From contig NZ_JACHNC010000001.1 of assembly GCF_014205215.1 (NCBI RefSeq), positions 7,994,501 to 8,058,500 on the forward strand: a DNA stretch of 64,000 nucleotides, written 5' to 3'. The notes under the pieces were generated by a model that searched no databases, was not told the origin of the DNA, and saw nothing but the letters and a program-made list of their open reading frames with translations. Below are positions 1 through 64,000 of the stretch, one piece after another. The DNA is from Actinoplanes lobatus (GTDB lineage: Bacteria; Actinomycetota; Actinomycetes; Mycobacteriales; Micromonosporaceae). Position 1 is the stretch's first letter. Each line of letters begins with the position of its first letter. The position numbers and the translations under genes are program-made.

Positions 1-385
1 CCAAGCCCGGGCCGTCGGCGGAATCGTCCGGCGGCTCGGCGACAAACGCGCCGCGGTGGGTGGCGGCCTCATCAGTGCGACAACCCTTCTCGGTACGGCG
101 TTCGCCGCGCAACCGTGGCAGCTCTACACGATCCTGGCCGTCGGGGTGCTCGGCTCGGTCGGCGGGGCGGCCGCCCAGTCGTGGATCTCCCGCACCGTGG
201 GCGACGACGAGCAGGGCACCGTGCAGGGCGCGCTGACCGGCATCGGGGCGGCCGCCGAGACGGTGGTGCCAGTGGTAGCGGGAGTCGTTTTCGGGTCGTC
301 ACTGGCGTACGGATCAGCGGGGTTGATCTTCGTGGTGGCCGCCGCGTTCGCGGGGTGGTCCGTGCTGATCACCGCACGTTGCTGA
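1..385 (+). CDS. MFS transporter, C-terminal part (5' end outside window)
   Basis: The reading frame is open from base 2 and stops at 383-385, so only about 127 C-terminal residues are present. The visible part starts with a basic loop (RRLGDKRAAVGGG), the usual cytoplasmic loop after an even helix in MFS carriers. Three to four hydrophobic helices follow, with a short loop containing DDEQGTVQGAL. That loop resembles the Tet/TCR-type drug-proton antiporter signature near helix 11. The protein is therefore probably an inner-membrane drug exporter, but no substrate can be read. The last 17 bases overlap the convergent MarR-like gene, so the two may share a bidirectional termination region. Confidence 0.8.
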   Translation, partial: QARAVGGIVRRLGDKRAAVGGGLISATTLLGTAFAAQPWQLYTILAVGVLGSVGGAAAQSWISRTVGDDEQGTVQGALTGIGAAAETVVPVVAGVVFGSSLAYGSAGLIFVVAAAFAGWSVLITARC

Positions 386-812
386 TCATTTTCCGCAGCA
401 CCCGCAGCGTGGTCACGTAGTCGGCGTCGTCGATGCCCTCGTGGATCCGAGCGCGGATCGCGGGGGCGTGGCTCTTCATCCCGATCCGCGCCTCCTCGCC
501 TTGCGGGGTGATCCACCAGCGGCCGTCGTCCTGGCGAAGCCAGCCGCGCTCGGCCAGCGCCGCCGCCTCGGCGGCGAGATCGTCCTCGGGCCGCAGGTAG
601 TCGCTCATCGCCTGCCGCAGCTCGGGGACGGTCCGGCCGCGCCCGTCCGGAGACAGATCATTTACGGACAGGTTCCGCAGCAGCCAGAACTGCGGCTGGG
701 TGAATCCGGCCTCTGCCTGGCGGGCCCGGGTGAAGGCGATGAGCGCCTCATAGGCGACACCGGTCCAGTATGCGGCGGGCTGTCCGGCGAGTTCGGCATC
801 GGTGAGCTGCAT
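369..812 (-). CDS. MarR-like winged-helix regulator
   Basis: This 147-residue protein has the size and layout of MarR/PadR-like winged-helix regulators. An N-terminal helix pair (YWTGVAYEALIAF) is followed by a helix-turn-helix segment (TQPQFWLLRNL, then TVPELRQAMSDYL) and a wing (RQDDGRWWITPQGEEAR) at about residues 90-105. The C-terminal helices would form the dimer interface. The ATG at 812 lies 7 nt downstream of a -10-like element, so the mRNA is probably leaderless. A SoxR-type box sits in the 19-bp promoter spacer. It converges on an MFS exporter, a common regulator/pump pairing, but the target is unknown. DNA binding is inferred from fold-like features only. Confidence 0.7.
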   Translation of the reverse strand: MQLTDAELAGQPAAYWTGVAYEALIAFTRARQAEAGFTQPQFWLLRNLSVNDLSPDGRGRTVPELRQAMSDYLRPEDDLAAEAAALAERGWLRQDDGRWWITPQGEEARIGMKSHAPAIRARIHEGIDDADYVTTLRVLRKMISNVR

Positions 813-819
813 GTTGACG

Positions 820-850
820 ACCGTAGAACCTCAATCAATGTTGAGGTCAA
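820..850 (-). promoter_or_regulatory. MerR/SoxR-type promoter for the MarR-like gene
   Basis: Read on the minus strand: TTGACC (850-845), a 19-bp spacer, then TACGGT (825-820), ending 7 nt before the ATG at 812. The spacer holds CCTCAA-6 nt-TTGAGG (829-846), the half-sites and spacing of the 18-bp SoxR box. The over-long 19-bp spacer is typical of promoters activated by MerR-family proteins. The same architecture recurs at 18332-18362. Confidence 0.7.
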
Positions 851-870
851 CGCTCGGGCATGATCTATAC

Positions 871-1530
871 ATGGATCTTCCCTTGCACGATCCGCTGTTC
901 TGGGCGCGGTACACGTTCGCCTACGAGGACGAGGACCGCGTCGGCGAACTGGCGGACCAGATCGAGGACGTCGAACTCGATGACGACGACGAGGACATCG
1001 AGGGTGTCGAGGTGGTCTTCGACGTCGGCGGCGGCTGCCGCCTCGTGCTCGACGTCGCCCTCGAACTCGACCACCACTCGCTGGAACTGATCGTGCCCGG
1101 CCTCACCGAACCCGCCGAGCTGGGCTGGGACGACCTGGACATGTGGCATCCGCACGCGCTGCGCTGGTCCGAGCTCGACCTGATCTGCCGCGCCGTCGAC
1201 CCGGAACCCGGCCCGGCGCTGGCGCTGCTGTGCCGGTTCGCCGCAGTGTTCGAGGACGACGACGTGGACGCGGCCGCGGCCGCGGTGGACGCCGCCTACG
1301 CATCGCTGCGCCCGGAAGGCTGGACCGGCTACTGGCCGAACGCCGCCGACTGGCTGGAACGCAACGACCTGCGCGGCCAGGCGGTCACCTGGCACACCGA
1401 CGGGCAGGGCCGGCACTGGGCAACCCAGAAGGACTGGCACCAGAAGAAGGACTTCTACAGCACCCGTCAGGGGCCGGACAAGTTCCCGCACGACGAACTG
1501 CGGACCCTGCTCCAGGCGGCACGCCGATGA
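871..1530 (+). CDS. Hypothetical acidic protein
   Basis: This protein has 219 residues if it starts at the ATG at 871; an upstream in-frame start at 802 would run through the divergent promoter and is unlikely. Residues about 18-50 are very acidic, with runs such as DEDR and DDDDEDIEG, and a second acidic run (FEDDDVDAAAA) lies near residue 130. The C-terminal part is Trp-rich and conserved-looking (GWTGYWPNAADWLERN, then HWATQKDWHQKKDFY). I recognise no family. The stop overlaps the start of the HAD phosphatase by ATGA, so the two are probably translationally coupled. No signal peptide or membrane segment is visible; it is likely cytoplasmic. Confidence 0.75.
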   Translation: MDLPLHDPLFWARYTFAYEDEDRVGELADQIEDVELDDDDEDIEGVEVVFDVGGGCRLVLDVALELDHHSLELIVPGLTEPAELGWDDLDMWHPHALRWSELDLICRAVDPEPGPALALLCRFAAVFEDDDVDAAAAAVDAAYASLRPEGWTGYWPNAADWLERNDLRGQAVTWHTDGQGRHWATQKDWHQKKDFYSTRQGPDKFPHDELRTLLQAARR

Positions 1531-2195
1531 TCCGGGCCGTCATCATCGACGTCGACGACACGCTGTGCATGACCGAGGCGGCGTCGTTCGTACTGGAGAA
1601 CGAGGTCCTGGCGGCCATGGGCCGTCCGCCGATGACCCGCGAGCTGCACCTGGCCACGTGGGGTGACCCGCTGCTGGAGGCCATGCCGAAACGCTCCCCC
1701 GGCCTCGACCTGGACGTGTTCGGCACGCTGTTCCAGACCATCATGGAACGGCATGTGGCCGAGGGCCGCCTCGACGTCATCCCGGAGGAGAACCTCCGGG
1801 CGCTGGACGCGCTGATCGAGGCCGACCGGTCGGTGCTGCTGCTCACCTCCCGGGCCGAGTCGGAGGTCCGGCACATGCTGGAGCCCGGCCACGCCGTCGC
1901 GAGCCGGGTGTCCGGCGCCTACCACCGGGACAACACCCGGTACGGCAAACCCGACCCGCGCGCCTTCGACGAGTTGCTGGCGCACACCGGGCTGTCGCCG
2001 GCGCAGTGTGTCTACGTCGGCGACTCGCCCGGTGACGCGGTGGCGGCCGGCGGCGCCGGGATGGCGTTCATCGCCTGCATGCAGAGCGGGGTGCGCCGCC
2101 TCGAGGACTTCGACGGCCGCCACGTGACCGCGACGATCGACGCGTTCCCCGAGGTGGTGCCGGTGGTGGAGCGGCTCAGCCGAACTCCGGGCTGA
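1527..2195 (+). CDS. HAD-superfamily hydrolase (phosphatase-like)
   Basis: This 222-residue protein shows all four HAD motifs: DVDDT at residues 8-12 (nucleophile Asp8, general acid Asp10), LLLTS at 104-108, Lys141 in GKPDP, and VGDSPGD at 164-170 with Asp166 and Asp170. The helical cap between motifs I and II is subclass-I sized. Such enzymes usually dephosphorylate small phosphorylated metabolites in the cytoplasm; the substrate cannot be read. The ATG at 1527 overlaps the upstream stop (ATGA). The last codons (2176-2195) lie inside the left copy of a 25-bp imperfect direct repeat that bounds the following element remnant. Confidence 0.88.
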   Translation: MIRAVIIDVDDTLCMTEAASFVLENEVLAAMGRPPMTRELHLATWGDPLLEAMPKRSPGLDLDVFGTLFQTIMERHVAEGRLDVIPEENLRALDALIEADRSVLLLTSRAESEVRHMLEPGHAVASRVSGAYHRDNTRYGKPDPRAFDELLAHTGLSPAQCVYVGDSPGDAVAAGGAGMAFIACMQSGVRRLEDFDGRHVTATIDAFPEVVPVVERLSRTPG

Positions 2196-2200
2196 CCCGG
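2176..2200. repeat. Left copy of 25-bp imperfect direct repeat (candidate attachment site)
   Basis: The 25 bases starting TCAGCCGAACTCC match 4763-4787 at 23 of 25 positions in the same orientation. Read on the minus strand this copy encodes RVSPEFG-stop; the right copy is the real end (RVSLEFG-stop) of the lipase gene. The copies bracket a 2.5-kb block holding an integrase remnant, so they may be attL/attR-like. Confidence 0.5.
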
Positions 2201-2485
2201 AGCCAAGTAGTACAGCAGAAGGACGCCGGTTCGAATCCGGTCGGCTTCGCCGCCTGTGCACCCGTAGGGAAGGCCGACATGCCCGGTTGCTGCCCCGCCT
2301 ACCAGCTGCGGGCGTCGATGTGAACGCCAAGGACGTGGAGGGCAGCACCGCGCCCTACCTGGCTGTCGTCCACCGCTGGCCAGCCCGGCGAACGCGGCGG
2401 GCGCAGCTCCTGTCGACGGGTGCGCGCTGCGCCTGACGTTTACGGCGCCCGCGTTCGGCAACGCGAGACAGGTCGTCACGGCCAA
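2201..2485. other. Gene-free stretch with a tRNA 3'-half-like fragment
   Basis: I see no convincing gene here. At about 2228-2244 there is a T-arm-like sequence: GCCGG, TTCGAAT loop, CCGGT, followed by CGGCTTC. No matching acceptor 5' strand, D arm or anticodon arm is found upstream, so it is not an intact tRNA. It may be a fragment carried in by, or used as target by, the neighbouring element. Confidence 0.3.
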
Positions 2486-3250
2486 TTAGGCCGATCTCAG
2501 TAGATCGGCGGCCAGCAGCACATCGGCAGGTACGGCCTTGCGGCTCTCGAAGTCCTTCGGGCGCAGCAGGAGCTGCCGCTGGCCATATCCGATCTCGGGC
2601 CGCAGCGCCCTCTCGAGGAAGCGCCGGGCCTTGGTCGCCACCTCGGACGCATCGTCCGCCAGCGCGGCGAGGGCCCGTTCCACGGCCGCCTCGGCGTCCG
2701 GCACGTACACGTAGTCGTCGCCCGCCGGCAGTTTCTGCGCGGACAGGTCCACCCCGAACCGGAAGCTGACCTTCACCAGCTCCGCGCCGGTGAAGTCGTT
2801 ACCCCGGATCTGGTTGCGCTCGCGCAGTACGAGCTCGCGGTAGCCGGCGGGCTCCGGCCGGCCTTGACGGGCGAAGGAGCGCAGGGAGCCCTCATACCAG
2901 CTCTGCCCATCGGGCGGAGCACCGTTGAGCGTCAGCCCGGTGATCCGCCCGGTGAACGTGCAGTCCACGAACTCCAGGTAGTCGGCGCTGGGCCGCACGA
3001 AACGCGCATTGTGGAACGTACAGCCGGTAAAGCGGACAAAATTGCCGAGGAAGGTGAGCGCCGCCCGGTCGAACGAGCAGCCGGCATACACCGACTGCTC
3101 CGTCCCCGCGCCGAACGACGCGTCACCCACTTTGATCCGGTCGAACGTGCACTTCTCGAAGGTGGACCCCTGCGCGCTGAACTTCACCAAGCTCAGCCCC
3201 GAGTAGTCGGCACCCACCACGTGCTCATGGTCGACGCTGATCCGCTCCAT
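2486..3250 (-). CDS. Pentapeptide-repeat-like protein
   Basis: The protein has 254 residues from the ATG at 3250 (an alternative ATG lies 30 bases upstream). Residues about 12-120 contain degenerate pentapeptide-like steps: ADYSGLSL, STFEKCTFDRIKV, SVYAGCSFDRAAL, VRFTGCTFHNARF, LEFVDCTFTG. These fit a right-handed quadrilateral beta-helix. A second short set (NDFTGAELVKVSF) is near residue 170, then a helical C-terminus. Such proteins act as scaffolds or protein-binding decoys; no specific role can be read. It lies just inside the decayed element, alone on the minus strand, and could be cargo. Confidence 0.75.
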   Translation of the reverse strand: MERISVDHEHVVGADYSGLSLVKFSAQGSTFEKCTFDRIKVGDASFGAGTEQSVYAGCSFDRAALTFLGNFVRFTGCTFHNARFVRPSADYLEFVDCTFTGRITGLTLNGAPPDGQSWYEGSLRSFARQGRPEPAGYRELVLRERNQIRGNDFTGAELVKVSFRFGVDLSAQKLPAGDDYVYVPDAEAAVERALAALADDASEVATKARRFLERALRPEIGYGQRQLLLRPKDFESRKAVPADVLLAADLLRSA

Positions 3251-3593
3251 TGCCGTCACTGTACTGAGCGGCGCGATCACGACGGCGGGAAGTTGTACTT
3301 GGCTGCGGGTGCCTCGCTATGGCTGATCGGCCTCGACAGCCTGTTCACCGCGGTCCACCCGGCACCCCGCTGGCCACGTCATAACCACTGAAGGCAGGCG
3401 GCTCGGCACAGGCCACAACCCTCTCCTGCCCGAACGGCCGCACCCCGGAGCAAGCCGATCACACAGTCGGCGATTTCAACCCGTCCCGAAACCACCCAAT
3501 ACCGAAACCCTTTGCTAACCCACTTATCGAATAGAGTGCGACCGTGCACCAGCCCACGTGCTCAACGGTCCTCACTCGTTGAGCCGAGACACC
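3251..3593. other. Gene-free stretch of lower G+C
   Basis: No supported gene. Base composition from about 3400 onward is visibly less G+C rich than the flanks, for example around 3500-3535, consistent with foreign origin. It may hold the promoter of the minus-strand pentapeptide-like gene (start 3250). Confidence 0.4.
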
Positions 3594-3890
3594 TTAACCA
3601 ATACGCTCCGACCGGCCAACGACACGCTCGTAAGAGGTAGGAAAAGGTGAGCCGAGGACAGCCTCGCGCGCCGAATCGTTCGCATTCTTCGCGTAAACCA
3701 GGAGGAAGGACATCGCATCGGCCCCGTTGGCGAACAGCCGGCCGCACACCTGCTCTTCGATCCAGGTCCACACCTCGCCAGGCACGTTGAGCTCCGCCCA
3801 TTTGCGAACCAGCCCCTCGACAATCGAACAAGTGTACGATAGGGGCTTCGCTGGGCCGCGACGAGCATCAACGCCAGGGACGAACACCAT
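3594..3890 (-). CDS. Hypothetical small protein, possibly a remnant
   Basis: This 98-residue frame has a plausible protein composition (VRKWAELNVPGEVWTWIEEQ, then GADAMSFLLVYAKNANDSAR) rather than the Arg/Pro/Ala-rich look of G+C-rich shadow frames. It lies in the lower-G+C part of the element remnant. I recognise no family. The N-terminal 15 residues are less convincing, so the true start may be internal. The frame could be the decayed fragment of a larger element-borne gene. Confidence 0.35.
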   Translation of the reverse strand: MVFVPGVDARRGPAKPLSYTCSIVEGLVRKWAELNVPGEVWTWIEEQVCGRLFANGADAMSFLLVYAKNANDSAREAVLGSPFPTSYERVVGRSERIG

Positions 3891-4001
3891 CGGCTGACGG
3901 CTCTAGCTCGGGCAGAACCACGCAGCTAGGCTCCTGAAACCTTGCAGGGCCAACGTCGTCCCGACCTAGAACGAAACACGCTGCACGAGGAGCGAACGTC
4001 A

Positions 4002-4286
4002 ATGGGTCGGGACTTGCTGGGATTCTTCTCTTGGCTTCAAGGTCACGAGATCTGGTTCATCGCCATTACGGCCTGCACCCTCCTGCCGGCCTGCCTTCAC
4101 AGGCTGGAGCGCCTCTGCATCTTCGTTCTCGCCTTCTGGTCCCGTAAGCCAGGCACCAGACACTTCGCCCGCAAGGTCTACAAGGTTATGCTTCGTGCCG
4201 ATCGGCATGGTCGGCACGAAACGCTAGCCAATAGCAGCGTCGCCGAGGCAAAGAAAAGTGGCAACCCGACCAGCAAACGATCATGA
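4002..4286 (+). CDS. Small membrane-anchored hypothetical protein
   Basis: This 94-residue protein starts at the ATG at 4002, with a GAGGAG ribosome-binding site about 8-9 nt upstream; an earlier in-frame ATG at 3942 has no such site. Residues about 14-45 are hydrophobic (IWFIAITACTLLPACL, then LCIFVLAFW), giving one long or two short membrane segments. A basic tail follows (KPGTRHFARKVYKVMLRADR) and would face the cytoplasm. Codon use is less G+C biased than the surroundings. Small membrane proteins like this are common on actinomycete integrative elements, but I cannot name a family. Confidence 0.55.
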   Translation: MGRDLLGFFSWLQGHEIWFIAITACTLLPACLHRLERLCIFVLAFWSRKPGTRHFARKVYKVMLRADRHGRHETLANSSVAEAKKSGNPTSKRS

Positions 4287-4368
4287 AACATGGCCTTTCA
4301 TAAAGCAGCCCAGGCCAGACCGGAAAGGCGAACCTGGTCACCACAGCTTGCGGGATCGGGGTTTCGCG

Positions 4369-4740
4369 TCCACTCAACAGTGGGCGGGCATGCTCATGGG
4401 CGAGGCCGTCGAGGAACGCAGGATCGTCACCAACCCTGCCGACGACTCCGCCCGACCGCCGACCTCAAACCTGAGCGCCCTTGGGCCACGGAATTCCAAG
4501 TCCTCGCCATCGCCAACCACCTGGGCCCGGCGGAGGCCACCCTGGTCATCACCGCCGCCTACACCGGCATGCGCCGGGGTGAACTCGTCGGGCTGCGACG
4601 GCAGAACTGCAAACCCGACGACGCTCGGATCCTTATCGACCCCGATGCAGGCGCCGCCTCGTCGACGGCTTGCAGCAACGCTGGGAGAACACCGGCAACC
4701 CGCACCCCGAACGATGACCACTTTCCCGGCACGGTCGGGC
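4369..4740 (+). pseudogene. Tyrosine recombinase (integrase) remnant, frameshifted
   Basis: Two pieces of a phage-type integrase lie in different frames. The first (about 4369-4460) reads TQQWAGMLMGEAVEERRIV then TNPAD, the end of the core-binding domain. The second (about 4468-4650) reads ERPWATEFQVLAIANHLGP then AAYTGMRRGELVGLR, with the conserved catalytic Arg in the GMRRGEL motif at about 4560-4598. The H-x-x-R box and the catalytic Tyr are not found downstream, where the lipase gene end begins. The gene is thus frameshifted and truncated at both ends and cannot make an active recombinase. It marks the block 2.2-4.8 kb as a decayed integrated element. Confidence 0.75.
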
Positions 4741-4762
4741 GGCCCCGGTTCGCGGCGCCCGG

Positions 4763-4787
4763 TCAGCCGAACTCCAGGCTGACGCGG
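4763..4787. repeat. Right copy of 25-bp imperfect direct repeat
   Basis: It matches 2176-2200 at 23 of 25 bases and contains the last seven codons and stop of the minus-strand lipase gene. It is about 20 bp from the end of the integrase remnant. Confidence 0.5.
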
Positions 4788-6160
4788 TGTCCGCTGGACG
4801 GCCAGGCGGGCACGCTCAACCGCGTCCGTCCCGCCCCGCGTTCCTGCGCGGTGATCTCCACGGTCCTCCTGGGGCGCGCGGGAATGAACAGGTCGACGCC
4901 GGAGATGAACGGCTGCGCGATGAACTCCGGCAACGGCGCGGTCAGGTCGGTGACGCCGTCGCTGCCGTCGTCGAAGGCGAAGACGCCGATCACCCGCCGG
5001 TTGTGCGGGGCGGTCGCCGGGTTGAGGATGTCCTGCCCGTTGATCCACAGATGGTCGCCCTCGCCACCCCACCACTCCTTCTGCCGCTGGAACGTCAGCG
5101 CGGTGTGCCGGTCGCTGGTGTCGACCAGAGCGCCCAGGCCCTCGCCGGGCCGGCTGGTGAGCAGGCGGACGAACGTGTCCGTGCGGCGGAACGGCTCGAA
5201 ATAGAAGTGGTGCACCGACTGCCCGGCCCGGAGCAGGGCGAACTCGTACCGGGAGTGCGGGTCGAGCGGCACCGGGCCGAACGCTCCCCCGGCGCCGACC
5301 GCGATCCGCGCCACCGGCCGCCCGCGGAGTCGCCGCCCGGTCGCATGGTGGACCGGGTAGATCTCCAGCTCGGCGTCGGTGACCCCGGCGTTGCTGGGGA
5401 ACAGCACCGCGCGGCCGGAGACGTGCGCGATCCGGGTGGATCGGACCTCGGTGGTACGGGGACCGCAGCCCCGCAGGAAGCCGTGGATCGCCGTGAAGGA
5501 CTCGGCCGACGACACGGTCTGGGTGTGCGACTGCTCCGGGAAGGAGACGTTGGTGGCGCCGACCACGGTACGGGCCGGGTCGCCCTCGCCCCAGATGGCC
5601 AGCGTCGGGACCCCGCCGGGCAGCGCCGCCGCGGGCCGGCCGTCCAGGTTGACGTAGTGCGCGACGCGGGCGGCCCGCTCGGGTGAACTGTTGAGGTAAC
5701 CCTGGGTGACGTAGGTGCCGAGCGAGTGGGCGAGCAGGTCCACCCGGTCAGCGCCGCTGGCGGCGAGCAGGCGGTCGATGCGGGCATCGAGGCCGGCCCA
5801 CACGTCGGCGAGGACGGCGACGATGTTCGGGGAGTCGTACTCGTGGGCCTCGATGATCCCCGCCGGGTAGCCGTTGCCGGCCAGACGTTTGGCCTGCACC
5901 CGGAACTGCATCGCGGAGCCGGCACTGCCGTGGATGAAGATGACCGGCCGTGGTGCGGCCGGGTGCGCGGGCGCACCTGCTCCGGCGGCGGCGTGTACTG
6001 GCGCCCCTGTTCCGGCCCCGGCGTGCGCGGGCGTGCCCGTTCCGGCCGCGGCGTGCGCGGGCGTGCCTGCTCCGGCGGCCGCGTGCGCCGGTGCGCCGGT
6101 TCCGGCGGCGAGCGCGGCTCCGGCGGGCAGCGCGATCAGCGTTCGGCGAGTAATCCCCAT
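4763..6160 (-). CDS. Secreted alpha/beta-hydrolase (lipase/esterase-like)
   Basis: This 465-residue protein begins with a short N-region (MGITRRTLIA) and an Ala-rich hydrophobic core typical of a Tat or Sec signal peptide. Residues about 23-68 are a low-complexity spacer of five decapeptides of the type AAAGTGTPAH. The hydrolase domain starts near residue 70: oxyanion loop HGSAGS at 77-82, nucleophile Ser146 in AHSLG, probable acid Asp194 (GEGDP) and His212 (EQSHTQ). A C-terminal beta-rich domain of about 230 residues follows, as in some actinomycete lipases. It should act outside the cell on ester or lipid substrates. A GGGAG ribosome-binding site precedes the ATG at 6160. Confidence 0.85.
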   Translation of the reverse strand: MGITRRTLIALPAGAALAAGTGAPAHAAAGAGTPAHAAAGTGTPAHAGAGTGAPVHAAAGAGAPAHPAAPRPVIFIHGSAGSAMQFRVQAKRLAGNGYPAGIIEAHEYDSPNIVAVLADVWAGLDARIDRLLAASGADRVDLLAHSLGTYVTQGYLNSSPERAARVAHYVNLDGRPAAALPGGVPTLAIWGEGDPARTVVGATNVSFPEQSHTQTVSSAESFTAIHGFLRGCGPRTTEVRSTRIAHVSGRAVLFPSNAGVTDAELEIYPVHHATGRRLRGRPVARIAVGAGGAFGPVPLDPHSRYEFALLRAGQSVHHFYFEPFRRTDTFVRLLTSRPGEGLGALVDTSDRHTALTFQRQKEWWGGEGDHLWINGQDILNPATAPHNRRVIGVFAFDDGSDGVTDLTAPLPEFIAQPFISGVDLFIPARPRRTVEITAQERGAGRTRLSVPAWPSSGHRVSLEFG

Positions 6161-6170
6161 CGACTCTCCC

Positions 6171-6223
6171 GATAGACAGCGGTGATTATTGCACTGTGAG
6201 TGCGATTATTGCCGCTGTCTATC
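6171..6223. promoter_or_regulatory. Inverted repeat with internal direct repeats upstream of the lipase gene
   Basis: A perfect 12-bp inverted repeat (GATAGACAGCGG at 6171-6182, CCGCTGTCTATC at 6212-6223) encloses two copies of GATTATTGC 20 bp apart (6184-6192, 6204-6212). It fills the gap between the kinase stop and the lipase start. It could be an operator for the lipase gene or a terminator for the kinase gene; the A/T-rich direct repeats favour an operator. Confidence 0.5.
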
Positions 6224-6225
6224 GG

Positions 6226-8070
6226 TCACACCAGAGCAGGGACTCCGGAATCGCAGTTCACCGTCATCGTGACCAGCCGGTTGCCGTGCTTGAAGGTGAC
6301 CGATGGGGCCGCCGCCGGGCCGGGATCGGCGGACTTCACCTTGTACGAGCCGGCCGCCTTCCAGGAAAGGATCTCCGCATCCCCGCCGGAGTGACAGGTG
6401 GCCACCACGGTGCCGCCCGCCGACGAGAGGGTGCGCTGCACCGGCGCCGCCGTGGTGGTCGTGGTGGTGACCTCGACGGTCGGCGTCGGCGCGGCGGTGG
6501 TCGTCGTGGCCGTGGGCTGCGCGGCCGGCGGCGCCGTCACCGTCGGGGCGACCCCGGCCGGCGGTGCCGGTTTCGGGTTTCCGGCGCCCGGCGTCACCTC
6601 CCGGGTCGAGATGATCTTCGTGCCGGTCGCGGCGGTGCGCGGCGCATGGCTGTTCTCGGGGCTCACCGCCGACGGTTGCGCGGCACCGGCGGATTCCGCC
6701 GCGACCACGGTTCCGGCCGCGCCGTCCGCGCCGTCCTCTCGCAGAAACAACCAGCCACCGGCGCCCGCGGCGATGAGCAGCGCCGCCGCAACCGCCCAGC
6801 GGGTCACCCGTGGGCGGTCGCGGGCCGCCGGTTCGCCACCCTGCGCTGCCGGTGCAGGCGGTCCGGTCAAGCCGTCCTCCGGCTCCACCACCACCGCCTT
6901 GAACGGCTTGAGCGAGTGGGCCGAGTCAACCAATCCAACCGCATCGACTGCATTGACTGGGTCGACTGCATTGACTGCACCGACTGGGTTGACTGCATTG
7001 ACTAGGTCGACCGAGCCGACCGGGCCGAGCCGGCTGACCGGATTGACTGGGCTGGCCGGATTGACTGCATTGAGCGGACCCACTGGGCTGAGCGGACCCA
7101 CTGGGCTGAGCGGACCCGCAGGGCTGAGCGGGCCGACCGGGCGATCTTCCGGCAACGGGCGCAATCCGGCGCTCTGCGAGAGGATCTCGGTCGCCTCCTC
7201 AGCGCTGGGCCGCTGGTCCGGGTCCTTCGCGAGACACCGGTTGCACAGGTCGATCACCCGGTCCGGCACCCCGTCCACCGGCGGCAACGGCAGCGGCGGC
7301 ACGTAGAGGTGCGCCTCCAGCATCTGCCGGGTGTTCTCGCTGTTCCACGGCGACCGCCCGGACAGCATGAGATAGAGGACGACACCGAGCGCGTAGACGT
7401 CCGACGCCGGCACCACGGCGTCGCCGACGAGCCGCTCGGGCGCCAGATAGGCGGGGGTCCCCAACAGCTCACCCAGGGCGTCGTCATCCGCCCCGGACGG
7501 CGCCGGCCACTCGGGCCGCGCCGCCGCGGCGATCCCGAAGTCGACCACCTTCGCCCCGGTCGGCGACAGGATCACGTTGCCCGGCTTGATGTCGCGGTGC
7601 ACCAGCCCTTCGGCATGTGCCGCAGCCAGCGCCGCCGCGATCTCCGCCCCGACGCGCATGGCGAACCCGGCCACCACCGGCCCGGCGGACAGCCGTTCCA
7701 GCAGCGTCGCGCCGGTGACCAGCTCCATCACCACGTAGGGCAGCACCCGTCCGGCGATCTCCACCTCGCCGTAGTCGTGCACATGGGCGATGTTCGGATG
7801 CGACAGCGCGCCGGCCGCCCGGGCCTCGAGACGGATCCGTTCCCGCGACCGGACGTCCACCGCCTGCCCCGGTTTGATCATTTTCACGGCGACGGACCGG
7901 GCCAGCACCGAATCGTGCGCCTGCCAGACCACCGCCATCCCACCGGTACCGATCGGCGCCAGCAAACGGTACCGGCCACCCAGCACCAGTCCTGCTCGCG
8001 CGCCGTTCTCCGATGCACCGCCGGGATCATTCATTCCCGGCATCCTGCCGTGATCCGCGCCGATTCGCAT
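6226..8070 (-). CDS. Membrane Ser/Thr protein kinase (PASTA-less, Hanks type)
   Basis: This 614-residue protein has a kinase domain at about residues 34-300: Gly loop IGTGGMAVVW at 40-49, Lys63, catalytic HRDIKPGN at 158-165, DFG at 177-179, and PE of the activation segment at 211-212. Residues 312-382 are a low-complexity linker of repeated GPLSPV, VNPV and AVNAV units. A single membrane segment (WAVAAALLIAAGAGGWLFL) lies at about 425-443. An extracellular Thr/Pro-rich stalk and a small C-terminal domain with two Cys follow. It should phosphorylate cytoplasmic proteins in response to an external signal. The start is uncertain: in-frame ATGs also occur at 8043 and 8034, none with a strong ribosome-binding site. 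Confidence 0.92.
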   Translation of the reverse strand: MRIGADHGRMPGMNDPGGASENGARAGLVLGGRYRLLAPIGTGGMAVVWQAHDSVLARSVAVKMIKPGQAVDVRSRERIRLEARAAGALSHPNIAHVHDYGEVEIAGRVLPYVVMELVTGATLLERLSAGPVVAGFAMRVGAEIAAALAAAHAEGLVHRDIKPGNVILSPTGAKVVDFGIAAAARPEWPAPSGADDDALGELLGTPAYLAPERLVGDAVVPASDVYALGVVLYLMLSGRSPWNSENTRQMLEAHLYVPPLPLPPVDGVPDRVIDLCNRCLAKDPDQRPSAEEATEILSQSAGLRPLPEDRPVGPLSPAGPLSPVGPLSPVGPLNAVNPASPVNPVSRLGPVGSVDLVNAVNPVGAVNAVDPVNAVDAVGLVDSAHSLKPFKAVVVEPEDGLTGPPAPAAQGGEPAARDRPRVTRWAVAAALLIAAGAGGWLFLREDGADGAAGTVVAAESAGAAQPSAVSPENSHAPRTAATGTKIISTREVTPGAGNPKPAPPAGVAPTVTAPPAAQPTATTTTAAPTPTVEVTTTTTTAAPVQRTLSSAGGTVVATCHSGGDAEILSWKAAGSYKVKSADPGPAAAPSVTFKHGNRLVTMTVNCDSGVPALV

Positions 8071-8157
8071 CCCACGTCGAGACAGCCCTTGGTCATTCGG
8101 CCGCAGTTGGCAGTGATCGGGGGTCTCCTAACGTTTCGTGGGCCGGTTTCCGGATCG

Positions 8158-8201
8158 TCCGGGCAGTGGCGAGGCAGAGTCCGGGCAGTGGCAAGACAGA
8201 G
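8158..8201. repeat. 22-bp tandem duplication
   Basis: Two adjacent 22-bp copies beginning TCCGGGCAGTGGC (8158-8179 and 8180-8201) differ at only two positions. Confidence 0.85.
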
Positions 8202-8504
8202 ACGGCCACGGCGCAGCATAGCGATGGCGATGAGCGCGTTCGCGAGGTGGTGACCGTAGCCCCGGCGGGCCGGACTCCTCGCCGGCCCCGGCGTGTCCCG
8301 CTCACCCAGCGCTGCACACCTGGACCCGGCGGTGCCGGCACCACGGTGCTTCGGCAGATCGCCGATCTTCTGCGAAGAGTGCACCAGGGCGTTTCCGGTG
8401 AGCCCGCCGAAGGTCGGCGACGTGGTCGCCGTTCTCGACGTGGGCGGTCACGGGGAGCGTGGGTGAGCGGCGGCAGGGCCGAAAGCGGACACCCGGGCCG
8501 GCCC

Positions 8505-8624
8505 GCCCGGGCACCGATCTGAGCCCGGCGGGCGCGGCACAGGCGCGAGCGGGCAGCCCGCTCGCGTGGCAGGGCGGAACGGTCCACAGGAACGGGACGG
8601 CGTCGGGCGTACCGAAATGTTTGG
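8505..8624 (-). repeat. Interspersed intergenic repeat, copy A
   Basis: It lies directly downstream of the 3' end of the gene at 8627-8929. Its core GCCCGGCGGGCGCGGCAC is at 8523-8540, flanked by CACCGATCT and GCGAGCGGGCAGC, and the gene-proximal end reads GCGTACCGAAATG. The same parts occur in copies B, C, D and, inverted, E. Confidence 0.7.
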
Positions 8625-8626
8625 GT

Positions 8627-8929
8627 TCAAGAGCCGACGCCGAGGCTCATGGTCTTGCCGATCGGGTCGAGATCGAACGTGATCAGGCCCTGCTGGACGG
8701 CGGTGAGGCCGGCCAGGACGGCGGTGGCCTCGTCGGCCGACTCCGTCTCCAGGAACAGCACGACGCCGGGGACGTCGCCCACCTTGAGGGCATATTCGGT
8801 CACCACGCGGTGACGCACCAGGTTCCATGCCGCCGCCGAGAACCCGTGCTCGTCGAAGAATTCGGCGAGCTGGCTCGCCGTGACACCGTCTGCCGGACGG
8901 GAGTTCGCCATGAACCGCATACCCACCAT
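8627..8929 (-). CDS. Small dimeric alpha/beta-barrel-like hypothetical protein
   Basis: This 100-residue protein has the pattern of small ferredoxin-like (muconolactone-isomerase or YciI-like) domains: strand MRFMANS, helix TASQLAEFFDEHGF, strands around VVTEYALKV and VVLFLETES, helix EATAVLAGLTAVQ, and a final strand LITFDLDPI. Catalytic residues are not identifiable, so family membership is a guess. It is the last of three minus-strand genes (10001 to 8627) with gaps of 13-27 bp, probably one operon with the DinB-like gene. Start choice among ATGs at 8929, 8920 and 8911 is open. Confidence 0.7.
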   Translation of the reverse strand: MVGMRFMANSRPADGVTASQLAEFFDEHGFSAAAWNLVRHRVVTEYALKVGDVPGVVLFLETESADEATAVLAGLTAVQQGLITFDLDPIGKTMSLGVGS

Positions 8930-8956
8930 GGTCGGCGGCCCGAGGGAGACGGGTCC

Positions 8957-9283
8957 TCATCCGTCGTGGGTGAGATCCGCCAGCGTGATTTCGATCAGCG
9001 CCGCCAGATCCCGGTCGTGCCCGGCGGCCGGCACCGCTCGCAGCGCGGCGGCCGCAGCCGGAGCGAGAGCAGGATCCGCCCTGGCGGAAGTGCCAATGAG
9101 ATCGATACTGCTGTATATATCCGGCTTTGGGCCGTCGACGTGAAGCACCGCCTCGCAAAAGGAGTGTCCACCCGCGACGGTCCGCCGGATCCGGTCCATG
9201 TCGAACGTGCCGATCTGCTCGTGAGGCGGCAAGGTCACCTCGGCGGCACCGATCAGCGACGTGGACCCGGTCGATCTCGTCAT
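8957..9283 (-). CDS. Hypothetical protein in DinB operon
   Basis: This 108-residue frame sits tightly between two better-supported genes on the same strand (13 bp and 27 bp gaps). Its composition is protein-like (HEQIGTFDMDRIRRTVAGGH, then CEAVLHVDGPKPDIYSSIDL). An Ala-rich helix follows in the C-terminal half. No family is recognised, and no signal peptide or membrane segment is seen. Confidence 0.55.
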   Translation of the reverse strand: MTRSTGSTSLIGAAEVTLPPHEQIGTFDMDRIRRTVAGGHSFCEAVLHVDGPKPDIYSSIDLIGTSARADPALAPAAAAALRAVPAAGHDRDLAALIEITLADLTHDG

Positions 9284-9296
9284 CGAGGACGCCCAC

Positions 9297-10001
9297 CTAC
9301 GCGCGGTCGATGTCGCGGAGGGCGAAGCGGAGGTGTTCCCACTCCTCGGCGAGGATCACGTGCAGGCAGTGCAGGACCGGCTCCTCGTGGTCGGGGGACC
9401 AGGGGACGACGCGGGGCTCGGCGAGCACGTCCGGGGTGGCGGTGGCGAGGAAGTCGCGGACCATCGCCTGGCGTTCGGCGCGGACGGCGAGGACTTCCGG
9501 GTACGACGGGGGCTCCTTCACAAAGATGGACAGGTCGTAGCCGTCCGATTCATATTCGACGTGCGGCTGGCCGAACCGGTGGAACGGCTCCGGACGGCGC
9601 AGGATGCCCTTGCCGAGCCACGCGTCGGTGGCGAACGCCAGGTGGCGCAGCGTCTGCGCGAACGACCACTCGCCGTCGACCGACACGTCCGCGGCGCCGG
9701 GCGGCATCGCCGCGACCTGGGCGAGCGCGGACCGCCAGGCCGCCTCGACCGCCGCCCACGCCGCCCGCAACCCGTCCGGATCGGTCGCCGTGCGCAGGTC
9801 ACGGCCCGGGAAGCGGCGGTTCAGCTCGGCCTCGACCAGCGGCGCGACGTCCACGCCGTTGACCAGCAGCGGGCCGTCGGCGAGCCAGGGGGCGTCGATG
9901 TCCAGCCCGCGTACGTCGACGCCGCGCATCACGGCGCCGGCCAGCGTCGAGCGTTCGAACCGGGCACCCCGTAGGTCCTGGTCGGCGAATTCGGTCACCA
10001 T
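9297..10001 (-). CDS. DinB-family protein with N-terminal pentapeptide-like segment
   Basis: The protein has 234 residues from the ATG at 10001. Residues about 6-35 carry pentapeptide-like steps (DLRGARFERSTLAGAVMRGV). A four-helix DinB/YfiT-like domain follows at about 60-230 with a histidine set suitable for metal binding: SFAQTLRHLAFATDAWL near 120 and VLHCLHVILAEEWEHLRFA near the C-terminus. DinB-like enzymes are often thiol- or damage-related transferases; the substrate is unknown here. It is the promoter-proximal gene of a three-gene minus-strand operon. Confidence 0.82.
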   Translation of the reverse strand: MVTEFADQDLRGARFERSTLAGAVMRGVDVRGLDIDAPWLADGPLLVNGVDVAPLVEAELNRRFPGRDLRTATDPDGLRAAWAAVEAAWRSALAQVAAMPPGAADVSVDGEWSFAQTLRHLAFATDAWLGKGILRRPEPFHRFGQPHVEYESDGYDLSIFVKEPPSYPEVLAVRAERQAMVRDFLATATPDVLAEPRVVPWSPDHEEPVLHCLHVILAEEWEHLRFALRDIDRA

Positions 10002-10117
10002 GTGTCCCCGTCTCCTTGGTAGTGCCAGCCCTACCTCCGAGGGGAGGCGTACACCATGGTTCAGAGTCTCTCCGATTCGTACGGTCGATGGCAGCACACC
10101 GACGGGGAGGAGAAACC

Positions 10118-11062
10118 ATGGCGGACCATCTGATGCCGCTGATCTGCTCGCCGTGGCTGTATGTGATCGTGGCCGTGGCCGTGGCGGTCGACGGATTCCT
10201 GCCCGTCGTGCCGTCCGAGGCCGTGGTGATCGGGCTGAGCGCCCTGTCCACGGCCGGGTCGCCGCACCTGCTCTGGCTCTTTGCGGCGGTGGTGGCCGGC
10301 AGTGTGGCCGGTGACCGGGTGGCCTACCTGATCGGCAGCCGGGCGGGCGCCCGGATCAGGAACCGGGGCCTGGCGGTCGCCCGGGCGCGGGCCGAGCGGG
10401 CCCTGTCCCGGTACGGTGCGGCCGCCCTGCTGGCCGGCCGGTTCCTGCCCGGCGGGCGTACCGCCACCACCATGACGTCCGGCCAGGTGGGGCTGCCGTC
10501 GGGGCGGTTCCGGCTGTTCACCCTGGTGGCCGGGGTGGTGTGGGCGGGGTACACGATCGGGCTCGGGCGGTTGGGTGGTGCCCGGTTCGCCGACTCGCCG
10601 CTGCTCGGCGCCGCGTTCGGGATCCTTCTCGGTGGCGTTCTCACCGGGATACAGACTCTCGTGGGCCGGGGGTCAGAGCGGCGGGCGGCGGCCGGACCAG
10701 ACGCACGTCCGGCGGCGCAGCAGGCCGTCGGAGAGGGGCAGGGTCAGCAGCCGCTCGCGGAAACCGGCGCGGTAGGGGTCCGGCAGATCCTCGATGAAGG
10801 CGCGGTACCCGTGCGACAGCGCCCACGCCCACAGTTGCGCGGTGTCCTCGAAGACGATCTCCACCGTGGCGTGCTCCTCGTGCAGGTCCACGAAACCGGC
10901 CCCGTCCAGCAGGTCGGCCGCGTCGATCGGGGAGCCCAGACTGCCACCGGGCGGGATGTGTGGCGCGAACTCCAGGAACAGCGAATCCACCCGGTCGGCC
11001 AGTGGGGACGACCAGACCGCCGGTTCGGCGTCGTGGTGGCGGGCGCTGCCGCCGGTCAGTGA
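10118..11062 (+). CDS. DedA-family membrane protein with antisense C-terminal extension
   Basis: The ATG at 10118 follows a strong GGGGAGG ribosome-binding site. Residues 1-180 are a typical DedA/SNARE-associated domain: re-entrant helix with PVVPSEAVV, conserved G-D (VAGDRVAYLIG), and GRFLPGGRTATTM, then two C-terminal helices. DedA proteins are inner-membrane lipid or undecaprenyl-phosphate transport factors. The family usually ends near residue 200, but here no stop occurs until 11062. The last 130 or so residues are therefore read antisense through the convergent methyltransferase gene and have no domain character. Either the stop was lost by mutation or a base error shifted the frame; the 3' boundary is uncertain. 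Confidence 0.75.
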   Translation: MADHLMPLICSPWLYVIVAVAVAVDGFLPVVPSEAVVIGLSALSTAGSPHLLWLFAAVVAGSVAGDRVAYLIGSRAGARIRNRGLAVARARAERALSRYGAAALLAGRFLPGGRTATTMTSGQVGLPSGRFRLFTLVAGVVWAGYTIGLGRLGGARFADSPLLGAAFGILLGGVLTGIQTLVGRGSERRAAAGPDARPAAQQAVGEGQGQQPLAETGAVGVRQILDEGAVPVRQRPRPQLRGVLEDDLHRGVLLVQVHETGPVQQVGRVDRGAQTATGRDVWRELQEQRIHPVGQWGRPDRRFGVVVAGAAAGQ

Positions 11063-11455
11063 GAACCGGCCGCCCGGGCGCAGCACCCGGAAGGCCTCGG
11101 CCACCCCGGCCGGCGGCGAGTCCAGCACATGGATCACGAAGGAGGCCGCCACCTCGTCGAAACAACCGTCCGGCAGGGTCAGGGCCTCGGCGTCCATCAC
11201 CCGGGCGTCCACCCCGGGATGGTCGGTGGCCAGCAGCGCGACCATGGTGGGCGCCGCGTCGACGGCGGTCACCAGGCATCCCCGGGCGAGCGCGGCCGCG
11301 GTGAGGGCGCCCCGGCCGGCGCCGAGATCGAGGAACCGGCTGCCCGCGGGTGGGCCGAGCACGTCGACGATGGCCGCGCCGTACTCCGCGAAGAACGGCA
11401 CCACCGTGTCGTAGTCGGCCGCCACCCGATCGAAGATCCTCCACGTCGATACCAT
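10673..11455 (-). CDS. SAM-dependent methyltransferase (class I)
   Basis: It has 260 residues from the ATG at 11455; another ATG is 27 bases upstream. The class-I fold is clear: motif I LDLGAGRGALT near residue 41, Asp at the end of strand 2 (VTAVDAAP), motif with VMDAEALTLPDG, and motif IV-like VAASFVIHVLDSPP followed by RVLRPGGRFSLTG. The substrate cannot be told. It converges on the DedA gene, whose frame runs through half of it on the other strand. Confidence 0.88.
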   Translation of the reverse strand: MVSTWRIFDRVAADYDTVVPFFAEYGAAIVDVLGPPAGSRFLDLGAGRGALTAAALARGCLVTAVDAAPTMVALLATDHPGVDARVMDAEALTLPDGCFDEVAASFVIHVLDSPPAGVAEAFRVLRPGGRFSLTGGSARHHDAEPAVWSSPLADRVDSLFLEFAPHIPPGGSLGSPIDAADLLDGAGFVDLHEEHATVEIVFEDTAQLWAWALSHGYRAFIEDLPDPYRAGFRERLLTLPLSDGLLRRRTCVWSGRRPPL

Positions 11456-11522
11456 GCCGCCATCCGACAACGCCGCCGCCACGGTGGCAACCCGACCGGC
11501 GGGCGCGGCTGTCGGCGGAGCC

Positions 11523-12470
11523 TCACCCGCCGCGGTGGTGCTTCTTCACGAAGGTGTAGCCGGGCTCCAGCGTGAAACCGTCGATCTCCTCGGTCTCCAT
11601 GGCCTGCTGATGCAGGTTGAGCTGCTTCTTCGACGCGTTGGCGCCGGCCGGCAGCCGCCGGACGAATCCGCTGACCCAGTGCGCCCGATGCTCCCCGCCG
11701 GCGCCGTCGCCGTGCTCGCCGGGCTCCCCCGGCAGCGACGCCGGCTCGACCAGCGGCGCGTAGAAGAGCAGGTCGAGGGTCTCCTCACCGTCGACGGCCG
11801 GATAGTTGAGCTCGCCGTCCGGCCCGGTGCTGCCGGCCACCCGGGTGACGTAGCCCTCCCGCAGCAGCTGGTCGACGGCGTTCCGGAGCAGGAACTGCCC
11901 CTTCTTGCCACGGCCCAGCCCGCAGTGGGCCGGCAGTTCGGCCTCGGCGAAGACGGCGCTGCCGTCCTCGAAGACCCGGCCGAGCCGCCGCACCGCGTTG
12001 AGCACCTGACCGCGATTGGACACTCCCGGGTCGAACTCGCGGGTGATCACCCGAGGGTCGTACTCATGGAAGTAGTCGACGCCGTCCACCCGCATCGGCT
12101 CGTCCAGCGTGACGGTCCGCAGATGCACCTGCTGGTCCCGCACGCTGATGGTGACCAGCACCCCGGCGTGCAGGTCGGCGGGCCAGGCGATCCCGGTGAG
12201 CCGCCACCCCGGGTCCTGGACGACCCCGGCCTCGTACGTCTCCCGGCCGGGCGCCATCCCCAGCGCCCGATGGTCGAGCACCACGGCGACCGTCTCCGGC
12301 AACGTCTCGCCGAGATCGTCGGGCAGCGGGCACACGGCCTGATCCAGGTCCGCCCGCACCAGGGGAAACCTGCGCGTTCTCACGCAGAGAAAGATACCTC
12401 CCACCTGGTCAGGGCAGCCCGTCCGCGTCGTCACGCCGGTCGCCACCACCGTCACGCGCGGTTTCACCAC
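11523..12470 (-). CDS. Hypothetical protein, unknown function
   Basis: The 315-residue frame starts at an ATG at 12470, but a GTG at 12383 (VRTRRFPLVRADLD) is a credible start: the first 29 residues look non-conserved and a GGGAGG motif lies 13 nt before the GTG. The C-terminal half has a clear domain-like composition: SNRGQVLNAVRRLGRVFEDG, KKGQFLLRNAVDQLLREGYV and a basic tail ending KKHHRGG. The segment around 160-240 could be a winged-helix-like fold (two-sided helices, then a loop with GPDGELNYP). I recognise no family. No signal peptide; likely cytoplasmic. Confidence 0.7.
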   Translation of the reverse strand: MVKPRVTVVATGVTTRTGCPDQVGGIFLCVRTRRFPLVRADLDQAVCPLPDDLGETLPETVAVVLDHRALGMAPGRETYEAGVVQDPGWRLTGIAWPADLHAGVLVTISVRDQQVHLRTVTLDEPMRVDGVDYFHEYDPRVITREFDPGVSNRGQVLNAVRRLGRVFEDGSAVFAEAELPAHCGLGRGKKGQFLLRNAVDQLLREGYVTRVAGSTGPDGELNYPAVDGEETLDLLFYAPLVEPASLPGEPGEHGDGAGGEHRAHWVSGFVRRLPAGANASKKQLNLHQQAMETEEIDGFTLEPGYTFVKKHHRGG

Positions 12471-12513
12471 AGGATTGTCCTTCAGCGCCGCGACAGGGCA
12501 GGATGGCCAGAAG

Positions 12514-12527
12514 TAGAACGCGTTCTA
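12514..12527. promoter_or_regulatory. KstR-like palindromic operator
   Basis: A perfect 14-bp palindrome TAGAACGCGTTCTA lies 16 bp upstream of the ATG at 12544. It fits TNNAACNNGTTNNA, the published motif of the TetR-family cholesterol-catabolism repressor KstR. Other TetR-family proteins use similar sites. Confidence 0.6.
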
Positions 12528-12543
12528 TATCGGGAGGGGCGCC

Positions 12544-12915
12544 ATGACCATCCGTGACCTGGCACGGCGATCGCAGGCGGCGGCCGGGGCGAAGGACCGC
12601 GAGGGCTGGCTGGGGCTGTTCGCCGAGGACGCGGTCGTAGAGGACCCGGTCGGGCCGTCACCGCTGTGCCCGGACGGTCGAGGGCATCACGGGGCGGCGG
12701 CCATCGCGAAGTTCTACGACACCGTGATCGGGATGGTCGACGGGATGCGCTTCGAGATCGAGCGCTCCTACCTGTGCGGTGACGAGGTCGCCGACGTCGG
12801 CAGCATCCACATCACCCTCCCCGGCGGTCAGGCCGCCCAGGTGAACGGCGTCTTCACCTACCGGGGCGACGGCGCGGGCCGGATCGCCGCACTGCGGGCC
12901 TACTGGGAGTTCTGA
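12544..12915 (+). CDS. SnoaL/ketosteroid-isomerase-like (NTF2 fold) protein
   Basis: This 123-residue protein has NTF2-like order: N-terminal helix (LARRSQAAAGAKDREGWLGL), FAEDAVVEDPVGPSP near residue 27, GRGHHGAAAIAKFYDTVIG helix, then four strands ending in ALRAYWEF. Such proteins include steroid delta-isomerases, polyketide cyclases and epoxide hydrolases. EDPVG is common in the steroid delta-isomerase-like subgroup. A strong GGGAGG ribosome-binding site precedes the ATG, and a KstR-like palindrome lies just upstream, hinting at a steroid-linked role. No other steroid gene is in the window. Confidence 0.82.
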   Translation: MTIRDLARRSQAAAGAKDREGWLGLFAEDAVVEDPVGPSPLCPDGRGHHGAAAIAKFYDTVIGMVDGMRFEIERSYLCGDEVADVGSIHITLPGGQAAQVNGVFTYRGDGAGRIAALRAYWEF

Positions 12916-12919
12916 CCCG

Positions 12920-13381
12920 CTACTCGACGGACTGGGCGAGCTGCGTGGTGACCATGTTCCAGCCGTCGAAGAAGCCGAGCTTCTCGTGCCGCTCACGGGC
13001 GGACGGGTCACCGTGCCGGACCACGACCCGGTAGTCGGTGCCCTCCGGATGATCGGCCAGCACGATCTCGGCGGTCATCGGCACCGGCGCGGGCAGGGCC
13101 GGCCGCCAGGCGCTGTCGATCGCGTTGGTGAAGACGATCCGTTCCAGATTGTCGACGACCAGGAAGATCGCGTCGACGTGCGGGACGAACGCCACGCCGT
13201 CCTCGCTCATCCGGGTCACGAGGGCGCCGCCGGGCCGGGCCTCCAGCCGGTCGACGACGCACACCATGGGCGCCGGAATGAACCACTTCGCGAAGCGGTC
13301 CGGGTCGGTCCAGGCGCTCCACACGACGGCCCGCGGGGCGCGGATGGTCCGTTGCAGGGTCAGGTCCAGGTCGGGGTTCAT
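12920..13381 (-). CDS. SRPBCC/AHSA1-domain protein
   Basis: This 153-residue protein is an activator-of-Hsp90-homologue-like domain: start DLDLTLQRTIRAPRAVVW, then SAWTDPDRFAKWFIP, strands through RLEARPGGALVTRM, and a C-terminal helix with GFFDGWNMVTTQLAQSV. These cup-shaped domains bind small hydrophobic ligands. It overlaps the upstream ArsR-type regulator gene by ATGA, the usual regulator/AHSA1 pairing in actinobacteria, and is probably repressed by it. Confidence 0.88.
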   Translation of the reverse strand: MNPDLDLTLQRTIRAPRAVVWSAWTDPDRFAKWFIPAPMVCVVDRLEARPGGALVTRMSEDGVAFVPHVDAIFLVVDNLERIVFTNAIDSAWRPALPAPVPMTAEIVLADHPEGTDYRVVVRHGDPSARERHEKLGFFDGWNMVTTQLAQSVE

Positions 13382-13716
13382 GACGGATCCTCCTCGGTGC
13401 CGGCGACGAACTGTTCGAGCCGGTCGGTGCGTTCTTCCCAGATGCGGCGCTGCTCGGCCAGCCAGTCCTCGGCGAGCGCGAGACGCTCCCGGTTGAGCAC
13501 ACAGGTGCGGACCCGGCCGGCCTTGCTCGTCCGAATGATCCCGGCGGATTCGAGCGCCCGCACGTGTTTCAGGAACGACGGGAGCGTCATCGGGAACTCG
13601 CCGGCGAGATCACCCACGCTGGCCGGGCCGCGCCCGAGCCGCCGGATGACCCCACGCCGCGTCGGATCGGCAAGGGCGTCGAACAGCCCGTCCAACTGAG
13701 CCGAATACTGTGCCAC
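13378..13716 (-). CDS. ArsR-family transcriptional regulator
   Basis: The 112-residue protein starts at the GTG at 13716. It has the ArsR winged helix: FDALADPTRRGVIRRLGRG, recognition helix region SVGDLAGEFPMTLPSFLKHV, RALESAGIIRTSKAGRVRT wing, and a helical C-terminus WLAEQRRIWEERTDRLEQF. No metal-binding CxC pair is present, so it belongs to the non-metal ArsR group that controls AHSA1-type partners. The likely operator is the palindrome at 13741-13762, 25 bp upstream. Confidence 0.9.
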   Translation of the reverse strand: MAQYSAQLDGLFDALADPTRRGVIRRLGRGPASVGDLAGEFPMTLPSFLKHVRALESAGIIRTSKAGRVRTCVLNRERLALAEDWLAEQRRIWEERTDRLEQFVAGTEEDPS

Positions 13717-13740
13717 GCGGCTAAGTATTGCCCGGCCGGA

Positions 13741-13762
13741 TAGTTAGCGCAAGGGCTAACTA
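13741..13762. promoter_or_regulatory. Palindromic operator upstream of arsR-like gene
   Basis: Perfect 8-bp arms TAGTTAGC and GCTAACTA separated by 6 bp. The placement suits autoregulation by the ArsR-type protein encoded just downstream on the minus strand. Confidence 0.65.
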
Positions 13763-13794
13763 TTGAAACGCCGGCAAGGCCACACCGACATGAA

Positions 13795-13915
13795 CCACAT
13801 CCGGTACGCGTGTCCTCGTCGCCGTCTCACCAGGGCCGTTCCGTCCGCCCGGCCCCTCTCGCTGCCCGCTCCAGCCTGTGCCGCTCCCGCCGGGCGTAGA
13901 CCGGTGGGACACCCC
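13795..13915 (+). repeat. Interspersed intergenic repeat, copy E (inverted)
   Basis: It is the reverse complement of copy B, sharing CCGGTACGCGTGTCCTCGTC, TCTCGCTGCCCGCTCC and GTGCCGCTCCCGCCGGGC (13878-13895). With copy B it brackets the block 13795-14668. Confidence 0.75.
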
Positions 13916-14544
13916 CGCATGTGCCGCCGCTCGCGCCGGGTGGGTGGTTGCGGTCGTGCTCGCCAGGCACCCTGGGCGCCGCTCCCGGCCGTCCCGCCGC
14001 TCACGCCGGGTGGGTGATGGCGCTTGGTGCCGGTCGCGCCACAGGAACCCGCCGGAAGTCACTCACCGTGACCGTAATCTTGGGGTATGTGAGGGTGCGT
14101 GGTACATCCGTGCTGTTCTGGCTACCTTTATCCTCCACAAGAGCCGGTGAACCGGCTTCATCGCTCACGCGGAGTTCCGGCCGGCCGGGCTTTCGGCGGT
14201 GAACGCACACGAAAGCCGCCACGTGGGCGGCCATCGCCCCGATAGGGCACGTAGGCGACCACGACACCGCCACCGTGCGCGCCCACCCACCCTCAGGCAA
14301 GCGCGACCACCCGCACCGGGCGACCGGCGTGACGGCCGCAAGCGGGCAGCCCCGTTGCCTGGCCAGCAAACCGCAACCACCCACCCAGCCCGACCGGCGC
14401 AACGGCCGCAAGCAGGCACCCCGTGCCTGGCCAGCACAACCGCAACCACCCACCCGGGCGACCGGCGCTACGGCAGAGGGCAACCCGGGAGCCCGGCCGG
14501 CAACACCGCGACCACCCGCCCAGCGTGACCGAAAGCAGGGGCAC
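13916..14544. repeat. Inverted minisatellite arms around a non-coding core
   Basis: The right arm (14303-14544) is an array of about 3.5 units of 66-70 bp starting at 14303, 14373, 14442 and 14508, each beginning GC(A/G)ACCACCC and containing GACCGGCG and CTGGCCAGCA. The left arm (about 13930-14045) holds the reverse complement of such units (GGGTGGGTGGTTGCGG near 13937). The core, about 14050-14300, shows no convincing gene. The two arms could form a very long hairpin. Confidence 0.7.
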
Positions 14545-14668
14545 CCGCCCAGGCACCGATCTCCGCCCGGCGGGCGCGGCACAGGCCGGAGCGGGCAGCG
14601 AGATCGCGCCGACCGGACGGGACGGCCCTGATAGAGGCGGGACGAGGACACGCGTACCGGGAAGGAGT
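14545..14668 (-). repeat. Interspersed intergenic repeat, copy B
   Basis: Core GCCCGGCGGGCGCGGCAC at 14565-14582, preceded by CACCGATCTCC, followed by GGAGCGGGCAGCGAGA and ending ACGCGTACCGG next to the 3' end of the lipoprotein gene at 14670. Confidence 0.75.
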
Positions 14669-14669
14669 T

Positions 14670-15620
14670 CTAGCGTGGGGTCTCCACGCCCGCGCTGGAC
14701 GGCTCGGGTTCGCCGGACAACTCAGGCGGGAGGGTCATCGCGTTCGGGCCGCCGGCGAAGGGGGCCAGCGCGGGCGGGGTGAGGCTCCGTACGGTGACGC
14801 CGTCGTCGAAGCCGCGGTGGTCGCAGCCGGAGTAGCGGACCACGATCTCCGAGACGCCGGCGGCCGAGCCCACCCGCAGCACGATCGTGTCGTCGCCGTA
14901 GGAGACCTCGGGCAGGCACTGGTCCGCGTGGTCGGGGCCGCCACCGGCCGGGGCCGCGGCGATGACCTCGACCGCCCGGGCGGCGGCCGCCCCGTCCAGA
15001 CGCAGGCTGGACTCCAGCATCGCCGGGGCGCCGAGCATGTATTTGCAGGCCGAGACCGTGGTGACGGCCCGCAGCGAGGTGATGTCGACAGGGTTCGACG
15101 GGCGGGCCGCCGGGCTTCCGCTGATCGGGTGGCGGGCCGGGCAGCCGTTGTGGTCGACGGTCACCTGGTGGATGGTGGCGGAGATCCGTTCCCGCCACGC
15201 CGGCGGGGCCTGCACGATGACCTCCACCCCGGCGAGGCGGACCGTGGTGCGGTCGTCCTGCACCTCGGTGCCGTCCGGGGCGCCGGGGTCGGTGGGCTGG
15301 AATCCGACGACCCAGCCGGTGTTCTCGATCAGGGTCTCGCCCTCACCGCAGTAGATGGCCGGGACGATGCCGCTGGGCCGGGCCACAGCCGGCGGCTGGT
15401 CCTCGCCGGCCTTGATGCAGAAGGCGTCGACCCGCAGGCCGCGTTCCGCCCATTGCCAGTCGCCGGGTACGCCGACCTGGACGCCGCCGTACGACTCCCA
15501 CCGCCAGCCGCCGGGCAGTGTCCCCGGGGCGACCGGCGCCGGCGGGTCCGCGACCGCCTCGCTCGCACACCCGGTGAGCAGCAGCAGTCCGGCCATGGCC
15601 AGCGTTCGCACAGCGCGCAT
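14670..15620 (-). CDS. Lipoprotein, unknown function
   Basis: The 316-residue protein starts at the ATG at 15620; the frame stays open upstream only as a shadow of the peptidase gene. MRAVRTLAMAGLLLLTGC is a clear lipoprotein signal with Cys18 as lipidated residue. The mature part has four or more Cys (FCIKAGED, IYCGEGE, CPARHP, SACKYML, QCLPEV, SGCDHRG) that could form disulfides, and no known catalytic motif. It should sit on the outer face of the membrane. It lies 68 bp downstream of the M20 peptidase gene and may be the last gene of the radical SAM operon. Confidence 0.8.
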   Translation of the reverse strand: MRAVRTLAMAGLLLLTGCASEAVADPPAPVAPGTLPGGWRWESYGGVQVGVPGDWQWAERGLRVDAFCIKAGEDQPPAVARPSGIVPAIYCGEGETLIENTGWVVGFQPTDPGAPDGTEVQDDRTTVRLAGVEVIVQAPPAWRERISATIHQVTVDHNGCPARHPISGSPAARPSNPVDITSLRAVTTVSACKYMLGAPAMLESSLRLDGAAAARAVEVIAAAPAGGGPDHADQCLPEVSYGDDTIVLRVGSAAGVSEIVVRYSGCDHRGFDDGVTVRSLTPPALAPFAGGPNAMTLPPELSGEPEPSSAGVETPR

Positions 15621-15688
15621 GACATCCCCGTCTCTTGATCTTGCTGATGCAGGGTGGGACGCGGCAGCCTGTGCCTTGGTTCCCGGGG

Positions 15689-16993
15689 TTACAGGCGTTC
15701 GATGAGGGTGCGGTACCAGGCGATGCCCTTCAGGTAGGCGTCGACGGTGATGTGCTCGTCGTGGGTGTGGATCGACTCGCGCTGCGCCTTCGTCATCTCG
15801 AACGGCGTGAACCGGTACACCCGGTCGCTGATCCTGGTGAAGTGGCGGGCGTCGGTGGCGGCCATCATCACGTACGGCGAGGTCACCGCGTGCGGGAAGT
15901 GCTCCTCGGTGGTGGCCGCGATCAGGTCGAACGCCTCGTCCAGCGGTGAGGACGGCGACGGCTCGCCCGCGTCGACCACCCGGATCTTCACCTCCGGGTC
16001 GTCGATCACCTTGCGGACGTGCGCGATCGCCTCGGACATCGTGTCGCCGACCAGGATCCGGATGTTCACCCCGGCGGTGGCCCGGGCGGCGACCACGTTG
16101 AGCGCCGGCGAGCCGCTGAGTGTCGTGACCGCGATCGTGGTGCGGGCCATGGCCGCCGGCTCGGGCCCGGCCAGGAGCAGCAGCCGGGTCAGCAGCGCAC
16201 GGCTGCGGACGGCGGCGCTCAGCGCGTACCGTATCGGGGTCTTGGCATGGGGTGCCGCCCGGCGGAAGAGTTCGACGGTGGCGTCCGGCGCGGAAGCCCG
16301 CATGGGCGACCGGTCGAGCCGGGTGATGGCCCGCGCGAGCCGGGCGGTCGGCCCCATGGGGGCCGGGGTGGAGGCGTGCCCGCCGCGGCCGTCGACGCAC
16401 AGTTCGAGGGAGGTGACGCCCTTCTCGGTGACGCCGATGACCGCGATCGGCTTCTCGACGCCGGGGAAGGCGCCGTACGCGACCGCGCCGCCCTCGTCGA
16501 GCACGAACCACGGGATCACTCCGCGCCGCCGCAGCTCCTCGACGGCGAGCGGGGCCGCGTCCCCGGCGACCTCCTCGTCGCAGCCGAACGACAGCCACAC
16601 GTCCTGCGCCGGGGTGTGCCCGCCGGCGAGCAGGTCCTCGACGGCCTGGCAGATCGCGGCGAGGCTGCCCTTGCAGTCGAGGGTGCCGCGGCCCCAGATG
16701 ATGCCGTCCTCGACGACCGCATCGAACGGCGGATGGGTCCACTCGCCCTCGACCGGCACGACGTCGATGTGGGCCATCAGGACGACCGGCCGGTCCCTCG
16801 ACGTGCCCGCCCAGTGGAAGAGCAGGCCGTGGCTGCCCACGCGCGTCAACGAAAGATGTTTGTGCAGCAGGGGGAACAGTTCACGTAAAGACGAGTGGAA
16901 CGCGTCGAAGGCCTCGTGGTTCCAGGCCTCCGCATCCCGGGTGGAGACGGTCGGGATGCGGAGCAGGGCCTGGAACGATGCGATCGGTGTCAC
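15689..16993 (-). CDS. M20-family metallopeptidase/deacylase
   Basis: The 434-residue protein starts at a GTG at 16993 that overlaps the radical SAM stop codon. Metal-site residues are in place: His75 and Asp77 (MAHIDVV), bridging Asp106 (GRGTLDCKGS), the Glu140-Glu141 pair (GCDEEVAGD), and a C-terminal His near IHTHDEHI. The dimerisation domain lies at about 190-310. The family includes carboxypeptidase S-like and acylaminoacid hydrolases that cleave amide bonds of small peptides or N-acyl amino acids. Coupled translation with a radical SAM enzyme suggests it acts on that enzyme's product or substrate; this is inference. Confidence 0.88.
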   Translation of the reverse strand: MTPIASFQALLRIPTVSTRDAEAWNHEAFDAFHSSLRELFPLLHKHLSLTRVGSHGLLFHWAGTSRDRPVVLMAHIDVVPVEGEWTHPPFDAVVEDGIIWGRGTLDCKGSLAAICQAVEDLLAGGHTPAQDVWLSFGCDEEVAGDAAPLAVEELRRRGVIPWFVLDEGGAVAYGAFPGVEKPIAVIGVTEKGVTSLELCVDGRGGHASTPAPMGPTARLARAITRLDRSPMRASAPDATVELFRRAAPHAKTPIRYALSAAVRSRALLTRLLLLAGPEPAAMARTTIAVTTLSGSPALNVVAARATAGVNIRILVGDTMSEAIAHVRKVIDDPEVKIRVVDAGEPSPSSPLDEAFDLIAATTEEHFPHAVTSPYVMMAATDARHFTRISDRVYRFTPFEMTKAQRESIHTHDEHITVDAYLKGIAWYRTLIERL

Positions 16994-18294
16994 TCGGCGG
17001 GCAGGCTGTCCATGAAGGAGCTGACCGAGAAGACCGCGTTGCCGGCGCCGGGGGGACCGTAGCCGGGCGGGCTGGACAGCCCGTTGGCCTCCATGGTCGC
17101 CCTGTACGCCTCCAGGAGCCGGATGTGGTACTCCAGCGGGGCGCCCTCCGGGTTCATCTTGCCCAGCGGGGTGGTCGGCTCCGGGCACCAGGTGGTGAAC
17201 CGCGGCGTGATCCCCCGGGACATGAAATATTGCAGGCCCTCGGTGGTCGACTTGATCGCCTCGTCGACGGTGGTGAAGCCGAACGGCGCGGCCATCTCGA
17301 TGCCGGCCACGAAGTTCGGGATCACGTTGCGGGGCCCGAAGACCTCGGCCGAGGTGAGGATGCGGCGGTGCCACTCCTCCCGGCCGACATACCGCTCCTT
17401 ACCGGGGCAGTAGCGCTCGAAGAGGTATTTGTCCCACACCTCGTAGTTCGGGTGGTAGATCCGGATGCCGTAGTCGTAGAAGCGCTGCACATCCTCCTTC
17501 GGCAGCGCCTGGGCCACGACCTTGCCGATCCACCGGCCGGGGAAGCGCTCCTCGATGGCCTGCGCGTACCGCCCGTAGAAGTCGGCCTCGGCCAGCCCGT
17601 CGACCTTGCTGGTGACACTGCCGCCGGTCAGCGTGTAGGCGTGCGACGTCTTGGCGGTGTCGTACTTGTCGATGATCGCCAGCGCCTCGAGCACCTCGTC
17701 GACCGGCTTCACACCCGTGTAGGGGCGGCCGGCCGCCTTGTGCTGGCGCCAGTTGTGGTTGATGTCGCAGTACTGGCACTCCTCCTTGGCGCCGAAGTAC
17801 TGGCACACCCGGAAGACCGTCAGATAGACCAGGTAGCCCCACTGGATCGTCGGGGCGACCTCCATCACCTGCTTGCCGTTGGCGAGCGTGTGCCGGTAAT
17901 AGTCCGGCATCGGCGGCAGCCCGACCTCGGCGATCTCCCGCCCGTCCAGGAACAGCTTGAGCTGCCCGTCGTCGCCCGGCTTCACCCGGTACGGCGAGGT
18001 GGGGTTGATCCGCACCGACACCACGGTGCGGCGCAGGTCGTAGGGCCCGCCGGTGAGCACGATCTCCTCCGGCGGCCGGCGCAGCGCCGCCTCACCCAGC
18101 TCGGGCAGGGTGCGGTGGTCGAACGAGAAGATGAAGTACGACTTCGGCTTCACGTCACCGTTCTCGTTGTCGGTGAGCGCCGAGTCGTCGAACGCCAGCC
18201 CGCCCCGCAACAGGTCTTCCTTGATCACCGCCTCGCGCGGCACATGCGGGAACCGCCCCATGAGATCTTCAATGAGATCCGTACGCGTCTGCAT
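16990..18294 (-). CDS. Radical SAM protein with noncanonical CX8CX2C cluster motif
   Basis: The protein has 434 residues from the ATG at 18294. After an unusual 160-residue N-terminal domain, Cys164, Cys173 and Cys176 form CX8CX2C (CQYFGAKEECQYCDINHNW) instead of the canonical CX3CX2C. Following segments fit a radical SAM barrel: AYTLTGGSVT (GGE-like position), RWIGKVVAQALPKED, RIYHPNYEVWDKYLFERYCP and NVIPNFVAGIEM. It should bind a 4Fe-4S cluster and cleave SAM to a 5'-deoxyadenosyl radical; the substrate is unknown. It is coupled to the M20 peptidase gene downstream and diverges from a flavin reductase across a SoxR-type promoter. Spaced-out Cys motifs are known in other radical SAM groups such as Elp3. 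Confidence 0.82.
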   Translation of the reverse strand: MQTRTDLIEDLMGRFPHVPREAVIKEDLLRGGLAFDDSALTDNENGDVKPKSYFIFSFDHRTLPELGEAALRRPPEEIVLTGGPYDLRRTVVSVRINPTSPYRVKPGDDGQLKLFLDGREIAEVGLPPMPDYYRHTLANGKQVMEVAPTIQWGYLVYLTVFRVCQYFGAKEECQYCDINHNWRQHKAAGRPYTGVKPVDEVLEALAIIDKYDTAKTSHAYTLTGGSVTSKVDGLAEADFYGRYAQAIEERFPGRWIGKVVAQALPKEDVQRFYDYGIRIYHPNYEVWDKYLFERYCPGKERYVGREEWHRRILTSAEVFGPRNVIPNFVAGIEMAAPFGFTTVDEAIKSTTEGLQYFMSRGITPRFTTWCPEPTTPLGKMNPEGAPLEYHIRLLEAYRATMEANGLSSPPGYGPPGAGNAVFSVSSFMDSLPAE

Positions 18295-18331
18295 TGTTGA
18301 CGTCCTCCCGCGTCGGACCGTAACACGCCAG

Positions 18332-18362
18332 TTGACCTCAACCGGGCTTGAGGTTCTACCGT
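18332..18362 (+). promoter_or_regulatory. MerR/SoxR-type promoter for the flavin reductase gene
   Basis: TTGACC (18332-18337), 19-bp spacer, TACCGT (18357-18362), then the GTG start at 18369. The spacer contains CCTCAA-6 nt-TTGAGG (18336-18353), exactly the SoxR-box half-sites and spacing. The predicted transcription start coincides with the start codon, so the message is probably leaderless. Confidence 0.75.
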
Positions 18363-18368
18363 TGCCCC

Positions 18369-18896
18369 GTGTCAAGTATCACGGTGCGTCCCCCGGAGTC
18401 CCAGGTCAGCGAATTGTTCCGCGCCGCCTTCCGCCGCCACGCCGCGGGGGTGGCGGTGATCACCGCCGCGGGCCCGGCCGGCCTCACCGTCTCCAGCGTG
18501 GCGTCCGTCTCAGCCGCCCCGCCCGCGCTGTCCTTCTCCGTGATGGGCTCCCGCTCCGGCCGCGCCCTCCTCGAAGCGCCCAGCCTGGTGATCAACCTGC
18601 TCGGCCCCGGGCACGCCACGCTGGCCCGCGACTTCGCCTCCTCCGGCGGCGCCCGTTTCACCCCCGGCCAGGGCTGGGCCGACCTCCCGACCGGCGAGCC
18701 CTATCTGCCGGACGCGGTCGCCGCGCTGCGCGCCACTCCCCTGCACCGCATCCCGGTCGGCGAATCCACCCTGGTCATCGCCGAGGTCGTCGCGGTCCTC
18801 CTGGGAGAACCGGACCACCCTCTCATTCATCACAACAAAGACTTCTTCATCGGTACGGGCAAACCAGCCCCCCACCACATCAACCCCGCCCCGTAG
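18369..18896 (+). CDS. Flavin reductase-like (FMN-binding) protein
   Basis: The 175-residue protein matches the flavin-reductase-like split-barrel family: ELFRAAFRRHAAGVAVITAA at the start, GLTVSSVASVSAAPPALSFS, then SRSGRALLEAPSLVINLLG and the C-terminal HHNKDFFIG. Such enzymes pass electrons from NAD(P)H to FMN, often to feed a monooxygenase or to respond to redox-cycling compounds. The GTG start is set by the leaderless promoter. SoxR of Streptomyces coelicolor is known to control a flavin reductase-like gene (SCO2478), so a SoxR link here is plausible. It diverges from the radical SAM gene. Confidence 0.87.
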   Translation: MSSITVRPPESQVSELFRAAFRRHAAGVAVITAAGPAGLTVSSVASVSAAPPALSFSVMGSRSGRALLEAPSLVINLLGPGHATLARDFASSGGARFTPGQGWADLPTGEPYLPDAVAALRATPLHRIPVGESTLVIAEVVAVLLGEPDHPLIHHNKDFFIGTGKPAPHHINPAP

Positions 18897-18955
18897 CGCA
18901 CGGCGACCCGGCCGCCCCTCCAGCCCGTGCCGCCCGCGCCGGGCTGAGCTGCCCC
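18897..18955 (+). repeat. Interspersed intergenic repeat, copy F (short)
   Basis: Only the core end is kept: CAGCCCGTGCCGCCCGCGCC then GGGC (18921-18944), immediately after the flavin reductase stop and in the orientation of that gene, as in copies A-D. Confidence 0.5.
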
Positions 18956-18973
18956 TCCGGCCGCTGCGCGGCC

Positions 18974-19768
18974 TCACCCGTGCACCACCCGGTCGAGCCA
19001 CTCGTGCATCAGCGCCTCGAACAGGGCCGGCTGGTCGATCTGGAGGTTGTGCCCGGCCACGTCGAGGATCGCGAAGGTGGCGCGTGGGTAGTGCGGCAGC
19101 AGCGCGACATGGTCCGCCCAGCCGACGACGTGGTCCTGCCGCCCGGTGAGGATCAGCGCCGGCCGGGTGAACGGGTCGCCGCCCTCCGGTGGGCTGCTCA
19201 GCTGCCACCGCCGCTCGACACGGGCGATCGCCTCCTGATCGCCGATGCGCAGGCCGACCATGATCTCGTCGCGGAAGCGGGCGGCCGTCTCCGGGCTCTG
19301 CACCACCGCCATCTCGGTGAAGGCGGTGGCCGTCGCCTCGTCCAGCCCGGCGACCGCGGCCGGGTCGGGCCGCAGCACCTCCGGGCCGGGCAGTGTGCGG
19401 CGGGAGCGCTGCACCTCGGTGCCGATCGGGCAGATCAGCGCCAGGCCGAGCACCTGATCACGGCGGTCCCGGGTGACGGCCCGGCTCAGATAGCCGCCGT
19501 ACGACTCCCCCACCAGCAGGAACGGCTCGTCGCCGAGCACCTCGCCGATGAACTCGTGCACGGCCGCCAGCTGATCGTCGGAACCGGCCAGTGCGGGCGC
19601 CGCGGGCGAGTGGCCCATCCCTGGCAGGTCGAGGTAGATCCGCCGGTAGCCGGGCCGGCCGGCGAAGACCGGCTCCAGGCACCCGAGCATCAGCCGGTGA
19701 TCGGCCGTCCACCCGTGCACGGCCACCACCGGGACCCCGGCCCCGAACTCCACATGGTTCAACGTCAC
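18974..19768 (-). CDS. Alpha/beta-hydrolase
   Basis: This 264-residue protein has the standard alpha/beta-hydrolase core: oxyanion HGW at 18-20, DLPGMGHSP near 47-55, nucleophile Ser89 in GESYGG, acid in LTGRQDHVVGW, and catalytic His in VAGHNLQ. A cap domain lies around 125-190. No signal peptide. Such cytoplasmic enzymes hydrolyse esters or C-C bonds; the substrate is not evident. It is convergent with the flavin reductase gene and not clearly in an operon. Confidence 0.88.
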   Translation of the reverse strand: MTLNHVEFGAGVPVVAVHGWTADHRLMLGCLEPVFAGRPGYRRIYLDLPGMGHSPAAPALAGSDDQLAAVHEFIGEVLGDEPFLLVGESYGGYLSRAVTRDRRDQVLGLALICPIGTEVQRSRRTLPGPEVLRPDPAAVAGLDEATATAFTEMAVVQSPETAARFRDEIMVGLRIGDQEAIARVERRWQLSSPPEGGDPFTRPALILTGRQDHVVGWADHVALLPHYPRATFAILDVAGHNLQIDQPALFEALMHEWLDRVVHG

Positions 19769-19846
19769 CCGAGGATGCTCCCACCCGGGTACGACAACTG
19801 GCCGTCTCCGGTCCTGCGCCGACGGTCACGCCGGGCGCAAACGATC

Positions 19847-20740
19847 TCAGTACTTGAGGTGGGTCCGGGTCAGCTTGGCGATCTTCTCGACCAGGGTGAC
19901 GCCCGCGGTCATCGTCCTGTTGTTGTGGGAGAGGACGGCGACGGACACGTCCACGGCGCCGTTCTTCGTGGTGATCCGGCCGATCGTGTTGACCGCCCAC
20001 AGACCACCGTCGGCCGACCGGGTGTCCCAGCCGTTCTTGACCGTGAAGATCTCGCCCTTGCGGGCGACCGCCGGAACACCCCAGTCCTGCGCCTTGTCCA
20101 CGGTGTTCATCAGGGTGAACGCGGTCTTGCGGGACGACGCGCTGAGCGGCCCCTTGGTGTCGACCAGTTCGGACAGCAGCCGCACCTGGTCGGCCGCGGT
20201 GGTCCGGGTGAGACCCCACCGGCTGTTCACGACCGTGCTCGTCAGGCCGAGCCGCTTGTTGCACCTGGTGACCGCGGTCCGCCCGCCGAGCTTGTTGTAG
20301 AGGCTGGTGGTGGCGTTGTTGTCGCTGAGCCGGATCATCGGCTTGGCCAGCGCCATCTCGGCCGACGTGGGCTTGCGGCCGGCGTCCTGGGCCTTGAGCA
20401 GCATGCAGGTGAGGATCTGCACCTTGACGATGCTGGCCGTGTCGAACCTGACCTTGCCCCGGTAGTAATAGGACCGGCCGGTCTTGCGGTCGAGGACCGC
20501 CACCGAGAAGTCGGGGGTGGCGCCGGCCAGCTTCTTCAGCGCGGCGTCCAGCTGCTTGACCTGTTTCGCCCGGTCGGCGGCCGCGAGTTCGGCCACGGTC
20601 GGCGTGGGCATCGGCATCACGACCGCCACGGTCGTCGTCGCCGGTTCCGCCCCGCTGTCCGTCCGGGTCACGTCAAGGCCGCCGCCGCCCACGACCGCGG
20701 CCACAGTCACTCCCAGGATCACGAATCGGGTGAACGCCAC
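19847..20740 (-). CDS. Exported serine beta-lactamase-like hydrolase
   Basis: The 297-residue protein starts at the GTG at 20740, giving a hydrophobic signal or anchor (FVILGVTVAAVVGGGGL). An earlier in-frame ATG at 20875 would lie inside an intergenic repeat and is rejected. Penicillin-recognising motifs are present: Ser103-x-x-Lys106 (SIVK), Ser139-Asp140-Asn141 (SDN), and a K-N-G variant of KTG (VKNGWDTR). The Omega-loop Glu of class A enzymes is not obvious, so it may be a weak beta-lactamase or a peptidoglycan-related enzyme. It probably acts outside the membrane. Confidence 0.82.
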   Translation of the reverse strand: MAFTRFVILGVTVAAVVGGGGLDVTRTDSGAEPATTTVAVVMPMPTPTVAELAAADRAKQVKQLDAALKKLAGATPDFSVAVLDRKTGRSYYYRGKVRFDTASIVKVQILTCMLLKAQDAGRKPTSAEMALAKPMIRLSDNNATTSLYNKLGGRTAVTRCNKRLGLTSTVVNSRWGLTRTTAADQVRLLSELVDTKGPLSASSRKTAFTLMNTVDKAQDWGVPAVARKGEIFTVKNGWDTRSADGGLWAVNTIGRITTKNGAVDVSVAVLSHNNRTMTAGVTLVEKIAKLTRTHLKY

Positions 20741-20814
20741 GGCGGACACTCTATCGACCGGGCCCGCCCGCCGGCGGGAACTCACCGGTCCGGCGGCCGG
20801 CCCTGACCGAAACC

Positions 20815-20912
20815 GCCCACTCACGCCCGGCGGGCGCGGCACGGTCCGGACCCGCGCCGGCTCGCGGAAATTCACGATCGGGTACGCGTAGCGCGTACGA
20901 AATCGTGGTTTG
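20815..20912 (-). repeat. Interspersed intergenic repeat, copy C
   Basis: Core GCCCGGCGGGCGCGGCAC at 20825-20842, followed by GGTCCGG, CGGCTCGCGG, GATCGGGTACGCG and CGTACGAAAT, ending at the Nudix gene stop (20913). It is most like copy D. Confidence 0.8.
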
Positions 20913-21359
20913 TCACCAGCCGCTGAGCCGCAGCGGCGCCGCCGAACGCCAGCCCTCGACGCAGGCCGCGGAATAGGGGTAGGTCTCGGGTGGGAGGGCG
21001 TCCCAGCGGAACCAGGCGATTCGCGCGCATTTGTGGGGTTCGGCGTTGACCGGGCGGCCGTGGCGTTCGGGCGTGAACGTGACCGCGAAGGCCAGGCCGA
21101 TGCGGGCGTGCCCGGACGGGGTCCGATGGTGGACGGTGGTGACGAGCCGGGGTTCGTCGGGGGTGAGGCGCAGGCCGATCTCCTCGGCGGTCTCCCGGCG
21201 TACGGCGGTCAGGGCGCTCTCGCCGTGTTCCATCTTGCCGCTGGGCAGGTTCCACCGGCCGTCGGCGTAGCCGGTGCCGGAGCGCAGTGCCAGCAGGACG
21301 CGGTCGCCGTCGGCGAGGATCAGCAGGACGTCGACCGGGTGCAGCGGCGAGGCGGCCAT
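20913..21359 (-). CDS. Nudix hydrolase
   Basis: The 148-residue protein carries an intact Nudix box, GX5EX7REXXEEXG (GKMEHGES then RRETAEEIG, about residues 41-63), which binds Mg2+ for pyrophosphate hydrolysis of nucleoside-diphosphate derivatives. The surrounding fold (VDVLLILADGDRVLLALR, RWNLPSGK) is typical of MutT-like enzymes. The Trp-rich end (WFRWDALPP) may shape substrate choice, which is unknown. The gene is followed directly by intergenic repeat C and diverges from the large kinase gene. Confidence 0.92.
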   Translation of the reverse strand: MAASPLHPVDVLLILADGDRVLLALRSGTGYADGRWNLPSGKMEHGESALTAVRRETAEEIGLRLTPDEPRLVTTVHHRTPSGHARIGLAFAVTFTPERHGRPVNAEPHKCARIAWFRWDALPPETYPYSAACVEGWRSAAPLRLSGW

Positions 21360-21432
21360 CGCTCCAGGTTAGGCGGTCGGCGTTGACTCCGGGGGCGGTG
21401 GCTGCCGAGACTTCTGGTATGAGGGCAGACGC

Positions 21433-24400
21433 GTGCCGGTGACCCCGCTGGTGGCCGGCGACCCGGCCCGGCTCGGCGACGTCGTGCTGCTCGGGCGGCT
21501 CGGGTCGGGTGGCATGGGGACCGTCTACCTGGGACGGGATCCGGACGGGCGGCAGGTCGCGGTCAAGGTGGTGCGGCCCGAGGTGTCGGCGGATCCGAGG
21601 TTTCTGGCCCGGTTCCGCAGCGAGGTGAAACGGGCCCGGCAGGTGCCGCCGTTCTGCACGGCCGCGGTGCTGCACTCGGATCTGGAACACGATCCGCCCT
21701 ATCTGGTGGTCGAGTTCGTGGACGGGCCGAGCCTGGCCGAGGTGGTCCGGGACCGCGGCGCGCTGACCCCCACCGATCTGTACGCGGTGGCCGTCGGCGT
21801 GGCCACCGCGCTGGTCGCCATCCACGGCGCGGGCGTCGTGCACCGGGATCTGAAGCCGGCCAACGTACTGCTCGCCGTCGGCCTGCCCAAGGTGATCGAC
21901 TTCGGGATCGCACGGGGCGAGGACCTGAGCGCGGATCTGACCGGTCCGGATCAGGTGGTCGGGACGATCGGCTATCTGGCGCCGGAGTGCCTGGACACCG
22001 GTGATCGCGGACGGGTCGGTCCGGCCGCCGACGTGTGGGCGTGGGGTGTGCTGGTCGGGTACGCGGCGACCGGCCGGACCCCGTTCGACGGGGACTCGCC
22101 GCTGGCCACGATCGGCCGGATCCTCACCCAGCCGCCGGTGCTGGACGGACTGACCGGTCCGCTGCGGCACCTGGTCGAGCGGGCGCTCGCCAAGGACCCG
22201 GAGCGGCGGCCCGCCGCCCACGAGCTGCTGGACGCGCTGCTGACCGCCGGGCGGCCGGGGCCGGACATGACGCCGGAACTGCGGAAGGTGGCGCTGGCCG
22301 CGCAGGCCGCCGGGCGCCCGGCCCGCCGGTGGATCGCCTGGTCGCTGGCGGCCGGCCTGGTCACCGCGCTGGTGGCCGGGTCGGGGGTGGCGCTGGCCCG
22401 CTCCTACGACCGGGCCGAACGGCAGGACCGGGCGCTGGTGCAGCGGGACCTGCTGAACCGGTCGGCGGAGGTGCTGGACACCGATCCGGGGCTGGCCGTA
22501 CGGCTGGCGGTCAGCGCGGAGGCGATCAGCCCGTCGGCGCGCGGCCGGGCGGCCGTGACCCGGGCGCTGGCCACCGGCTACGACGGCGAGGTGGGCAGGT
22601 CGGCGGTCTACACGGTGGAGTACCGGCCGGACGGGGCGATGGTCGCGACCGGCGGCACCGACCGGGTGGACCTGTGGACGGTCGCCGATCACCGGTTCAC
22701 CCCGGCCGCGTCGCTGCCGGCCGACGGTGGGGAGACCACCGATCTGTCGTTCAGCCCGGACGGCAAGCTGCTGGCCACGGCCGGTGGGAAGCTGCGGATC
22801 TGGGACGTGGCCGGTGCCCGGGTGCTGTCCGAGATTCCGGGCGGGGCCTGGGACAGCGTGCAGTTCAGTGGGGACGGTAAACGGCTGCTGACCGCCTCCG
22901 ACCGGATCGAGCTGTGGGATGTGCGGGAGCCGGCACGGCCGCGGGCGGTGTGGCGGATGGACGCGGGCGCGGTCACCCGGGGCGGGGCACGCCTCCGCCC
23001 GGACGGGAAGGTGCTCGCGGCGGTCGCGGCCGGGGAACTGCTGACCGTCTGGTCGACGCCGCCGGACGGGCCGGCCCGGCAGATCGCGGTGATCGAGGAC
23101 GCGAACGCGGTCCTGCATCTGGCGTTCAGCCCGGACGGCAGGACCCTGGCGGTGGCGACGGTCACCGACGGGATCCGGTTCTACGACGTGGGCGATCCGG
23201 CGCGGCCCCGCTATCTCGGTGCGCTCGGCGAGGAGGACGAGCCGCCCACGGCGATGGCGTTCGACCGGACCGGGACGGTGCTCGCCGTCGGGAACGGCGA
23301 ACGCACCGTCGCCCTGTGGAGTGTGGCCCGGCCCGGGCAGGCGGCGCCGATCCGGATGCTGCGCCGCGACGGCGGCTGGGCGTCGTCGATCGACTTCGCG
23401 CCGGACGGCAGCCGGGTGCTGACCGCCGGATGGGAGGGGGCACGGACGTCGGCGGCGCTGTGGCGGCTGGACCCGCTCACCCCGCCACGGCTGGCCGGCC
23501 TGCCCGGCGAGGTGGACCGGTTCCGGCAGGTCACCGTCGCCGCGGACGGGGTGGTGGCGGTGTCCACGGCGGCGCGGACCACCTTCCTGGACGTACGGGA
23601 TCCGGCCCACCCGGCGCAGGCGCGGGCCCCACTCGCGGTGCGCGGGGCGTCCCGGCTGCGGCTCGGGCACGACGGGACACTCGTGCTGACCGGCGGTGCG
23701 GTGATCGACCTGTCCGGAGAGAAGCCGCGGGTGCTGCTCGACGGGGTGCTCCCGGTGCTCGACCTCGATCCGGAACGGGGGCTGGCCGCCGTGCTGGACC
23801 GGGGGTCGCGGGTGCTGATCTACCGGGTGACGCCCGGCCCGGAACTCCTCGGGGCCGTTCCCGCGTCACCGAACGCGGTGGCGGTGTTCGATCCGCGTAC
23901 CGGGGCGCTGGTCGTGGCCGACGACAACGGCGGCACCGAGTCGGCACTGACCATCTGGGACCTGACCGACCCGGCCGGTCCACGGCGGACGGCGTCGCTC
24001 GGCGGGCAGGGCGGCTTCCTCCAGGTCACCGCCCGCGACGGGCTGGTCGTGGGGGTGCACCGCGACGTACTGACCTGGTCGTCACGGGGCGGCGTGCCGG
24101 TGATGCGGTCCACCCCGCGCGAACGTACGCCGGGCGCCATGGTGACCACGCTGTCGCTCAGCGAGGACCGGTCGCTGCTGGCTCTCACCTCCTCCTCCGG
24201 CACCGAGCTGTGGGCGCTGCCGGAAGAGGAGGATCCGCTGCTGGTGGCGGTGCTGCCGGGCGCGCACACCGGGTCGGCGTTCAGCCCGGTCCGGCCGCAG
24301 CTGGTGGCCGCCGACGTGGACGGCATCCAGATCTTCGACCTGGCCGGGCTGCGGGCGGTGCTCACCGATCCGCTGGCGGCCGCGTGCGACCGGGCGGGCG

Positions 24401-24462
24401 GCCTCAGCCCCGCCGAGTGGCCGGCGCACGTGCCGTCCCTGCCGTACGAACCGGCCTGTTAG
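21433..24462 (+). CDS. Ser/Thr protein kinase with WD40-type extracytoplasmic propeller
   Basis: This 1009-residue protein starts at a GTG. The kinase domain spans residues 15-275: GRLGSGGMGTVY, Lys45, HRDLKPANVLL, DFGIARG, and a threonine-bearing activation loop. A membrane segment (LAAGLVTALVAGSGVALA) lies near residues 300-320. A predicted coiled region (QDRALVQRDLLNRSAEVLD) leads to a long region from about 380 with repeated WD40-like units, for example FSPDGKLLATAGGKLRIWDV, LAFSPDGRTLAVATVTDG and FDRTGTVLAVGNGERTVALW. This is the actinomycete WD40-kinase layout, with the propeller outside the cell as sensor. It ends 4 bp inside the convergent 24459 gene. Confidence 0.93.
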   Translation: MPVTPLVAGDPARLGDVVLLGRLGSGGMGTVYLGRDPDGRQVAVKVVRPEVSADPRFLARFRSEVKRARQVPPFCTAAVLHSDLEHDPPYLVVEFVDGPSLAEVVRDRGALTPTDLYAVAVGVATALVAIHGAGVVHRDLKPANVLLAVGLPKVIDFGIARGEDLSADLTGPDQVVGTIGYLAPECLDTGDRGRVGPAADVWAWGVLVGYAATGRTPFDGDSPLATIGRILTQPPVLDGLTGPLRHLVERALAKDPERRPAAHELLDALLTAGRPGPDMTPELRKVALAAQAAGRPARRWIAWSLAAGLVTALVAGSGVALARSYDRAERQDRALVQRDLLNRSAEVLDTDPGLAVRLAVSAEAISPSARGRAAVTRALATGYDGEVGRSAVYTVEYRPDGAMVATGGTDRVDLWTVADHRFTPAASLPADGGETTDLSFSPDGKLLATAGGKLRIWDVAGARVLSEIPGGAWDSVQFSGDGKRLLTASDRIELWDVREPARPRAVWRMDAGAVTRGGARLRPDGKVLAAVAAGELLTVWSTPPDGPARQIAVIEDANAVLHLAFSPDGRTLAVATVTDGIRFYDVGDPARPRYLGALGEEDEPPTAMAFDRTGTVLAVGNGERTVALWSVARPGQAAPIRMLRRDGGWASSIDFAPDGSRVLTAGWEGARTSAALWRLDPLTPPRLAGLPGEVDRFRQVTVAADGVVAVSTAARTTFLDVRDPAHPAQARAPLAVRGASRLRLGHDGTLVLTGGAVIDLSGEKPRVLLDGVLPVLDLDPERGLAAVLDRGSRVLIYRVTPGPELLGAVPASPNAVAVFDPRTGALVVADDNGGTESALTIWDLTDPAGPRRTASLGGQGGFLQVTARDGLVVGVHRDVLTWSSRGGVPVMRSTPRERTPGAMVTTLSLSEDRSLLALTSSSGTELWALPEEEDPLLVAVLPGAHTGSAFSPVRPQLVAADVDGIQIFDLAGLRAVLTDPLAAACDRAGGLSPAEWPAHVPSLPYEPAC

Positions 24463-25136
24463 CGTTTGAGCGAGCCGGTGGTGGTGCCGGTCAGCTGGTG
24501 GGCGAAGCACAGCACGGTCGGGTCGTCCGTCGTGCCGAGTTCGGCCATCCGGGCGGTGAAGAGGAAGAATTTCGCGTCCTCCGGCACCTTCTGGCCGGTG
24601 TAGGTCTCGTACGCCTTCTCGCATCCGGCCTCGGCGGCCGCCTCCGGGTCGGTGACGCCGGTGGCCGGCAGGTCGAAGACGGCGATCACCTCGCTGCTGT
24701 GCGGCGAGGAGCAGGGCAGCACGTCGACGGAGGTGCCGGTCTGCTCCTCGAGGTCCTTGGCGCAGTCGCCGGCGCGCAGGTCGCTGAGCGAGATGGAGCG
24801 TTCGCCGCGGATGACGCCGGCCGCGTCCCGGTCGGGCCCGTCGGCGATGTCACGGGCTACGGCGACACCGATGGCGACGGCGAAGACGAGAATCCACAGC
24901 CCGGTGATGCTCAGCGCGATGATCGCGAAGACCTTGCCCCGCTTGTCGCCGTTGCGGCGGCTCTGGTTGAGGCCGACGATGCCGAAGACGATGGTGAAGA
25001 TCCCGAAGCAGCCGAGGAGCGACATGGTGAGCGCGGCGATGGAGAAGCCGTTGGTCTTGCCGTTCCACTGCGGTCCGGGTGGCGGCGGCGGGGGCGCGTA
25101 TCCGAACTGTGCCGGGGGATGACTCTGTTGATCCAC
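24459..25136 (-). CDS. DUF4190/septum-formation-like membrane protein
   Basis: The 225-residue protein begins with a Pro-rich cytoplasmic tail (HPPAQFGYAPPPPPPGPQ). Two membrane helices follow at about 30-60 and 70-95 (LTMSLLGCFGIFTIVFGIVG, then VFAIIALSITGLWILVFAVA), the DUF4190 pattern. The extracytoplasmic C-terminal domain has the four-Cys pattern of septum-formation-like domains: AGDCAKDL, VLPCSSPHSSEVIAVFDLP, AGCEKAYE, VLCFAHQ. The role in septation is only a family label. It overlaps the 3' end of the WD40 kinase gene by 4 bp on the opposite strand. Confidence 0.85.
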   Translation of the reverse strand: MDQQSHPPAQFGYAPPPPPPGPQWNGKTNGFSIAALTMSLLGCFGIFTIVFGIVGLNQSRRNGDKRGKVFAIIALSITGLWILVFAVAIGVAVARDIADGPDRDAAGVIRGERSISLSDLRAGDCAKDLEEQTGTSVDVLPCSSPHSSEVIAVFDLPATGVTDPEAAAEAGCEKAYETYTGQKVPEDAKFFLFTARMAELGTTDDPTVLCFAHQLTGTTTGSLKR

Positions 25137-25159
25137 CCGGGCACTCTACAGTCTTCGAT

Positions 25160-25561
25160 ATGTTCCGGATCTTGGTGCCGCGCTCGGTCGCGGGGTGGAC
25201 GATCGCCGTCTTCGGGGTGATGGCCGTGTTCTTCGGTGTGGCCGGGTTGATCTCACCGGAGACGGTGGCGGCCGGCGCCGGTTTCGACACTGTGGACGGC
25301 GCGGGCCGCACCTTCGCGACGGCGTCGTCGATGGCGTCGCTGAACATGGGCGTCTACTACCTGGTGGCGACGGCGACCGAGTGGCGGCCGTTCTTCATGT
25401 TCACGGTGCCGTTCCGGTTGCTCACGTTCACGGTGTTCACCGGCCTGGTGGTGACCGAGGTGGCGCCGGCGGCGTTCTTCGGGGTGGCGGCGTGGGAGGC
25501 GGTCGGCGCGGTCGCCACCGGCCTGGGGTTGTGGTTCGACGCGCGGCGCCGCAGTTCATAA
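25160..25561 (+). CDS. Four-helix integral membrane protein, unknown function
   Basis: It has 133 residues from the ATG at 25160, where sequence character changes from the upstream in-frame extension. Four hydrophobic segments are visible: WTIAVFGVMAVFFGVAGLI, ASSMASLNMGVYYLVATA, FMFTVPFRLLTFTVFTGLV and FFGVAAWEAVGAVATGLGLW. The layout is like small DUF-type membrane proteins of actinomycetes; no catalytic motif is seen. It diverges from the DUF4190 gene. Confidence 0.75.
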   Translation: MFRILVPRSVAGWTIAVFGVMAVFFGVAGLISPETVAAGAGFDTVDGAGRTFATASSMASLNMGVYYLVATATEWRPFFMFTVPFRLLTFTVFTGLVVTEVAPAAFFGVAAWEAVGAVATGLGLWFDARRRSS

Positions 25562-25669
25562 GTGAACAAACTATTGCTGAGCAGTGACGAAAGAGTCGAT
25601 CTCTCAGCATCTGGGGAAAAATCCGGACCGAGGCCGTGAAACGTCAGTCCATTTGGGACACTTCCCGGC

Positions 25670-26653
25670 ATGGCCGCGACAGATCTTCACCTCGTCGTCG
25701 ACATCGGCGCCTGGTGGATCACCGCGGTGTTCGAGTCGGCCGGCACGGTCCAGCCACTGGTCGTCGACGGCCGCGGCCGCTCCCCCAGCGGGGTCTTCCA
25801 TGACGGCCAGGCGTTCACGGCCGGCACCGCGGCGCTGACCGCCGGCGCCTTCCGCCCGGACGGCTACCGGCCCGACCCGATGACCCTGCTACGGCACGGT
25901 GGCACCTCGGACCCGAGTTTCGACCCGGTGACCGCCGTGGCCGCGGTCCTGGCCCACGTCGCCGACCACGCCGCCGGCCGGATCACCGCCCTCACCGTGG
26001 TGACCGCCCAGTCCTGGGGTCAGCCGGCCCTGCAACGGCTGTCCCGGGCCGCGGCCACGGCACGCCTGCCCCGACCACGGGTGACCACCGCGGGCGCCGC
26101 CCTCGCCGCCCTGGCCGGCACCCGGGTCGTGCTGGTCGCCCTCACCGGCACGGCCTGGCCGGAGCTGTCCGTGCTGGCCGCGGCCGACGACGGCTACCGG
26201 CAGCTGGCCGCCGCCCCGGTCCGCGCCCCCGGCGCCCCGGCCGTCGACGAGGCGCTCCTGCGGATCGCCGCGGCCCGCGCCGGCTTCGAGGCCGACCCCG
26301 ACGACTGGCGGCTCACGCGCGAGATCGAGCAGACCCGGGCCCTGCTGGCGGTGCAGCCGCGGGCGCCGATGCTGCTGCCCGAACCGCATGAGGCGATCGT
26401 GCTGTCCCGCGACGACCTGGCCATCGCGGTCGCCGCCCACGTGGACCGGCTGCCCGAGGTGATCAAGCAGGTGCTGGCCGACGCCGAGGTCACCCCGGCC
26501 GAGGTCGGCGCCGTGGTGCTGGCCGGTGAGGAGACCGGGCTGGCGACCGCCCTGCGCGGGGCCGGCCTGCCCGCGCCGATCACCGTCATCGACCCGCACG
26601 CCGCCGTCCGCGGCGCCGCCCAGACGCCACGCCGCCCCTGGTGGCGACGGTAG
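25670..26653 (+). CDS. Hsp70-like (actin-fold) protein lacking a substrate domain
   Basis: The 327-residue protein begins LHLVVDIGAWWITAVFE, a phosphate-1-like strand-turn-strand of the actin/Hsp70 ATPase fold. Further segments fit: DPVTAVAAVLAHVADHAAG (J-like helix), ALTVVTAQSWGQPALQRL (Hsp70 subdomain IB position), a long helix with DDWRLTREIEQTRALLAVQ, and VGAVVLAGEETGLATALR (adenosine motif position). The canonical DLGGGT phosphate-2 motif is not found, so ATPase activity is doubtful. No beta-sandwich peptide-binding domain follows. Stand-alone Hsp70-like proteins of this type are found in actinomycetes, with unknown clients. Confidence 0.72.
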   Translation: MAATDLHLVVDIGAWWITAVFESAGTVQPLVVDGRGRSPSGVFHDGQAFTAGTAALTAGAFRPDGYRPDPMTLLRHGGTSDPSFDPVTAVAAVLAHVADHAAGRITALTVVTAQSWGQPALQRLSRAAATARLPRPRVTTAGAALAALAGTRVVLVALTGTAWPELSVLAAADDGYRQLAAAPVRAPGAPAVDEALLRIAAARAGFEADPDDWRLTREIEQTRALLAVQPRAPMLLPEPHEAIVLSRDDLAIAVAAHVDRLPEVIKQVLADAEVTPAEVGAVVLAGEETGLATALRGAGLPAPITVIDPHAAVRGAAQTPRRPWWRR

Positions 26654-26659
26654 AACCGG

Positions 26660-27577
26660 CTACTGGAAGACGATGGTGTGGTTGCCGTGCCGGATGACCC
26701 GGTCCTCGGCGTGCCACAGCACCGCCCGCGACAGCACGTCCCGCTCCACGTCCGCACCCCGGCGGCGCAGCTCGGCGACGGTGTGCGCGTGGTTCACCCG
26801 GACCACGTCCTGCTCGATGATCGGGCCCTCGTCGAGGTCCGCGGTCACGTAGTGCGCGGTCGCCCCGACCAGCTTGACGCCACGGTGCGCGGCCTTCGCG
26901 TACGGGTCGGCGCCGATGAACGCCGGCAGGAAGCTGTGGTGGATGTTGATGATCGGCACGCCGACCCGCTCGATGAAGCCGGCGGACAGGATCTGCATGT
27001 AGCGGGCCAGCACGATGAAGTCGACGTTGCCGGTGAGCAGCTGGAGGTGCTGCGCCTCGGCGGCCGACTTGTCCGCGCCCTGCGACGGCACGTGGAAGAA
27101 CGGGATGCCGAACGAGCGGACCTCGTCGGCCGAGTGCGCGTGGTTCGAGATCACCATCGCGATGTTGATCGGCAGCTCGCCGCGCCGGTGCCGCCACAGC
27201 AGGTCGAGCAGGCAGTGGTCGGTCTTGGAGGCGAAGATCGCCACCCGCTTCGGCGCCGACAGGTCGCGCAACGTGTACTCCAGCTCGAACCCGCCGGCCA
27301 GCTCGGCACGCAGGTCCGCCTCGATCGCCGGGAGCGCCGCCTTGAGGTCGGCGCGCCCGAAGACGGTCCGCTGGAAGAACGCCCCACCGTGCGGATTGTC
27401 CGAGTACTGGTCCAGCGAGACGATGTTCGCCCCGTGCCGCCCGAGCACCGCGCTGATCGCCGCCACGATGCCGGTCCGGTCCCGTCCGTGCACGATCAGC
27501 ACGGCCTGGTCGGCGGTCTGCGGCAGCTCCGCCCGCGGGTGGATGTGCGGCGCGGGAGCGTGCTGGGTCAGCGTCAC
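26660..27577 (-). CDS. purU: Formyltetrahydrofolate deformylase
   Basis: The 305-residue protein has an N-terminal ACT domain (VLIVHGRDRTGIVAAISAVL at about 26-45) and a C-terminal formyltransferase domain. Family residues are present: ISNHAHSADEVRSFGIPFFH, IVLARYMQILS, INIHHSFLPAFIGADPY (catalytic Asn/His region) and GATAHYVTADLDEGPIIEQD (catalytic Asp). PurU splits 10-formyl-tetrahydrofolate to formate and tetrahydrofolate, supplying formate for purine synthesis and balancing one-carbon pools; the ACT domain senses amino acids. It is a single gene, convergent with the Hsp70-like gene 6 bp away. Confidence 0.95.
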   Translation of the reverse strand: MTLTQHAPAPHIHPRAELPQTADQAVLIVHGRDRTGIVAAISAVLGRHGANIVSLDQYSDNPHGGAFFQRTVFGRADLKAALPAIEADLRAELAGGFELEYTLRDLSAPKRVAIFASKTDHCLLDLLWRHRRGELPINIAMVISNHAHSADEVRSFGIPFFHVPSQGADKSAAEAQHLQLLTGNVDFIVLARYMQILSAGFIERVGVPIINIHHSFLPAFIGADPYAKAAHRGVKLVGATAHYVTADLDEGPIIEQDVVRVNHAHTVAELRRRGADVERDVLSRAVLWHAEDRVIRHGNHTIVFQ

Positions 27578-27763
27578 GTCGAGGCGTCCTTCCTCAGGGT
27601 CGTCGGGCCGGCGGCCACGGCCACCGAAGTCTAGAAACCTATCCCGATCTTGCCGACCCCTATCCCATCAGGGCGGCGCCACGAGGTGCGGGTCACCCGA
27701 GAAGACCCATTTCCGGTACGGACGTGCCGAGTTCCGCCTGTTCGCACCGGGCCGGCTGCCGGG

Positions 27764-28948
27764 TCACGGCCGCGACGCGGCCGCCGGGCTTTCCGGGGTG
27801 GTCACCGCCGTCGGAACCAACCGGTACGCGTTGGTGCCGTCACCCAGCCGGCCGGCCAGCCCCTCGCCCCAGCAGTAGACCCGGACTCCGCCGACCAGCC
27901 CGCACGTGTGGCTCTCCCCGGCGGTGAGCTGGGTGAACACGACCCCGGTAGGGGTCTTCACCGCGACCGGCACCGCCCGGTTCGCCCGGCCGCCGTAGCC
28001 CAGTTCACCGGACCCGCCCTGACCCCAGCAGTAGGTCCTGGCGTCGCTGCCCAGCCCGCAGGTGTGCCCGCTGCCGGCGGCGAGCCGCACGAATCTCACC
28101 CCGGCGGGGGACTTCACCGGCACCGGCCGGGACCGGTTCACCGTCCCACCGTCACCGAGTTCACCGGACGTACCCTGGCCCCAGCAGTAGGTCTTGGCGT
28201 CGCTGCCCAGCGCGCACGTGTGATAGCGGCCGGCGGCGACCCAGGTGAGACGCACCCCGGCAGGGGCCGGCACCGCCACCGGGCGCGACCGGTTCACCGT
28301 CCCGCCGTCGCCCAGCTGACCGTAGACGCCGTTGCCCCAGCAGTAGACCCGGCCGTCACCGGCCGCCCCACAGGTGTGTACGCCACCGGCGCTGAGCTGC
28401 GTGAACCGGGCCGGGGCCGGCACCACCCCGGGCACCGACCGCCGGCCGAGCGCCCCGTCGCCCAGCTGGCCGTACTCGCCGTTGCCCCAGCAGTAGGCCC
28501 GGCCGTCGCCGCTCAGGCCGCACGTGTGGTCGTCACCGGCCGTGAGCTGAACGAAAACCGGTCCTTTCACCGCCGTCGGGGCCCGCCGGTCCGCGGTGGC
28601 GCCGTCACCCAGCTGGCCGAGCCGGCCGTCGCCCCAGCAGTAGGCCCGGGAGTTGCGGGCCAGCGCGCACGTGTGCCCGTCACCGGCGGTGATCTGGCGG
28701 AACAGGACCCCGGCCGGCGTCCGCACGGCGATCGGGCGCGACCGGTTCGCGGTGCCGCTGCTGCCCAGCTGACCCTCGTAGTTGTAGCCCCAGCAGTAGG
28801 CCCGGCCGGCGCCGTCCACCACGCACGTATGGGCGTTCCCCGCGGCCAGCCGGACGGCGGGCTCCCCCTGTCGCAGGCCGGTGGCCGATCCCGCCGTCAC
28901 CGTCAGCATCATCAGGGTCCCGATCAGGGCCATGGTCGTCGTCAGCAC
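27764..28948 (-). CDS. Secreted RCC1-repeat (beta-propeller) protein
   Basis: It has 394 residues from the GTG at 28948; an ATG five codons in is the alternative. The N-terminus (MALIGTLMMLTVTAG) is a signal peptide. Seven RCC1-type repeats of about 50 residues follow, each with HTC(A/G)L...YCWG and GQLGDG or GELGDG elements, enough for one seven-bladed propeller. Each repeat has two Cys (in HTCAL and YCWG), which suggests a disulfide per blade, sensible for a secreted protein. Function is likely protein binding on the cell surface or outside; no enzyme motif is present. Confidence 0.87.
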   Translation of the reverse strand: MLTTTMALIGTLMMLTVTAGSATGLRQGEPAVRLAAGNAHTCVVDGAGRAYCWGYNYEGQLGSSGTANRSRPIAVRTPAGVLFRQITAGDGHTCALARNSRAYCWGDGRLGQLGDGATADRRAPTAVKGPVFVQLTAGDDHTCGLSGDGRAYCWGNGEYGQLGDGALGRRSVPGVVPAPARFTQLSAGGVHTCGAAGDGRVYCWGNGVYGQLGDGGTVNRSRPVAVPAPAGVRLTWVAAGRYHTCALGSDAKTYCWGQGTSGELGDGGTVNRSRPVPVKSPAGVRFVRLAAGSGHTCGLGSDARTYCWGQGGSGELGYGGRANRAVPVAVKTPTGVVFTQLTAGESHTCGLVGGVRVYCWGEGLAGRLGDGTNAYRLVPTAVTTPESPAAASRP

Positions 28949-29257
28949 AGGATCGACCCGATCACGACCCGCGGCTCCCCGACCGGCACCCGAAGAACTT
29001 CCACCTGTGTGGGTGCCTCTCGTAGGGTTCCGGGGTGCCCCGAACCTCACCGCCACGCCCACCGATCCCACCCGCAGAGACGGCCGTGGCCGGACCCGGC
29101 CTGGAGTCCGAGGGCCCGGATCTGATCAGGCCGGTGTCGTGGATGGCCCGGCCGCCGGCACCGTCGCGCCGTTATCGACCCGTGACCCGGGATCGCGAAC
29201 CGGGTCGCCGGTGGGGGCATCGCATCTCATGACGAACAGACAGAGAGGTTGACGGAG
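28949..29257. other. Divergent promoter region, no gene
   Basis: This 309-bp gap separates the RCC1 and lipoprotein genes. No convincing reading frame, hairpin or operator stands out. Promoters for both flanking genes should lie here. Confidence 0.5.
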
Positions 29258-29896
29258 ATGCGCCGCACGATCCTGATTATCGCGACCGCCGCCGGTGTCG
29301 CCGCTGCCGCCGGTTGCGCCGGCTCACCGCAGCGGTTGGACGGTCAGGCCTCGCCGGCGGGCGCGGCCACCCCGGCACCGCCCTCCGCCACCACGGCGGC
29401 CCCGGCGGCCTCCCCGAGCGCCACGCCGTCGTCGGCGTCGCCGAAACCGTCGAAGACCTCCCGTACGCCCACGACGGCGGTGCTCGGTCCCACCGGGTTC
29501 GGCAAGCTGAGCATCGGCATGTCGATCAAGGCGGCCGCGGCCACCGGCGAGGTGGACGCCACCGGAACCGGCTGCGGCTCGGCGCCCTTGAAGTCGGCGA
29601 ACGACGCGGACGTCACCGTCGTCTACTCGGACAGGGGCCTGCTCTACATCCCCGCCTACGGACGCGTCGCCACCCCCGAGGGCATTCGCATCGGCAGCAC
29701 GTACGCGCAGGTGGACCGGGCCTACTCCGACTTCATTCTGCGCGCTATCGACGCCGAGGGCGGCTTCAACGGCAGCGGGACCGCCTTCGCCGGGGAGAAG
29801 GACGGGCACGAGGGCGTCCACTACCGGTTCGCCTTCAAGGACAGCAAGGTCGTCGAGCTGGCTCTCGAACACGACGACCAGAACTGCTACGAGTGA
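29258..29896 (+). CDS. Lipoprotein, unknown function
   Basis: It has 212 residues from the ATG at 29258, which has an AGAGAGG ribosome-binding site 9 nt upstream. A TTG three codons earlier would overlap that site. The signal ends in AAAAGC with Cys20 lipidated. Residues about 25-75 are an Ala/Pro/Ser/Thr-rich linker. The folded part starts near GPTGFGKLSIGMSIKAAAAT and contains GIRIGSTYAQVDRAYSDF, a pattern seen in several actinomycete surface lipoproteins. No enzyme motif. It converges with the asparaginase gene and overlaps it by 10 bp. Confidence 0.82.
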   Translation: MRRTILIIATAAGVAAAAGCAGSPQRLDGQASPAGAATPAPPSATTAAPAASPSATPSSASPKPSKTSRTPTTAVLGPTGFGKLSIGMSIKAAAATGEVDATGTGCGSAPLKSANDADVTVVYSDRGLLYIPAYGRVATPEGIRIGSTYAQVDRAYSDFILRAIDAEGGFNGSGTAFAGEKDGHEGVHYRFAFKDSKVVELALEHDDQNCYE

Positions 29897-30855
29897 GCGA
29901 AGGCCGCCGGGATGTCGGGGTGGCCGGCGGTGAGCAGGAGTTGCAGGAGGAGCCGGGCCTTGTACGGGTCGAGGAACCCGGCCGGGATCAGCCCACGGGC
30001 GATCAGGTCGCGTTCCGCGCCGGGGTAACCGTAGGTGCTGGTCGCGACCCGGCCGCCGCCGGTGCGGGAGGCCAGGACCACGGGGATGCGGCGGGCGGCC
30101 GCTTCCAGGTGGGGCACCCAGGACTCGGGCACGTGCCCGACCCCGAGCGCGGCGATCACCAGCCCGTCGGAGCGTTCGGCGAGCAGCGGCAGCAGGTTGC
30201 CGTCGTCGCCGAGTGTGGCCGTGCAGAGGGTGACCCGGGCGGGTGCGGCGAGCGACTCGACCGGCACGGTGTGGCGGCGGGCCGGACGGTTGAGCAGGTG
30301 GGCACGGCCCTCGGCCAGGTAGCCGAGAGGGCCGCCGTTCGGGGAGGCGAACGTCGCGACGCTGGTGGTGTGGGTCTTGCGAACCCGGTCGGCGGCGTGG
30401 ATCTCGTCGGCGAACACGACCAGGCAGCCGAGACCGCGCGCGCCCGGGTCGGCCGCCACCCGGACGGCGGCCAGCAGGTTGGCGGGACCGTCCGCGCCGG
30501 CCAGGGTCGGGTTGCGCATCGCTCCGGTGACGACGATCGGTTCGTCGCCGGTGTGGAGAAGGCTCAGCGCGTACGCCGTCTCCTCGATCGTGTCCGTGCC
30601 CTGGGTGACCACCGCTGCGGCCGCACCGGATGCGAAGCTCTCCCGGAGCAGTGAGAGAAGCTCGCCGAGGTCGCCGAGCGTCAGCGCGGCGCCCGGCCGG
30701 TTGCGGAACGACCGCACGTCCAGCTCGATGCCGGTCCCCGACAGTCCCGGCACGGCCTCGACCAGCTCGGACGCGGAGAGCGTGGGGGCCACTCCCCCAT
30801 CCCGGTGCCCGGTCATCGCGATGGTCCCGCCGAGCCCCGCAACCATGATCCGCAT
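29887..30855 (-). CDS. ansA: L-asparaginase
   Basis: The 322-residue protein has both asparaginase signatures: LGGTIAM near residue 8 (nucleophile Thr in GGTIA) and AVVTQGTDTIEETAY near residue 80 (TQGTDT with second Thr and Asp). A Lys in the GAMRNP region and the typical ASRTGGGRV at the C-terminal domain also fit. The reaction is Asn to Asp plus ammonia. No signal peptide is present, so the enzyme is probably cytoplasmic. The stop overlaps the convergent lipoprotein gene by 10 bp; the LuxR-type regulator gene follows closely. Confidence 0.93.
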   Translation of the reverse strand: MRIMVAGLGGTIAMTGHRDGGVAPTLSASELVEAVPGLSGTGIELDVRSFRNRPGAALTLGDLGELLSLLRESFASGAAAAVVTQGTDTIEETAYALSLLHTGDEPIVVTGAMRNPTLAGADGPANLLAAVRVAADPGARGLGCLVVFADEIHAADRVRKTHTTSVATFASPNGGPLGYLAEGRAHLLNRPARRHTVPVESLAAPARVTLCTATLGDDGNLLPLLAERSDGLVIAALGVGHVPESWVPHLEAAARRIPVVLASRTGGGRVATSTYGYPGAERDLIARGLIPAGFLDPYKARLLLQLLLTAGHPDIPAAFAHS

Positions 30856-30859
30856 CCGG

Positions 30860-31498
30860 TCAGGATATTCCGGCCTCCTTGGCGAGGATTGCGGCCTGTA
30901 CGCGGGACGTGCAGCCGAGTTTCGCCAGGACGCGGGAGACGTGGGTCTTGGCGGTGGCCTCGGTGATGGCCAGTTCTCCTGCGAGGTCGGCGTTGGACAG
31001 CCCGCGCCCGAGGGCGGCCAGGACGTCGCGTTCCCGGTCGGTGAGGTGGTCGAGGGCTGCCGGGGCGGTGTTCGGCGCCGGGGTTTCGGCGAAGGCGCTG
31101 AGCAGGCGGCGGGTCACCTCCGGCGCGAGGATGCCGTCGCCGGCGGCGATGCGGCGGACGGCGTCGATCAGGGTGGCCGGTTCGACGGATTTGAGGAGGA
31201 AGCCGGCGGCCCCGGCGCGGAGCGCGCCGAACAGGTATTCGTCCAGGTCGAAGGTGGTCAGGACGAGGACGTCGGCGTGCCCGGCCGCGGTGATCTCGCG
31301 GGTGGCCCGGATGCCGTCGGTGCCGGGCATGCGGATGTCCATGAGCACCACGTCGGGCCGGAGCGCGGACGCCTGCCGGACGGCCACGGCCCCGTCGGCG
31401 GCCTCCCCGACGATCTCGATGTCGGTGGCTGTCTCCAGCATGAGCCGCATGCCGGCCCGTACGGTGGCGTGGTCGTCGGCCAGCAGCACCCGGATCAT
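30860..31498 (-). CDS. NarL/LuxR-type response regulator
   Basis: The 212-residue protein has a receiver domain (IRVLLADDHATVRAGMRLML, phospho-acceptor Asp in VVLMDIRMPG, Thr in VLVLTTFD, Lys in FLLKS) and a C-terminal LuxR helix-turn-helix (LTDRERDVLAALGRGLSNAD, then EATAKTHVSRVLAKLG). It is the partner of the sensor kinase whose gene overlaps it by 4 bp. It should bind DNA when phosphorylated; targets are unknown. Confidence 0.95.
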   Translation of the reverse strand: MIRVLLADDHATVRAGMRLMLETATDIEIVGEAADGAVAVRQASALRPDVVLMDIRMPGTDGIRATREITAAGHADVLVLTTFDLDEYLFGALRAGAAGFLLKSVEPATLIDAVRRIAAGDGILAPEVTRRLLSAFAETPAPNTAPAALDHLTDRERDVLAALGRGLSNADLAGELAITEATAKTHVSRVLAKLGCTSRVQAAILAKEAGIS

Positions 31499-32628
31499 GT
31501 GTCTCCCCGTAGCGGCAGGGTGGCCCGGACCCGCCAGTGGTCACCGTCGCGGGCGGCGGTCAGGTCGCCGCCGAGCAGGGTGGCCCGTTCGCGGATCGAA
31601 ACCAGCCCGGTGCCGGCGCTCAGCGCGTGGTGGTCGACACCGTTCCCGCTGGTCAGCGTGTTGGTGACGGTGACCGTCAGCCGGTCGCCGTCGGGTCGCA
31701 CGTCGAGGGTCACCGGCGATCCGGGGGCGTGTTTGCCGGCGTTGGTGAGCGCTTCCCCGACGATCCGGTAGACGGTCTGCGCCACCACGGCGGGCACCTG
31801 CGGGACGCCGGCGATGTGGGTCTCGACGTGCGGGCCCGCGGCGGCGACCAGGTCCGGCAGCCGGTCGAGGCCGCCGGGCAGGGCCGGGTCGCGGGGCGCC
31901 GGGTCGTCGGCGCGCAGCAGCAGGATCATCGAGCGCATCTCCTCGAGGGCGGCCAGGCTGCTGGCGCGTACGGCCTGGAGCGCGGCCCGGTCCCGGTCGG
32001 TGTCGGGCGGCCGGGCCAGCGCCGCCCCGGAGTGCATGGCCGTGGTGGTGAGGTGGGCGGCGATGACGTCGTGCAGGTCGCGGGCCATGGCGGCGCGTTC
32101 GGCGACGACCGCCTCGCGGGCCGCGAGTTCCCCGAGCCGCCGCTGCTGGCGGATGTTCCCGGCCCACCACAGTGGCACGAGCAGCAGCGTCACCAGCTGG
32201 AAGCAGATGAAGACGGCGACCCGGAACTCCCCGGAGGCGAGCCCGCCGACGACGGTCGCCGTGCCGGTGATCACGAACACGGCGGTGGTGAGGGCGTTGC
32301 GGGCCCGGTCGGAGGCGAACAGCCCGGCCGAGAACAGCAGGTCGAACAGTACGAGGATGACCGCGACACTGCCGCCGAGGAGCGCGTCCACGCCGAGGAT
32401 CACGGTTCCCGCGCCGAGGGCGAGCATCGGGTGGCGGCGTTTGCCGAGCATGACGAGGCAGCCGGCGAACAGGGTGACGTGGTGCCACACCGGGGAGAAG
32501 TCGGTCGGGATCCGCCACAGGCCGGTGAGGCCGACCAGGTTCAGCACCACGCCGGCCGCGAAGGTGGCCGCCGCGGTGACACGGTCCTGGAAACGCATGT
32601 CCTCGCGCCACCGTTCCGTCACCCGCAC
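31495..32628 (-). CDS. NarL-partner sensor histidine kinase (HisKA_3)
   Basis: This 377-residue protein has five or six membrane helices in residues 15-155, then the HisKA_3 phosphorylation helix ERAAMARDLHDVIAAHLTTT with the phospho-His. An ATPase domain follows: IVGEALTNAGKHAPG (N box) and GTGLVSIRERATLLGG (G box). A typical extracellular sensor domain is missing, so sensing is likely within the membrane. Start is GTG at 32628 or ATG at 32598. Its stop overlaps the response regulator start (ATGA), so they form one operon, divergent from a GAP-family membrane gene. Confidence 0.93.
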   Translation of the reverse strand: MRVTERWREDMRFQDRVTAAATFAAGVVLNLVGLTGLWRIPTDFSPVWHHVTLFAGCLVMLGKRRHPMLALGAGTVILGVDALLGGSVAVILVLFDLLFSAGLFASDRARNALTTAVFVITGTATVVGGLASGEFRVAVFICFQLVTLLLVPLWWAGNIRQQRRLGELAAREAVVAERAAMARDLHDVIAAHLTTTAMHSGAALARPPDTDRDRAALQAVRASSLAALEEMRSMILLLRADDPAPRDPALPGGLDRLPDLVAAAGPHVETHIAGVPQVPAVVAQTVYRIVGEALTNAGKHAPGSPVTLDVRPDGDRLTVTVTNTLTSGNGVDHHALSAGTGLVSIRERATLLGGDLTAARDGDHWRVRATLPLRGDT

Positions 32629-32713
32629 GATCCCATCCCATCACGGCGGCTGACGATGTCCGTACATCCTTCGACGGACGCGCGCCCGGGCTTCCTGATC
32701 GAAAGTCAGAGGC

Positions 32714-33367
32714 ATGGATCTCGCGTCACTGGCCGTGCTCGCTCTCATCGACTCCACCAGCTTCGGCACCCTGCTGATCCCGATCTGGTTCCTGATCCAG
32801 CCGGGGCCGGTACGCGCCGGCCGGGTCCTGCTCTTCCTGGGTACGGTGGCGCTGTTCTACTTCGGCATCGGGGTGGCGGCCGCGCTGGGCGCCGACCGGT
32901 TCCTGCCGCAGCTGACCCGGCTGCTGGACAGCCGCCCGGTGCTGTGGGTACTGCTGGCGATCGGTGTCGGCATGTTCTTCTACAGCTTCCGGATGGACGG
33001 CCGGAAGAAGCCGCTGCCCACTCCCCCACTGGAGGGGAGCCTGCTGCCGCTGGCCGGGCTGGCGCTGGCGGCCGCCGCCGCCGAGGTGACGACGATGCTG
33101 CCGTACATCGCGGCGATCGGCCTGATCACCACCTCGTCGATGAACGCCGCGCAGATCACGCTGACGATGGCCGGCTACTGCCTCGTGATGATCACTCCGG
33201 CGATCGCGCTGCTGGGATTGCGCCTGGCCACCGGTAAGCGGCTCCTGCCGGTGCTGACCAGGTTCAGTGAGTGGCTGGCCAGCAGCGACATGATGGGCTG
33301 GGTGGTCGGGATCGTGGGTTTCCTGCTGGCCCGGTACGCGGCCGCCGGGCTTCATCTGATCGGCTGA
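32714..33367 (+). CDS. GAP-family (Sap/LysE-like) membrane protein
   Basis: The 217-residue protein has six hydrophobic segments and the N-terminal signature of the GAP/Sap group: ALIDSTSFGTLLIPIWFLI, followed by RAGRVLLFLGTVALFYFGIG. A central loop rich in Pro (PLPTPPLEG) precedes AEVTTMLPYIAAIGLITTS, another family-conserved stretch. Mycobacterial relatives help export or assembly of glycopeptidolipids or sulfolipids; here the substrate is unknown. It diverges from the two-component system, which may control it. Confidence 0.83.
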   Translation: MDLASLAVLALIDSTSFGTLLIPIWFLIQPGPVRAGRVLLFLGTVALFYFGIGVAAALGADRFLPQLTRLLDSRPVLWVLLAIGVGMFFYSFRMDGRKKPLPTPPLEGSLLPLAGLALAAAAAEVTTMLPYIAAIGLITTSSMNAAQITLTMAGYCLVMITPAIALLGLRLATGKRLLPVLTRFSEWLASSDMMGWVVGIVGFLLARYAAAGLHLIG

Positions 33368-33374
33368 CCCGCTT

Positions 33375-34934
33375 TCAGTCGAGGCTCAGCCTCGGCCAGT
33401 CGGCCAGGTCGGTGAGCAGGCGGCGGTCGTGGGTGGCGACCACGACCGCGGCCGAGGTACGCCGCAGTGCCGCGGTGAGTTCGTCGACCAGAGCCGCTGA
33501 CAGATGGTTGGTCGGCTCGTCGAAGATGATCAGATCCGGTCGTGGGGTCAGACGCGCCGCCAGGTCGAGGCGGCGCTGCTGGCCCAGCGACAGACGAGAC
33601 ACCGGGGTACGCCAGGCTTCCGCGTCGAGCAGGCCGGTCGCGTCGATGGGGCAGATCCGGCGTGCCGTGGCACCCGGCGGCCAGTCCGGGACCTCCTGTG
33701 CGACCAGGGCGACGCTCGCGGCGGGCGACCGGTGGACCGTGCCGGCGGTCGGGGCGAGGCGGCCGGCCAGGACGGCCAGGAGGGTGGACTTGCCGGAGCC
33801 GTTCGCGCCGGTGACCACGAGCCGTTGGCCGCCGGCGAGCTCCAGGGTCACCGGCTTTCGCAGGCGGGTGCTCACCCGTACCCCCTGGGTTCGAATGATC
33901 GGAAGGCCGGGCCGCGTCTCCGGCTCGGGCCACCGCAGAGCCGGCGGGGGTGGCGGCACGGTGATCCGGTGCGCGGCCAGGGCCTCGCGATCGCGATTCA
34001 GCGCCTGCACCACGCCGGGTGTGTGGGACTGGCGTTTGTGCTTGTTGACGCCCTTGTCGGGGCGCCAGCCGGTGGTCAGCCGGGCCCGGGCGCGGTCCAC
34101 CGCCTGCTCCAGGCGGCGATGCTCGGCCTGCTGCTCCTCGTGCTCCTGCTCCCAGCGCTGCCGGTCGCGGCGGCGGCCGTCCTGCCAGGCGTCGTAGCCC
34201 CCGGCATGCCAGCGGGGCCGGCCGTCGCTGCTCGGGTCCAGGTCGAGAAACTCCCGGGCCACGTCGCGCAGCAGCTGACGGTCGTGGCTCACGATCGCCA
34301 GGCCGCCGGGGTGCTCGCGCAGGCGGGTGGTCAGGAAGGTCAGGCCGTCGGCGTCCAGGTGGTTGGTCGGCTCGTCCAGCAGCAGCAGGTCGTGGTGTGC
34401 GCCGAGCAGGCAGGCGAGCCGGACCCGGTAGCGCTGGCCCACCGAGAGGGTGGACAGCTCACGGTCGCGGTCGGCGCAGGCGTTCAGCGCTTCCAGGGCG
34501 ACGTCGACGCGGCGGTCGGCGTCCCACGCCTCCAGCCGGGTGGCCGCCTCCAGCGCCGTCGCGTAGCGGTCGCCGGCGCCCGGGCGGCCCGCGGTCAGGT
34601 CGTCGGTGGCCTGATCGAGAGCGGTCAGGGCGGTGTGTGACGCGTGCAGGGCCCCACCGGTGAGGGTGCCGACCGTCTGGCCGGGGCCGGCCGCCAGCGC
34701 CTGCGCGGCCAAGCCGACGGTGCCGGCCCGGTGCACGGTGCCGGCGTCCGGGGTGAGCAGGCCGGCCAGGACGTGCAGCAGGGTGGTCTTGCCGCGGCCG
34801 TTCTCGCCGACGATCGCCAGACGGGACCGCGTGGAGACGGTGACCGAGACGTGGTCGAGGATCCGGCGGGCGCCGAGGGTGAGGGTGAGGTCGTCGGCGC
34901 GCAGTTGGGCGGCCGTGATGGTTTCCAGGGACAC
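33375..34934 (-). CDS. ABC-F ATPase, probable ribosome-protection antibiotic resistance protein
   Basis: The 519-residue protein starts at the GTG at 34934; an earlier in-frame ATG at 35012 would run through the leader region. Two ABC domains are complete: Walker A GENGRGKT (43-50), signature LSVGQR, Walker [13 protein letters not shown]; and [26 protein letters not shown]. The charged linker between them ([20 protein letters not shown]) is the P-site tRNA-interaction motif helix of ABC-F proteins. No membrane segments exist. Members evict macrolides, lincosamides or streptogramins from the ribosome. A leader peptide with a macrolide-arrest motif lies upstream (35032-35076), strongly supporting drug-inducible control. 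Confidence 0.9.
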
Positions 34935-35031
34935 GGGGTTGCTCCGCAGCTCTCGAAGAGGAGCCGGGTAGCCGGAGAGGGCCGCCCGGCAGGACGCCGA
35001 GACGGCGGGCATGGTGCAGGTCGCGCCGCCG
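34935..35031 (-). promoter_or_regulatory. Probable attenuator between leader peptide and ABC-F gene
   Basis: A 6-bp G+C stem (35026-35041, CCGCCG and CGGCGG) with the leader stop codon in its loop starts this segment. Further complementary pieces lie toward the GTG, such as GCTC and GAGC around the Shine-Dalgarno region near 34950. Ribosome arrest on the leader could switch pairing to expose the ABC-F start or prevent termination. Structure is inferred by eye. Confidence 0.5.
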
Positions 35032-35076
35032 TCAGCGGCGGATCCGCAACCTCATGAAAGCGATCCCTGTGTGCAT
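35032..35076 (-). CDS. Leader peptide of the ABC-F gene ([14 protein letters not shown])
   Basis: ATG at 35076, stop at 35034-35032, 14 codons: [14 protein letters not shown]. The internal Met-Arg-Leu-Arg is the arrest motif of the ErmD leader peptide (MTHSMRLRFPTLNQ), where macrolide-bound ribosomes stall at an Arg-X-Arg motif. Here it lies 97 bp ahead of a resistance-type ABC-F gene, the usual position of an attenuator peptide. The peptide should have no other function than to sense drug-bound ribosomes. Confidence 0.75.
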
Positions 35077-35163
35077 GGCGGCCACGCTAGCGGGGGCCGC
35101 CCGCGGCCGCCAACCATTTTCCGGATGTTCTCATCATCGGGATGGCGTGAGTATCCTGGTGGC

Positions 35164-36333
35164 ATGGTTCGGTTGACGCGGGCGCAGCAGCAGGCGCGCA
35201 CCCGGGCCGCGGTGCTGGGCGCCGCGGCGTCGGAGTTCGAGGAGCACGGTTATGCGGAGGCGAAGGTCGACCGGATCGCGGAGCGGGCCGAGCTGACCCG
35301 CGGGGCGGTGTATTCGAACTTCTCCAGCAAGCGGTCGCTCTATCTGGCGGTGCTGCTCGACGAATGGCCGCACCGGCCGATCACCGGTGCCGGCCTTCTG
35401 CCCTCTGAACCGGCGTTCGGCGTTGCGGCGGCGGCGGAGGCGTTCGCCCGGGTCTGGCTGGAGCGGCTGCCGCTCGCCGGGGACACGGCGGCCGGGGCGC
35501 GGTTGCGGGCGCGGTCGGTGGCCGGGGTGTTCGACGACGAGCCGGGGCGGCGGGTGCTCGGTGAGCTCACCCGCTTGGAAGGGCTCCTCCTCGGGCTGGC
35601 TCTGGAGTCGTGCCAGCCGCCGGGCGGGCGGCGGGTGCGGCTCGCCGAGACGATCCTCACCCTGCTGCACGGGGCCGACCACCTGGCCGAGTCCGCGCCC
35701 GGGTTCGGGGACCCGTTCGACCTGGCGCGCGCCTGCGGTCATCTGACATCCATCTCGCTGCACGATGAGTGGGACCCGCCGCACCTGCCGTTCATCCCGG
35801 CGGCGCTCACCTGCGACGACCCGTGGGAGCCACCCGAGGAGATCGACGACGGGGTGCTCGTGGTGCTCGGTGCCCGGCGGCTCGGCGCGGCCGAGGAGGC
35901 GGTGCGGGCCGTCTCCCGGGCTGCTTCCCCCGGCGCGGACCCGGCCTCTCCCGCCGCGGAGCCGGACCAGGCGGGCTCCTTTGGGGAGCCGGACCAGGCG
36001 GGCTCCTTCGCGGAGCCGGAGCAGGCGACCTCCTTCGCGGAGGCGGTGCGGGCCGCCGACAACGTCACCATCGCGGCCGTGACCAGCGATCCCGCCGAGA
36101 TCGGGGCGCTCGTGCGGCTGCGGGTCAGCGGGATCATGGCCATGCTGCGGCAGATCTTCCCCGGCGGGGTGCGACCACCCGTCCGGATCATCCTCGACGG
36201 GGCGGAGGGGTTCGCCCACGCCGTCGGCGTGCCAGTGGGCGACGACACGGAGGCCGCGGTGCGGATACGGGATGGGCGCATCATCGCGCGCGCGGATGGC
36301 CGCGGCGCCGGGCATGCGGCGGCGACGGCATGA
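35164..36333 (+). CDS. TetR-family regulator with long C-terminal extension
   Basis: It has 389 residues from the ATG at 35164 (about 190-220 is usual for TetR). The N-terminal helix-turn-helix is clear: ARTRAAVLGAAASEFEEHGY, then VDRIAERAELTRGAVYSNFS. The ligand domain runs to about residue 230. Residues 266-292 are three 9-residue repeats of the type EPDQAGSFA (27-bp DNA repeat at 35959-36039). A further domain of about 90 residues follows (FAEAVRAADNVTIAAVTSDP, then AMLRQIFPGG). Its last codons overlap the next gene by ATGA, so it is the first gene of the PPDK operon and probably controls it. Confidence 0.85.
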   Translation: MVRLTRAQQQARTRAAVLGAAASEFEEHGYAEAKVDRIAERAELTRGAVYSNFSSKRSLYLAVLLDEWPHRPITGAGLLPSEPAFGVAAAAEAFARVWLERLPLAGDTAAGARLRARSVAGVFDDEPGRRVLGELTRLEGLLLGLALESCQPPGGRRVRLAETILTLLHGADHLAESAPGFGDPFDLARACGHLTSISLHDEWDPPHLPFIPAALTCDDPWEPPEEIDDGVLVVLGARRLGAAEEAVRAVSRAASPGADPASPAAEPDQAGSFGEPDQAGSFAEPEQATSFAEAVRAADNVTIAAVTSDPAEIGALVRLRVSGIMAMLRQIFPGGVRPPVRIILDGAEGFAHAVGVPVGDDTEAAVRIRDGRIIARADGRGAGHAAATA

Positions 36334-36911
36334 CCGATCTGAAGGTGCTGCACACTCTGCGGTGCATGGGATTCACCGACCTCGGCCGGGTGGCGTCGGC
36401 CGCCGGGCTGCCGCCGGAGGAGACCGAGTCACGGTTGATCGACCTTGCGGTCGAGGGGCTCGTCACCCGTACGCCGGGGGCCTTCGGTGGGTGGGGACCG
36501 ACCGAGGCCGGCAAGACCGAGGACGCCCGGCTGGTCGCCGAGGAGCTGGACAAGGCCGGGGCTCGTGCGGCTGTGAGCAGCGCGTACACCGATTTCATGA
36601 TCCTGAATCCGGAGTTGATGGATCTGTCCACGGCCTGGCATCTGCGAACCGTCGACGGGGTCGCGGCGGTCAACGACCACACGGACGCGGCCTACGACAA
36701 CCGGGTGCTGGCCCGCTTTGCCGATCTGGACCGGCGGGCCTCCCCCGTGTGCGCGGCGCTGACGGCGGCGCTGCCCCGGTTCGGCTCCTATCGGACCCGG
36801 CTCAGCGCGGCCCTGGCCCGCGGCGATCTGGCGGAGAGCACCGAGTCGTACCACAACGTGTGGTTCCAGCTTCACGAGGATCTGCTGGTCACGCTGGGGA
36901 TCCCCCGATGA
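36330..36911 (+). CDS. Probable helix-turn-helix regulator of the PPDK operon
   Basis: This 193-residue protein starts with a winged-helix-like segment: DLKVLHTLRCMGFTDLGRVA, ASAAGLPPEETESRLIDLAV, EGLVTRTPGAFGGWGPTEAG. The remaining 120 residues are helical with FMILNPELMDLSTAWHLR and YHNVWFQLHEDLLVTLGI. Proteins of this type occur next to PPDK-like genes in actinobacteria. It overlaps both neighbours by ATGA (36330 and 36908), so translation of all three is coupled. DNA binding is inferred; it could instead be a dedicated partner subunit of the PPDK-like enzyme. Confidence 0.75.
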   Translation: MTDLKVLHTLRCMGFTDLGRVASAAGLPPEETESRLIDLAVEGLVTRTPGAFGGWGPTEAGKTEDARLVAEELDKAGARAAVSSAYTDFMILNPELMDLSTAWHLRTVDGVAAVNDHTDAAYDNRVLARFADLDRRASPVCAALTAALPRFGSYRTRLSAALARGDLAESTESYHNVWFQLHEDLLVTLGIPR

Positions 36912-38413
36912 GCGAGATCCACGCGCTCTCGCCGGACCTGGCCCTGGACGCATCGGTGATCGGCGGAAAGGCTCACGGCCTGGTCGCCCTGATGCGGCTC
37001 GGGCTGCCCGTGCCACCCGGCTTCGTCATCCCCACGGCCGCCTGCCGTACGTTCCTGGAGAACGGCGTCCTCCCCGGCGGTGAGCTGGCCGGGGCCGTCC
37101 GTGAGCTGGAGGCCGTCACCGGTCGCCGCTTCGGCGACCCGGCCCGGCCGTTGCTGGTCTCGGTCCGTTCCGGGGCCGCCGTGTCCATGCCCGGCATGAT
37201 GGACACCCTGCTGAACGTGGGTTCCGGCGGTGACCTGGACGCGGCGGTGCCAAGGGTGTTCGCCTCGTGGAACGCGTCGCGGGCGGTCACCTACCGGGAG
37301 TTGCACGACATCCCGCACGATCAGGGAACCGCCGTGGTGGTGCAGGCGATGGTCCTCGGCGACCGGGACGAGCACAGCGGCAGCGGGGTGGCGTTCAGCC
37401 GTGATCCGAGTACCGGGGAGCGGCGGCCCTACGGTGACGTGCTGTTCCGGAGTCAGGGCGACGCCGTGGTCTCCGGGGCGGTTCCGACCCTGCCGCTGGA
37501 CGCTCTGGCCACCCGCGAGCCGGACGTGTGGGCGGAGCTGATGGATGCGCTGGACCGGGTGGAACGCCACTATCGGGACGTGTGCCATGTCGAGTTCACC
37601 GTCGAGTCCGGCTGCCTGTGGCTGCTGCAGGTCCGTCCCGGTGGGTTGAGCGGGCGCGCGGCCATCCGGGTCGCCGTCGACCTCGTGGACGAGGGGCTCA
37701 TCGACCGGGCCGCCGCCGTCCGCCGGATCACACCGGGCCATCTGCGGGCGGCCGCCGTCCCACGGATCCGCGCCGCCGCCCCGCCGGCCCCGTCCGCGGA
37801 TCCCTTCTCCCAGGACCCCGCGACCTGGGATCGGGCGGCTTCGGCTTCGGCACGCTCGGATCCACCGTCAACCGGGAAGTCGAGCCTGGTGACTGAGGCG
37901 GGCAGTGCCGCCTCGTCCGGCGCGGGACTGGAGGTTCTCGCTCGCGGGCTGGGAGCCGGGCCGGGGGTCGCGACCGGCCGGGTGGCGGTCACCGCGGACA
38001 GCGCCGTCCGGATGGCGGCCGGCGGGCCGGTCATCCTGGTGCGGCCGCACACGTCGCCGCTCGACCTGCACGGGCTGGCCGCCGCCGCCGGGATCGTCAC
38101 CACGACCGGCGGCCTGACCAGCCACGCCGCCGTCGTCGCCCGGTCGATGGGCAAACCCGCCGTCGTGGGCGCGGCAGGCCTCGCCGTTCGCACCCACGAC
38201 GTGGTCGTGACCGGGCAATCGATTCCGGACGGTGCCGGCGCCGACACCGATCAGGTGGTCGTGGACGGGCTGTCCATTCCGGAAGGGGCCGTCATCACCA
38301 TCGACGGGACCGGGGGTGAGATCGTTCTCGGTGTCGCCGAGACGACCGCCGGCGGCACCGGGCCGCATGTGGATCGGCTGCTTCGCTGGGCCGCCGACGA
38401 GTCGGTAGCGTGA
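36908..38413 (+). CDS. Truncated pyruvate-phosphate-dikinase-like phosphotransferase
   Basis: This 501-residue protein has the PPDK N-terminal ATP-grasp domain (IGGKAHGLVALMRLGLPVPP, SVRSGAAVSMPGMMDTLLNV, VQAMVLGDRDEHSGSGVAFS; about 1-315). A low-complexity linker (about 315-345) and the swivelling phospho-His domain follow, with His406 in GGLTSHAAVVARS. The C-terminal PEP/pyruvate TIM barrel of PPDK (about 870 residues in full) is absent; only about 95 residues follow the His domain. It could take the beta-phosphate from ATP to His406 but needs another acceptor site. The two coupled upstream genes may supply it. A rifampin-phosphotransferase-like role is less likely: the central drug-binding domain is missing. 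Confidence 0.85.
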   Translation: MSEIHALSPDLALDASVIGGKAHGLVALMRLGLPVPPGFVIPTAACRTFLENGVLPGGELAGAVRELEAVTGRRFGDPARPLLVSVRSGAAVSMPGMMDTLLNVGSGGDLDAAVPRVFASWNASRAVTYRELHDIPHDQGTAVVVQAMVLGDRDEHSGSGVAFSRDPSTGERRPYGDVLFRSQGDAVVSGAVPTLPLDALATREPDVWAELMDALDRVERHYRDVCHVEFTVESGCLWLLQVRPGGLSGRAAIRVAVDLVDEGLIDRAAAVRRITPGHLRAAAVPRIRAAAPPAPSADPFSQDPATWDRAASASARSDPPSTGKSSLVTEAGSAASSGAGLEVLARGLGAGPGVATGRVAVTADSAVRMAAGGPVILVRPHTSPLDLHGLAAAAGIVTTTGGLTSHAAVVARSMGKPAVVGAAGLAVRTHDVVVTGQSIPDGAGADTDQVVVDGLSIPEGAVITIDGTGGEIVLGVAETTAGGTGPHVDRLLRWAADESVA

Positions 38414-38417
38414 CCGG

Positions 38418-38810
38418 ATGCCGGAGAATCCGCCCGCTGACCGCTGGGCCCGTCACGACTGGTGGGGCGTCGTGCTGGATGCGCCTGATGTGCCCGTCCT
38501 CGCCCGCTTCTACTCCGAGTTGCGGGGCTGGGCGATCTGGAAACAGGACGCCACCGGGGCGGCCCTCGACCTGGGTGAGGGCGTCGCCTACCTGAGCATC
38601 CAGTACAACCCGGACTATGTGCGGCCCACCTGGCCGGAGACTCCGGGCCGGCAGCAGATGATGCTGCACCTCGACTTCGAGGTCACCGACCTGGAGGCGG
38701 CCGTGGCGCACGCCGTCGGCCTCGGCGCTGAGCTTCCCGGGCATCAGCCGCAGGAGAACGTCCGGGTTCTGCTGGATCCGGCCGGGCATCCGTTCTGCCT
38801 CTACACCTGA
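38418..38810 (+). CDS. VOC/glyoxalase-fold protein
   Basis: The 130-residue protein shows one vicinal-oxygen-chelate module pair: HDWWGVVLDAPDVPVLARFY near the N-terminus, WKQDATGAALDLGEG, then MMLHLDFEVTDLEAAVAHAV and RVLLDPAGHPFCLYT. The metal-position residues (His near 14, Glu/Asp in DFEVTD, His in GHPFC) are plausible but not certain. Such small cytoplasmic proteins are often resistance or detoxification enzymes. It is 4 bp after the PPDK stop and could be a fourth operon member. Its 3' end overlaps the convergent ATPase gene by 10 bp. Confidence 0.85.
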   Translation: MPENPPADRWARHDWWGVVLDAPDVPVLARFYSELRGWAIWKQDATGAALDLGEGVAYLSIQYNPDYVRPTWPETPGRQQMMLHLDFEVTDLEAAVAHAVGLGAELPGHQPQENVRVLLDPAGHPFCLYT

Positions 38811-39328
38811 GCGGTCGCCCAGCCGGTCAGTGTGATGATCTCGGTGGCGATGCCGGTGACCGGACGGCCGCCGGTCGGGATGCGGTGGACCCAGGCCGGG
38901 GTGTTCCGGTCCAGGTCGCGCGCCATGAGGTCGCTTCGGGAGATGTGGTGCGCGAGGCCCGTACCCGTCTCGCGGATCTGAAGTCTTTGATGTGCCGTCG
39001 TGTCGTCGGCGGTGAGCAGGACCGCGGTGACGGCGGGATCGTCGCCCATCGCCGCGGTCAGGTCGGCGGTGAACCGTACGCTCACGGTGTTCGTGTAGAT
39101 CATCCGGCGGTAGCCGAGCGCCCGGTAGTTGGCCCACATGGCGGCCAGGTTCCGTTCCGCCAGGCCGTGCTCCCAGGGTGGCGGATAGGCCTGGTCGAGG
39201 TTGTCGCCCTCGATCAGGCAATGCTTGACGCCCGCCCCGGACAGGAGCTGGTGGATCTCGAAGCCGACGGTGGTCTTGCCGACCCCGGCCCGGCCGCCCA
39301 GGAACAGCACCTCGCTTCGCGTCGCCAT
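38801..39328 (-). CDS. P-loop ATP-binding kinase-like protein
   Basis: This 175-residue protein begins with a Walker A (VLFLGGRAGVGKTTVGFEIH, residues 7-26). The mid part has IEGDNLDQAYPPP, as in small-molecule kinases such as chloramphenicol- or shikimate-kinase-like proteins. The C-terminal half contains AVLLTADDTTAHQRLQIRE (lid-like) and LDRNTPAWVHRIPTGGRPV. The substrate cannot be identified. The gene overlaps the end of the convergent VOC gene and diverges from the racemase gene. Confidence 0.8.
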   Translation of the reverse strand: MATRSEVLFLGGRAGVGKTTVGFEIHQLLSGAGVKHCLIEGDNLDQAYPPPWEHGLAERNLAAMWANYRALGYRRMIYTNTVSVRFTADLTAAMGDDPAVTAVLLTADDTTAHQRLQIRETGTGLAHHISRSDLMARDLDRNTPAWVHRIPTGGRPVTGIATEIITLTGWATAQV

Positions 39329-39381
39329 CCCGGCACGGTAGCGGAAAGGATCTCGGGCACGCGCTCGGATAGGGTCGGCGG

Positions 39382-40101
39382 ATGCGTCTGATCGGGCTCC
39401 TCGGTGGCATGAGCTGGCAGTCCACCGCCGAGTACTACCGGCTGCTCAACGATCTGACCCACGAGCGGCTCGGTGGCCTGCACTCGGCGCGCTGCGTGCT
39501 GTACTCGGTGGACTTCGCCGCCATCGAGGTGATGCAGGCCGAGGGCCGCTGGGAGGAGGCGGGGACGGCGCTGAGCGAGGCGGCCCGGGCGCTGGAGGCG
39601 GCCGGGGCGGACTTCGTCGTGCTGTGCACCAACACGATGCACAAGGTCGCCGACCGGGTGGCGGCCGCCGTCGACATCCCCCTGCTGCACCTGGGTGACA
39701 CCACGGCCGAGGCGGTGAAACGGCGGGGCGTGACCACGGTGGGGCTGCTCGGCACCCGGTTCACCATGGCGGAGGACTTCTACCGCGGGCGGCTGGCCGG
39801 GCACGGACTCACGGTGCTGGTGCCGTCCACCGAGGACCAGCGGATCGTGAACGACATCATCTACGACGAGCTCTGCCTGGGCATCGTCAAGCCGGAGTCC
39901 CGCGACGCCTACCGCCGGATCATCGCCGGGCTGATCGAGGACGGGGCCGAGGGCGTCATCTACGGCTGCACCGAGATCGAGCTGCTGGTCGGCGAGGGCG
40001 ACAGCGCGGTGCCGGTCTTCCCGACGACCCGGCTGCACTGCGAGGCCGCCCTCGACCACGCGCTGCGACCCGATCCGCCGCGGCGTCCCGGCCAGCCCTG
40101 A
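39382..40101 (+). CDS. Aspartate/glutamate racemase family protein
   Basis: The 239-residue protein matches the YgeA-like amino-acid racemase group: IGLLGGMSWQSTAEYYRLLN at the start, first catalytic Cys in VVLCTNTMHK, and second Cys in VIYGCTEIELLV. The PLP-independent mechanism uses this Cys pair to move the alpha-proton. Residues HLGDTTAEAVKRRGVTTVGL form the second domain. It probably interconverts an acidic or related amino acid; the exact substrate is open. It converges with the HxlR-type regulator gene. Confidence 0.9.
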   Translation: MRLIGLLGGMSWQSTAEYYRLLNDLTHERLGGLHSARCVLYSVDFAAIEVMQAEGRWEEAGTALSEAARALEAAGADFVVLCTNTMHKVADRVAAAVDIPLLHLGDTTAEAVKRRGVTTVGLLGTRFTMAEDFYRGRLAGHGLTVLVPSTEDQRIVNDIIYDELCLGIVKPESRDAYRRIIAGLIEDGAEGVIYGCTEIELLVGEGDSAVPVFPTTRLHCEAALDHALRPDPPRRPGQP

Positions 40102-40144
40102 GCGGGCGACCGGCACGGCGTGGCGGGAACGGTCGGGGCGGGGC

Positions 40145-40555
40145 TCAGGCCGTACCCCTCGAAGGCTTTTGATCGGCTCTTCGGGCCTCGATGCCCGGCA
40201 CGTGCTCGATGGCCCACGTGGCCAGGGCGAGAGCGGGTGGGATGAGGCTCTTGCCGACCGCGGTGAGCGCGTATTCGACGCGCGGCGGCACCTCGGCGTA
40301 GACGGTGCGGAGGACCAGGCCGTCGCGTTCCAGGTTGCGCAGGGTGAGGGTGAGCATGCGCTGGGAGATGCCGGGGACCTGCTGGTGCAGGTCGCCGAAG
40401 CGCAGTGTGCCCTGGTCGAGGGTGGCGACGACCAGCAGCGTCCACTTGTTGCAGATCTGGTCGAGGATGGCGCGCAGCGTGCGGCCGCCGTCGCCGCGGA
40501 TCTTGCAGGTGTGTTCGTAGTCCACCGGTGACAACTCTCTGTGCCTTAGGCACAT
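40145..40555 (-). CDS. HxlR-family transcriptional regulator
   Basis: The protein has 136 residues from the ATG at 40555, which has an AAAGG motif 7 nt upstream; a GTG eight codons earlier lacks one. The HxlR winged helix is clear: ILDQICNKWTLLVVATLDQG, RFGDLHQQVPGISQRMLTLT, LRNLERDGLVLRTVYAEVPP and VEYALTAVGKSLIPP. Cys near residue 17 (HTCKI) may be a redox or aldehyde sensor as in HxlR-type YodB. It diverges from the DoxX gene, the common HxlR/DoxX pairing, and should regulate it. Its start codon overlaps a palindrome (40540-40554). Confidence 0.92.
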   Translation of the reverse strand: MCLRHRELSPVDYEHTCKIRGDGGRTLRAILDQICNKWTLLVVATLDQGTLRFGDLHQQVPGISQRMLTLTLRNLERDGLVLRTVYAEVPPRVEYALTAVGKSLIPPALALATWAIEHVPGIEARRADQKPSRGTA

Positions 40556-40621
40556 GCGTGTGCCTTTTGTACGCCTCACTTTAGTACCGCATGATGTGGC
40601 TACTTACGAAAGGTAACTCTC
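40540..40621. promoter_or_regulatory. Divergent hxlR/doxX control region
   Basis: It contains the perfect 15-bp palindrome TGTGCCTTAGGCACA (40540-40554) and a second half-site GTGTGCC (40558-40564). A/T-rich promoter-like sequence follows (TTTAGTAC, CTACTTACGAAAGG) before the ATG at 40622. The palindrome overlapping the HxlR start suggests autorepression. Confidence 0.6.
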
Positions 40622-40969
40622 ATGCGTATCGCGTATTGGGTACTGGCCGTTCTGCTCGCGGTGTTCTACGCCTACTCGGGCGGCAAGAAGGTCACGCAGA
40701 GTCAGGATCAGCTGCGACCGATGATGGGGTGGGTGGATCAGATCCCGATGCGGCTGGTCCGGGTGATCGGGGCGCTGGAGCTGCTGGGGGCGGCCGGGCT
40801 GCTGCTGCCGCCGTACCTCGGCGTGGCGGCCGCCGTCGGGCTGACACTGTTGCAGGTGGGTGCGATCGTCACCCACCTGCGCCGGGGTGAGGCCCGGCTG
40901 ATCGGCCTGAACATCGGCCTGCTGGTGTCGTCGGCGGTCACGGCCTGGCTGGCCACCGCCTGGCTGTGA
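40622..40969 (+). CDS. DoxX-family membrane protein
   Basis: The 115-residue protein has four membrane helices: IAYWVLAVLLAVFYAYSGG, LVRVIGALELLGAAGLLLPP, LGVAAAVGLTLLQVGAIVTH and LNIGLLVSSAVTAWLATAW. YSGGKKV after helix 1 and the GALELLGA motif are typical of DoxX/DUF-like redox-stress membrane proteins. GAAAGGTAA provides a ribosome-binding site. Its 3' end enters the 52-bp tandem repeat that joins it to the convergent HAD gene. Confidence 0.9.
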   Translation: MRIAYWVLAVLLAVFYAYSGGKKVTQSQDQLRPMMGWVDQIPMRLVRVIGALELLGAAGLLLPPYLGVAAAVGLTLLQVGAIVTHLRRGEARLIGLNIGLLVSSAVTAWLATAWL

Positions 40970-41155
40970 GCCGGGTCAGAGCGCCGGCCCCGCATCGTGG
41001 GCGGTCACGGCCTGACTGTGAGCCGGTTCAGAGCGCCGGCCCCGCGTCGTGGACGGTCACGGCCTGGCTGTGAGCCGGTTCAGAGCGCCGGCCCCGCGTC
41101 GTGGACGGTCACGGCCTGGCTGTGAGCCGGTTCAGAGCGCCGGCCGCGTCGTGGG
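40966..41155. repeat. 52-bp tandem repeat, about 3.6 copies
   Basis: Units start at 40966, 41018, 41071 and 41123, each beginning TGAGCCGG(T/G)TCAGAGC. Unit 2 carries one extra C. Each unit holds a TGA for the forward frame and a TCA (stop in reverse) near its end. The outer units overlap the 3' ends of the DoxX and HAD genes, so the repeat grew between two convergent stops. Confidence 0.92.
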
Positions 41156-41750
41156 CGATGTGGGTGGGGCGGTGGCCGGGGGCCGTCCAGGGGCGGCCCG
41201 CGGAGATCCAGACGCTGGGCAGGCCGCAGGCGGCGGCGCCGGCGATGTCGGCGTGCGGGGAATCGCCGATCACCCACGCGTCGCGCAACGGCAGGCCCGC
41301 GACGGCGGCCGCGGCGTGGAAGATCTCCGGGGCGGGCTTCTTGTGACCGGCTGCCTCGGAGACGATCCAGCCGTCGACCAGCCGGTCCAGGCCGGTGTTG
41401 CGGATCTTGGTCTCCTGCTGGGCGGTGCGGCCGTTCGTGACGATCACGCACGTCCAGCCGGTCGCCCGGACGGTCGCGAGGGCGTCGGCGGTGGCCGGGG
41501 CGAGGGTGACACGGTCGGCGGCGCCGGTGTCGAGCAGGGCGCGGACCGTGGCGCCGGAGACGCCGTACCGGTTGACCATGGCGGTGCCGACCAGGTCGCG
41601 GGGCGTGTATCCGCCGGCGTCCACACCCATCAGCCAGGAAAGATCGCCGGCGGGCAGCCCGTGTGCGGCCAGGAACGCGGCGGCGGCCTCACGGAAGGCG
41701 GCGTCCCGGTCGATCAATGTGTTGTCGAGATCCACCAACAGCAATGTCAC
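41109..41750 (-). CDS. HAD-superfamily hydrolase
   Basis: It has 213 residues from the GTG at 41750. HAD motifs: LLLVDLDNTLID at about 3-14 (nucleophile and acid Asp), VIVTNG near 95, Lys in AGHKKPAPEIF near 135, and VIGDSPHADIAGA near 155. The cap is helical (subclass I). Substrate is a phosphorylated small molecule of unknown type. The stop codon lies within the tandem repeat. Confidence 0.88.
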   Translation of the reverse strand: MTLLLVDLDNTLIDRDAAFREAAAAFLAAHGLPAGDLSWLMGVDAGGYTPRDLVGTAMVNRYGVSGATVRALLDTGAADRVTLAPATADALATVRATGWTCVIVTNGRTAQQETKIRNTGLDRLVDGWIVSEAAGHKKPAPEIFHAAAAVAGLPLRDAWVIGDSPHADIAGAAACGLPSVWISAGRPWTAPGHRPTHIAHDAAGALNRLTARP

Positions 41751-41764
41751 GTAGGGAGTAGACC

Positions 41765-42076
41765 ATGGAGCCGCGGCACGACGACTCCACGCGGTGCCGC
41801 CGACCACGGCGCTGGTGGAGCTGGACTACGCCGCGGGGCTGTCTCCCGGAGGGCGCGTGGATGGTGACGTTCCGGATCCGGCAGGGCCGCGAAGATCTCA
41901 CCGGCGCTGTCGTCCGGGCGGTTCACGGCCGGCTGCTCACGGAGCGTAGTGCGCACGTTTTCCGGATCCTGCCGGGCGAGCACGCCTCCCGGGTCGCCCT
42001 CGCGGGGCTCGGGCTGCGCGAGCGGGTGCTGTCCCCGGCCTTGGAGCCGCGACCCTATCCATGGTTCACATCTTGA
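41765..42076 (+). CDS. Hypothetical small protein
   Basis: The 103-residue frame starts with an ATG at 41765. Only the part from the internal Met near residue 33 (MVTFRIRQGREDLTGAVVRA) looks protein-like, with LLTERSAHVFRILPGEHASR following; the N-terminus is Arg/Trp-rich and may be untranslated. The internal ATG would be at 41861. I recognise no family. The region overlaps no better candidate. Confidence 0.4.
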   Translation: MEPRHDDSTRCRRPRRWWSWTTPRGCLPEGAWMVTFRIRQGREDLTGAVVRAVHGRLLTERSAHVFRILPGEHASRVALAGLGLRERVLSPALEPRPYPWFTS

Positions 42077-42098
42077 GCGTACGTGTTGAGCGTACTTG
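42073..42098. promoter_or_regulatory. 13-bp tandem repeat upstream of paired membrane genes
   Basis: Two adjacent copies TTGAGCGTACGTG and TTGAGCGTACTTG, followed by TTGACGG and an A/T-rich stretch, 66 bp before the TTG start at 42164. It could be an operator or overlapping -35 elements. Confidence 0.45.
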
Positions 42099-42163
42099 AC
42101 GGTTGAGTTGATCATCGTCAGCATTGACCGTCCTGACGTGCACGAAATCGAGGCTGAACACTG

Positions 42164-42619
42164 TTGAAGGCGTACCCGCTCGCACTCGTTCCGCTGATCC
42201 CGGCCGTACCCGTCGCCGCCTGGTGGCTGGTCGGCGACCTGACCGAAACCTCCGGCGACATCGTCCTGGACTACGCCTACCAGCCGGTCACGTTCGGTGA
42301 GGCCGGCGACGTGGTCCTCGGCGTCGTCGCATTCCTGACGGCGCTGGCCGCATTCGGCGTCCTGATCCACGGTGCGGTCACCGGGCGTATGCACCGCGCC
42401 TGGTGGGGTGTCGCGGTGTCGATCCTCGCGATCGGCGCCTACCTCGGATGGGCCGAGCGGATCTGGACGGCCGGGGTGATCGGCGCCAACTTCGGCGTCG
42501 GCCTGACCTTCCTGTTCGGGGTGCCGTTCGTCGTCACGTTCCTGCTGCCGTCGGTGTGGTCGCTGGTGGTCCTGCGCCGCGCCCGGCGCACCGAGGCGCA
42601 GCCGGCCGGGCGCTCGTGA
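42164..42619 (+). CDS. Small membrane protein, first of a tandem paralogous pair
   Basis: The 151-residue protein starts at a TTG at 42164. Four hydrophobic segments: YPLALVPLIPAVPVAAWWLV, VVLGVVAFLTALAAFGVLIH, WWGVAVSILAIGAYLGW and a long last helix (LTFLFGVPFVVTFLLPSVWS). An acidic extracytoplasmic loop (TETSGDIVLDYAYQPVTFGE) lies after helix 1. The layout and motifs (GRMHRAWWG, GAYLGWAER, GVIGANFG) recur in the next gene. No family is recognised. Confidence 0.8.
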   Translation: MKAYPLALVPLIPAVPVAAWWLVGDLTETSGDIVLDYAYQPVTFGEAGDVVLGVVAFLTALAAFGVLIHGAVTGRMHRAWWGVAVSILAIGAYLGWAERIWTAGVIGANFGVGLTFLFGVPFVVTFLLPSVWSLVVLRRARRTEAQPAGRS

Positions 42620-43110
42620 GGCCGCTCGGCTGGCCGTTCGCGGTCACGCTGATCCCGCTGTTCCCGGCCGCGGCGGTCGCCTGCTGGTGGCTGCTCGGCG
42701 ACCAGACCAACGACGCCGCCCGGGAACTCGCCGCCCAGGGCGTGAAGCTCGACTACGACATGGAGCCGATCACCCTCGGCCCGACCGGCGACCGGCTCCT
42801 CGGCATCGCCGGTTGCGTGGCTTTCGTGGCGCTGGTCGCGATCCTGGTCGCCGGCAGCGCCACCCGCCGGATGCACCCCGCCTGGTGGGGTATGGCCGCG
42901 TCGGTTGCACTGTTCGGCGCCTACCTCGGGCTCGTGGAACGGACCTTCACGGCGGGCGGGATCGGCGCCAACATCGGCTCGGGCCTGATCGTCCTGTTCG
43001 CCCTGCCGTGCACGGCCGCGTTCCTGGTTCCGGCCGTCGGCTCCACGGTGACGCTGGTCAGGGAACGGCGCCGCGCCCGTGCCGAGCGGTGGCCGGTGGC
43101 CGCCGCCTGA
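42616..43110 (+). CDS. Small membrane protein, second of a tandem paralogous pair
   Basis: The 164-residue protein starts at a GTG at 42616 overlapping the previous stop (GTGA). It repeats the architecture of its neighbour: WPFAVTLIPLFPAAAVACWW, acidic loop with KLDYDMEPITLGPTGDRL, RRMHPAWWGMAASVALFGAY, ERTFTAGGIGANIGSGL. Shared blocks RMH(R/P)AWWG and GxIGAN(F/I)G show a local gene duplication. The pair may form a heteromeric membrane complex. The basic tail (RERRRARAERWP) is cytoplasmic; its coding sequence is part of a short tandem repeat. Confidence 0.8.
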   Translation: MRPLGWPFAVTLIPLFPAAAVACWWLLGDQTNDAARELAAQGVKLDYDMEPITLGPTGDRLLGIAGCVAFVALVAILVAGSATRRMHPAWWGMAASVALFGAYLGLVERTFTAGGIGANIGSGLIVLFALPCTAAFLVPAVGSTVTLVRERRRARAERWPVAAA

Positions 43111-43205
43111 AAACGGCGCCCCGACCGCCCCGAGCAGCGGGGGTCATCGCCAGCCGAGCAGGAAACGGCGCCGCGCCCGCGCCCAGCGGTGGGTGCCGGT
43201 CACCG
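43059..43205. repeat. About 50-bp imperfect tandem repeat at the 3' end of the paralogous pair
   Basis: The segments at 43059-43097 and 43159-43200 share GGAAACGGCGCCGCGCCCG then AGCGGTGG, offset by exactly 100 bp. A weaker copy starts at 43109 (GAAAACGGCGCCCCGACC). Confidence 0.65.
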
Positions 43206-43298
43206 GCCGAGCACGACGTCAAGATGTGGGCCCGATTCGCGCGCTGCACCCCGTACCCAATTATGATCTTGATTTTATCGATGGACCCGGGGGTGCTC

Positions 43299-44054
43299 GT
43301 GCGAATCGGGATCGCGCTTTCCACGGTGGGTTTGCTGGCCGGATGCACGGCGCAGGTCCCGCCCGGGCCGCAGGTCGACGCCTCGCGGGTTCCGGACCCG
43401 GCCATCCGCCAGGAACTGCTGGCGGCGATCCCCGACATGGCCGACGGGGCCTACGCCTTCCGGATCAGCGGGCCCGGGGCCCCGGTGTCCGGGGTGTTCT
43501 CCGACCTGGACAGTGTCATGCAGGTCACGCAGGAGCGGACCGTACCGGGACGCGACCTCCGGATGACCGTGACCGCGCGCCGGGTCGGCGCCCCGGTGTG
43601 GGTGCGGGTGGCGCTGGAGCCGGCATCGTGGCACCGCCGGCTCGGCGTGCCCACCGGCTGGACGGCGATCGACCAGAACCGGCTGCCGGCCGAGAAGCTG
43701 TTTCCGGTGCTGGTGGACAGTGACGGCGGAGACGTCGCCGAGATCCGGGACACGGTGAGGTTCGCGACCGAGGTTTGGAAGGCGGCGCCCGGCCGGTTCA
43801 CGGGCACCGTCGATCTGCGCACCGTGGACCGCACCGACTCGATCGTGCCGCGGGACGTCGTGGACCGGCTGGGCGAGCGGGCCGCCGCGGTGCCGTTCGA
43901 GGTGACCGTCACCGGCGGTGTCGCGTCGGGGATGACCGTGACGCTGCCGGACGGCGCCGTCTACCGGGTGGAGTACTCCGGATTCGGAGCCACCACGGCG
44001 CCCGGGAAGATCGATGCGGGGCGGGCGCCGAAGAGCGTCTACGCATTGCTGTGA
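43299..44054 (+). CDS. Lipoprotein, LppX/LprG-like candidate
   Basis: It has 251 residues from the GTG at 43299, preceded by GGGGG as ribosome-binding site; an ATG at 43281 is the alternative. VRIGIALSTVGLLAGC is a lipoprotein signal. The mature part shows YAFRISGPGAPVSGVFSDLD, VTARRVGAPVWVRVALEP, GWTAIDQNRLPAEKLFPVL and a C-terminal GMTVTLPDGAVYRVEYSGFG. That order (antiparallel strands, then a four-helix set) is like the LppX/LprAFG lipid-carrier fold; the assignment is tentative. It would sit on the outer face of the membrane. Confidence 0.75.
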   Translation: MRIGIALSTVGLLAGCTAQVPPGPQVDASRVPDPAIRQELLAAIPDMADGAYAFRISGPGAPVSGVFSDLDSVMQVTQERTVPGRDLRMTVTARRVGAPVWVRVALEPASWHRRLGVPTGWTAIDQNRLPAEKLFPVLVDSDGGDVAEIRDTVRFATEVWKAAPGRFTGTVDLRTVDRTDSIVPRDVVDRLGERAAAVPFEVTVTGGVASGMTVTLPDGAVYRVEYSGFGATTAPGKIDAGRAPKSVYALL

Positions 44055-44115
44055 CGGCCGGCCTTCTTCGCGCACCGCCGAGGCCTGCCCGGTGAGCGCC
44101 GATTAGGGTTGGCCG

Positions 44116-44535
44116 GTGGCCACCGTACGCGTCGATGCCGTCCTGTCCGTTCCGGTTCAGCAGGTGTGGGAGGCGGTGGCCGACGTCGGGGCGGTCCACC
44201 AGCGGATGCTGCCGCGCCGGGTGCTGAACGTGCGGCTCGACGGCGACCACCGGATCCTGACCATGCCGGACGGTGTGGAGGTCCGCGAACTGATCGTCGC
44301 CGTCGACCACGAGTTGCGGCGGATGGCGTACACCGTGGTCGAGGGCCAGCGGATGCCGCTCACCTACCATCACGCGTCGTTCCAGGTGTTCGAGGACGAG
44401 GCCGGCAGCCGCCTGGTGTGGCAGACCGACGTGCTGCCGCACGCCATGGCCGCCCACGTCCGCCCCCGGGTGGAGGTCGGCATCCGGGAGATCCGCGACG
44501 TCATCGAAGCGGCCGCCGTCAGCGCGCAAAGCTGA
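44116..44535 (+). CDS. SRPBCC/polyketide-cyclase-like domain protein
   Basis: The 139-residue protein starts at a GTG at 44116. It has the helix-grip pattern: VRVDAVLSVPVQQVWEAVAD, HQRMLPRRVLNVRLDGDHRI, LRRMAYTVVEGQRMPLTYHH, SRLVWQTDVLPHAMAAHVRP and a long C-terminal helix EVGIREIRDVIEAAA. Such domains hold hydrophobic ligands; ligand unknown. The 3' end overlaps the convergent methyltransferase gene by 17 bp. Confidence 0.85.
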   Translation: MATVRVDAVLSVPVQQVWEAVADVGAVHQRMLPRRVLNVRLDGDHRILTMPDGVEVRELIVAVDHELRRMAYTVVEGQRMPLTYHHASFQVFEDEAGSRLVWQTDVLPHAMAAHVRPRVEVGIREIRDVIEAAAVSAQS

Positions 44536-45172
44536 ACAATCGCCGCCCCGCGAGTGTGGCCACCGGCTGCGGGGCGGCGTTCAGCCGGTGCACGCCCACC
44601 CGGAAGCGGGCGTCGTCCGGGCGGGTGAACGCGACCTCCTCGAAACCGTTGCGGTCGAAGCAGGCGCGCAGCGCGTCGCTGGGGTCCGGTCCGATGCCGC
44701 CGTGCCCGCGCGTCCAGACGACCACGCCGCCGGGATGCAACAGGGCGGGAAGAGCGGCGATCGTACGGGCGGCGTCCGCTTCGGAGATGTTCCCGAAGAC
44801 GCCGCACGTGGTGACGATGTGCGCTGGGGCGGCGTCGAGGTAGGTGCCGGCCAGGCCCGCGTCGCCGGTTCGCACGTCGACGCCGGTCAGGTCGAGTTCG
44901 CGGGCCGCCTCGCGGGCGCGCTGTGCCAGGCCGGGGTTCAGTTCGGCGAGGGTTGCCCTGGCCGGGCCGGGGTAGCGGGCCAGAACCGGCAGCACGTCGC
45001 GGCCGTCGCCCGCGCACAGGCTGATCACCCGGACCTCACCGGGGAACTCGGCCAGCGCCCGCGCGAGGTGCTCCCGGACGACCACGAGCCGCCGGGCCAG
45101 CGAGGAGCCGGGGTCGTCGTAGTCGCGGTGCCACCCGATCCAGTCCGTCACCATCGGGTCATCGTGCCTCAT
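44519..45172 (-). CDS. SAM-dependent methyltransferase-like protein
   Basis: The 217-residue protein starts at the ATG at 45172 (an ATG at 45154 is also possible). Motif I reads VISLCAGDGRDVLPVL, motif II LAELNPGLA, motif III VRTGDAGLAGTY and motif IV IVTTCGVFGNISEADA, with VVVWTRGHG after. The N-terminal TDWIGWHRDYDDPGSSLARR is typical of a group of actinomycete class-I methyltransferases of unknown substrate. It is followed on the minus strand by the overlap with the SRPBCC gene and preceded by intergenic repeat D. Confidence 0.82.
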   Translation of the reverse strand: MRHDDPMVTDWIGWHRDYDDPGSSLARRLVVVREHLARALAEFPGEVRVISLCAGDGRDVLPVLARYPGPARATLAELNPGLAQRAREAARELDLTGVDVRTGDAGLAGTYLDAAPAHIVTTCGVFGNISEADAARTIAALPALLHPGGVVVWTRGHGGIGPDPSDALRACFDRNGFEEVAFTRPDDARFRVGVHRLNAAPQPVATLAGRRLFSFAR

Positions 45173-45240
45173 CACCCATCCCCGAGCGGCCGCTGGAGAC
45201 AGCGCTGACGGCCGGCTGGGCACGATCCGCGGATGCGACG

Positions 45241-45343
45241 TTGGCCGGCCAACCGGTCACGCCCGGCGGGCGCGGCACGGTCCGGTGTGGCAGGGGCTCG
45301 CGGGTATTGGGGATCGGGTTCGCGTGGCCCGTACGAAATTGGG
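45241..45343 (-). repeat. Interspersed intergenic repeat, copy D
   Basis: Core GCCCGGCGGGCGCGGCAC at 45261-45278, then GGTCCGG, GGCTCGCGGG, GATCGGGTTCGCG and CGTACGAAATTGGGTT, ending at the stop of the GNAT gene. It is colinear with copy C over its whole length. Confidence 0.85.
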
Positions 45344-46054
45344 TTAAAGGATGCGGTAGTGATAGCTGTGGGAGTGCGTGAAACCGGCGGCCTCGTAGAG
45401 GCGTCTTGCCTGGTCGTTGTCGTCTTCTACCTGTAGGTAGAGGGTGTGGGCGCCGTGGGTCAGGGACCAGGCGGCGCCGGCGTGGAGGATGGCGGCGGCG
45501 TAGCCGCGGCGGCGATGGGCCGGGGCGGTGGCCATGCAGAACACGCCGGTGAGGCCGTCGCCGGCGACGAAGAGGCCGAACGCGGCGATCTCGCCGTCGA
45601 CCGTGATGCTCGCGAAGCCGGTGGGGGCGGTGATGCGGGACAGGACGAGGTCGCTGACCGTCTCGGAGCCGTAGGCGGCGCGCCACGCGGGGGTCAGTTC
45701 GGGCGTGATCTCCACCGGGGTCGGCGGTGTGAGCCGGTCGGTGATCGTGGCCGCTGGGGCGGTCATGACCAGTGTGGGCGCGTCGTGGCGGTAACCGCGC
45801 TCCGCCAGCGCCGCGTCCAGCGTGGCGTGTTCCTCGGCGGGGCTCACCTGGACGATGACCGCCGCGCCGCGGGTGCGGTAGTAGGACTCGACCGCGTCGA
45901 GGGACCGCTCCGGGTGACGGTCGGCGGCCGGGGGCAGTGCGGCGTTGTTGCGGCGCCTGGTCACGCCGGGGGTGTGTCGCAGCAGCCAGCCGCCGGCCCG
46001 CTCGTTGTCGATGGCGGGCCAGGCCGTCACGGCATGCTGTTCGATCTTGATCAC
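45344..46054 (-). CDS. GNAT-family N-acetyltransferase
   Basis: It has 236 residues from the GTG at 46054; the frame is open further upstream only antisense to the Trp-rich gene. The C-terminal half is a GNAT domain: AAFGLFVAGDGLTGVFCMAT, acetyl-CoA loop PAHRRRGYAAAILHA (R/Q-x-x-G-x-A), and YLQVEDDNDQARRLYEAAGF. The N-terminal half is a degenerate second GNAT-like domain (ESYYRTRGAAVIVQVSP). It should acetylate a small-molecule or protein amine. It diverges from the Trp-rich gene over 42 bp. Confidence 0.9.
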   Translation of the reverse strand: MIKIEQHAVTAWPAIDNERAGGWLLRHTPGVTRRRNNAALPPAADRHPERSLDAVESYYRTRGAAVIVQVSPAEEHATLDAALAERGYRHDAPTLVMTAPAATITDRLTPPTPVEITPELTPAWRAAYGSETVSDLVLSRITAPTGFASITVDGEIAAFGLFVAGDGLTGVFCMATAPAHRRRGYAAAILHAGAAWSLTHGAHTLYLQVEDDNDQARRLYEAAGFTHSHSYHYRIL

Positions 46055-46096
46055 TTGAACACCGTAGTCGTTTGCGGTATCGGCTACCTTGAGCGC

Positions 46097-46768
46097 GTGC
46101 CGAACATCGATCAGTCCCGCGAATCCGATCTTCCGTGGTTTCTCTGGCCGATCCGGGCGGTCGCCATCGTCGTGGTGCTGCCGTTCCGCCTGTTGTTCGA
46201 AGCGCTCGCCTATCTGATGACGCCGGTCGTCTGGCTGTGGCGTCATCTCGTGGTCATCCCGCTCGCGTGGCTGTGGCGTCATCTCGTGGTGGTTCCGCTC
46301 GCGTGGCTGTGGCGGGCCGTGATCGCGCCGGTGCTGCGCTGGGTGGGCAAGGGTCTGCTGATCGTTTTCGCATGGCTCTGGGCGGTGCTGGCCGTGCCGC
46401 TGCGGTGGCTGTGGCGGGCCGTGATCGTGCCGGTTGCGGAGGCCTTCTATCGCTGGGTGCTGCGTCCCATCGGGATCGCGATCGCGGTGAGCCTGGAATT
46501 CGTGTGGCGGTGGGTGCTGGCCCCGGTGGGCCGGGCGCTGCTGTGGTTCCTCAAGATCGGCTGGGACGGGGCCTACCGGTTCGTGCTGCGACCGATCGGG
46601 ATCGCGATCCGGTTCGTCTGGCGGTGGACGTTCGGACTGCTGTTCCAGGGCGTGGCGTGGGTGTGGCGCGCCATCGTGGCCCCGGCCGGGCGCTGGGTGC
46701 GTGACGAGGTCCTGCGGCCCGCGGGTGCGGCGGTGCGTTCCGCGCTGTCGGCGCTCGGCCTGCGCTGA
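46097..46768 (+). CDS. Trp-rich periodic membrane-associated protein
   Basis: This 223-residue protein starts at a GTG at 46097. After PWFLWPIRAVAIVVVLPFRL it consists of about 11-14-residue steps built on WLWR or VWRW: WLWRHLVVIPLAWLWRHLVV, PLAWLWRAVIAPVLRWVGKG, AVPLRWLWRAVIVPVAEAFY, RWVLRPIGIAIAVSLEFVWR, then LRPIGIAIRFVWRW. The alternation of hydrophobic stretches with W-R pairs suggests helices lying at or crossing the membrane interface. There is no signal cleavage site or enzyme motif. I know no named family. The regular DNA repeats (CGTGGCTGTGGCG) suggest growth by duplication. Confidence 0.75.
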   Translation: MPNIDQSRESDLPWFLWPIRAVAIVVVLPFRLLFEALAYLMTPVVWLWRHLVVIPLAWLWRHLVVVPLAWLWRAVIAPVLRWVGKGLLIVFAWLWAVLAVPLRWLWRAVIVPVAEAFYRWVLRPIGIAIAVSLEFVWRWVLAPVGRALLWFLKIGWDGAYRFVLRPIGIAIRFVWRWTFGLLFQGVAWVWRAIVAPAGRWVRDEVLRPAGAAVRSALSALGLR

Positions 46769-46812
46769 CCATCGTCCTGACCTGGGCATGAGCCCGCGCG
46801 GTTTGCGGAATC

Positions 46813-48594
46813 ATGGGCGGTGTGAGTGGGCGTGTGTTCGGGATTCTCTCGCCGTTCGTCGGCGGTGACTACTACGGCGCGATCATCGAGGCGGTCAACG
46901 CGGCCGCGGTGGCCGCCGGCGACCGGGTGATGGCCGTGCAGACCCTGAACCCGGGTTCGCACAGTGCCGACCGCAGCGGTCTGCCCGATTTCGATCGGCC
47001 GCTGGGGTGGCGGCACCTGTCCGGGCTGGCGGTGCTGCCGGGCGCTGCCGCGACCGGCTACGCCACGGACGCCCGGCAGGCCGGGCTTCCGGTGGTCTTC
47101 GTCGCGCAGGAGGTGCCGGCTTCGTCGGTGGTCCTGGCCGATAACCGCAGCGGGGTACGGGACGCGGTCGCACATCTGATCGAACACGGTCACGAGCGGA
47201 TCGCGTTCGCCGGCTATCTGGCGCACTTCGACCTGCGGGAACGGCATGCCGGGTACGCGGAGGCGCTCGCCGCGAACGGTCTGGAACCGCTGGTGATGGA
47301 CACCGGCGACAACCACGAGAGCGGCGGGGAGGCGGTCGCCGACCTGCTGATCCGGGCCGGGATGCCGGTGTCGGCGATCGTGCTGGGCACCGACCGGAAC
47401 GCGATCGGGTTGATCGGGCGGATGCGGGCGGCCGGGTACGCGGTGCCCGGCGATCTCGCGGTGGTCGGGTTCGACGACATCGCCGACGCGGCCTACCTGC
47501 GGCCGGCACTGTCCAGCGTGCGGCAGCCGCTCGACGAGCTGGGCCGGGCGGTGTACGAGCTGATGGATCAGCCGGTCACCCACCGCGAGGTGCCGACGGT
47601 GTTCGTGAACCGGGAGTCGTGCGGCTGTTCCGGTGGCGGTCTGCCGGTGTCCGAGGCACACACCCGGGCACTGTTTCAGCAGGTCAGTTACCTCCAGGAG
47701 ACGTTGAACATCCAGTACGAGCTGGGTGTGGCGCTGCTCGGCGCCCAGGAGCGGGACCCGCGGGACCTGGCCTGGCTGGAGCTGACCCCGGCGACGGCCG
47801 GATGCCTCGGACTGTGGCATCCGGATCTTCCGGACACGCTGCATGTGCGAGGCGGGTACCGGTTCCCGGCCGGCGGTGTCCTCCCGGTGGATGAATTCCC
47901 GCCGGCGGACCTGTTCGAGCGGGCGTACGGCGCGGACGGGGAGATCGTGTTCGTGGTGCCGGTCCGGACCCCGGCGCAGGACTGGGGCATGTTGGCGGCG
48001 GTCGGCCGTATCCAGTCGACCACCCCGCCGGGCCGGGAGATGATGAACCATTCCGGGTCGTTGCTGGCCAAGGCTCTGGACTACGGGGTGATGCAGGAGA
48101 AGCTGCGGCAGGCGGCGCTGCGTGATCATCTGACCGGGCTGCCGAACCGGGTGCTGCTGGAGGACCGGATGGCGCAGGCGGAACGGCGGGCGGCCCGGGA
48201 GGCGGGATACCGGTTCGCTATCCTGCTGCTCGACCTGGACGGGTTCAAGGCGGTGAACGACACCCACGGTCACGCTGTCGGCGACCAGCTGCTGATACAG
48301 GTGGCGCGGCGGTTGACCAGGCGGTTGCGGCGCACCGATACGGTGGCCCGGCTGGGTGGGGACGAGTTCGTCGTACTGATCGACGGGGTGTCCGGGTCGG
48401 GTGGGGCTCACGAGGTCATCGCCGCGATCAAGGCCACCGTGACCGAACCGTTCACCATCGACGGGCACGTCGTCGAGGTGGGTCTCAGCATCGGGGCGGC
48501 GATCTCCGGCGACGGCACCTCGGACCCCGATTACCTGCTCCGCGAGGCGGACGCCGCCATGTACCGGGCGAAGTCCGTGGAGCGGCAGCGCTGA
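46813..48594 (+). CDS. Diguanylate cyclase with LacI-type ligand-binding sensor
   Basis: This 593-residue protein starts with a periplasmic-binding-like domain of the LacI type (GRVFGILSPFVGGDYYGAII, GLPVVFVAQEVPASSVVLAD, LIEHGHERIAFAGYL, VVGFDDIADAAYLRPALSSV; about 1-275). It has no signal peptide and no DNA-binding helix-turn-helix. A GAF-like middle region (290-425) follows, then a GGDEF domain (DHLTGLPNRVLLEDRM, LLLDLDGFKAVNDTHGH, ARLGGDEFVVL). The intact GGDEF predicts c-di-GMP synthesis. A cytoplasmic sugar-type ligand would be the input. The next gene makes another nucleotide messenger. Confidence 0.9.
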   Translation: MGGVSGRVFGILSPFVGGDYYGAIIEAVNAAAVAAGDRVMAVQTLNPGSHSADRSGLPDFDRPLGWRHLSGLAVLPGAAATGYATDARQAGLPVVFVAQEVPASSVVLADNRSGVRDAVAHLIEHGHERIAFAGYLAHFDLRERHAGYAEALAANGLEPLVMDTGDNHESGGEAVADLLIRAGMPVSAIVLGTDRNAIGLIGRMRAAGYAVPGDLAVVGFDDIADAAYLRPALSSVRQPLDELGRAVYELMDQPVTHREVPTVFVNRESCGCSGGGLPVSEAHTRALFQQVSYLQETLNIQYELGVALLGAQERDPRDLAWLELTPATAGCLGLWHPDLPDTLHVRGGYRFPAGGVLPVDEFPPADLFERAYGADGEIVFVVPVRTPAQDWGMLAAVGRIQSTTPPGREMMNHSGSLLAKALDYGVMQEKLRQAALRDHLTGLPNRVLLEDRMAQAERRAAREAGYRFAILLLDLDGFKAVNDTHGHAVGDQLLIQVARRLTRRLRRTDTVARLGGDEFVVLIDGVSGSGGAHEVIAAIKATVTEPFTIDGHVVEVGLSIGAAISGDGTSDPDYLLREADAAMYRAKSVERQR

Positions 48595-48624
48595 CGTGCC
48601 GCTATCGGTAGAGAGAGATGCGAC

Positions 48625-49293
48625 GTGACGACCGATTATCCCGGACAGATCGCCCGCCGGGTCCATCCCGAGACGTGGCACGAGCAGCTCACCGACCTCA
48701 ACCACCTCCTCATGGTGTACAAGTTCGGGCTGGCCGAGATCAACACGAAGGTCACCATCCTGGCCGAGGAACTCGCCCATCGGGGCAGCGGTAACCCGAT
48801 CGAGCACGTGTTGCCGCGGCTGAAGTCGCCGGCCAGCATCACGGCGAAGGCCCGGCGGCTGGGCTGCTCACTCACGTTCGAGGACCTGCGGGACCAGATC
48901 CGGGACATCGCCGGGATTCGGATCGTGTGCAGTTTCGTGTCGGACGTCTACACGGTGGCGAAAATGTTGACCCGGCAGCCGGACGTCCACCTGGTCGTCG
49001 AGAAGGACTACATCGCCAACCCGAAACCCAACGGGTACCGCAGCCTGCACCTGATCGTGGAGGTCCCGGTCTTCATGTCGGACCGGGTGGTGGCGGTGCC
49101 GGTCGAGGTGCAGCTGCGGACCGTGGCCATGGATTTCTGGGCCAGCCTGGAACACAAGATCTACTACAAGCACGATCCGGACGTGGTGCCGCCGCGGCTG
49201 CGTGACGAGCTGACCGCGGCGGCTGAGGATGCGGCGCGGCTCGATCTGCGGATGGAGCGGCTGCATCGCGAGATCCACGGGCCCCGGCGTTAG
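48625..49293 (+). CDS. Small alarmone ((p)ppGpp) synthetase, RelQ/RelP-like
   Basis: The 222-residue protein starts at a GTG at 48625. It is a stand-alone RelA/SpoT synthetase domain: RLKSPASITAKARRLG (ATP-binding Arg/Lys), DIAGIRIVCSFVSDVYTVAK, ANPKPNGYRSLHLIVEVP (GTP-stacking Tyr and catalytic Glu region), VPVEVQLRTVAMDFWASLEH and IYYKH. No hydrolase, TGS or ACT domain. It should make ppGpp/pppGpp from ATP and GDP/GTP in the cytoplasm. It follows the GGDEF gene by 31 bp, possibly co-transcribed. A strong hairpin follows the stop. Confidence 0.93.
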   Translation: MTTDYPGQIARRVHPETWHEQLTDLNHLLMVYKFGLAEINTKVTILAEELAHRGSGNPIEHVLPRLKSPASITAKARRLGCSLTFEDLRDQIRDIAGIRIVCSFVSDVYTVAKMLTRQPDVHLVVEKDYIANPKPNGYRSLHLIVEVPVFMSDRVVAVPVEVQLRTVAMDFWASLEHKIYYKHDPDVVPPRLRDELTAAAEDAARLDLRMERLHREIHGPRR

Positions 49294-49294
49294 C

Positions 49295-49332
49295 GAGCCG
49301 GCCCGCGGATCGTGGGTTCCGCGGGCCGGCTC
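49295..49332. terminator. Strong hairpin after the alarmone synthetase gene
   Basis: Perfect 14-bp arms GAGCCGGCCCGCGG (49295-49308) and CCGCGGGCCGGCTC (49319-49332) with a 10-nt loop begin 2 nt after the stop. A second, 11-bp hairpin with the same arm sequence lies at 49339-49375. No T-run follows, as is usual in high-G+C actinomycetes. It may terminate both convergent transcripts. Confidence 0.7.
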
Positions 49333-49375
49333 TGGAGCGAGCCGGCCCGTGGCCCGTAGGTCGGCGGGCCGGCTC

Positions 49376-49463
49376 GGGGTCTGCCGGGCCTGCGTGCCCG
49401 TGGGTCCGCACGCCGGTCCGGGGTCTACCGGGCCTGCGTGCCCGTGGGTCCGCACGCCGGTCC
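49376..49463. repeat. 44-bp tandem duplication
   Basis: Two copies of a 44-bp unit (GGGGTCT(G/A)CCGGGCC then TGCGTGCCCGTGGGTCCG) start at 49376 and 49420, between the hairpins and the pectate lyase stop. Confidence 0.85.
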
Positions 49464-49478
49464 GGGTGACCGGGTCGT

Positions 49479-50897
49479 TCAGGTTCCGATGTTGGCCTGC
49501 GGGCCGGCGTAGGTCCGCAGCATGGCGGGCACGTCGGCGGCCGCGTCGAGGGTGTAGGAGTAGAAGCTGGCCGGGGTGAAGGCCGACCCGAGGGTGGTCT
49601 GGTTGCCGGTGCAGTTGACCAGGATGCTGCCGGACTGGCGCAGTTGTGCCGTGGAGTCCGGGTAGAAGGGGTCCTTCACCCCGTCGAAGTAGCTGTTCTC
49701 CAGGACCATCTTCGTGGCGCCGCGTGAGTAGTTGCCGTAGCCGCTGATGGTTTGCAGGTAGTTGTTGTAGAGGTGGGCGTAGGCGACGTTGTCGGTGCTG
49801 GGGTTGCGCTGGCCGGTGTTGTGGATCCAGTTGTGGTGGATCGTCATCCGGGCCGTGACGTTGTCGGTCCAGCCGATGCCGAAGGCCTTGTTGCCCTCGG
49901 CGAGGACGTTCCATGACACGGTCAGATAGCTGGTGTCCTTGCGGGAGTCGATCAGGCCGTCGTTCATGCGGGTGATGAGGTTGTGGTCGATCCAGATGTG
50001 GTCGGCGGTGTCCATCTGGATGCCGTCGTAGTCGTAGACGTCGTCGCCCGGGTCGTCGTCGGCCATCCGGGTGTCGCGGATGGTCAGGTTCCGGATGATC
50101 ACGTTGCGGGTGCCGGCGCCGAGGAAGAAGCCGCCGCCGACGAGCTGTCCGCTCGTGCCGACACCGACGATCGTCTTGTTGGAGGTAACCGGGATCTCGG
50201 TGCCGATCGGGCTGATGGTGATGGCGGCCGCCACCCGGATCACGTAGGAGCCGGACGCGGCGGCGTATCGGGCCAGGTCGGCCTGGGTGGTGACGGTGAC
50301 CGTGGTGCCGCCCGCTCCCCCGGTGGTGCCGCCGCCGGTCGACGCGAAGCCGTCCGGGGTCGACGGCCAGGTGCGTGCGCTCGTGGAGACGAAGCCCCAC
50401 TGCTTGTTGGTGTTGGCGGTGCACGTCTCCTGGATGATCGCCGCACCTGATGCGGTGGAGGCGTCCTTGTCCGACATGCACAGGCCACTGTTCACATTGA
50501 TGACCTGATACGTGTTGGATCCACTCGACACCAGTCGCCACTGTTGATTGGCTTGACTGGATACACACGTGTACTGCTGCAGTTGAGTTCCGGACGCCGT
50601 CGACCAGCCCGGCACGTCAACACACTTGCCACTGTTGACGTTCTTGATCAAGTAGTTGGAACCGGACGCCACCAACGTGAACTGCTGCCACGTCGAGTTG
50701 ACCGTGCAACCCCACTGCTGCAACAGAGCACCGTTCGCGGTGGACGCGCCCGGCACGTCGAGACACATGCCGGACTTGGTCACCTTGAGCTGATAGACCA
50801 CACCCGTCGCCGGGGCGGCCTGGGCCGGGGAGGGACCGAGACCGATCAATACGGACGCCACCAGCAACGCGGACGCGAAGAACCTGCGCATGATCAC
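49479..50897 (-). CDS. Secreted pectate lyase (PL1) with N-terminal ricin-type lectin module
   Basis: This 472-residue protein starts with a signal peptide (ASALLVASVLIGLGPSPAQA). Residues about 30-170 are a ricin B / CBM13 domain with three QxW-type subrepeats (STWQQF, ANQQWRLV, NKQWGFV). After a Gly/Thr linker comes a PL1 parallel beta-helix: NKTIVGVGTSGQLVGGGFFL, VIIRNLTIRD, DGIQMDTADHIWIDHNLITR (Ca2+ and substrate Asp residues), DGLIDSRKDTSYLTVSWNVL, IHHNWIHNTGQRNPS. The product should cleave de-esterified polygalacturonate by beta-elimination outside the cell. It is the last gene of the minus-strand pectin operon, 7 bp after the pectinesterase gene. Confidence 0.93.
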   Translation of the reverse strand: MIMRRFFASALLVASVLIGLGPSPAQAAPATGVVYQLKVTKSGMCLDVPGASTANGALLQQWGCTVNSTWQQFTLVASGSNYLIKNVNSGKCVDVPGWSTASGTQLQQYTCVSSQANQQWRLVSSGSNTYQVINVNSGLCMSDKDASTASGAAIIQETCTANTNKQWGFVSTSARTWPSTPDGFASTGGGTTGGAGGTTVTVTTQADLARYAAASGSYVIRVAAAITISPIGTEIPVTSNKTIVGVGTSGQLVGGGFFLGAGTRNVIIRNLTIRDTRMADDDPGDDVYDYDGIQMDTADHIWIDHNLITRMNDGLIDSRKDTSYLTVSWNVLAEGNKAFGIGWTDNVTARMTIHHNWIHNTGQRNPSTDNVAYAHLYNNYLQTISGYGNYSRGATKMVLENSYFDGVKDPFYPDSTAQLRQSGSILVNCTGNQTTLGSAFTPASFYSYTLDAAADVPAMLRTYAGPQANIGT

Positions 50898-50904
50898 TCC
50901 CCTC

Positions 50905-52296
50905 TCATCCGACCGGGTTCCAGCCGTCGGTGCCGGCCAGATACTTCTGCGGGGTGTAGTTGACCGCGGTGGCGTCGCTCATCTGCGGCCGGTTGCCGTT
51001 GATCGTGGCGCCGGATCCGGTGTTCTTGTATTCGAAGAACCGGGCGTTGGTCCACACGTTGGAGGACATGTTGATCCACGGCTGGGCGGTGGCGATGGTG
51101 GCGCTCAGGCTGGTCTCCCGGTAGAGGACCTGGGCATCCGGTCCCCACGGGCGGCCCAGCTGCGTGGTGTTGCTGGTCGCGCCGGTGACCGTGCACTTGT
51201 AGAAGAGGAATCCGTAGGCGTTGGCGGCGTCGGTCCGGGCCGCCGTGATCGGGCCGCCGGTACTGCGTTTCTGGTAGACGGCGGTGTTCTGGAAGACGGC
51301 CGTGCCGCTGCCGAAGATGAAGTCGACGGTGCCCTCGACGTAGCTGTTCTTCACGTAGTGCCGGTAGTTGTTGACCAGCAGCGTGTCCTGGGCGCCGAGG
51401 AAGCGGACGTTGTCGAAGACCGACCGGTCGCCGTTGAGGTTGGCGGCGACGGCCTGGCTGCCCTCGCCGTAGTCGTTGGAGAGGGTCAGGTTGGTGGCGG
51501 CGAAGTTCGCACCGTTGACGAATACGGTGGCGCTGCCCGAGGTGCCGTAGCCACCGGCCGAGCTGTGGTTGTTGACGATCACCGTCTGGCCGGGGGCGCT
51601 GCCGAGGCCCTGGAGGGTGACGTAGGGCTTGTTCGACGGGATGGTGACGATCTCGCGGTAGGTGCCCGGGGCGATCGTGATGACGCGCCGGGTGGTGTTG
51701 TTGGCCGGGACGGCGTCGATGGCGGCCTGCACGGTGGTGTACTGACCGCTGCCGTCGGCCGCGACCGTCGCACCGGCCGTGCTGGTGGTGACGAAGCCCC
51801 ACTGTTTGTTCGTGTTGGCGGTGCACGTCTCCTGGATGATCGCCCCACCCGACGAGGTGGAGGCGTCCTTGTCCGACATGCACAGGCCACTGTTCACATT
51901 GACGACCTGATACGTGTTGGATCCACTCGCCACCAGCCGCCACTGTTGATTGGCTTGACTGGATACACACGTGTACTGCTGCAGTTGAGTTCCGGACGCC
52001 GTCGACCAGCCCGGCACGTCAACACACTTGCCACTGTTGACGTTCTTGATCAGATAGTTCGAACCCGAGGCGACCAGCGTGAACTGCTGCCACGTGGAGT
52101 TCACGGTGCAACCCCACTGCTGGAGCAGAGCACCATCGGCCGTCGACGCGCCCGGCACGTCGAGACACATGCCGGACTTGGTCACCTTGAGCTGATAGAC
52201 GACACCCGTGGACGGTGCCGCTTGGGCGGGCGCCGTGGGCATGCCGAACAGCACACCCGCGGCGAGGAGCGCGAGGACCAACACCTTGCGCATCAT
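50905..52296 (-). CDS. Secreted pectinesterase (CE8) with N-terminal ricin-type lectin module
   Basis: This 463-residue protein has a signal peptide (VLVLALLAAGVLFGMPTAPAQA-type, split by cleavage near residue 26) and a ricin B domain nearly identical to that of the adjacent pectate lyase. The CE8 domain follows: DAVPANNTTRRVITIAPGTY, Gln in EGSQAVAA, QDTLLV (oxyanion Gln and acid Asp), GTVDFIFGSGTAVFQN (nucleophile Asp) and LGRPWGPDAQVLYRE (Arg). All catalytic residues are in place. It should remove methyl esters from pectin, making substrate for the lyase encoded next to it. Confidence 0.94.
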   Translation of the reverse strand: MMRKVLVLALLAAGVLFGMPTAPAQAAPSTGVVYQLKVTKSGMCLDVPGASTADGALLQQWGCTVNSTWQQFTLVASGSNYLIKNVNSGKCVDVPGWSTASGTQLQQYTCVSSQANQQWRLVASGSNTYQVVNVNSGLCMSDKDASTSSGGAIIQETCTANTNKQWGFVTTSTAGATVAADGSGQYTTVQAAIDAVPANNTTRRVITIAPGTYREIVTIPSNKPYVTLQGLGSAPGQTVIVNNHSSAGGYGTSGSATVFVNGANFAATNLTLSNDYGEGSQAVAANLNGDRSVFDNVRFLGAQDTLLVNNYRHYVKNSYVEGTVDFIFGSGTAVFQNTAVYQKRSTGGPITAARTDAANAYGFLFYKCTVTGATSNTTQLGRPWGPDAQVLYRETSLSATIATAQPWINMSSNVWTNARFFEYKNTGSGATINGNRPQMSDATAVNYTPQKYLAGTDGWNPVG

Positions 52297-52323
52297 GGGG
52301 ATCCTTCCTTCCGGGTTTGGGGG

Positions 52324-53211
52324 TTACCGGAGGCCGGTGGTGGCGATGCCCTTCACCAGGTATTTCTGGCCGGCGATGAAGAAGCCGATGACCGGCGCCA
52401 GGGACAGGAACGACATCGCGAACATCTCGCCCCACTGGCTCTGCCCTTCGGAGTCCATGAACTGCCGCAGGGCGAGCGGGACGGTGTACAGCTCGGGGTC
52501 GGTGAGGTAGAGCAGTGGGCCGAAGAACTCGTTCCACACCGAGATGAAGGTGAAGATCGCGGTGGTGGCGAAGGCCGGCAGGCAGAGCGGCATGATGACC
52601 TTCCAGAACGTACGGAAGGGGCCACACCCGTCGATGCGGGCCGCGTCGTCGAGCTCCTGCGGCAGCGATCGCATGAACTGGACCATCAGGAAGATGTAGA
52701 ACCCGTTGGTGGCCAGGAAGTGCGGGACCAGCAGCGGGTAGTACGTGTTGAGCCATCCCAGCCGGTCGAACATGACGTACTGCGGGACGACCAGCACATG
52801 GCCGGGCAGCATCATGGTGCCGAGCATCATGGCGAAGAACAGCTTGCGGCCGGTGAAGCGCAGCCGGGCGAAGGCGTACGCGGCGAGCGAGCAGGACAGC
52901 AGGTTGCCGACGATGCTGAGGATCACGATGACCAGCGAGTTGACGAGATAGATCTCGAACGGTTCGCTGAGCGCGGTCCAGCCGCGGGAGTAGTTGCCGA
53001 AATCGAACACGGCCGGCCACAGCGATTCGTCGGTGAAGACGGTGTTGCTGGGCTTGAGCGAGCTGGAGATCATCCACAGCAGCGGGTACATCATGAGCAC
53101 GCCGACCGCGCTGAGCAGCACGTGCCGGATGAAGCGGGGGCGACGGCGTTTCGGCATCGGTTGATCGACCGGCGGCTCGACGGAGGATTCCCGGGTCATG
53201 GTGAGCGTCAT
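52324..53211 (-). CDS. ABC sugar transporter permease (MalG-like)
   Basis: The 295-residue protein has six membrane helices, starting with RHVLLSAVGVLMMYPLLWMI. The permease signature is ELDDAARIDGCGPFRTFWKV (EAA-like motif, contact to the ATPase), followed by IMPLCLPAFATTAIFTFISV. It should import pectin-derived oligosaccharides with the neighbouring permease and binding protein. The gene is 10 bp after the first permease gene; no ATPase gene is nearby, so a shared MsiK-type ATPase is expected. Confidence 0.93.
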   Translation of the reverse strand: MTLTMTRESSVEPPVDQPMPKRRRPRFIRHVLLSAVGVLMMYPLLWMISSSLKPSNTVFTDESLWPAVFDFGNYSRGWTALSEPFEIYLVNSLVIVILSIVGNLLSCSLAAYAFARLRFTGRKLFFAMMLGTMMLPGHVLVVPQYVMFDRLGWLNTYYPLLVPHFLATNGFYIFLMVQFMRSLPQELDDAARIDGCGPFRTFWKVIMPLCLPAFATTAIFTFISVWNEFFGPLLYLTDPELYTVPLALRQFMDSEGQSQWGEMFAMSFLSLAPVIGFFIAGQKYLVKGIATTGLR

Positions 53212-53221
53212 GAGTGCCCTG

Positions 53222-54100
53222 TCAGTTGTCGTAGAAGACCCAGAAGCGGGCCGCCAGGAAGTTGACCGCCGTGAACCCGGCGATGATCACCAACAGCAGC
53301 CAGGCCAGCGCGGACGCGTAGCCCATGTCGAATTCGGCGAAGCCCTTCTGGTACAGGTACAGGTTGTAGAACAGCGTGGATTCGCCGGGGCCGCCGGTGC
53401 CGTTGCTGATCACGTACCCCTGGGTGAAGGTTTGAAAGGACGCGATCAGCGCCTGCACCAGGTTGAAGAAGATGATCGGGCTGAGCAGCGGCAACGTGAT
53501 CGAGCGGAACTGCCGCCACCCGGAGGCGCCGTCCATCGACGCGGCCTCGTAGTACATGGCCGGGATCTGTCGCAGCCCGGCCAGGAAGATCACCATGGGT
53601 GAGCCGAACGTCCATATGTGCAGCAGGATCAATGTGCTCAACGCGTACCGGGGATCGGAGGCCCATCCGGGGCCTTGAATGCCGAACCAGGCCAGGAAGT
53701 CGTTGACGACGCCGTTGTAGCCGAAGATGTAGCGCCACAGCATGACGATCGCGACGCTGCCGGCCAGTAGCGAGGGCAGGTAGTAGACGCTGCGGTAGAT
53801 GCCCAGTCCGCGCACGCCGCGGTCGAGGACCATGGCGACGGCAAGGGCGACGATCAACGACAACGGTACGGAGACGACCGTGTAGATGATCGTTACCTTG
53901 AGTGACTGGTGCAGTTTGGCGTCGTCGAACATGCGCCGGAAGTTGTCCAGTCCGGCCCAGGTCGGTGCGGTGAGCAGGTCGTAGTCGGTGAACGCCAGGT
54001 ACAGCGACGCGAAGAACGGGACGATCATGAACAGCATGCCGCCGAACCAGGGCAGCAGGAACAGGTAGCCGGCCCGGTCCTGGCGCCGGATCGCCGTCAT
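53222..54100 (-). CDS. ABC sugar transporter permease (MalF/UgpA-like)
   Basis: The protein has 292 residues from the ATG at 54100, which overlaps the binding-protein stop by ATGA. Six membrane helices, with AGYLFLLPWFGGMLFMIVPF first, and the EAA loop EAASMDGASGWRQFRSITLP near residue 200. AFTDYDLLTAPTWAGLDNFR is typical of sugar-type permeases of the CUT1 class. It forms the transmembrane channel with the MalG-like protein. Confidence 0.93.
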   Translation of the reverse strand: MTAIRRQDRAGYLFLLPWFGGMLFMIVPFFASLYLAFTDYDLLTAPTWAGLDNFRRMFDDAKLHQSLKVTIIYTVVSVPLSLIVALAVAMVLDRGVRGLGIYRSVYYLPSLLAGSVAIVMLWRYIFGYNGVVNDFLAWFGIQGPGWASDPRYALSTLILLHIWTFGSPMVIFLAGLRQIPAMYYEAASMDGASGWRQFRSITLPLLSPIIFFNLVQALIASFQTFTQGYVISNGTGGPGESTLFYNLYLYQKGFAEFDMGYASALAWLLLVIIAGFTAVNFLAARFWVFYDN

Positions 54101-55416
54101 CCGTGGATCTCCTTGCGGGCCTCGGTGATGAACCGCTCCCCGGCGGCGGCCGGCTTGAGCCGCCCGAACTCGACCTCGGTGCTGATCGTCTTGAGGATGT
54201 TGGTGAGTTTGCTGGCGCCGACCGGGTACGGGTAGGACGGCGGCAGCTTCTCGTTCTGCAGCGCGCTGAGGAACTCGGTGGCCCGCTTGTTGTCGGCGTC
54301 CAGGTCGGGCGCGATCTGCTCGGCGATCTTCCGGTTCGGCGGCACACCGCGGGTGGCGCCGCCGACCCGTGCCGCCTCCACGTCGTTGATCAGGAAGTTG
54401 AGCAGCTTGAGCGTCTCGTCGGGATGCTTCGAGGTGGCGGCGATCGACCACAGGGCCGGGGTGTCGATGGACTGCCCGCGGCGGGCGGTCTCCCCCGGGA
54501 TGCGCAGCATGACGAGATTGCCGCCGGACGCCTGGTTGTAGCCGAGCAGGTTGTTCGACGGGATGATCTGCGAGGCGATCGACTTCTTGGCCAGGTAGGA
54601 CTGGGCCGGTGAGGCGCCGTTGTTCTGGTCGATGAACCCGGCCGGCGGGAACGCCTTGGCGGCGCGCAGGCCCTCGGTCAACTCGAACCAGGCGGTGATG
54701 GTGCCGGCGGTGGAGCCGAGTCGGCCGTCCGCGGTGAAGAAGTCCTCGCCGCGCTGGCGGGCGAAGACGAGCAGGTTGGCGACGGTCCAGGGTTCGAAGT
54801 TGGTGCCGTAGACCTTGCCGCCGCTGGCCTTGGTGACGGCGGCGGCGAACGTCGACAGGTCCGCCCAGGTCCAGGTGTCGCCGTCCGGGATGCTCACGCC
54901 GTACTGATCGGTGATGGTCTTGTTGACGACGAAACTGATCGTGTTGAGGCCGGAGGGCACGCCGAAGATCTGCGGGCCGACCTGGCCGAGCGCCCGGGCC
55001 GGCTCGGTGAGACCGGTCAGGTCCAGGGTGCCGGCGTGTTTCGCCAGGTCGAGCAGGGTGCCGCGGTCGGCGTACTCGCGGAGGCTGTCGAAGCGCATGG
55101 CCATCAGGTCGGGCGGGTCGCCGGCCGCGAAGCGCGCGGCGAGTTTGTCCTTGTACGGCGAGCTGTCCTGGTATTCGGTGCGCACCCGGATGCCGGGGTT
55201 GGCGGTCTGGAACAGGTCCAGCGATTTCTGGGTGAACTGGGCGCGCTGGGCGTCGCCCCACCACACCATGTTGATGTCGATCCGGCCGTCGTCGTCATCG
55301 CCTCCACCGCCGAAGCCGCGGCCGCATCCGGGCAGGGTGGCGGCGGTGGCGGTGAGCCCGGCGAGGGTGAGCAGGTGGCGCCGGGTGGGCCCGGCGGTGT
55401 TGCCGATTGCGTTCAC
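54097..55416 (-). CDS. ABC sugar transporter solute-binding lipoprotein
   Basis: The 439-residue protein starts at a GTG at 55416 with a GGGAGGA ribosome-binding site. Signal TRRHLLTLAGLTATAATLPGC has an RR pair (possible Tat route) and lipobox Cys31. The mature protein is a CUT1-type binding protein: INMVWWGDAQRAQFTQKSLD, FQTANPGIRVRTEYQD, FAAGDPPDLMAMRFDSLREY, and aromatic residues along WTWADLSTFAAAV. It should bind oligogalacturonides or related sugars on the outer membrane face. It is the first gene of the minus-strand operon. Confidence 0.92.
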   Translation of the reverse strand: MNAIGNTAGPTRRHLLTLAGLTATAATLPGCGRGFGGGGDDDDGRIDINMVWWGDAQRAQFTQKSLDLFQTANPGIRVRTEYQDSSPYKDKLAARFAAGDPPDLMAMRFDSLREYADRGTLLDLAKHAGTLDLTGLTEPARALGQVGPQIFGVPSGLNTISFVVNKTITDQYGVSIPDGDTWTWADLSTFAAAVTKASGGKVYGTNFEPWTVANLLVFARQRGEDFFTADGRLGSTAGTITAWFELTEGLRAAKAFPPAGFIDQNNGASPAQSYLAKKSIASQIIPSNNLLGYNQASGGNLVMLRIPGETARRGQSIDTPALWSIAATSKHPDETLKLLNFLINDVEAARVGGATRGVPPNRKIAEQIAPDLDADNKRATEFLSALQNEKLPPSYPYPVGASKLTNILKTISTEVEFGRLKPAAAGERFITEARKEIHG

Positions 55417-55548
55417 GATGGGTCCTCCCGACCGGCAAGCGGATTTGTTTCAGTGTTTTATCTATCGAGTAGCGTCCATGTCAACCGCCTCGCCGGAGTT
55501 TGTTTCAGAGGTTGACTTAAATACACCGGCGTGGATAGCTTGCCGGGC
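55417..55548. promoter_or_regulatory. Divergent promoter/operator of the pectin locus
   Basis: Two direct copies of TTTGTTTCAG (ending at 55453 and 55508), 55 bp apart, are candidate operator sites, probably for the ROK regulator encoded at 60888. Leftward: TTGACA (55484-55479) and an A/T-rich -10 near 55460. Rightward: TTGACT (55512-55517), 17-bp spacer, ATAGCT (55535-55540), 8 nt before the ATG at 55549, suggesting a leaderless message. One operator overlaps or abuts each promoter. Confidence 0.65.
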
Positions 55549-56397
55549 ATGCCGAAGGCTCAGGCACATGAACTCCGCTGCGCCGGCCGGGTCGTCGCCC
55601 GCTACGTCTGGGATCCGCGACTGCCCGCGACCGTCTCCCCCAGGCCCTACCTGCACCCGGTCACCACGCTCGGCGGCACCACGGTCACCGGGTTCATGCC
55701 CGACGATCACGTCCACCATCTGGGCGCCAGCATCGCCTTGCCGATCGTCAACGACGTCAACTTCTGGGGCGGCAGTACATATGTAAGCGGTCATGGATCA
55801 ATACGTCTGGACAACCACGGCCGACAGGACCACCACCGCTGGCTGCACCGGGACGACGACCGCGCCGAACACGAGCTGCACTGGACCGGCCGTGACGGCG
55901 TCACCCTGGCCCACGAGCGCCGTGTCCTGACCGTCCGGCAGCTCACCCACGACGCCTGGATGCTGCGTGTCACCTTCACTCTGACCAGCGCGGACGGCAC
56001 CGCACTGGAGATCGACAGCCCGGCCGCCCGGGGCCGGGAAGGCGCCGGGTACGGCGGATTCTTCTGGCGTGCGCCAGCCGGCCTCGACCGGGTGCACGCC
56101 TACGGCCGCGACACCAACGGCGACGTGCACGGCAGCCGCGACCCCTGGGTGGTCCTCAGCGGCCACCACCGCGGGGGCACACCGTGGACGCTGATCTTCC
56201 TGGCCGACGAGAAGGACCCCTGGTTCGTGCGGTCCGCCGACTACGCCGGCGTGTGCTCGGCGATCGCCTGGAAACGGCTCACCGTCGCGCCCGGCGGCAC
56301 CCTCACCCGCGGCCTGTCCGTGGTGATCGCCGACGGCCCACCCAGCAGCGCCATCACCGGCACCGCGATGGCGGCCATCCGCGAGGAGCCGGCATGA
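55549..56397 (+). CDS. DUF6807 (PmoA-like) family protein, copy 1
   Basis: It has 282 residues from the ATG at 55549; a GTG six codons earlier lies in the promoter. Family features: RPYLHPVTTLGGTTVTGFMP then DDHVHHLGASIALP, VNFWGGSTYVSGHG, GREGAGYGGFFWRAP and DYAGVCSAIAWKRLTVAPGG. The conserved His/Asp set in the DHVHHLG loop could bind metal or sugar. DUF6807 genes are common in plant-polysaccharide loci, but no reaction is established. Its stop overlaps the GH43 start (ATGA). It is paralogous to 60046-60891. Confidence 0.85.
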   Translation: MPKAQAHELRCAGRVVARYVWDPRLPATVSPRPYLHPVTTLGGTTVTGFMPDDHVHHLGASIALPIVNDVNFWGGSTYVSGHGSIRLDNHGRQDHHRWLHRDDDRAEHELHWTGRDGVTLAHERRVLTVRQLTHDAWMLRVTFTLTSADGTALEIDSPAARGREGAGYGGFFWRAPAGLDRVHAYGRDTNGDVHGSRDPWVVLSGHHRGGTPWTLIFLADEKDPWFVRSADYAGVCSAIAWKRLTVAPGGTLTRGLSVVIADGPPSSAITGTAMAAIREEPA

Positions 56398-57878
56398 CAG
56401 ACCGATTTCACAACCCGATCCTGTACGCCGACTGGCCCGACCCCGACGTCGTCCGCCGTGGCGACGACTTCTACCTGGTCGCGTCCAGCTTCAACCGGGT
56501 TCCCGGACTGCCGTTGTTGCACTCCACCAACCTCGTGGACTGGCGGATCATCGGGCACGCCCTGACCCGGCTCGTTCCCGACGAGCACTACCGCGTGCCC
56601 CGGCCGGGTTGCGGGGTCTGGGCGCCGTCGCTGCGTCTGCACGATGGCCGGTTCTGGATCTGCTACCCGGATCCGGACTTCGGCATCTACGTGACCACCG
56701 CCGAGGACCCGGCCGGCGAGTGGAGTCCACCTCGTCTCGTCTTGACCGGACAAGGGTTGATCGACCCGTGCCCGCTGTGGGACGACGACGGCAGCGCCTA
56801 CCTGGTGCACGGCTGGGCGAAGAGCCGGTGCGGGTTCAACAACCGGCTCACCGCCTACCGGATGGCCCCGGATCTCAGCCGGCCCCTCGGCGGCGGGGCG
56901 CTGATCGTCGACGGGGACGCCATTTCAGGCTGCCGCACCCTCGAGGGTCCCAAGTGGTACCGCCGCGACGGCTGGTACTGGATCTTCGCGCCCGGCGGCG
57001 GGGTGACGAACGGCTGGCAGTACGTGATGCGCTCCCGTCACGTGTTCGGCCCCTACGAGTCGCGGATCGCGCTCTCCCAGGGCGGCAGCGACGTCAACGG
57101 GCCGCATCAGGGCGCCTGGGTCTCCACGCCCGGCGGCGAGGACTGGTTCGTGCATTTCCAGGACCGGGAAGCGTACGGGCGGATCACCCACCTACAGCCG
57201 ATGACCTGGGTGGACGGCTGGCCGGTCATCGGCGACCACGGCACACCGGTACGCGCGCACCGCACCCCGGACGGCCTGCCCCGGGTGCCGGTCGCACCGG
57301 CGACCAGCGACACCTTCCCACGCGGACGGCCCGGTCCGCAGTGGAGCTGGTCGGCCAACCCGTCGCCGGGGTGGATCGTCGATCACCCTGGTGACGGGTT
57401 GCGCCTCGCCTGCGTTCCGGGTGGTGACGACCTGCGTACCGCCCCGAACCTGCTGGGCCAGCCGCTGACCGGGCCGCACCTGCGCGCCGAGACGATGCTG
57501 CGGCTCAGTGGGGCCGACTCCGCGCGGGGCGGAATCACGGTGCTGGGGCGCACGTACGCCTGGATCGGCTTGGAAAGGACGCCCGGCGGAACCCGGCTGA
57601 CCTGCCGGATCGCCGACGCCGAAGGCGAGGCGGAGAAAGACGCGGCGGCGCCCGTCGCGGTCCCGGACGAGGCCGGGGTGCGCCTCGCCGTGACCGTGAC
57701 CGATGGAGTGGTGACCGGGTTCGCCGCCGAGTACGGCGGTGAACGGTGGGAGTGCGGCCTACCGTTCACCGCCACCCCGGGTGGCTGGATCGGCGCGACC
57801 GTCGCCCTTTTCGCCACCGGCCCGGACGGTCATGCCGACTTCGCCCACTTCCACGCCACCACCTCGGAGCAGAAATGA
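56394..57878 (+). CDS. Glycoside hydrolase family 43 protein (cytoplasmic)
   Basis: The 494-residue protein has no signal peptide. The five-bladed GH43 propeller is in residues about 5-330: FHNPILYADWPDPDVVRRGD (general base Asp), GQGLIDPCPLWDDDGSAYLV (pKa-setting Asp) and CRTLEGPKWYRRDGWYWIF (general acid Glu). A C-terminal beta-sandwich of about 150 residues follows, as in beta-xylosidase/arabinofuranosidase-type members. It should trim arabinose- or xylose-type side chains or short oligomers inside the cell. It overlaps both neighbours by ATGA-type joints. Confidence 0.93.
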   Translation: MTDRFHNPILYADWPDPDVVRRGDDFYLVASSFNRVPGLPLLHSTNLVDWRIIGHALTRLVPDEHYRVPRPGCGVWAPSLRLHDGRFWICYPDPDFGIYVTTAEDPAGEWSPPRLVLTGQGLIDPCPLWDDDGSAYLVHGWAKSRCGFNNRLTAYRMAPDLSRPLGGGALIVDGDAISGCRTLEGPKWYRRDGWYWIFAPGGGVTNGWQYVMRSRHVFGPYESRIALSQGGSDVNGPHQGAWVSTPGGEDWFVHFQDREAYGRITHLQPMTWVDGWPVIGDHGTPVRAHRTPDGLPRVPVAPATSDTFPRGRPGPQWSWSANPSPGWIVDHPGDGLRLACVPGGDDLRTAPNLLGQPLTGPHLRAETMLRLSGADSARGGITVLGRTYAWIGLERTPGGTRLTCRIADAEGEAEKDAAAPVAVPDEAGVRLAVTVTDGVVTGFAAEYGGERWECGLPFTATPGGWIGATVALFATGPDGHADFAHFHATTSEQK

Positions 57879-59992
57879 TCACCGCCGTAGTCCTCGCCGC
57901 GGTGGCGGCCATCGTCCCGGTAAGCGCAGCCGACGTTTTCGCCGCCGGCGCCATCGACGGCAGCGCGGTCAGCACAGCCACCACGGCCGACACGGCCGGA
58001 GGGAACAACTCGGCCAGCGCGGCCAACGCGGCCGGAGGGAACAACTCGGCCAGCACGGCCAACACGGCCAACGGGGTCCAGGGGTTGACCGGAGCTGGCA
58101 CGGATGACGGCCTTGCCGCGGGCGCCGTCGGCGGTGGCCTAGTCGGTCCGGCCGAAGGCTTCGTCGTGGGTGCCGCCAACGGTGGCGTGGCTGACGGGTT
58201 TGCCGCTGGGACCACCGGGGGCAGCGCGGGCGTCACGGTTCGCGCCACCACGTTCGAGCAGCTCCGGGCGTTCGCCTCGGCGGCGGATCCGCTTGTTGTC
58301 CAGGTCGTGGGCAGCATCCGGGTCGATCCGTTCGGGGACATGATCCCGGTCGCCTCGGACAAGACGATCGTCGGTGCCGGAGCGGGTGCGGAGATCGTCG
58401 GCGGTGGTCTGTTCCTCAACGGCAGCCACAACGTGATCATTCGGAACCTGACGATTCGCGACTCCTACATCCCCGGCGATTTCGACGGCAAGAGTCCCGC
58501 CAACGACAACGACGGCATCCGGCTCGACACCGCCGATCATGTCTGGATCGATCACACCAGGATCGAACGTGTCGGCGACGGCGGCATCGACATCCGCAAG
58601 GACAGCGATCACGTCACCCTGTCCTGGAACGTCGTCAGCGACATCAACAAGGCACTCGGCGTCGGGTGGACGCCGAACGTATTGACTAGGTTGACTGCAC
58701 ATCACAACTGGATCCGCAATACCGTTCAACGCAACTGGAGTATCGACAACACGGCGGCCGCGCATCTCTACAACAACTATCTGGAGAACGTGACCCAGTA
58801 CGGCACGATGAGCCGCAACAACGCCCGCGTGCTCGTTGAGGACAGCGTGTTCGAGCAGGTCAATGACCCGCTGGTCGTCCATGGCGCCGCGGCGGGGCTC
58901 GTGCAGAGACGGAACATCCTCACCGGTACGACCGGACGCGCCGACCATGCCGGCGAGGCGTTCGAGGTGCCCTACGGCTACTCCCCCGACCTCGCCCGAC
59001 GGGTCAAGGACCTGGTCACCCGGTATGCCGGGCCGCAGTCGACGGCCCGGCCCACACCGTCGACGATCACGGTGGCGCTGGACGGCAGCGGCGACTACGC
59101 CAGTCTGCTGGCGGCGCTCGGCGCCACCCGGGACGCCCGTGGACCGGTCACCATCCGGGTGGCGCCGGGCTACTACCGGGAGCAGGTGCGAGTCTGGCCC
59201 AGCCAGTCGAACGTCACCATCGCCGGGCCCGCCGACGCGGTCATCGCCTACGACCTGGACTCGGGTGGACAGAAGTTCTACGGCGGGCCGCTCGGGGACG
59301 ACGCGGCCACGTTCACGCTGCTCGGCGAGGGCACGACGGTTCGAGGGCTGACCGTCACCGGCACCGCGGCGCCCGCTGTCCGGTCCGCCGGCGATCGCAC
59401 GGTTCTCGCCGGCACCCGGCTGACCGGGTTCCTGGCCGGGCACGGGCGCAGCTACCTGCGGGACTGCACGGTCGCCGGCGGCGGGGATCTGATCACCGGG
59501 ACGGCCGTGGCGGTTCTCGACCGGTGCACCCTCGAACCGGCCACCGGCGCGAGCGTCACCGCGGTAGCCACGCCCGCGCTTCAGCCGTACGGAATCCTGG
59601 TCTTGAAATCGATCGTCGGCTGCGCCGCGGAAACCGCAACCGATCGTCTGAGCCAGACCGGGCAAGCGCTCCACCAATCCGGCGCCAGCGCCTCCGCGGA
59701 AACCGCAACCGGCCTCCTCAGCCGGACCGGGCAAGCGCTCCACGAATCCGGCATCGGCAGCGCCGCGGATGCGGAAACGGGAACCGTTCTCCTGGGCCGG
59801 AGCGGGCAGGTGGTGGTTCGCGAATCCGTGCTCGGCCCGCGGGTCGCCGCCGCGCCGTGGCTTCCCGGTAGCGGGCGGTTCGGCGAGTACGCCAACACCG
59901 GGCCCGGCAGCGGCCGTCCGGAGATGACCCGTGAACAGGCACGGCGGTACACGATCGGCGCGTACCTCGGCGGCTGGCGTCCCCGAACCTGA
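57875..59992 (+). CDS. Pectate lyase (PL1)-pectinesterase-like (CE8) fusion
   Basis: The 705-residue protein starts at the ATG at 57875 with a short signal (ITAVVLAAVAAIVPVSAA). Residues about 25-120 are an Ala/Gly/Asn low-complexity region with a repeated GGNNSAS(A/T)AN. The PL1 domain spans about 122-385 (DNDGIRLDTADHVWIDHTRI, SWNVVSDINKALGVGW, HHNWIRNTVQRNWS). A CE8-like domain follows from about 400 (ITVALDGSGDYASLL, VTIRVAPGYYREQVRV). There the QDT motif is lost and only the Asp of GDLITG is kept, so esterase activity is doubtful. Residues about 586-650 hold three repeats ETAT-x-LLSRTGQALHxSG inserted in the fold. Confidence 0.88.
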   Translation: MITAVVLAAVAAIVPVSAADVFAAGAIDGSAVSTATTADTAGGNNSASAANAAGGNNSASTANTANGVQGLTGAGTDDGLAAGAVGGGLVGPAEGFVVGAANGGVADGFAAGTTGGSAGVTVRATTFEQLRAFASAADPLVVQVVGSIRVDPFGDMIPVASDKTIVGAGAGAEIVGGGLFLNGSHNVIIRNLTIRDSYIPGDFDGKSPANDNDGIRLDTADHVWIDHTRIERVGDGGIDIRKDSDHVTLSWNVVSDINKALGVGWTPNVLTRLTAHHNWIRNTVQRNWSIDNTAAAHLYNNYLENVTQYGTMSRNNARVLVEDSVFEQVNDPLVVHGAAAGLVQRRNILTGTTGRADHAGEAFEVPYGYSPDLARRVKDLVTRYAGPQSTARPTPSTITVALDGSGDYASLLAALGATRDARGPVTIRVAPGYYREQVRVWPSQSNVTIAGPADAVIAYDLDSGGQKFYGGPLGDDAATFTLLGEGTTVRGLTVTGTAAPAVRSAGDRTVLAGTRLTGFLAGHGRSYLRDCTVAGGGDLITGTAVAVLDRCTLEPATGASVTAVATPALQPYGILVLKSIVGCAAETATDRLSQTGQALHQSGASASAETATGLLSRTGQALHESGIGSAADAETGTVLLGRSGQVVVRESVLGPRVAAAPWLPGSGRFGEYANTGPGSGRPEMTREQARRYTIGAYLGGWRPRT

Positions 59993-60045
59993 TCCGGCTC
60001 ATGACTATCCTGCTGGGGAATCGACCGACCAGCCCGGAGGCAGCC

Positions 60046-60891
60046 GTGACCGGTGACGCCCCTGCGACCCTGCGTCTCGCCGACCAGGTCGTCGCCGAGT
60101 ACACGTGGCGTCCTGATCTGCCCGTGGCCCTGTCGCCCCGGCCCTACCTGCATCCGGTCCGTACGCTTGGCGGGATCTGTGTCACCGAGCTGATGCCCGC
60201 CTCGCACCGCCACCATCTCGGTGTCAGCGTCGCCGTCGCCGAGGTGGACGGCGCCAACTTCTGGGGCGGGCGCACCTTCATACCCGGGCACGGTCCCGCC
60301 TGGCTCGACAACCAGGGAACCCAGGCGCACGCCCGCTGGCTGCGGCGCACCCCCGCGCAGATCGGCCACGCCCTGCGCTGGACCGGCATCGACGGCGCCC
60401 TGCTGCTGACCGAACGGCGGGAGATCACCGCCCGGCGGCTCGCCGACGACGCATGGGTGCTCGACTTCGGGTTCACGCTCTCCAACGCCGCCGACCGGGA
60501 CGTGCCGGTGCTCAGTCCCGCGGTGCACGGGCGGCCGGGCGCGGGTTACGGCGGTTTCTTCTGGCGGGCGCCCGCCCCTGACTCACCGGTCCGGATCGAC
60601 GCGGAGAGCGGTTCCGGACTGGAGGCGGTGCACGGGCGTACTTCTCGATGGTTGTCGGTGCGCGGTGGCGCGTGGACGCTCGTCTTCATCGGCGGGACCG
60701 AGCGGACCCGTTCCGACCGGTGGTTCGTGCGCACCCGCGACTATCTCGGCATCGGGTCGGCGCTGTCGTGGGACGAGCCGCTCGTACTGGGCCCCGGATC
60801 GGCCCTTACCCGCCGGATAGTCACGGTGATCGCCGACGGCGCGCTCCCGCCGGAGCGGGCCGCCGCCTACGCCGACGAACTGGCATCATGA
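60046..60891 (+). CDS. DUF6807 (PmoA-like) family protein, copy 2
   Basis: It has 281 residues from the GTG at 60046, which has a GGAGG ribosome-binding site 5 nt upstream; an ATG at 60001 has none. It aligns with copy 1 throughout: RPYLHPVRTLGGICVTELMP then ASHRHHLGVSVA, ANFWGGRTFIPGHG, GRPGAGYGGFFWRAP and DYLGIGSALSWDEPLVLGPG. The stop overlaps the ROK regulator start (ATGA). The duplication inside one locus suggests two related substrates or a heteromer. Confidence 0.85.
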   Translation: MTGDAPATLRLADQVVAEYTWRPDLPVALSPRPYLHPVRTLGGICVTELMPASHRHHLGVSVAVAEVDGANFWGGRTFIPGHGPAWLDNQGTQAHARWLRRTPAQIGHALRWTGIDGALLLTERREITARRLADDAWVLDFGFTLSNAADRDVPVLSPAVHGRPGAGYGGFFWRAPAPDSPVRIDAESGSGLEAVHGRTSRWLSVRGGAWTLVFIGGTERTRSDRWFVRTRDYLGIGSALSWDEPLVLGPGSALTRRIVTVIADGALPPERAAAYADELAS

Positions 60892-62126
60892 CCCGCCCGG
60901 TGCACCGGGTCGCGCCCGCCACCGACACGCCCGTCCGGCAGGACAGCCTTCGCGCCCACAACCTCATCCTCACGTTCCGGCAGATCGTCGGCGCGCCTGT
61001 CCCGATCTCGCGGATCGAGCTGGCGACGGCCACCGGACTGACCCGCCCGACCATCTCCCGCATCGTCGACGAGCTGCTCACGGCAGGTCTGGTCGTGGAG
61101 GCGGAGCCGGCGCGGTCCGGCAACAGCGGCCGTCCCCGGGTGGGTTTGAGCCTGGCACGGACCGGACCGGCCGGGCTGGGCCTCGACATCCGGGCGGACA
61201 GCCTCTCGGTCTGCGTCGTCGACCTCACCGGGACGGTTCGGCACCTCGACTTCGCCCCGCACCGCCAGGCGCGCGGCCGGGACCTGGATCCGGAGGACAC
61301 GCTGCGGAGCCTGGCCGCCATGGCCGGGAAGGCGATCCACGCGGCGATGGCCGAGAACCTGACCGTCGTGGGCGCCACCCTCGCCGTACCGGGGCCGGTC
61401 GACGACGGCATGGTCCGCTTCGCGCCCACGCTGGGCTGGCGGGATGTCGACGCGGGCGGGATCCTGTCCACCCTGATCGGCACCGACGATCTGCCGGTCG
61501 GCGTCGACAACGACGCCGGCCTGGCCGCGCTCGGCGAGCTCTACGCGGGCGGCCCCGAACTGCGCGACTTCGTCTGTGTGAGCGGCGAATTCGACATCGG
61601 CGCCGGCCTGGTCCTCGGCGGGGTCCCGCTGCGCGGCTCCCGCGGCTGGGGAGGCGAACTCGGCCACGTCATGGTCGACAGCGCCGGCCCGGCGTGCGCG
61701 TGCGGCGCCACCGGCTGCCTGCAGTGCTACGCCGGCCTGCAACGCATCATCGACGCCGCCCCGGATCTGCCATCGTCGCCGCAGCAGCCGGCCGTCGCCA
61801 TCGACACGCTCGTCTCGAACGGTTCCCCGGAGATCCTGGCCGCCCTGAACCGGGCCGCCTCCGCCCTGGGCATCGCCGTGTCCGCCCTGGTCAACCTGGT
61901 CAACGTGGACACCGTGCTGCTGGGCGGCAGCTACTCCCTCCTGACCTCGTGGCTGACCGACGGCATCGACCGCGAACTCCGCAGCCGAGTCCTGACGACC
62001 CGCTGGTCCCCCATCGAGGTCCGCCCCTCCCTGCTGGGCCCGGACGCCGCGGTGATCGGCGCGGCCTTACAGGCCATCGACCAGGTGCGGCGAGACCCCA
62101 ATCCCTGGCTCGCCCGCCGCGGTTGA
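60888..62126 (+). CDS. ROK-family transcriptional regulator of the pectin locus
   Basis: The 412-residue protein has an N-terminal winged helix (AHNLILTFRQIVGAPVPISR, then ATATGLTRPTISRIVDELLT) and a C-terminal ROK domain. That domain has an ATP-type motif (GLDIRADSLSVCVVDLTG), the ROK signature with GWGGELGHVMVDSAGPACAC, and the zinc motif CACGATGCLQC (GHx-CxCGxxGCxxxx). It should be a sugar-responsive repressor, like XylR/NagC-type ROK proteins, probably acting at the operator-like repeats at 55443-55508. It is the last gene of the rightward operon. Confidence 0.92.
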   Translation: MTRPVHRVAPATDTPVRQDSLRAHNLILTFRQIVGAPVPISRIELATATGLTRPTISRIVDELLTAGLVVEAEPARSGNSGRPRVGLSLARTGPAGLGLDIRADSLSVCVVDLTGTVRHLDFAPHRQARGRDLDPEDTLRSLAAMAGKAIHAAMAENLTVVGATLAVPGPVDDGMVRFAPTLGWRDVDAGGILSTLIGTDDLPVGVDNDAGLAALGELYAGGPELRDFVCVSGEFDIGAGLVLGGVPLRGSRGWGGELGHVMVDSAGPACACGATGCLQCYAGLQRIIDAAPDLPSSPQQPAVAIDTLVSNGSPEILAALNRAASALGIAVSALVNLVNVDTVLLGGSYSLLTSWLTDGIDRELRSRVLTTRWSPIEVRPSLLGPDAAVIGAALQAIDQVRRDPNPWLARRG

Positions 62127-62267
62127 CCTTTTTCCGGTACGGGTGAGCCCGCGCTTCCTCCCCAAGTTCCTCAGACACCGCGGCCGACATGCTGAACGGA
62201 CCGCACACGACGGCCCGGGTGGCCGCCCCGTGGTCCGGTGCCCGTACCGGTTCCATAGAATTCGATC

Positions 62268-62879
62268 ATGGGGACGGACATCATGGGCACGGTGGAGGTT
62301 CGCAATCCCTTTCATGATCCGAAGTGGTCCTGGTCCGAACCGTGGACGCCGTGCATGAATGTCAGCCTGCTTGTTCGATGGCCTCTGTATTGTGCCTACG
62401 GCTGCCTCTTCGGCGTTCGCAACTATCAGGACTGGAAACCGATCGCCCCGCAGCGGGGCCTGCCGGAAGACGTGTCCCAGCAGGTCCGTAACGACTTTGA
62501 CGAAGCCGCCGCAATAGACGGCGCGGTCGGCGGCGAGACGTGGGTCGGATGGGATGAGCTGAAGGATCTCGACATGTCGGTCACCGCTCCGGTGAGTGGT
62601 GTCCTCATCCAAACCTGGAGCGATGGCTGCGGGACCGAGTGGACCGTGCACGACACGTGGCCGGAGAAGGTGGGCCGGTCACCACTCGGCCCTTCCCCGG
62701 TCGGCGCGCCCTTCGGGAAGTGGCAGGTCGGCGAGGTCACCTACGAGTTCAAGAAGCTGGACCGGCGGCACGTGCTCGGCCCAGGGACCGGGTGGGACAA
62801 GGCGTTCGACGTGCTGCGGGCGCTGGCCGCCATCCACGGCGACGACGGCGTACGTCTAGTGGTCGGGTTTGTTGGATAG
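62268..62879 (+). CDS. Hypothetical protein
   Basis: The 203-residue frame starts at an ATG at 62268; the ATG at 62283 has a better-placed GGGGACGG ribosome-binding motif. The composition is unlike the surrounding genes: more Trp (KWSWSEPWTPC, ETWVGW, TEWTVHDTW) and lower G+C in the first third. A central segment reads WDELKDLDMSVTAPVSGVLI and the end WDKAFDVLRALAAIHGDDG. I recognise no family. The 3' end overlaps the convergent sigma-factor gene by 24 bp. It may be a recent acquisition. Confidence 0.7.
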   Translation: MGTDIMGTVEVRNPFHDPKWSWSEPWTPCMNVSLLVRWPLYCAYGCLFGVRNYQDWKPIAPQRGLPEDVSQQVRNDFDEAAAIDGAVGGETWVGWDELKDLDMSVTAPVSGVLIQTWSDGCGTEWTVHDTWPEKVGRSPLGPSPVGAPFGKWQVGEVTYEFKKLDRRHVLGPGTGWDKAFDVLRALAAIHGDDGVRLVVGFVG

Positions 62880-63725
62880 TCGCACTCCGCTCATTTTGTC
62901 CGGGTTGGTGATCGAGTAGACGCCGTTCACGGCCGGGCCGTCGAACGTGAGCACCAGGACGGCCACCGGCGCCTCGCCGTCGAAGACGACGATTGCGGGG
63001 TCGCCGCCGACGATCCGGTAGCCGACGTCGAAGCCCGCGATGCCGGCCGCGACCGAGGCCAGGACACGGGCCACCGCGTCCCGGCCGTGGATTGGGCCCG
63101 GACTGGTGGCGGGACCCTTGCCGCCGCCGTCGGTCCACAGCGTCACATCCGGTGCGAGCACCCGCAGCAGCTCCTCGACGTCACCGCCGAGAGCCGCCTC
63201 CAGGAAGCGCTCGGTGACCGCCTGCCGGGTGCGCGGGTCGGGCCGGTAGCGGGGCCGCCGAGCGTGCACGTGTGACCGGGCGCGGTGGGCGACCTGCCGG
63301 ACCGCGTCGGGGGCGCGGCCGACCATGTCGGCGATCTCCGTCAACGGGTACGCGAACACCTCGTGCAGCACGAACACGGCCCGCTCCAGTGGGCTGAGCG
63401 TCTCCAGGACGACGAGCAGCGCCATCGAGGCGGTGTCGCGCCGCTCGGCCGGGTCGCTGGTGACCGGGGTGACGAGTGGCTCGGGCAGCCACTGCCCCAC
63501 ATATGTCTCCCGCCGCCGCCCGATCTCCGCACGCCGTGCGAGGGCCTGGTTGACCGCGATCCGCACGAGGTAGGCGCGTGGGTTGTCGACCTCGCGCTCG
63601 CGGGCGGTCCAGGCGAGCCAGGTCTCCTGGAGCACGTCCTCGGTGTCGGCGACGCTGCCGAGCATGTCGTAGGCGATCGAGAACAGCAGCTCCCGATGAT
63701 CGACGAAGTCCTGTGTCGCGGTCAC
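62856..63725 (-). CDS. ECF sigma factor, SigJ/ECF41-type with SnoaL-like C-terminus
   Basis: The 289-residue protein starts at the GTG at 63725. Sigma region 2 (HRELLFSIAYDMLGSVADTE then DVLQETWLAW) and region 4 (LETLSPLERAVFVLHEVFAY, then IADMVGRAPDAVRQVAHRAR) are clear. A C-terminal NTF2/SnoaL-like domain of about 115 residues follows (FLEAALGGDVEELLRVLAPD, DPAIVVFDGEAPVAVLVL), which in ECF41 factors replaces an anti-sigma factor. The family is usually autoregulated. The inverted repeat 63754-63793 in the divergent promoter could hold its -35 elements. Confidence 0.92.
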   Translation of the reverse strand: MTATQDFVDHRELLFSIAYDMLGSVADTEDVLQETWLAWTAREREVDNPRAYLVRIAVNQALARRAEIGRRRETYVGQWLPEPLVTPVTSDPAERRDTASMALLVVLETLSPLERAVFVLHEVFAYPLTEIADMVGRAPDAVRQVAHRARSHVHARRPRYRPDPRTRQAVTERFLEAALGGDVEELLRVLAPDVTLWTDGGGKGPATSPGPIHGRDAVARVLASVAAGIAGFDVGYRIVGGDPAIVVFDGEAPVAVLVLTFDGPAVNGVYSITNPDKMSGVRLSNKPDH

Positions 63726-63753
63726 GCCACATGAGATGACGTCAGGCTCCGGC

Positions 63754-63793
63754 AACGTGACGGGATGTGACCCACCTCTCCGCCCGTCACGTT
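63754..63793. promoter_or_regulatory. Inverted repeat in the sigma factor/amidohydrolase divergent promoter
   Basis: Perfect 11-bp arms AACGTGACGGG (63754-63764) and CCCGTCACGTT (63783-63793) with an 18-bp spacer. Each arm read outward gives CGTCACG, close to the TGTCACA -35 of ECF41 promoters. Leftward, a CGTC -10-like element follows at 63742-63739 (spacer 14). No good rightward -10 is seen. Confidence 0.5.
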
Positions 63794-63821
63794 CCGGGCC
63801 GGGACGCCCCTCTGGGATGGC

Positions 63822-64000
63822 ATGACTCGCACCTTGATTCGTGACGTCCGTGTCTTCGACGGTGAGCGGACCGTCCCCCGCGCCGACATCCTCATCGACG
63901 GCGCCCGCATCATGGCGCCCGACGGCCGTCCGGTTGACACGGTGGTGGACGGCTCCGGCCGCACACTGCTGCCGGGCCTGATCGACGCGCACACCCACGT
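63822..64000 (+). CDS. Amidohydrolase, N-terminal part (3' end outside window)
   Basis: About 59 residues are visible from the ATG at 63822: TRTLIRDVRVFDGERTV, a small N-terminal beta domain, then GSGRTLLPGLIDAHTH, the PGLIDAHTH signature that gives the first two metal-binding His of the amidohydrolase superfamily. The enzyme would hydrolyse a cyclic amide, imide or related bond using one or two metals; the substrate cannot be told from this part. It diverges from the SigJ-type sigma factor gene, which may control it. Confidence 0.85.
   Translation, partial: MTRTLIRDVRVFDGERTVPRADILIDGARIMAPDGRPVDTVVDGSGRTLLPGLIDAHTH

Follow-up and report, generated by a model that had tools for sequence, protein, structure and literature searches.

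The closest described systems are the RLR-class leaders ErmDL (MTHSMRLRFPTLNQ), MefEL/MefAL (MTASMRLR) and Msr(A)L (MTASMRLK) (PMC4335068, PMC8298421, PMC10314930), which share with the locus reported here a short Met-Arg-Leu-Arg upstream open reading frame (uORF) preceding a macrolide-resistance gene, ABC-F genes included. RLR-class attenuation as a kind is known already, and MRLR leaders ahead of ABC-F genes were reported for Firmicutes, i.e., for MefE/MefA and Msr(A) (PMC4335068, PMC10314930). The present locus differs from these by a predicted translational switch, by an arrest triplet that alternates with +X(W), and by an extension of three codons plus a hairpin at the stop; furthermore its uORF is predicted to be leaderless, whereas MefEL was reported with a ribosome-binding site (PMC4335068). 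Among the relatives described below, the leader of L105 (MSTASMRLRSGR) is almost a copy of the Mef/Msr(A) core. A different code is represented by MsrDL (MYLIFM), for which termination arrest was reported (PMC10314930) and which resembles the predicted leaderless uORFs termed type B in the following (e.g., MHLYFL and stop); MsrDL is described to work on an intrinsic terminator (PMC10314930), and the locus under study is itself of type A. The Listeria HflXr leader likewise comprises fourteen codons with RLR ahead of an erythromycin-related resistance gene, but it was reported to act by transcription attenuation, on another gene and in Firmicutes (PMC6310831). Within actinomycetes, uORF-controlled ABC-F genes were described with tiaA, are5sc (actinobacterial ARE5) and lmrC (PMC12421871). 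Unlike what is suggested here, tiaA and are5sc were reported to respond at the start codon to lincosamides, pleuromutilins and streptogramin A, not to erythromycin, and the peptides given for them (MLV, MVGDDDISG) lack a +X+ triplet (PMC12421871). Clostridium cplR finally shares the ABC-F gene and translational attenuation by a uORF, but differs in its uORF (MR[I/M]), in start-proximal stalling and in the drugs concerned (PMC10201436). Leaders such as those reported here were found described nowhere in the titles, opening lines of abstracts and consulted passages of open-access papers; MARGIWSQ-type leaders gave no description in print either, the text GIWSQ matching a kiwifruit paper only.

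The window, i.e., the entire 64-kb stretch of DNA analysed, carries the features collected in Table 1. An initial annotation, made from the sequence alone, had placed a 14-codon leader 97 bp ahead of an ABC-F gene and a hairpin around the leader stop. Re-reading of the minus strand confirmed the frame (ATG CAC ... CGC TGA), its distance of 97 nt to the GTG of the ABC-F gene and the hairpin, whose loop holds the stop. The ABC-F assignment likewise stands, as two Pfam ABC_tran stretches were identified and the best NCBIfam model is that of ribosome-protection-like ABC-F proteins, albeit below its cut-off: this generic model (NF000355) reached 296.7 bits (the best of all models) where the curated cut-off is 380, followed by the TlrC/CarA/OleB/SrmB producer model (NF000171; 273.6 bits, cut-off 800) and the Msr family (NF000168; 185.8 bits, cut-off 680). 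Since the best curated models score below their cut-offs, the resistance function of the ABC-F protein and its drug class are spoken of as putative throughout. A second, longer in-frame start of the gene exists (ATG 35012); the GTG was taken as start, because GGAG is located 7 nt upstream of it and close relatives start there. Named proteins, one of A. campanulatus with 94% identity among them, point to an Actinoplanes relative as the source of the genome. Rfam attenuators gave no match at gathering score within the window. The same genome holds no erm gene above the Erm cut-off, the best match reaching 130.7 bits as compared to the required 212 and belonging to what we take, by judgement, to be an RsmA-like protein. 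Divergently from the uORF a TetR-type regulator gene starts (from 35164, plus strand), and the region between the two (35117-35164) holds a motif like GATGATGAGAACATCCG, which recurs in several close relatives and may be a TetR operator.

Table 1. Features of the leader locus; positions refer to the window.
Feature	Position	Strand	Remark
14-codon uORF, ATG CAC ... CGC TGA, stop TGA	35076-35032	minus	ORF reading
Arg-Leu-Arg, codons 9-11, putative +X(+) arrest triplet	35044..35052	minus	codon -6 R/K, codon -4 R/W in 42/42 leaders
Stop hairpin CCGCCG-CUGA-CGGCGG, 6 bp, leader stop in loop	35041-35026	minus	
Arm 1, GACGGCGG	35026..35033	minus	arm 2 is its partner in the predicted stalled state and in the 38-sequence consensus fold
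Arm 2, CCGCCGUC	35001..35008	minus	paired to arm 1 in the predicted ON fold and to the Shine-Dalgarno region in the predicted OFF fold
Hairpin 3:4	34963..34990	minus	forms in either predicted state of the window
ABC-F Shine-Dalgarno region (UCGAGAGCUGCGGAGC)	34941..34956	minus	predicted OFF state joins GCGG 34947-34944 to CCGC 35008-35005
ABC-F ATPase gene, 519 aa, GTG start 34934	33375..34934	minus	likely ribosome-protection factor
GAAAAT, WblC/WhiB7-type box	35116..35121	minus	matches GAAAWY with 0 mismatches; putative function
-35 element TGGCGG (TKGMNN)	35107..35112	minus	17 bp spacer to -10
-10 element TAGCGT	35084..35089	minus	transcription predicted to begin at 35076, on the A of the ATG

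As a generic sigma-70 promoter scan found no promoter, the region upstream of the uORF was judged by the consensus reported for WblC-dependent promoters, i.e., GAAAWY, 3 bp, TKGMNN, 16-19 bp, TANNNT and a transcription start 7-8 bp on, a set published for S. coelicolor (PMC7157823). The promoters of this WblC/WhiB7 regulon possess the same order and spacing of elements as the window (PMC7157823), where GAAAAT-3-TGGCGG-17-TAGCGT with the ATG after 7 nt matches the Streptomyces consensus without a mismatch. The full pattern including an ATG occurs once in the window, at the leader ATG, and in none of 100 shuffles. Given this exact match and the predicted start on the ATG, a leaderless uORF behind a WblC-activated promoter is predicted.

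For comparison, ABC-F relatives were assembled from 80 loci of named genomes and the best 30 same-genus matches (that of the window included), 49 of the 67 genomes of the genus holding an ABC-F match at E 1e-60 or better. From 119 loci, 105 were anchored upon dropping nine paralogues of the window's own genome (L002-L010) and five late-starting matches (L027, L037, L066, L084, L104), one of which, L084, carries a type-A leader; with L062 dropped for its shorter upstream region, 104 loci (the window's own included), all with at least 250 nt upstream, were subjected to a search rule. This demanded TANNNT at leaderless distance (11-15 nt before the start), followed by a uORF either of type A, defined as [R/K]-x-[R/W], three codons and stop, or of type B, a short hydrophobic uORF resembling MsrDL. 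The rule was satisfied in 101 of the 104 upstream regions, 48 being of type A, 53 of type B, none of both and three of neither; it was composed after inspection of these same loci, which include near-duplicates (100 distinct proteins). Controls gave no hit at all (0/104 reverse strands, 0/104 intragenic stretches and 0/100 further-upstream stretches, i.e., 0/308), and mononucleotide shuffles gave 2/2080. Applied unchanged to 18 further loci, which include duplicates of L021 (L203) and of another earlier locus (L178), the rule was passed by 17, L219 being the miss; as four of the 18 had been known earlier as matches of an RNA model, the wholly unseen test amounts to 13 of 14. The three failures among the 104 are as follows: L012 has its leader further upstream (found by model R1, see below), with an RIR triplet followed by two codons instead of three, L017 has a leader without TANNNT and L055 is a near miss (MSYDAYCIFLFV). 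For tree building they were labelled by hand as A, A and B, respectively. In a quick tree of the 100 distinct proteins with two outgroups, a single branch (SH-aLRT 90) separates type A (48 proteins) from type B (52). If the drawn position of the outgroup is accepted, type A is one clade and type B the remainder, possibly a grade. Type-B-like uORFs, predicted to be leaderless, were found in 54 of the 57 other loci listed (the exceptions being L036, L062 and L087), 53 of which pass the rule, with peptides such as MHLYFL, MHLYFM, MHLIFQ, MQYLFFL, MSYQFYL and MIQQLLFL, each closed by a stop codon. In one further locus (L181) a type-A leader is present and the ABC-F frame behind it seems interrupted in the assembly.

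The distance between TANNNT and the start codon is 12-13 nt in all 48 type-A loci and 12, 13 or 15 nt in all 53 type-B loci, the rule permitting 11-15. A feature not imposed by the rule is a peak of A+T 28-32 nt before the -10 box, which in type A reaches 0.65-0.85 as compared to mostly 0.2-0.3 nearby and which is weaker in type B (0.42-0.71). At most two mismatches to the WblC consensus were counted in 21 of 46 type-A promoters (0.6% of shuffles) and in 19 of 52 type-B promoters (0.3% of shuffles); in many type-A relatives, i.e., the rest of the 46 with more than two mismatches, the consensus is degenerate.

Whether relatives keep the short frame and its RLR codons had been named beforehand as the test of the leader, and this test was passed, as the triplet holds its position in all 42 leaders examined. 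These 42 type-A leaders, used for motif analysis and folding, exclude duplicates (L097, L106), outliers (L036, L087) and loci recognised later (L012, L031, L032, L103). Codon -6 stands for Arg in 26 leaders and for Lys in 16, codon -5 varies between Leu, Val, Ile, Pro, Met and Thr, and codon -4 encodes Arg in 37 leaders, using all four CGN codons, and Trp in five; in 42 of 42 the stop is TGA and three codons lie between triplet and stop, with an overall leader length of 12, 14, 15 or 18 codons. As 37 of the 42 were preselected for [RK]-x-[RK] anywhere after residue 5 and the other five by the stop hairpin, the independent result is the place and spacing of the triplet and not its presence. The triplets observed are RLR, KVR, RIR, RPR, RMR, KIR, KLR and RTR for +X(+), and KPW, KLW and RLW for +X(W). 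On the best tree of the 48 type-A proteins (eight with W) the two alternate with six changes (5-7 over bootstraps), four of which are forced by well-supported branches alone. Label shuffles gave change counts as low as the observed one in 34 to 46 of 500, hence the +X(W) label is considered scattered, and an origin of the W leaders as one clade, considered as well, was ruled out by their scattering on the type-A tree.

These data bear on whether the peptide matters at all. Conservation is largely found around the leader stop and the downstream arms, as would be expected if the conserved DNA were an RNA structure or promoter element only and the peptide incidental to it. This reading is regarded as highly improbable, since Arg at codon -4 is exchanged synonymously and codon -5 conservatively, R is repeatedly replaced by W without disturbing the frame or the spacing of three codons, and the other ABC-F loci hold a different coding uORF at a similar distance to the -10 box (a distance set by the rule). 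The synonymous CGN use, the variable codon -5 and the fixed spacing together make it look as if the peptide itself, besides the RNA, were under selection. The +X(+), +X(W) and XP(W) motifs were reported to be enriched with erythromycin in inverse toeprinting using E. coli ribosomes (PMC6238534), and the repeated swaps between two codes sharing a drug response constitute the strongest sequence argument for macrolide arrest. It speaks against this that for ErmDL with erythromycin, the RLR triplet was described to be partly dispensable and N-terminal residues to matter (PMC8298421).

The inducer might also be a ketolide, a streptogramin B or a lincosamide, that is, another drug of the tunnel or peptidyl transferase centre instead of an ordinary macrolide, given that lincosamides, pleuromutilins and streptogramin A act on actinobacterial ARE5 leaders (PMC12421871) and that a stronger +X+ dependence was reported with ketolides (PMC8298421). 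This is held to be distinctly unlikely: the stalling described for the ARE5 leaders occurs at the start codon and is not elicited by erythromycin (PMC12421871), erythromycin was reported for both +X(+) and +X(W) (PMC6238534), and the best named family, TlrC/CarA/OleB/SrmB, is grouped with macrolide/streptogramin B resistance (PMC10201436). Furthermore, genes of the erm type are preceded by a similar layout, as detailed below.

For the RNA, alignment A1 and the covariance model R1 were built from 38 of the 42 leaders, omitting near-copies (L017, L020, L098, L101). The consensus fold of these 38 pairs arm 1, located at the leader stop, with arm 2 and contains in addition hairpin 3:4; arms 1:2 and 3:4 give standard pairs in 95.1% of cells as compared to at most 52.6% for slid versions. 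The covariation term of RNAalifold is -0.01, double changes occur in two of 22 pairs (shuffled mean 1.9) and double-change cells number 12 versus 5.2 shuffled; covariation being weak, the helices rest mainly on sequence conservation. In a model where the ribosome blocks 29 nt, the mean unpaired probability of the Shine-Dalgarno over the 42 leaders was 0.351 with a ribosome at the arrest codon (the X of the triplet), 0.203 at the stop and 0.211 without a ribosome, the corresponding values of the window being 0.40, 0.18 and 0.20. The peak of the 42-leader mean spans P sites -5 to -3. Counting differences over 0.02, the arrest state left the Shine-Dalgarno more open than the stop state in 37 of the 42 leaders and less open in one, and L021, L112, L114 and L117 gained no clear accessibility upon stalling. 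When the stretch between leader stop and Shine-Dalgarno was dinucleotide-shuffled (252 shuffles, six per leader and dependent), the gain of arrest over stop fell from 0.148 to 0.003 (p 1e-10) and that of arrest over the empty state from 0.140 to 0.041 (p 6e-6). The absolute predicted accessibilities on stalling are modest. In the predicted folds of the window, 35033-35026 pairs with 35008-35001 when the ribosome is stalled, and upon termination 35008-35005 pairs with 34947-34944 and 35002-34997 with 34956-34951. In both states the ABC-F start codon is paired to the first bases of the leader, for which the switch model gives no explanation. As partner of the Shine-Dalgarno, arm 4 of the hairpin had been considered and was ruled out, since folding gave arm 2.

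With the Shine-Dalgarno masked and no terminator-like site found, the switch looks translational; the underlying scan demanded a T-run, detected no terminator in the window and would miss other actinobacterial terminators. Premature transcription termination is nonetheless described as the usual scheme for the leaders of ARE ABC-F genes (PMC12421871, PMC10201436, PMC4335068), and the very stable and strongly conserved hairpin 3:4 could be a terminator averted by stalling, a scheme for which the leaders of mefE/mel and erm(K) provide the model. Against this the result of the T-run scan has to be set, as well as the prediction of hairpin 3:4 in both states of the window and likewise in the majority of 21 leaders inspected, which means that it is the exposure of the Shine-Dalgarno that switches and not this hairpin. 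Moreover, cplR is a reported example of an ABC-F gene controlled at the level of translation (PMC10201436). Transcription attenuation is considered unlikely here.

It is thus with good confidence that the 14-codon uORF is suggested to be the drug sensor of a translational attenuator, where stalling of a macrolide-bound ribosome on Arg-Leu-Arg would free the Shine-Dalgarno of the ABC-F gene. Drug-sensing attenuation had been the initial reading too; leader conservation, motif and spacing in relatives support it, and it is considered understated. Directly present in the sequence are the uORF, conserved in motif and spacing, the match to the promoter consensus and the complementarity of the arms, and the following reaction order is suggested to operate on them. 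Initially, the WblC/WhiB7-type promoter would start transcription on the A of the leader ATG, yielding a leaderless mRNA. In the absence of the drug, ribosomes at the stop would cover arm 1, or the stop hairpin would sequester it after their release, whereupon arm 2 is predicted to pair with the ABC-F Shine-Dalgarno region and to keep translation low. In the presence of a macrolide, the motif suggests a ribosome stalled in an ErmDL-like manner, with Leu10 occupying the P site and Arg11 next to be added. Such a ribosome would sit on the 5' arm of the stop hairpin and leave arm 1 uncovered; arm 1 could then capture arm 2 and, following the folding prediction, release the Shine-Dalgarno. The ABC-F protein thus formed may finally protect the ribosome by clearing the drug, as its family membership suggests. 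The 3' arm of the stop hairpin is hence predicted to have a second role, that of opening the switch, and the spacing of three codons appears to fit this geometry: assuming standard ribosome footprints, codon 10 in the P site would leave the 5' arm of the hairpin covered and most of arm 1 free.

Model R1 was subsequently used to search beyond the assembled loci. The window's own genome gave one clear site (139.6 bits), the next reaching 21. Within the genus, at E 0.01, 35 sites were found in 33 of 67 genomes, 31 of which adjoin ABC-F genes by coordinates; the other four comprise an APH_6_hur/AAA_33 fusion (L169), two P-loop kinases (L170, L171) and one false match (L172). At class level, at E 1e-4, 13 of 394 genomes were hit, i.e., the own one, five with ABC-F (where L128 repeats L021) and seven with erm, and at family level, at E 0.01, 22 of 121, i.e., 12 with ABC-F (own included), seven with erm, two with kinases and one false. 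The low-scoring matches L172 and L197 were rejected, as a leader is absent there. Taken together, a similar layout of uORF, stop hairpin and Shine-Dalgarno was found before 14 erm loci (L132, L134-L139, L189-L191, L193, L194, L196, L198), with a readable leader in 12; the start was unreadable in L139 (a partial model match) and in L198 (neither ATG nor GTG). Three of the Erm proteins were checked and all exceed the cut-off (236.5, 260.9 and 280.3 bits versus 212), the remaining eleven assignments resting on shared N-terminal sequence. The erm-type leaders include MGALNIRIRIA, MCCFACFTRIRRS, MSVFALIRMRRF and MCAAIRLRSAR, in which R-x-R is followed by two or three further codons, and comparison of 11 erm promoters to the WblC consensus identified six with at most one mismatch, one with two and four that do not match (4-6 mismatches). 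The actinobacterial Erm(X) and Erm(36) leaders, GTAFLRLRTNR and IAVTRFRRF, resemble both the leader of the window and these erm-type leaders, and to our knowledge no link of theirs to ABC-F genes has been described. Besides erm, similar attenuators precede a P-loop kinase family (L169, L170, L171, L192, L195), where of the two proteins tested against Pfam L169 and L171 both contain AAA_33 and L169 also APH_6_hur. Four of the leaders at kinase loci read MGC...M[QN]IR-x-AA and that of L192 reads MCAGASVTRSCGFR; possibly the P-loop kinase is an unrecognised antibiotic-defence kinase.

What is new relative to the described leaders is hence a predicted leaderless, probably translational RLR-class attenuation common to ABC-F and erm genes. 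In its widest form, towards which we lean slightly, this would be an actinobacterial macrolide-sensor cassette that combines a WblC-type promoter and a leaderless uORF with a Shine-Dalgarno switch and lies ahead of ABC-F and erm genes as well as of the unassigned P-loop kinase family, with the kinase as an unrecognised defence gene against a ribosome-targeting drug and with the ABC-F family split on the two arrest codes of the Firmicute mef/msr operon, one MefAL-like (+X(+), widened to +X(W)) and the other MsrDL-like. Actinobacterial ABC-F groups were called poorly characterised, and follow-up on how uORF consensus relates to ABC-F resistance and inducibility was called warranted (PMC10201436). 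With two leader codes splitting along the tree, one actinobacterial ABC-F family offers such a relation, and its natural exchange of +X(+) for +X(W) mirrors the erythromycin motif list obtained in vitro. If the proposal holds true, inducer and arrest codon would become predictable for many uncharacterised genes, leaderless templates for arrest studies would be at hand, WblC control would be linked with attenuation and model R1 would find more candidate resistance genes.

Plasmids carry both leader types as well. Among 72,556 plasmid records, 19 hold an ABC-F relative at E 1e-80, and six stretches were read. Plasmid pRErm46, which carries erm(46), holds MYASTGFMKPWSLR before its ABC-F gene and VGNTNIAVTEFRRF, with a GTG start, before erm(46) (L174, 6650 and 3734-3903); erm(46) is predicted to possess a leaderless uORF of its own. 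The Micrococcus plasmid pLMV7 holds MYRGIASMKLRSAR before an ABC-F gene that is followed by an MFS gene (L175, 3798-3960). The gene tables of pRErm46 and pLMV7, which are incomplete, have no uORF annotated. Two Streptomyces plasmids carry type-A leaders, whereas Gordonia and Glutamicibacter plasmids carry type B with ABC-F plus MFS. On the plasmids of L175, L178 and L179 the gene of the MFS transporter directly follows the ABC-F gene, a pairing like that of mef and msr in reverse order. Apart from the leader locus, ARAGORN reported a single unusual tRNA-like element at 2156-2251 of the window, its anticodon (ctga) comprising four bases.
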